Assembly: GCA_027044735.1 (NCBI GenBank)
Contig: JALUBW010000124.1
Span: forward strand, 1 to 13,242
Length of the DNA: 13,242 nucleotides
Direction: 5' to 3'
Source: Anaerolineales bacterium
GTDB lineage: Bacteria > Chloroflexota > Anaerolineae > Anaerolineales > DRMV01
The notes beneath the pieces were generated by a model. The model ran no database searches and was not told where the DNA came from. It saw only the letters and a list, made by a program, of their open reading frames with translations. This document shows positions 1 through 13,242 of the stretch, piece after piece. How positions within the stretch are numbered: the stretch's first letter is position 1; every line of letters begins with the position of its first letter. The translations under genes and the position numbers were made by a program.

Positions 1-558
1 GGGCAAGGTGAGGCTTTCGGGGTGGAGCACTTCCGCGGGGCGCAGGCGGAGGAGTTCGGCGCGCACTGCGGCGAGCGGGTCGGGCGATTCAATTTGCGTG
101 GCGGCAAATTCGCCGGTGGTGATGTCGGCGTATGCCACGCCCGCCGATTTGCCGGTGATGATGACCGCGGCGAGGTAGTTGTTGCTTTCCGCCGAGAGCA
201 GGTTTGGCTCTACAACCGTGCCCGGTGTGACGACGCGCACCACCTTGCGCTCCATCAGCCCCTTGCCGGGCTCGCCGATTTGCTCGGCGATAGCCACGTG
301 GTAGCCCTTGGCTATCAATTTGGCGAGGTAACTTTCTACAGCGTGGTAGGGGATGCCCGCCATCGGCACACGCACCCCCTTTGCCACATTGCGCGAAGTG
401 AGCACAATGTCAAGTTCGCGGCTAACGAGTTCCGCGTCCTCATCAAAAGTTTCGTAAAAATCGCCCAAGCGGAAGAACAAAATGGCATTGGGATACTGCC
501 GCTTGAGTTCCAGATATTGACTGCGAATTGGTGTTACGCCGGATTTGGATTTAGCCAT
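1..558 (-). CDS. mutS: DNA mismatch repair protein MutS, N-terminal part (3' end outside window)
   Basis: On the minus strand an open frame begins at the ATG whose complement is 556-558 and stays open for 186 codons to the window edge. The product starts [19 protein letters not shown] and continues with the mismatch-recognition domain I: the [11 protein letters not shown] block (about residues 29-39) holds the Phe-x-Glu type element that family knowledge says stacks on the mismatched base. It is followed by the [21 protein letters not shown] and [11 protein letters not shown] blocks and the start of the connector domain ([17 protein letters not shown]). MutS is the ATP-dependent dimer that detects mispairs and recruits MutL; the ATPase domain lies outside the window. 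No Shine-Dalgarno sequence is visible before the ATG, and an octamer array (569-640) begins about 10 nt upstream. It is divergent from the next gene. Identification is secure; only the 3' end is missing. Confidence 0.97.
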
Positions 559-568
559 GATGGAGTTA

Positions 569-640
569 GTCGTTGGGTCGTGAAGTCGTGAGGTCGTGAA
601 GTCGTGAAGTCGTTAGGTCGTTGGGGCGTTGGGGCGTTGA
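569..640. repeat. Octamer array, nine units of GTCGTKRR type
   Basis: Nine consecutive 8-nt units without gaps: GTCGTTGG, GTCGTGAA, GTCGTGAG, GTCGTGAA, GTCGTGAA, GTCGTTAG, GTCGTTGG, GGCGTTGG, GGCGTTGA. Read on the minus strand they are ACGAC-containing units lying immediately upstream of the mutS start. A related, more decayed ACGAC array sits upstream of the epimerase gene at 7701-7753. Confidence 0.9.
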
Positions 641-667
641 GTAGGGTTCTATCTGCCGCAAGGGAAA

Positions 668-735
668 AAGCACAGAAAGCATTGAGAAAGGGAACCACAG
701 AAAACACAGAAATTTACAGAGAACACAGAAAGCGA
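668..735. repeat. A-rich degenerate CACAGAAA repeat stretch
   Basis: The plus strand carries several loosely spaced (9-10 nt) copies of ACAGA: CCACAGAAAACACAGAAA, TTACAGAGAA, CACAGAAAG. The motif resembles the purine-rich strand of the 82-bp repeats that follow, but in the opposite orientation. It looks like decayed low-complexity repeat; no function is visible. Confidence 0.55.
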
Positions 736-737
736 TA

Positions 738-769
738 GGGATTGAGGCAATGAGGGATTGGGGGATTGG
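738..769 (+). repeat. Short octamer array, four GGGATTGA/GGGATTGG units
   Basis: Four 8-nt units in register: GGGATTGA, GGCAATGA, GGGATTGG, GGGATTGG. This is the reverse complement of the TCAATCCC array at 4730-4888. Both arrays finish, toward the enclosed three-gene operon, in two GGGATTGG units, giving a 21-nt identical inverted match (751-771 against the complement of 4759-4779). Confidence 0.8.
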
Positions 770-790
770 GGCCCTCTACGTTACCCTCCT

Positions 791-1292
791 TGCGTCTTTG
801 CTTTCTCTCTGCGTCTCTGCGTTAATCCTTGGCGTCCTTTGTGTTCTCGGCGTTCTTGGCGTTAAACTTCTTTGCGTCTTTGCTTTCTCTCTGCGCCTCT
901 GCGTTAATCCTTGGCGCCCTTTGTGTTCTTGGCGTTCTTGGCGTTAAACTTCTTTGCGTCTTTGCTTTCTCTCTGCGTCTCTGCGTTAATCCTTGGCGCC
1001 CTTTGTGTTCTTGGCGTTCTTGGCGTTAAACTTCTTTGCGTCTTTGCTTTCTCTCTGCGTCTCTGCGTTAATCCTTGGCGTCCTTTGTGTTCTCGGCGTT
1101 CTTGGCGTTAAACTTCTTTGCGTCTTTGCTTTCTCTCTGCGTCTCTGCGTTAATCCTTGGCGCCCTTTGTGTTCTTGGCGTTCTTGGCGTTAAACTTCTT
1201 TGCGTCTTTGCTTTCTCTCTGCGTCTCTGTGTTTTCCTCTGCGCCTCTGCGTTAACCTTGGCGCCCTTTGCATTTCTTGGCGCCCTTGGCGT
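791..1292. repeat. 82-bp tandem repeat, five full copies plus a degenerate sixth
   Basis: The motif TGCGTCTTTG recurs at 791, 873, 955, 1037, 1119 and 1201, an exact period of 82. Copies 1 and 4 appear identical, as do copies 3 and 5; copy 2 differs from copy 3 by one base. The sixth copy diverges after about 30 bases and fades out near 1292. Each copy splits into nine octamers and one decamer (for example TGCGTCTT, TGCTTTCT, CTCTGCGT, CTCTGCGT, TAATCCTT, GGCGCCCT, TTGTGTTC, TTGGCGTT, CTTGGCGT, TAAACTTCTT), so it is a higher-order repeat. Near identity of the copies implies recent amplification or homogenisation. No spacers, hence not a CRISPR. Confidence 0.93.
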
Positions 1293-1373
1293 TAGAAATT
1301 TTACCATCCGCAGTTGTGGTTCAAGGAATTGGAGGGAAAAATGTGTTTCCTGCGCATCGTTGCGCGTCATATT

Positions 1374-1382
1374 TGCTATAAT
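1374..1382 (+). promoter_or_regulatory. Extended -10 promoter for the three-gene operon
   Basis: TGC followed by TATAAT is a perfect extended -10 element, predicting a transcript start near 1389, about 35 nt before the ATG at 1424. No good -35 hexamer is seen 16-18 nt upstream, which an extended -10 can compensate for. It sits in unique sequence just after the repeats. The call rests on motif match only. Confidence 0.55.
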
Positions 1383-1423
1383 GGTCACAATGATCGTTTC
1401 GTTTACCCTGCCGGAGGCGGGCA

Positions 1424-3016
1424 ATGGATGAAAGAATCCACGCACGTAAGAAGATACCGGATGGGGAAATAAAGGCTCGCTTTCATCAGTTGGGGCCAGA
1501 AGCGTTGCCTGCTGGCTTCTACCTTGTACGACCTGACGGTAAGTTCTTGCTCGCAAGCAAACCGATCCGCCAGATGTTGAATCTCCCCGAAAACGGCGAC
1601 CCCAGAGGGAGCATAGCCGATTATTACGCTGACCCAGACCTTCGCGAAAATTTGCTTCGCGAGGCTGAGGAAATGGAGGCTAAAGGTGACTGGTTGAGAA
1701 ACGATAAGGTAGAGTTCAAAGTTCAAAGGGAAAACGGCGAGAGCAAAGTGATTGTGCAGATGTTTTGTAAGCCGTTGCGAGATGAAAAAGGGTTTGTTGT
1801 TGGTTATTACGGCTGTCTGGCCGATAAGACCAAAGAGTACAAACACAGGGAAGAAGAAAGAAGGCTCCGGGAACACGTCACTGAACTGGCGCTGGATATT
1901 GGGCGTGTAATTCATTACAACTCAACCACTTTGCAGATGGTAGAGAAGGCCCTGCGTCCAACTCTGGATTTCATTGCGCGCAGCCTTGGGATGCAGTTCA
2001 AAGCCGCCGTCACAACCGAGCCGGATATTATTTTGGAAAAATACGCAAATAGGCTGGTAAGGGCATTGGAAAAACTAATTAGTGAATCGGAAAAAGACGA
2101 TTGGACAAGAGGAGCGCTCCTTCCACCCCAGTGGGACTTCCTTGAGCAAAGTATTCAGAGGCTAAACACCTATCGCAATGAAATTAGTATAAAGGAAGTG
2201 CAGGCAAGTTTTCTGCGTCATTTAGCCGACGACATTAGGGATACGCTAAATAGAATAAGGCCAGGGCGTCTGCCGAGAGCCGTGGTGAAGAACGCCTACC
2301 GGGCTATTGATGAGTTAGAACAAGCAACATTGTTAGCACCACTGGTGAATTCTTATGTTGCTGTGAAACAAATGGAGCCTGCGCTTTCGGCACTACGGGA
2401 TTTTTTAACCACAGGGGCAAGAGAAGAGGAACCACTTGAGGAAATTTCGGTAGTGGAACTTGTTGCTCGTGCGGCAGAAAACATGAGCGAGTTTGCTGAT
2501 AGCAGAGGGGTTGAGGTAAGGCTACGAAACCTTTGCGAAGGGATTGACCCTAAAGTGTGGGGCAAACGCCGCGACCTCTTGCGCGCGTTTTCGAACATAA
2601 TTCATAACGCGATCAAATATACTTGGCGCCGAGGGAGGGGGAAAATGCCTTGGGTTGATGTCACAATAGAATGTGATTCGCCATACCCGAAGGAGGTCAG
2701 GATCGCGGTTGAAAACTGGGGTGTTCCCATACCCGAAGACGAGTATGAAACCATTTTTGAGATCGGCTACCGCGGCAGGCTTGCTACCGACCGCTACCGC
2801 ATGGGCACTGGTATGGGGCTCGCCGACGCCAAGCGGGTGCTGAAAGATCACGGCGGAGATATAAAAGTGGAGAGCCGTCCCGCCGCTTATAAAGAGCGGG
2901 ATAAAAATTCCCCCGATTATTACCACCAGCCGTTTTTGACCAAATTTACGCTCATTTTACCTTTAGGAGGGAACAATGGGAAAGTTCAGGCAACGGAAAA
3001 GAATGCTATGGATTGA
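1424..3016 (+). CDS. PAS-domain sensor kinase-like protein with HATPase domain and no canonical phospho-acceptor histidine
   Basis: The 530-residue product has no membrane segment, so a cytoplasmic sensor is expected. A PAS-like fold covers about residues 25-137 (AGFYLVRPDGKFLLASK, then a VGYYGCLADKT end), followed by a long helical region (about 138-340). The C-terminal HATPase domain is clear: N-box with N391 and N395 (NIIHNAIKYT), G1 box E430-N431-W432-G433-V434-P435-I436, and G2 box G461-x-G463-x-G465 (GTGMGLADAK). In the G1 box the usual adenine-contacting Asp is Asn, a substitution also found in other kinases. The best H-box candidate, FLRHLADDIRDTLNRI (residues 263-278), has D269 or R272 where HisKA-type or HisKA_3-type alignments expect the histidine; H266 is three residues off. 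The start is set by GGAGG at 1413-1417. Its 3' end overlaps the receiver gene by 41 nt. Whether it autophosphorylates is uncertain. Confidence 0.85.
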   Translation: MDERIHARKKIPDGEIKARFHQLGPEALPAGFYLVRPDGKFLLASKPIRQMLNLPENGDPRGSIADYYADPDLRENLLREAEEMEAKGDWLRNDKVEFKVQRENGESKVIVQMFCKPLRDEKGFVVGYYGCLADKTKEYKHREEERRLREHVTELALDIGRVIHYNSTTLQMVEKALRPTLDFIARSLGMQFKAAVTTEPDIILEKYANRLVRALEKLISESEKDDWTRGALLPPQWDFLEQSIQRLNTYRNEISIKEVQASFLRHLADDIRDTLNRIRPGRLPRAVVKNAYRAIDELEQATLLAPLVNSYVAVKQMEPALSALRDFLTTGAREEEPLEEISVVELVARAAENMSEFADSRGVEVRLRNLCEGIDPKVWGKRRDLLRAFSNIIHNAIKYTWRRGRGKMPWVDVTIECDSPYPKEVRIAVENWGVPIPEDEYETIFEIGYRGRLATDRYRMGTGMGLADAKRVLKDHGGDIKVESRPAAYKERDKNSPDYYHQPFLTKFTLILPLGGNNGKVQATEKNAMD

Positions 3017-3578
3017 AGACAGTGCACGCTTTGAATTGGTAGAGCAAATGGCACCGGTGTATTACAGTGGTGAATACATCTTTCACCTTGCCGAAAATGT
3101 GGCAGATGGCATAGACCACCTTAGGTCAGCCAAACGCAAGGGCAAACCTTATGACGTGGTCATCTTTGACATACGCCTTCCCCCTGGTGAGGACAAGGTG
3201 TGGCAGGATCTTTACAAGCGCACGATTCATAGCCAGGTAGAATCGCAACTCGGCTTGATTTTGCTTTATTGGCTTTTTGAAGGGGATTTGACAGGAAACC
3301 TCGCAAACTTTAAGCGTCCTGGCAACCCAGATGCCGGCAAGAATATAGAAGAGCGACTCGCCGAGCTAAGGGACAATGGGGTCCGCCCCCCCCATGTTGA
3401 CAAAAAAACGGCGGCGGTTTACACGGTTGAGCAACCGGGTCTCATTTGCCCCCTTTTAAACCATCTCGGCATTAAAGTTTACGCTCAAAAATCTATAGAC
3501 ACCCCAGATGATATTCTACTTCAACTAGCAAGAGCGGTTTTTGAGGAAACTAATAATTTTCGGTGTCCAAAATGGTGA
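2976..3578 (+). CDS. Atypical response-regulator receiver protein with a large insertion
   Basis: The 200-residue product has receiver hallmarks in order: RMLWIEDS with acidic pair E14-D15 (metal site), VVIFDIRLPP with D65 as phospho-acceptor, AVYTVE with T150 (switch residue) and VYAQKSIDTP with K172, then a last helix (DDILLQLARAV). D65 to T150 is 85 residues, against about 30 in a CheY-like receiver, so some 55 residues are inserted between strands 3 and 4 (about 80-145). There is no DNA-binding domain; output may be by protein contact. The start at 2976 is set by AGGAGG at 2965-2970; M10 at 3003 is a weaker alternative that would shorten the overlap with the kinase gene. The coding sequence contains a run of 8 C (3386-3393) and of 7 A (3402-3408). 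Overlap with the kinase-like gene suggests translational coupling and a partner role. The receiver call is confident; the output is unknown. Confidence 0.8.
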   Translation: MGKFRQRKRMLWIEDSARFELVEQMAPVYYSGEYIFHLAENVADGIDHLRSAKRKGKPYDVVIFDIRLPPGEDKVWQDLYKRTIHSQVESQLGLILLYWLFEGDLTGNLANFKRPGNPDAGKNIEERLAELRDNGVRPPHVDKKTAAVYTVEQPGLICPLLNHLGIKVYAQKSIDTPDDILLQLARAVFEETNNFRCPKW

Positions 3579-3590
3579 TGGGAGGAAACA

Positions 3591-4757
3591 ATGTGTAGTG
3601 TATCACTGCCATGGGATGCTTTGATTACTATTGTGCTTTACCTTGTTGGCGTACCTCTCCTTTTAGGGCAAACGGCTAGTGCGTCTGTACGCCACGTGCT
3701 GCTCAATGAAATCGGGGATAAAATAAAAACCGTTATGACGTTAAGTATCACAGTAATAGTGGTACTGCTCTTATGCATCTTTCTATTTTGTGCAGGGGGA
3801 AAAATGTCTATCGTCATGCTGTTAATTTTAACTATATTTGCAGTGATTTTTTCTGTGTTGGGCTTGATGATAGTACATTTGAGGTCGTTGTTAATTTTTC
3901 TCAAACGTTCTGCTGTAAAATCTTTTCGAAGGGGGAAGAACGAAAAGTTTGAGCGTTACGTGGGGTATCTTAGTTTACTCGGCAGGGAGTCAAACACAGG
4001 GGAAGTGCAGGTCATGGCAATACAAACGCTAGGGGAAGTAATAAAAAGGTGTACAAGTTTGCAATCTTCTAAAGCCACTCTAGTTTACGACGGCACCTCC
4101 CTTGAGAAAGCAATATGGGGAATGAAGAATGTGTTACTGAAATCCTCTTCTGAGCCGTCGCTAATGGCGTTTTCCGCATTCATAAGAGAAGCGAGAGGCC
4201 TCTTGAACATATATGATCAACTGCCTCCTGAAATCAAGTGGAAGAAAGACTCCGCCGAACTCGCTTATGCCCTTTCTGAAGTTGGGTGTGAAGTAATAAA
4301 ACTTTACCCCCATAGCAAGGAGTGTGATCGGGCGCCTGCTCTATTAGGGGAACACGGTTGGCTTGGCAAGTGGGCTACTCATTCTTTGGTCAATATACTC
4401 AAAGAAGCCGTCGCTCAGCGTCACTCTATGGCAATACTGTCCGCCTTGACTGGCATAAGGCAAGTCCTTATTGAGCAAAGTGATAAGGGTGAGGAAGCAC
4501 TTTACGATTACATTGGGGCTGTTGCCTTCGCTTTCCTTAACTGTAGCATTCCAGGTAAGCGTTTCGCTGAGCAACTCTGGCAGGAATTTTGTGAAGCCAA
4601 TGATCAAGAACCAAGTAGCGCGTGTAAAGGGTATGCTGAGGAAGCATACAATCATCACGTCCGCATGGGTCGCTTTGCCCTCGCCGATGCCATCCACCAC
4701 ACTTTCATTGACCCGCCATCTCCCCCACCTCAATCCCTCGCCCCCTCAATTCCTTAG
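3591..4757 (+). CDS. Membrane protein with three N-terminal helices and a long cytoplasmic helical domain, function unknown
   Basis: The family is not recognised. The 388-residue product has hydrophobic segments at about 10-27, 49-68 and 73-96, followed by a basic stretch ([14 protein letters not shown], about 102-118). The positive charge places the C-terminal 280 or so residues in the cytoplasm and the N terminus outside. The soluble part is rich in predicted helices ([29 protein letters not shown]) and has a loosely repetitive helical look. The start is fixed by GGAGG at 3581-3585, only 12 nt after the receiver stop, so it is in the same operon; a plausible role is membrane output of the signalling pair. 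Codons such as TTA, ATA and AGG are more frequent than in lepA, hinting at foreign origin. The last nine codons and the TAG stop lie inside degenerate octamers of the 4730-4888 array, so the tail [11 protein letters not shown] is repeat-derived. Confidence 0.75.
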
Positions 4758-4888
4758 CCCCCAATCCCCCAATCCCTCAATCCCTCAATCCCTCAATCCC
4801 TCAATCCCTCAATCCCTCAATCCCTCAATCCCTCAATCCCTCAATCCCTCAATCCCTCAATCCCTCAATCCCTCAATCCCTTAATCCC
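4730..4888 (-). repeat. Octamer array, TCAATCCC (GGGATTGA on the minus strand), 13 perfect units plus flanking variants
   Basis: Thirteen perfect TCAATCCC units run from 4777 to 4880. Before them are CCAATCCC twice (4761-4776) and degenerate units reaching into the upstream gene (TCAATCCC 4730, TCGCCCCC 4738, TCAATTCC 4746, TTAGCCC 4754, which contains the stop codon). TTAATCCC (4881-4888) follows. The array ends 8 nt before the -10 element of lepA. The unit is the reverse complement of the 738-769 array on the other side of the operon. Perfect units imply recent, probably ongoing, length change by slippage. Confidence 0.95.
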
Positions 4889-4896
4889 CACAATGG

Positions 4897-4902
4897 TATA
4901 CT
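4897..4902 (+). promoter_or_regulatory. Candidate -10 element of lepA giving a near-leaderless transcript
   Basis: TATACT ends 10 nt before the lepA ATG at 4913, predicting a leader of about 0-5 nt. No Shine-Dalgarno-like sequence lies between. The -35 position falls in the octamer array and no TTGACA-like hexamer is seen. Supported by motif position only. Confidence 0.45.
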
Positions 4903-4912
4903 TACTGCCGCT

Positions 4913-6712
4913 ATGGCAGAGCACATCCGCAATTTCTCCATAATTGCCCACATTGACCACGGCAAGTCCACATTAGCCGACCGCCTGCTCCAACTCACCG
5001 GCACGATTTCGCCGCGTGAAATGACCGAGCAGGTGCTGGACGATATGGATTTGGAGCGCGAAAAGGGCGTTACCATCAAAGCCTCCGCCGTGCGGATGCT
5101 TTACACCGCCCAAGACGGCAACACCTACGAACTCAACCTCATTGACACCCCCGGCCATGTGGACTTTGGCTACGAGGTCAGCCGCGCCCTCGCCGCTTGC
5201 GAAGGCGCGCTTTTGGTTGTGGATGCCACCCAAGGCGTTGAAGCCCAAACTTTGGCAAACCTCTACCTCGCGCTTGAAAATGATTTAGAAATCATCCCCG
5301 TCATCAACAAAATTGACCTCGCCTCTGCCCGCCCAGATGAGGTCGCCAAAGAAATAGAAAGCCTGCTCGGCACGCCCGCCGACCAAATTCTGCGCGTCTC
5401 CGCCAAAGAGGGCACAAACGTTGAGGCGGTGCTTGAGGCGGTGGTGCGCGAAATCCCGCCGCCGCAGGGCGACCCCACTGCCCCGCTGCGCGCCCTCGTC
5501 TTTGATTCCCACTACGACCCCTACAAAGGCGTTGTGGCGTATGTGCGCATTGTTGACGGCACGGTGAGCGCCGATGATACGCTGATGCTGATGGCTACGG
5601 GCGCTTCGTTCAAGCCGGTGGAAATCGGTGTTTTCACCCCCCACATGACGCCTACCGGCAAACTCACTGCGGGCGAAGTCGGCTATATCGCTACCGGTTT
5701 GAAAACCGTGCGCGATGCCCGCGTCGGCGACACAATCACCAACGCCCAGCGCCCTGCTCCCGAACCGCTCCTCGGCTACCGCCACCCCAAGCCGATGGTC
5801 TTCGCCGGAATTTACCCCGTGGAAAGCGACGACTACGAAGACCTGCGCGACGCCCTCGCCAAACTCCAACTCAACGACGCCGCGCTGGTTTACGAACCCG
5901 AAACCTCGCAAGCCCTCGGCTTCGGCTTCCGCTGTGGGTTTTTGGGCATGTTCCACATGGAAATTGTGCAAGAGCGGCTGGAGCGCGAATACGGCTTGGA
6001 CATTGTGGTTACCGCCCCCTCGGTGGAATACCAAGTTGTGCTGCGCGATGGGCGCACGGTGGTTATTGATTCCCCTGCCGAAATGCCCGATGAAGCCGAA
6101 ATTGCCGAAATCCGTGAGCCGTGGGTAAAACTGCAAATTTTCACCCCGACCGAATTTTACGGCGCGGTGATGGAACTGGCTACCAAGCGGCGCGCCGTCT
6201 TCGTCGGTCAGGAATACCCCTCACCAGAGCGCGTGGTGCTCAATTTTGAAATGCCGCTTTCGGAACTCATCGTGGATTTCTTTGACCAACTCAAATCACG
6301 CACCCGCGGCTACGCTTCTCTGGACTACCAATTCCTTGAATACCGCGCTGGCGACCTTGTCAAACTCACCATTTTGGTCAACGGCGAGCCGGTTGACGCA
6401 ATGGCGGCAATTGTCCACCGCGACGAGGCATACCACAAAGGGCAAAAACTGGTCTCCAAACTCAAAGAACTCATCCCGCGGCAACTTTTCACCGTGCCGA
6501 TACAAGCAGTTGCGGGTGGAAGGGTAATTTCGCGCGCCAACGTCAAAGCCCTGCGCAAAGACGTGCTCGCCAAATGCTACGGCGGCGATGTGACGCGCAA
6601 GAAAAAACTGCTGGAAAAGCAAAAACGCGGCAAAAAGCGCATGAAAATGGTGGGGCAGGTTGAAATTCCGCAAGAAGCCTTTCTGGCGGTGTTGCGGCTG
6701 GGGGAGGATTAG
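4913..6712 (+). CDS. lepA: Elongation factor 4 (LepA), ribosomal back-translocating GTPase
   Basis: 599 residues, the usual LepA length, starting [20 protein letters not shown]. The GTPase motifs are intact: G1 AHIDHGKST (residues 12-20), switch II DTPGH (78-82) and NKID (132-135). Then come the EF-G-like domain II ([18 protein letters not shown]), domain III, and the LepA-specific C-terminal domain ending in [19 protein letters not shown], a close match to the family's conserved tail. LepA is a cytoplasmic GTPase that binds the ribosome and acts on stalled or mistranslocated complexes and in initiation and assembly. The ATG has no Shine-Dalgarno and follows a -10 element by only 10 nt. The next gene starts 6 nt after its stop, so the two are probably cotranscribed. 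Identification is essentially certain. Confidence 0.98.
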
Positions 6713-6718
6713 CGCGCC

Positions 6719-7735
6719 GTGTTGGGGAAAGGCTGGCGTCGCGCCCTGCCCGGTTTTGCGATAAGCGCGGTTGTGCTTGTTGCCGTGTTTGCGTTTACCG
6801 ACACAAAGCGGCTTTGGGCTTCGCTGAAGCAAATTCCATTGCCGGTACTCCTTGGAGCGGCAGCACTTTTAGCGGTTTCGCTGGGGCTGCGCGCCACGGC
6901 TTGGCGCTTGCTTTTGGGGGCTCGCCTCCGCTGGTGGGATGCGTTTTGGGCGCTCAACCTCGGCTACTTGGTCAACAACATCATCCCCTTCCGCGCGGGC
7001 GAAGCCATGCGCGCTTTGGTCGCCTCGCCCAAAGCCAAAGTTTCGTTTTGGCACGCGCTTTCCACGGTGGTGGTGGAGCGGCTTTTTGATGTAGTGCTCC
7101 TCGCGGGGATGCTGATAGGCTCGCTGCCGTGGGTGCTGGATTTGCCGTGGGCGCGCCACACCTCTTGGGCGTTCGGTGGCGGGGCGCTGGCGGTTCTGGC
7201 AGCATTAGCCGCCGCCGCAATTTGGAGGGAGCGCGTGGCGCTGTGGCTGCGCTATCTAGAAGAGAAAGCCCACAACTCCCTGCTCAAAACGCTGGTGAAC
7301 TGGGGGCTTTCATTCCTTGATGGGCTTGAAGCGCTTGCCAATCCGGTAAGTTTGCTCGCTGTGGTGGCGCTGATGGTGCTCTCTTGGGCGGTGCAAGTTG
7401 TGGCGTATTGGATGACCTTGCGAGCGTTGGTGCCCACTGCACCAATGGTGTGGGCGGCGTTTGTGCTCGGCAGTGTGGGCATGGGCGTAGCCGTTCCCTC
7501 GGCGCCGGGCGGCTTGGGCGTGATGGAAGGGGTGGTAGTTTTTGTGCTCAGCGCTGTGGGCGTGGATTCTGCTGTCGCGCTTGCATTTGCCTTTGCCATG
7601 CACGCAGTTTACTACGCCGTGACCGTCATTTTGGGTTGGGTTGGTGCTACAATTTACGGCGTTTCAATCCACAAGTTGACACGGATTACACCTTCACAAA
7701 TTGACGACGCAACAACCTCCCGACCAACGACGTAA
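6719..7735 (+). CDS. Flippase-like integral membrane protein (LPG-synthase TM / UPF0104 family)
   Basis: 338 residues with many hydrophobic segments (about 12-27, 41-58, 122-139, 150-168, 211-232, 243-263, 270-314). Family landmarks are visible: GYLVNNIIPFRAGEAMRA (about 82-99), STVVVERLFD (115-124) and VPSAPGGLGVMEG (259-271), as in the transmembrane part of lysylphosphatidylglycerol synthases and stand-alone UPF0104 proteins proposed to move lipids across the membrane. The soluble aminoacyl-transfer domain is absent, so a transport-like role is more likely than MprF activity. The start is GTG at 6719, preceded by GGGGAGG at 6701-6707 within the end of lepA; TTG at 6722 is an alternative. 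The last residues (DDATTSRPTT) are encoded in a degenerate octamer array. The neighbouring epimerase and glycosyltransferase suggest a glycolipid substrate (inference). Confidence 0.88.
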   Translation: MLGKGWRRALPGFAISAVVLVAVFAFTDTKRLWASLKQIPLPVLLGAAALLAVSLGLRATAWRLLLGARLRWWDAFWALNLGYLVNNIIPFRAGEAMRALVASPKAKVSFWHALSTVVVERLFDVVLLAGMLIGSLPWVLDLPWARHTSWAFGGGALAVLAALAAAAIWRERVALWLRYLEEKAHNSLLKTLVNWGLSFLDGLEALANPVSLLAVVALMVLSWAVQVVAYWMTLRALVPTAPMVWAAFVLGSVGMGVAVPSAPGGLGVMEGVVVFVLSAVGVDSAVALAFAFAMHAVYYAVTVILGWVGATIYGVSIHKLTRITPSQIDDATTSRPTT

Positions 7736-7753
7736 CGACCTACGACCCACGAA
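7701..7753. repeat. Degenerate ACGAC octamer array
   Basis: About seven units of 7-8 nt ending in GAC: TTGACGAC, GCAACAAC, CTCCCGAC, CAACGAC, GTAACGAC, CTACGAC, CCACGAA. It encodes the last residues and stop of the flippase-like gene and ends just before the ribosome-binding site of the epimerase gene. It is related, as reverse complement, to the array at 569-640. Confidence 0.65.
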
Positions 7754-7766
7754 CTTGGAGGACAGT

Positions 7767-8789
7767 ATGCACTATTTCATCACCGGCGGCGCCGGGTTTA
7801 TCGGCTCAAACTATGTGGCGCGGTTGCTGGAGCGTGGTGAACGCGTCACCGTTTACGACAACCTTTCGCGCGCTGGCGCCGAGCGCAACCTTGCTTGGCT
7901 TCGCAGCCGCTTCGGCCCAAATGCTTTCACGCTCATCCGCGGCGATGTGCGCGACGCCGACCTGCTTGCTTCATCCTTGGGCGACGCCGACGTGGTGGTT
8001 CACCTCGCCGCTCAGGTTGCCGTCACCACCTCGGTTGAAGACCCCCGCACCGACTTTGAAATCAACGCTTTGGGCACTTTCAACGTGCTGGAGGCAGTCC
8101 GCCAATCTCCCAAGCGCCCGATGGTGATTTACGCCTCAACCAACAAAGTTTACGGCGGCATGGAAGACGTCAAAATCGTGGAAGAGCAAACCCGCTACCG
8201 TTACGCCGACCTGCCCTTTGGCGTGCCCGAAAGCCAGCCGCTGGATTTCCATTCGCCCTACGGTTGCTCCAAGGGCGCGGGCGACCAGTATGTGCGCGAT
8301 TACGCCCGCATTTACGGCATCCCAACGGTGGTTTTCCGCCAGAGTTGCATTTACGGCTTGCGCCAGTTCGGCATTGAAGATCAGGGTTGGGTGGCGTGGT
8401 TTGTGATTGCGGCGGTGACGGGGCGCCCCATCACCATTTACGGCGACGGCAAGCAGGTGCGCGATGTGCTGTTTGTTAACGACCTGTTGAACGCTTACGA
8501 CGCGGCGGTGGCGCGGCGCGATGAAGTCGCAGGCGAAGTTTTCAACATCGGCGGCGGTCCGCAAAATACCATTTCCATCTGGCGGGAATTTGCGCCGCTG
8601 TTGGAAAAGGCTTTGGGGCGGAGCGTGCCCGTTTCCTACGGCGATTGGCGCCCGGGAGATCAACGCGTCTACATTTCCGACATCCGCAAAGCCGAGCGCC
8701 TGCTGGGCTGGAAGCCACGCATCGGCGTTGAAGAAGGCATCACACGGTTAGTGGAATGGGTGAAGGCGAACAAAAGCCTGTTTGAATGA
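7767..8789 (+). CDS. NAD-dependent sugar-nucleotide epimerase, CDP-paratose 2-epimerase-like (extended SDR family)
   Basis: 340 residues, starting MHYFITGGAGFIGSNY. The Rossmann motif is G7-x-x-G10-x-x-G13, and the active-site triad elements are T125 (ASTNKVYG) and Y165-x-x-x-K169 (SPYGCSKGAGDQY). The block VVFRQSCIYGLRQFGIEDQGWVAWF is typical of CDP-paratose/CDP-tyvelose 2-epimerases, which invert C2 of a CDP-dideoxyhexose through a keto intermediate using bound NAD. The actual substrate here cannot be read, and related UDP-sugar epimerases or decarboxylases are possible. GGAGG at 7757-7761 fixes the start at 7767; an in-frame ATG 66 nt upstream lies in repeat sequence and lacks a ribosome-binding site. 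The glycosyltransferase gene follows at once, so the enzyme probably supplies its donor sugar. Confidence 0.9.
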   Translation: MHYFITGGAGFIGSNYVARLLERGERVTVYDNLSRAGAERNLAWLRSRFGPNAFTLIRGDVRDADLLASSLGDADVVVHLAAQVAVTTSVEDPRTDFEINALGTFNVLEAVRQSPKRPMVIYASTNKVYGGMEDVKIVEEQTRYRYADLPFGVPESQPLDFHSPYGCSKGAGDQYVRDYARIYGIPTVVFRQSCIYGLRQFGIEDQGWVAWFVIAAVTGRPITIYGDGKQVRDVLFVNDLLNAYDAAVARRDEVAGEVFNIGGGPQNTISIWREFAPLLEKALGRSVPVSYGDWRPGDQRVYISDIRKAERLLGWKPRIGVEEGITRLVEWVKANKSLFE

Positions 8790-8809
8790 GAAATACGCGG
8801 AGTTGCAAA

Positions 8810-9982
8810 ATGAAAGTGCTTGAAGTGCTGACCTACTATCGCCCGCATGTGAGCGGTTTGACCATTTACGTTGAGCGGCTTTCCAAAGCGTTGGTGGAAC
8901 GGGGGCACGAGGTTACAGTGCTCACTTCGCAGTACGACCGCAGTTTGCCGCGCACCGAGGAGATTGACGGCGTGAGGGTGGTGCGCGTTCCAGCGCTTTT
9001 CAAGGTCAGCAAGGGCATCATAATGCCCACGATGGGAATTGAAGCCACAAAGCACGTCCTGCGCAACGATGTGGTGCATTTGCACCTTCCCCAGTTTGAC
9101 GCCGCTGGCGTGGCTGTGCGCGGGCGGCTTTTCAAGCGCCCAACCGTGCTCACCTACCATTGCGATGTGAAATTGCCGTCGGGGTTCATCAACGCGCTGG
9201 CAAACTTTGCCGTGGACGTGATGAACAACATCGCCGCCGTTTTTGCCCACCGTTTGGTCACCTACACCCAAGATTACGCCGACCACTCCCCCTACGCTCG
9301 CCGCTACCGCCAAAAGTTCACCACAATCTTGCCTCCGGTGACTTTGCCAAAGGTGAGCGAGGAAGAAATTGCGGCGTTTCGCGCGGCGCACAACCCTCAA
9401 GGCCGCAGGCCGGTGATAGGCATGGCGGCGAGGCTTGCTGCCGAAAAGGGCGTTGAAGTGCTTTTGCGGGCAATGCCGCGCGTGCTTGAACGCTTCCCCG
9501 AGGCGCTGGTGCTTTATGCAGGGCCGTATCAAAACGTGCTCGGCGAGGAGGCGTATGCGCGGCGTGTGCTCCCAATGGCCGAAAAACTGGCGGCTGAGGG
9601 GCATTGGAAGTTCCTCGGACTGCTCTCACCGCACCAAATGGCGGCTTTTTACCCCAATCTTGATGTGCTGGTGCTGCCGAGCCTAAATTCCACCGAAAGT
9701 TTTGGCTTGGTGCAAATAGAAGCAATGATGAACGGCGTGCCGGCTGTGGCCTCAAACCTCCCCGGCGTGCGCCAGCCGGTGAAAATGACCGGTATGGGCG
9801 AGATTGCCGAAGTAGGAGACCACGAAAGCCTTGCCGAAGCGCTGATAAAAGTGCTTTCCAACCCCGAAAACTACCGCGGCGACCCCGAGGAAATTGCCCG
9901 CCGCTTTTCGCCAGCGCAAACTGCCGCTGCCTACGAAGCGCTTTTCAACCAACTGCTCGCCGAGGTGCGCCCGCGAGGGTGA
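8810..9982 (+). CDS. Family 4 glycosyltransferase (GT-B fold)
   Basis: 390 residues. The N-terminal domain begins MKVLEVLTYYRPHVSGLTIYVERLSKALVERGHEVTVLTS, the usual glycine-containing acceptor-side start of GT4 enzymes. The C-terminal domain has the phosphate-binding basic pair R208 (MAARLAAEKG) and K213, and the donor-binding E296-x7-E304 motif (ESFGLVQIEAMMNG), followed by GVPAVASNLPGV. These are retaining transferases that use nucleotide sugars and act on the cytoplasmic face of the membrane, commonly on lipids. The start at 8810 is preferred because GGAG lies at 8799-8802 and the conserved N terminus begins there; an ATG at 8786 overlapping the epimerase stop would add eight residues with no homologous character. 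Likely part of the flippase-epimerase-transferase operon. The acceptor is unknown. Confidence 0.92.
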   Translation: MKVLEVLTYYRPHVSGLTIYVERLSKALVERGHEVTVLTSQYDRSLPRTEEIDGVRVVRVPALFKVSKGIIMPTMGIEATKHVLRNDVVHLHLPQFDAAGVAVRGRLFKRPTVLTYHCDVKLPSGFINALANFAVDVMNNIAAVFAHRLVTYTQDYADHSPYARRYRQKFTTILPPVTLPKVSEEEIAAFRAAHNPQGRRPVIGMAARLAAEKGVEVLLRAMPRVLERFPEALVLYAGPYQNVLGEEAYARRVLPMAEKLAAEGHWKFLGLLSPHQMAAFYPNLDVLVLPSLNSTESFGLVQIEAMMNGVPAVASNLPGVRQPVKMTGMGEIAEVGDHESLAEALIKVLSNPENYRGDPEEIARRFSPAQTAAAYEALFNQLLAEVRPRG

Positions 9983-9999
9983 CAGGTGTAACTACCTTA

Positions 10000-10036
10000 T
10001 TATGCCAAATATGGGTTATCATTAGAAATGGCATAA
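10000..10036. promoter_or_regulatory. Inverted repeat and AT-rich promoter region before malate dehydrogenase
   Basis: TTATGCCA (10000-10007) and TGGCATAA (10029-10036) form an exact 8-bp inverted repeat with a 21-nt spacer. -10-like hexamers TATTAT (9998-10003) and TATCAT (10017-10022) lie in or beside it, without clear -35 elements. A further GCCAAA copy occurs near 10048. The placement fits an operator over a promoter, but the evidence is only positional. Confidence 0.35.
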
Positions 10037-10080
10037 ATCCCATCATTGCCAAACTTGTTTCTAACCAAAAGGAGGTTACC

Positions 10081-11016
10081 ATGGCTAAAATCTCTATCAT
10101 CGGCGCTGGAATGACCGGCTCTACCACCGCTCACTGGCTTGCCGAGCGCGAAATAGCCGATATTGTGCTGGTGGATATCATTGAGGGAATGCCCCAAGGC
10201 AAAGCCCTTGACCTTACCGAAGCAATGCCGATTGTAGGAAAAGACGTTAGCATAGTCGGTTCAAACGATTACGAGGCTACCAAAGATTCCGACGTGGTGA
10301 TCATCACCGCTGGTTCACCACGGAAGCCCGGCATGAGCCGCGACGACTTGCTCACCACCAACGCCAAAATTGTTGCCAAGGTTGCTCGTGAAACCATAGA
10401 GCGGTCTCCCGATGCTATCTTCATCGTGCTTACCAATCCGCTGGATGTGATGACCTACCTCACGTGGAAGGTAACGGGCTTGCCCACTTACCGCGTGGTC
10501 GGGCAAGCGGGCATTTTGGATTCAGCCCGCATGCGCGCCTTTGTAGCGATGGAAACCGGCGTGAGCGTAGAAAACATCCACTGCTACGTGCTCGGCGGTC
10601 ATGGCGACGACATGGTGCCGCTGACCAGCCATTCCAACATCGCGGGCGTGCCGCTCAACAAATACCTTCCCAAAGATAAACTTGACGCCATCGTTGAGCG
10701 CACCCGCAAGGGCGGCGGCGAAATTGTCGGCTTGCTGAAGAAAGGCAGCGCCTTCTATGCTCCTTCCGCCGCTTTGGCGCAAATGGCAGAAGCCATCATC
10801 AAGGACAAACACCTCATCGTCCCCGCCACCTCTTACCTTGACGGCGAATACGGCCTGCACGACATCTTCATCGGCGTGCCCACCATGCTCGGCCGCAAGG
10901 GCGTGGAAAAGGTCATTGAGTACGAACTGACGGACGAGGAGATGGAAGCCTTCCACAAGTCCGCCGCTCATGTGAAATCCAACGTTGCCAAACTAACCGA
11001 GTTTGGCCTCATCTAA
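10081..11016 (+). CDS. mdh: Malate dehydrogenase, NAD-dependent, LDH-like type
   Basis: 311 residues, normal for the LDH-like MDH family. The Rossmann loop is G8-x-G10-x-x-G13 and D32 closes the second strand (LVD), as expected for NAD rather than NADP. Catalytic and substrate residues are present: R81 and R87 (PRKPGMSRDD), D147 and R150 (ILDSAR), and H174 (GGHGDD). Arginine at the R81 position marks malate rather than lactate specificity. The enzyme interconverts malate and oxaloacetate in the cytoplasm. GGAGGT at 10071-10076 fixes the start at 10081; a longer reading from 9979 lacks homology in its first 34 residues. Citrate synthase follows, using its product, although a strong terminator lies between the two genes. 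Confidence 0.97.
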   Translation: MAKISIIGAGMTGSTTAHWLAEREIADIVLVDIIEGMPQGKALDLTEAMPIVGKDVSIVGSNDYEATKDSDVVIITAGSPRKPGMSRDDLLTTNAKIVAKVARETIERSPDAIFIVLTNPLDVMTYLTWKVTGLPTYRVVGQAGILDSARMRAFVAMETGVSVENIHCYVLGGHGDDMVPLTSHSNIAGVPLNKYLPKDKLDAIVERTRKGGGEIVGLLKKGSAFYAPSAALAQMAEAIIKDKHLIVPATSYLDGEYGLHDIFIGVPTMLGRKGVEKVIEYELTDEEMEAFHKSAAHVKSNVAKLTEFGLI

Positions 11017-11023
11017 ACCTTTC

Positions 11024-11052
11024 AGGGAATGGCTTAAGCCATTCCCTTTTTT
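11024..11052 (+). terminator. Intrinsic terminator after malate dehydrogenase
   Basis: A perfect 10-bp stem, AGGGAATGGC (11024-11033) with GCCATTCCCT (11038-11047), TTAA loop, followed by a T run through 11052. It begins 8 nt after the mdh stop and ends 26 nt before the citrate synthase start, so readthrough or a promoter close by must supply the downstream gene. Confidence 0.92.
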
Positions 11053-11078
11053 ATCCTAAATTTCCAATGGAGGTTACT

Positions 11079-12380
11079 ATGTTGCTGAAAGAACGACTTG
11101 CCGCCGAAATTCCCGAATGGCGTGAACGCCAGCGCAAGTTGGCGAAGGAATACGGCGATGTGGTGGTTGACCAAGTACACATGCGCCAAATTTTGGGCGG
11201 CCTGCGCGGTGTGAAAGCACTTGTTACCGATATTTCCTACGTTGACCCCTACGAGGGCATTCGCTTCCGCGGCCACACCATCCCCGAAGTGCTGGAAAAA
11301 CTGCCCAAGCCCGGCAAGGACGACATGCCCTATGTTGGCGGTCTTTACTGGCTGCTGCTGGTGGGCGATTTCCCGACCGAGGAAGAAGCCCTTTCGGTTG
11401 AGGAAGAATGGAAAAAGCGCATGGAAGTGCCGGCGCATGTTTTTGAGGTGCTCAAATCATTCCCCAAAGACGCCCACCCGATGACGCTGTTTGCCGCGGC
11501 GGTGCTTGCCCTTCAACCCGAATCGCTCTTTGCCAAAAAGTATAAAGAAGGGCTGAAGAAGACCGACTTTTGGGACCCAATGCTTGAGGACGTGCTGAGC
11601 CTCACTGCCAAATTACCCTCCATTGCCGCTTACATTTACCGCTTGAAGTACAAGGACGGCAAGTTCATTGAGCCCGACCCCAATTTGGACTGGGGTGCCA
11701 ATTTTGCCCACATGATGGGCGTTGAAAACCCCGAATACAAGAACCTCAGCCGCCTTTACTTCATCCTGCATTCCGACCACGAAAGCGGCAACGTAAGCGC
11801 CCACACCACCTACTTGGTTTCCTCGGCGCTTTCGGACATTTACTACTCCTTCTCTGCCGCTATGGACGGGCTGGCCGGCCCGCTGCACGGCCTTGCCAAC
11901 CAGAACTGCCTCTACTGGCTGAAGGGTGTGATGGACAAATTCGGCGGCGTGCCCACCCACGAACAAATGCGCCAATACGCTTGGGATACGCTGAACAGCG
12001 GTCAGGTTATCCCCGGCTACGGTCACGCGGTGCTCCGCCGCACCGACCCGCGCTACAAGGCACAGTTTGAATTTGCTCTGAAGCACATGCCCGACTTCCC
12101 GCTCTTCCAGACCGCCAAGGTGGCTTACGAGGTCATCCCCGAGGTGCTGAAGGAGCACGGCAAAGCCAAGAACCCGTGGCCTAACGTGGACGCGCTAAGC
12201 GGCACGCTGCAACAGTATTACGGCGTCACCGAGTCGGACTTCTACACTGTGATGTTCGGCGTCGGCCGCTCGCTCGGCGTGACGGCGAACACGGTTTGGG
12301 CGCGCGCCCTCGGTCATCCGATTGAGCGCCCGAAGTCGGTGACCACCGCCATGCTGGAAGAGGAAATCAAGGATAAATAG
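11079..12380 (+). CDS. gltA: Citrate synthase, type I eukaryote-like form
   Basis: 433 residues. The blocks HSDHESGNVSAHTTYLVSSA, MDGLAGPLHGLANQN, PGYGHAVLRRTDPRY, KAKNPWPNVDALSG and YTVMFGVGRSLGV closely resemble mitochondrial citrate synthase rather than the common bacterial hexameric type. The three catalytic residues are H270, H316 and D371, a constant offset of 4 from pig heart H274, H320 and D375. The enzyme condenses oxaloacetate and acetyl-CoA. Such eukaryote-like enzymes are known in some bacteria, for example Geobacter. GGAGG at 11069-11073 sets the start at 11079; an ATG at 11067 overlaps that site. No N-terminal targeting extension is present. The ribosome-binding context GGAGGTTAC matches that of mdh, suggesting matched translation. 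A strong terminator follows. Confidence 0.96.
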   Translation: MLLKERLAAEIPEWRERQRKLAKEYGDVVVDQVHMRQILGGLRGVKALVTDISYVDPYEGIRFRGHTIPEVLEKLPKPGKDDMPYVGGLYWLLLVGDFPTEEEALSVEEEWKKRMEVPAHVFEVLKSFPKDAHPMTLFAAAVLALQPESLFAKKYKEGLKKTDFWDPMLEDVLSLTAKLPSIAAYIYRLKYKDGKFIEPDPNLDWGANFAHMMGVENPEYKNLSRLYFILHSDHESGNVSAHTTYLVSSALSDIYYSFSAAMDGLAGPLHGLANQNCLYWLKGVMDKFGGVPTHEQMRQYAWDTLNSGQVIPGYGHAVLRRTDPRYKAQFEFALKHMPDFPLFQTAKVAYEVIPEVLKEHGKAKNPWPNVDALSGTLQQYYGVTESDFYTVMFGVGRSLGVTANTVWARALGHPIERPKSVTTAMLEEEIKDK

Positions 12381-12405
12381 CCGAACTTAGCAGGCGTTAG
12401 TTTTG

Positions 12406-12438
12406 TTCAGGGGCGCGCCACGCGCCCCTGAATTTTTT
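12406..12438 (+). terminator. Intrinsic terminator after citrate synthase
   Basis: A 12-bp perfect stem, TTCAGGGGCGCG (12406-12417) with CGCGCCCCTGAA (12421-12432), CCA loop, then TTTTTT (12433-12438). It lies 25 nt after the citrate synthase stop. Confidence 0.95.
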
Positions 12439-12514
12439 GGCTTTTCAATGCATTCTCAAACAAGATTTCAGTTACAGGACTTACACAGATGCTCGTAGAA
12501 GCGCTCGTCTTCAT

Positions 12515-12601
12515 GTCATGGCGAGCCGCCGTAGGCGGCGAAGCCATCCCCCAGACGGTGGAGGAGACCGCTTCGGCGGTCTACGACCGCCTCGCGGTGA
12601 C
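12515..12601. repeat. REP-like dispersed element with imperfect terminal inverted repeats
   Basis: The ends GTCATGGCGAG (12515-12525) and CTCGCGGTGAC (12591-12601) are complementary at 9 of 11 positions. Inside are a GCCGCC-GTA-GGCGGC hairpin (12525-12539) and AGACCGC-TTCG-GCGGTCT (12565-12582), a 7-bp stem with a UUCG tetraloop. The layout resembles the GTCATTGCGAG-type intergenic repeats common in environmental bacterial genomes. Confidence 0.7.
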
Positions 12602-12699
12602 ACATACGCGAAGAATTTGTAACTGCCTATCCGCCTTGTAAGCGAGAGTAAACGCTTCGGTGCAGTGCAAGCAGAAGTCCACACAGGTGTACTTCGCAA

Positions 12700-12733
12700 C
12701 TTGTAGCCCGTGACTTCAGTCGCAGGGCACAAG
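12700..12733. repeat. Long bulged hairpin element (GACTTCAGTC type)
   Basis: CTTGT-A-GCCC-GTGAC (12700-12714), loop TTCA, GTCGC-A-GGGC-ACAAG (12719-12733): 14 pairs, one of them T-G, with two single A bulges. A smaller hairpin, GCAGT-TGAA-ACTGC (12739-12752), follows. Looks like a dispersed structured repeat. Confidence 0.65.
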
Positions 12734-12766
12734 CGGCGGCAGTTGAAACTGCACCTACTGCCTGCG

Positions 12767-12789
12767 AAGTCGCCCTACGGCGACTTTTT
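12767..12789 (+). terminator. Terminator-like hairpin within the repeat region
   Basis: AAGTCGCC (12767-12774) pairs with GGCGACTT (12779-12786) around a CTAC loop, and the T run continues to 12789. The T tract is short and no gene directly precedes it, so it may be part of a repeat element rather than a working terminator. Confidence 0.4.
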
Positions 12790-12935
12790 GGGAATAGCAA
12801 GCCAAAAAGCGATCATACCAGCGTTAGGTGACCACAAGAATTTTCGATAGGGTCTATTTGCAAAAGGTGCGGCCTGTCGCACTTGTGGCAAGATCTTACC
12901 CATTCCCCGCTGAACCTCGCTCGCGCTCGGCGGCT

Positions 12936-12972
12936 GCCCCTTTCTCTCTCCCAGTGGGAGAGAGAAAAGGGC
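12936..12972. repeat. Pyrimidine/purine hairpin element
   Basis: GCCC (12936-12939) plus TTTCTCTCTCCC (12941-12952) pair across an AGT loop with GGGAGAGAGAAA (12956-12967) and GGGC (12969-12972), with one unpaired base on each arm. This form is a common dispersed intergenic repeat; it also creates the spurious open frames on both strands here. Confidence 0.65.
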
Positions 12973-13102
12973 GCGGTGCTGAGGATTTGCCGAAGCACCC
13001 GCGAGGTAAGAGTGAGGGCGCTGCCATCGTGAGAATGTTAACCAATTTATGGTAAATTCAATAGCCGTATCCAGTAGCGAGGTGCACGCGGCTCGCAGCC
13101 TT

Positions 13103-13242
13103 TTAGCCTGCATTCTCCCAGACCACTTGCCCGCCGATGATGGTGGCCGCCACCGTGCCGTCCAAAGCAAACAGGGTCAGGTTGGCCGGTTCGCCCACCG
13201 CGACGCGCGGCCGCGGCAGGCCCAACACCCGCGCCGGCGCGG
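13103..13242 (-). CDS. Amidohydrolase-family enzyme, C-terminal tail (5' end outside window)
   Basis: On the minus strand a frame enters from the right edge and stops at TAA (complement of 13103-13105). The 46 residues seen read APARVLGLPRPRVAVGEPAN and then LTLFALDGTVAATIIGGQVV and WENAG. The N-P/A-A-x-x-L-G-L then G-x-x-A-x-L-x-L-F pattern and the closing V-x-x-T-I-x-G-G-x-V-V strand are the C-terminal composite domain of metal-dependent amidohydrolases, such as N-acetylglucosamine-6-phosphate deacetylase or dihydroorotase. The catalytic metal ligands lie outside the window, so the substrate cannot be set. Confidence 0.8.
   Translation of the reverse strand, partial: APARVLGLPRPRVAVGEPANLTLFALDGTVAATIIGGQVVWENAG

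Follow-up and report, generated by a model that had tools for sequence, protein, structure and literature searches.

A conserved three-gene two-component unit in Chloroflexota with a predicted membrane-anchored helical protein

Most two-component systems that have been described end in a transcriptional or an enzymatic output. Kinases of the HisKA type, among them HK853 of Thermotoga and the CusS/CopS class, are recognised by an SHE-LRTP H-box, in which the consensus places an acidic residue after the phospho-histidine, and by a G1 box of the form DxGxG. A defensive unit of three genes is also known: Detocs is a two-component system whose best-described effector is a PNP enzyme (PMC11249213). 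The locus analysed here encodes a kinase, a receiver and a membrane protein. It lies in a 13,242-nucleotide stretch of DNA from an Anaerolineales bacterium (the window; source assembly 63% complete, 1.3 Mb, 264 contigs). The three neighbouring genes are real, at the coordinates below, and their order recurs in relatives.

790-1233, no strand assigned: tandem repeat of 82 bp in 5.4 copies, ahead of the operon
1374-1382, forward strand: extended -10 element TGCTATAAT, read in the sequence and identical in the relative locus L014
1424-3016, forward strand: gene (ORF, 530 aa) for a soluble histidine kinase, from Pfam PAS and HATPase_c matches, an AlphaFold2 model and the invariant H164
2976-3578, forward strand: gene (ORF, 200 aa) for a stand-alone receiver with an extra segment after beta3, from a family profile; E14, D15, D65, T150, K172
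3591-4757, forward strand: gene (ORF, 388 aa) for a membrane protein, from AlphaFold2, hydropathy, family searches and alignments
4728-4888, no strand assigned: 8-bp tandem repeat, 20 copies, spanning the end of the membrane protein gene and the gap to lepA

The tight coupling claimed in the preliminary description is borne out by the ORF coordinates, with an overlap of 41 nt between the kinase and receiver genes and a gap of 12 nt between the receiver and membrane protein genes. As also claimed, each gene is preceded by a GGAGG (1413-1417, 2966-2970 and 3581-3585), 5-6 nt 5′ of its ATG. The proposed extended -10 promoter is present and is conserved without change in L014, a locus from an Anaerolineales bacterium, where the upstream region and gene start align with the window at a mean column identity of 77%. 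A generic sigma-70 consensus scan did not list the element at 1374-1382; the scan returned six promoter-like sites against a mean of 3.9, about the chance rate. The module was said to sit between mutS and lepA, and it does: a gene that we take to be mutS starts on the minus strand, and the ORF that we take to be lepA occupies 4913-6712. The 8-bp repeat codes for the C-terminal end of the membrane protein and takes up most of the space before lepA. L014 has the same arrangement, also ahead of lepA, with a kinase gene that is a tandem partial duplication in a single ORF of 947 residues.

Analysis of the kinase showed Pfam matches to PAS (2.5e-05) and HATPase_c (PF02518, 2.5e-16), and none to HisKA, either in the window protein or in four relatives. 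The AlphaFold2 model (11 sequences, mean pLDDT 81.8, pTM 0.50) has no membrane segment. It comprises a PAS domain (approximately residues 26-138), a helix carrying H164 (136-186), further helices (approximately 200-275), another long helix at 285-330 and the HATPase_c domain (381-487). The two long helices are predicted to form a DHp hairpin with a helical insert of about 100 residues. PDB matches to the PAS region ranged from 9e-07 to 9e-06, and some of these are presumably LOV domains; the NCRFLQ-type motif that holds the flavin-binding cysteine of LOV domains is absent from the PAS region.

The preliminary description held that the sensor lacks a normal H-box. This is correct as far as the motif goes, as no SHE-LRTP-like sequence occurs at the aligned place in any of 17 kinase copies (the L014 fusion counted as two, one per half), where most have D-I-G-R-x-x-H and the position following H164 is not acidic. 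H164 itself, however, is invariant in 17/17 copies, as is N395, and it aligns with H260 of HK853. In VIA-align 2, seven of the 50 listed rows (6rgy_B, 6rfv_B, 6rh7_A, 5uht_A, 6rh0_B, 6rh8_A and 3dge_A) start at a model-to-HK853 offset of 96, which pairs H164 with H260; 6rgy_B begins before H164 and the other six begin 2-5 residues past it, so that the pairing is extrapolated in those six. Other HK853 rows gave offsets of 95 (4jau) or 93 (4jas), or unrelated start pairs (6azr_A, 6rgz_A), and several cover the ATPase part only. The kinase sequence profile aligns with HK853 from approximately profile position 296 onward. Confidence in the model around H164 is moderate (pLDDT 67-78). By position on the first DHp helix, in both the alignments and the model, H164 is thus the candidate phosphoacceptor histidine, and its invariance ruled out a kinase with no phosphoacceptor. 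A reading of DDIRDTLNRI (approximately residues 270-279), which by eye resembles SHELRTPLNAI, as an H-box with Asp for His was dropped because the stretch is unconserved and lies where the inserted helices end.

The receiver family profile matches response regulators in the PDB, the best being 4q7e (1.6e-06); the window receiver itself has no Pfam match, Response_reg included. E14, D15, D65 and K172 are invariant in 17/17 receivers, and position 150 is Thr or Ser in all 17; the G661 copy has a stop codon, at which it was aligned with X. Judged on these residues, the receiver is catalytically complete, with an acidic pair, Asp, Thr/Ser and Lys. The insertion noted in the preliminary description is present. 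Alignment puts this extra segment after beta3 and before alpha3, where most members carry the motif LPPGxDxxW, and reveals a second segment before beta4. The latter is variable and longest in the window subfamily, a shorter form being found also in P0010, P0012, L022 and L023.

For the membrane protein, AlphaFold2 gave a model (pLDDT 82.6, pTM 0.77; approximately 61-70 in the membrane-helix blocks) with three helices at residues 8-28, 42-69 and 73-95, followed by an alpha-solenoid (97-373) predicted to be cytoplasmic. The hydropathy scan of the window protein has two peaks only. Nine Lys/Arg residues lie directly past the last membrane helix, as expected if the C-terminal part is cytoplasmic, and a Y-x-G motif is seen near residue 166 in the alignments. 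No match above chance was obtained in Pfam or NCBIfam, no relative among PDB sequences, no Foldseek match to the model at E<=0.001 and no PADLOC model with E below 0.5. In both protein searches for this protein, the 7,999 candidates with the most shared words were scored. Matches below cut-off were to Tetraspanin (0.29) and, for the L023 relative, to TPR-S (0.017). Among the matches listed by Foldseek and VIA were helical-repeat proteins, all weak. No known family name could be assigned from Pfam, NCBIfam, PADLOC, PDB sequences or confident folds. The earlier view of an unrecognised three-helix membrane protein therefore stands, the three helices being those of the model, and the third protein is a new family of membrane partner.

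To follow the module across genomes, 396 genomes of the class were drawn and the receiver was sought with a 21-row profile at a match cut-off of 1e-10. The genome searches score few first-look candidates per genome, so carrier counts are lower bounds. The receiver family occurs in at least 15/396 genomes, and the kinase lies immediately upstream in 14 of the 15; the fifteenth, G237, has no kinase match in the 576 bases between the receiver and the contig end. The membrane protein occurs in at least 7/396 genomes, all within the 15 receiver carriers, and lies immediately downstream of the receiver in 7/7, the two genes overlapping by 17 nt at one extreme and lying about 130 nt apart at the other. 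Joint presence of receiver and membrane protein is significant (Fisher p 2e-11, presuming the same 396 genomes in both draws). Pairwise identities correlate between kinase and receiver (rho 0.89), receiver and membrane protein (0.65), and kinase and membrane protein (0.69), over 21 non-independent pairs. L014 and a phage contig, L098, add two more loci with the same gene order. The surroundings of the third gene were viewed at these nine loci, P0101-P0107 being left out. One further genome, G245, gave a weak receiver match only.

Beyond the class, receiver profile A3 matched 119/400 genomes of the phylum at 1e-3, three of them at E<=1e-49; the remaining 116, with best E 5.9e-07 or worse, were read as ordinary receivers. 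The third protein occurs in at least 3/400 phylum genomes, always in the window gene order. A scan of genome contigs with the window receiver returned L014 only, plasmids gave no match, and named phages, searched with the receiver only, gave none.

Eight receiver genomes do not have the third gene: seven from family f41, and G151, whose sequence stops 138 nt past the receiver. Six of the f41 genomes (G039, G118, G137, G155, G661 and G668) have the kinase and the receiver but no adjoining third gene, and G237 retains the receiver. Directly behind the receiver, G118, G155, G237 and G661 have a conserved gene of about 900 residues in convergent orientation, in two frames in G155. The same convergent gene lies behind the module in G622, an f41 genome with all three genes. 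Genome-wide searches found the third protein in 0/7 genomes (G118, G155, G039, G137, G237, G151 and G245), the first five of which are among these seven f41 genomes; for G661 and G668, a match is absent from the stretches fetched. The co-occurrence of the three genes in this order, which the preliminary description had put forward for checking across genomes, is therefore upheld in every class genome with the membrane protein, but the unit is not obligate. On the evidence of the f41 genomes, the third protein is accessory and the kinase-receiver pair is the core.

Taken together, the operon and its catalytic residues are conserved across the aligned sequences, and the models predict that the hairpin is split and that the third protein is helical and anchored in the membrane. 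We consider that there is about an even chance that the module is a phospho-signalling unit running from kinase to receiver to membrane solenoid. The cytoplasmic PAS kinase would autophosphorylate H164 on a DHp hairpin with a helical insert, and the phosphoryl group would pass from there to D65 on the receiver, which has no output domain; the residues at both sites argue that this transfer is functional. The phosphorylated receiver would then dock on the third protein by binding its cytoplasmic alpha-solenoid, which would alter the state of that protein at the membrane. As the solenoid gene stands right behind an output-less receiver, the simplest reading is that it encodes the receiver's docking partner. 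The final step would probably take place at the membrane and not on DNA. Phosphotransfer, docking, the direction of the signal and its physiological output are all inferred here.

The f41 pairs bear directly on this scheme, since they imply either that the receiver has another target in those genomes or that the third protein has a role other than output. Thus, of the earlier proposal of a membrane effector under a non-canonical two-component pair, the three-gene signalling unit is retained, but the effector becomes one of two readings. In the other, the membrane protein serves as input or anchor, holding or switching the soluble kinase at the membrane while the receiver acts elsewhere. A kinase model with no membrane segment would fit such a role, the six f41 pairs are easier to understand if tuning the input is what the third gene does, and weak matches liken the helical domain to general scaffolds for protein binding. 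Nevertheless, the third gene stands behind the receiver, not behind the kinase, in 7/7 genomes, the loops predicted between the membrane helices are very short, so that no external sensing domain is apparent, and the kinase already has a PAS domain. We regard this reading as rather doubtful. The f41 pairs might also be taken to mean that an ordinary two-component pair has an unrelated membrane gene behind it by chance. Such a coincidence is very improbable given that the third gene stands behind the receiver in all seven class genomes, L014 and L098, in several families and varied surroundings and mostly at tight spacing.

The module had also been described as AT-richer than lepA and the genes beyond, as an accessory island would be. 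Third-position GC is 0.51 in the kinase gene, 0.48 in the receiver gene and 0.45 in the membrane protein gene, as opposed to 0.66-0.74 in the six downstream genes, confirming the difference in composition. The same-genome background was 0.53-0.82 in 31 mechanical stop-to-stop frames, taken from the nine readable of 14 same-genome stretches (five reading N were dropped). The contrast with neighbouring genes is also present in L014, whereas in L018, L064 and L065 the module resembles its neighbours. The island reading therefore holds for the window genome and a close relative but not for these other carriers, so that AT-richness argues for acquisition in the window lineage and is not characteristic of the module itself.

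One copy is carried by a phage. When IMG/VR was scanned with the receiver profile, one full member was found, on a contig of 76,662 bp (L098), with kinase, receiver and membrane protein genes head to tail (2-nt gap, 1-nt overlap). The contig also encodes integrase, terminase, major head and tape-measure proteins, apparently with two versions of some structural genes. It further carries the type I R-M genes hsdM, hsdS and hsdR, the hsdM frame lying about 2.6 kb from the module with a TPR gene in between. Three more single-protein scans of IMG/VR gave no further full member. Two IMG/VR entries were set aside, L108 (a 28-residue match) and L099 (a receiver with no partners recognised beside it); these apart, no IMG/VR copy was found beyond G741. 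Phage carriage rests on this single contig, from which its frequency cannot be gauged.

A defence role had been raised as possible. The position of the module near type I R-M genes on the phage contig is suggestive, but defence models of the three proteins lend no support and cellular neighbours little. This reading has the kinase sense infection and the phosphorylated receiver trigger a growth-stopping membrane effector, as in defensive two-component systems. In its favour are the 76.7-kb phage contig, the low GC content that the module has in the window genome, and its patchy presence (15/396). Against this, no PADLOC model matches the receiver or, below E 0.5, the third protein, in which no catalytic or pore signature was recognised. 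The kinase matches the PADLOC candidate PDC-M43B (4.5e-10) at residues 390-504 only, which is the ATPase part; with no match over the whole kinase and none to the partner models, it was not assigned to PDC-M43. Of ten flanking genes at eight cellular loci, three matched PADLOC: mad3 (3e-26), PD-T4-2_B (3.3e-35) and mad2 (7.6e-09). We take these to be an ABC-type ATPase, a RidA-like protein and a methyltransferase, respectively, and read them as general housekeeping families. An anti-phage function of this kind is, on balance, distinctly improbable.

Returning to the phospho-signalling reading, the carriers include the window Chloroflexota bacterium, several distant relatives and at least one phage. 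If correct, this reading would extend the known kinase architectures by one whose phosphotransfer hairpin carries an insert, and would add an output at the level of the membrane, in a phylum where signalling has received little study; the phage copy provides a concrete link to phage-host conflict that is open to test. A stronger statement would be that a new two-component class of Anaerolineae-type bacteria and temperate phages uses a split-DHp kinase to drive a receiver onto a membrane solenoid, with phosphorylation gating the effector directly, possibly in phage defence or superinfection exclusion. That this holds as a whole we think unlikely.

Compared with HisKA kinases, the module kinase has neither a HisKA match nor an SHE-LRTP-like H-box, its hairpin helices are separated in the model by about 100 mostly helical residues in place of a short DHp loop, and the G1 box of the window protein is ENWGVPI rather than DxGxG; on these grounds it was not placed among canonical HisKA kinases. 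The receiver resembles CheY-like single-domain receivers in its complete phosphorylation site and in the PDB matches of its family profile, and differs in the extra post-beta3 segment (LPPGxDxxW in most), in the want of a Response_reg match for the window protein, and in the membrane protein gene that comes next in part of the family. To HEAT, ARM and TPR alpha-solenoids no sequence relationship was found, and the solenoid here is predicted to be membrane-anchored. A literature search of titles and abstract openings, in which subscription journals were thinly covered, returned nothing recognised as this module. The likeness to Detocs lies in the three-gene two-component unit; in the third protein of the present module, neither PNP nor any other Pfam domain scores above cut-off. 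The module thus belongs to the two-component kind, as a conserved variant without a name, and is not a categorically new system.

The window operon is flanked on both sides by tandem repeats, and the 8-bp repeat is itself coding sequence for the final residues of the membrane protein.

Window 790-1233: 82-bp tandem repeat, one side of the operon.
Window 4728-4888: 8-bp tandem repeat, other side.

In L014, a close relative's locus, the kinase gene (1315-4158) is a tandem partial duplication within a single 947-residue ORF, in which a complete kinase is followed by a second copy that lacks the PAS domain and retains the candidate phospho-histidine.

Loci of f41, a family in which six genomes keep kinase and receiver without the membrane protein, carry a conserved gene convergent with the module or pair; the L019 homologue was about 5 kb distant. 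ILEI, near the C-terminus, was the sole Pfam match of the L064 product. The in-frame TAG in the receiver copy of f41 genome G661 reflects either a pseudogene or a sequencing error.

L064:2990-5683: convergent gene of about 900 residues; homologues in L015, L016, L019, L020 and L083.
L083, about 4780-5256, minus strand: G661 receiver copy with in-frame TAG.

The module-bearing IMG/VR phage contig G741 (L098, L101-L105) encodes an integrase, a type I R-M operon, a TPR protein and an FtsK-like gene, with some head and tail genes apparently present in two versions. The protein adjoining hsdR has a hydrophobic N-terminal start and matched neither Pfam nor PADLOC.

L101:7083-8456, minus strand: 458-residue protein adjoining hsdR.
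L022:2811-3206, minus strand: RidA-like gene adjoining the kinase.

Among PADLOC models, the RidA-like gene of cellular locus L022 matched PD-T4-2_B (3.3e-35), probably because a RidA-type domain is common to both.
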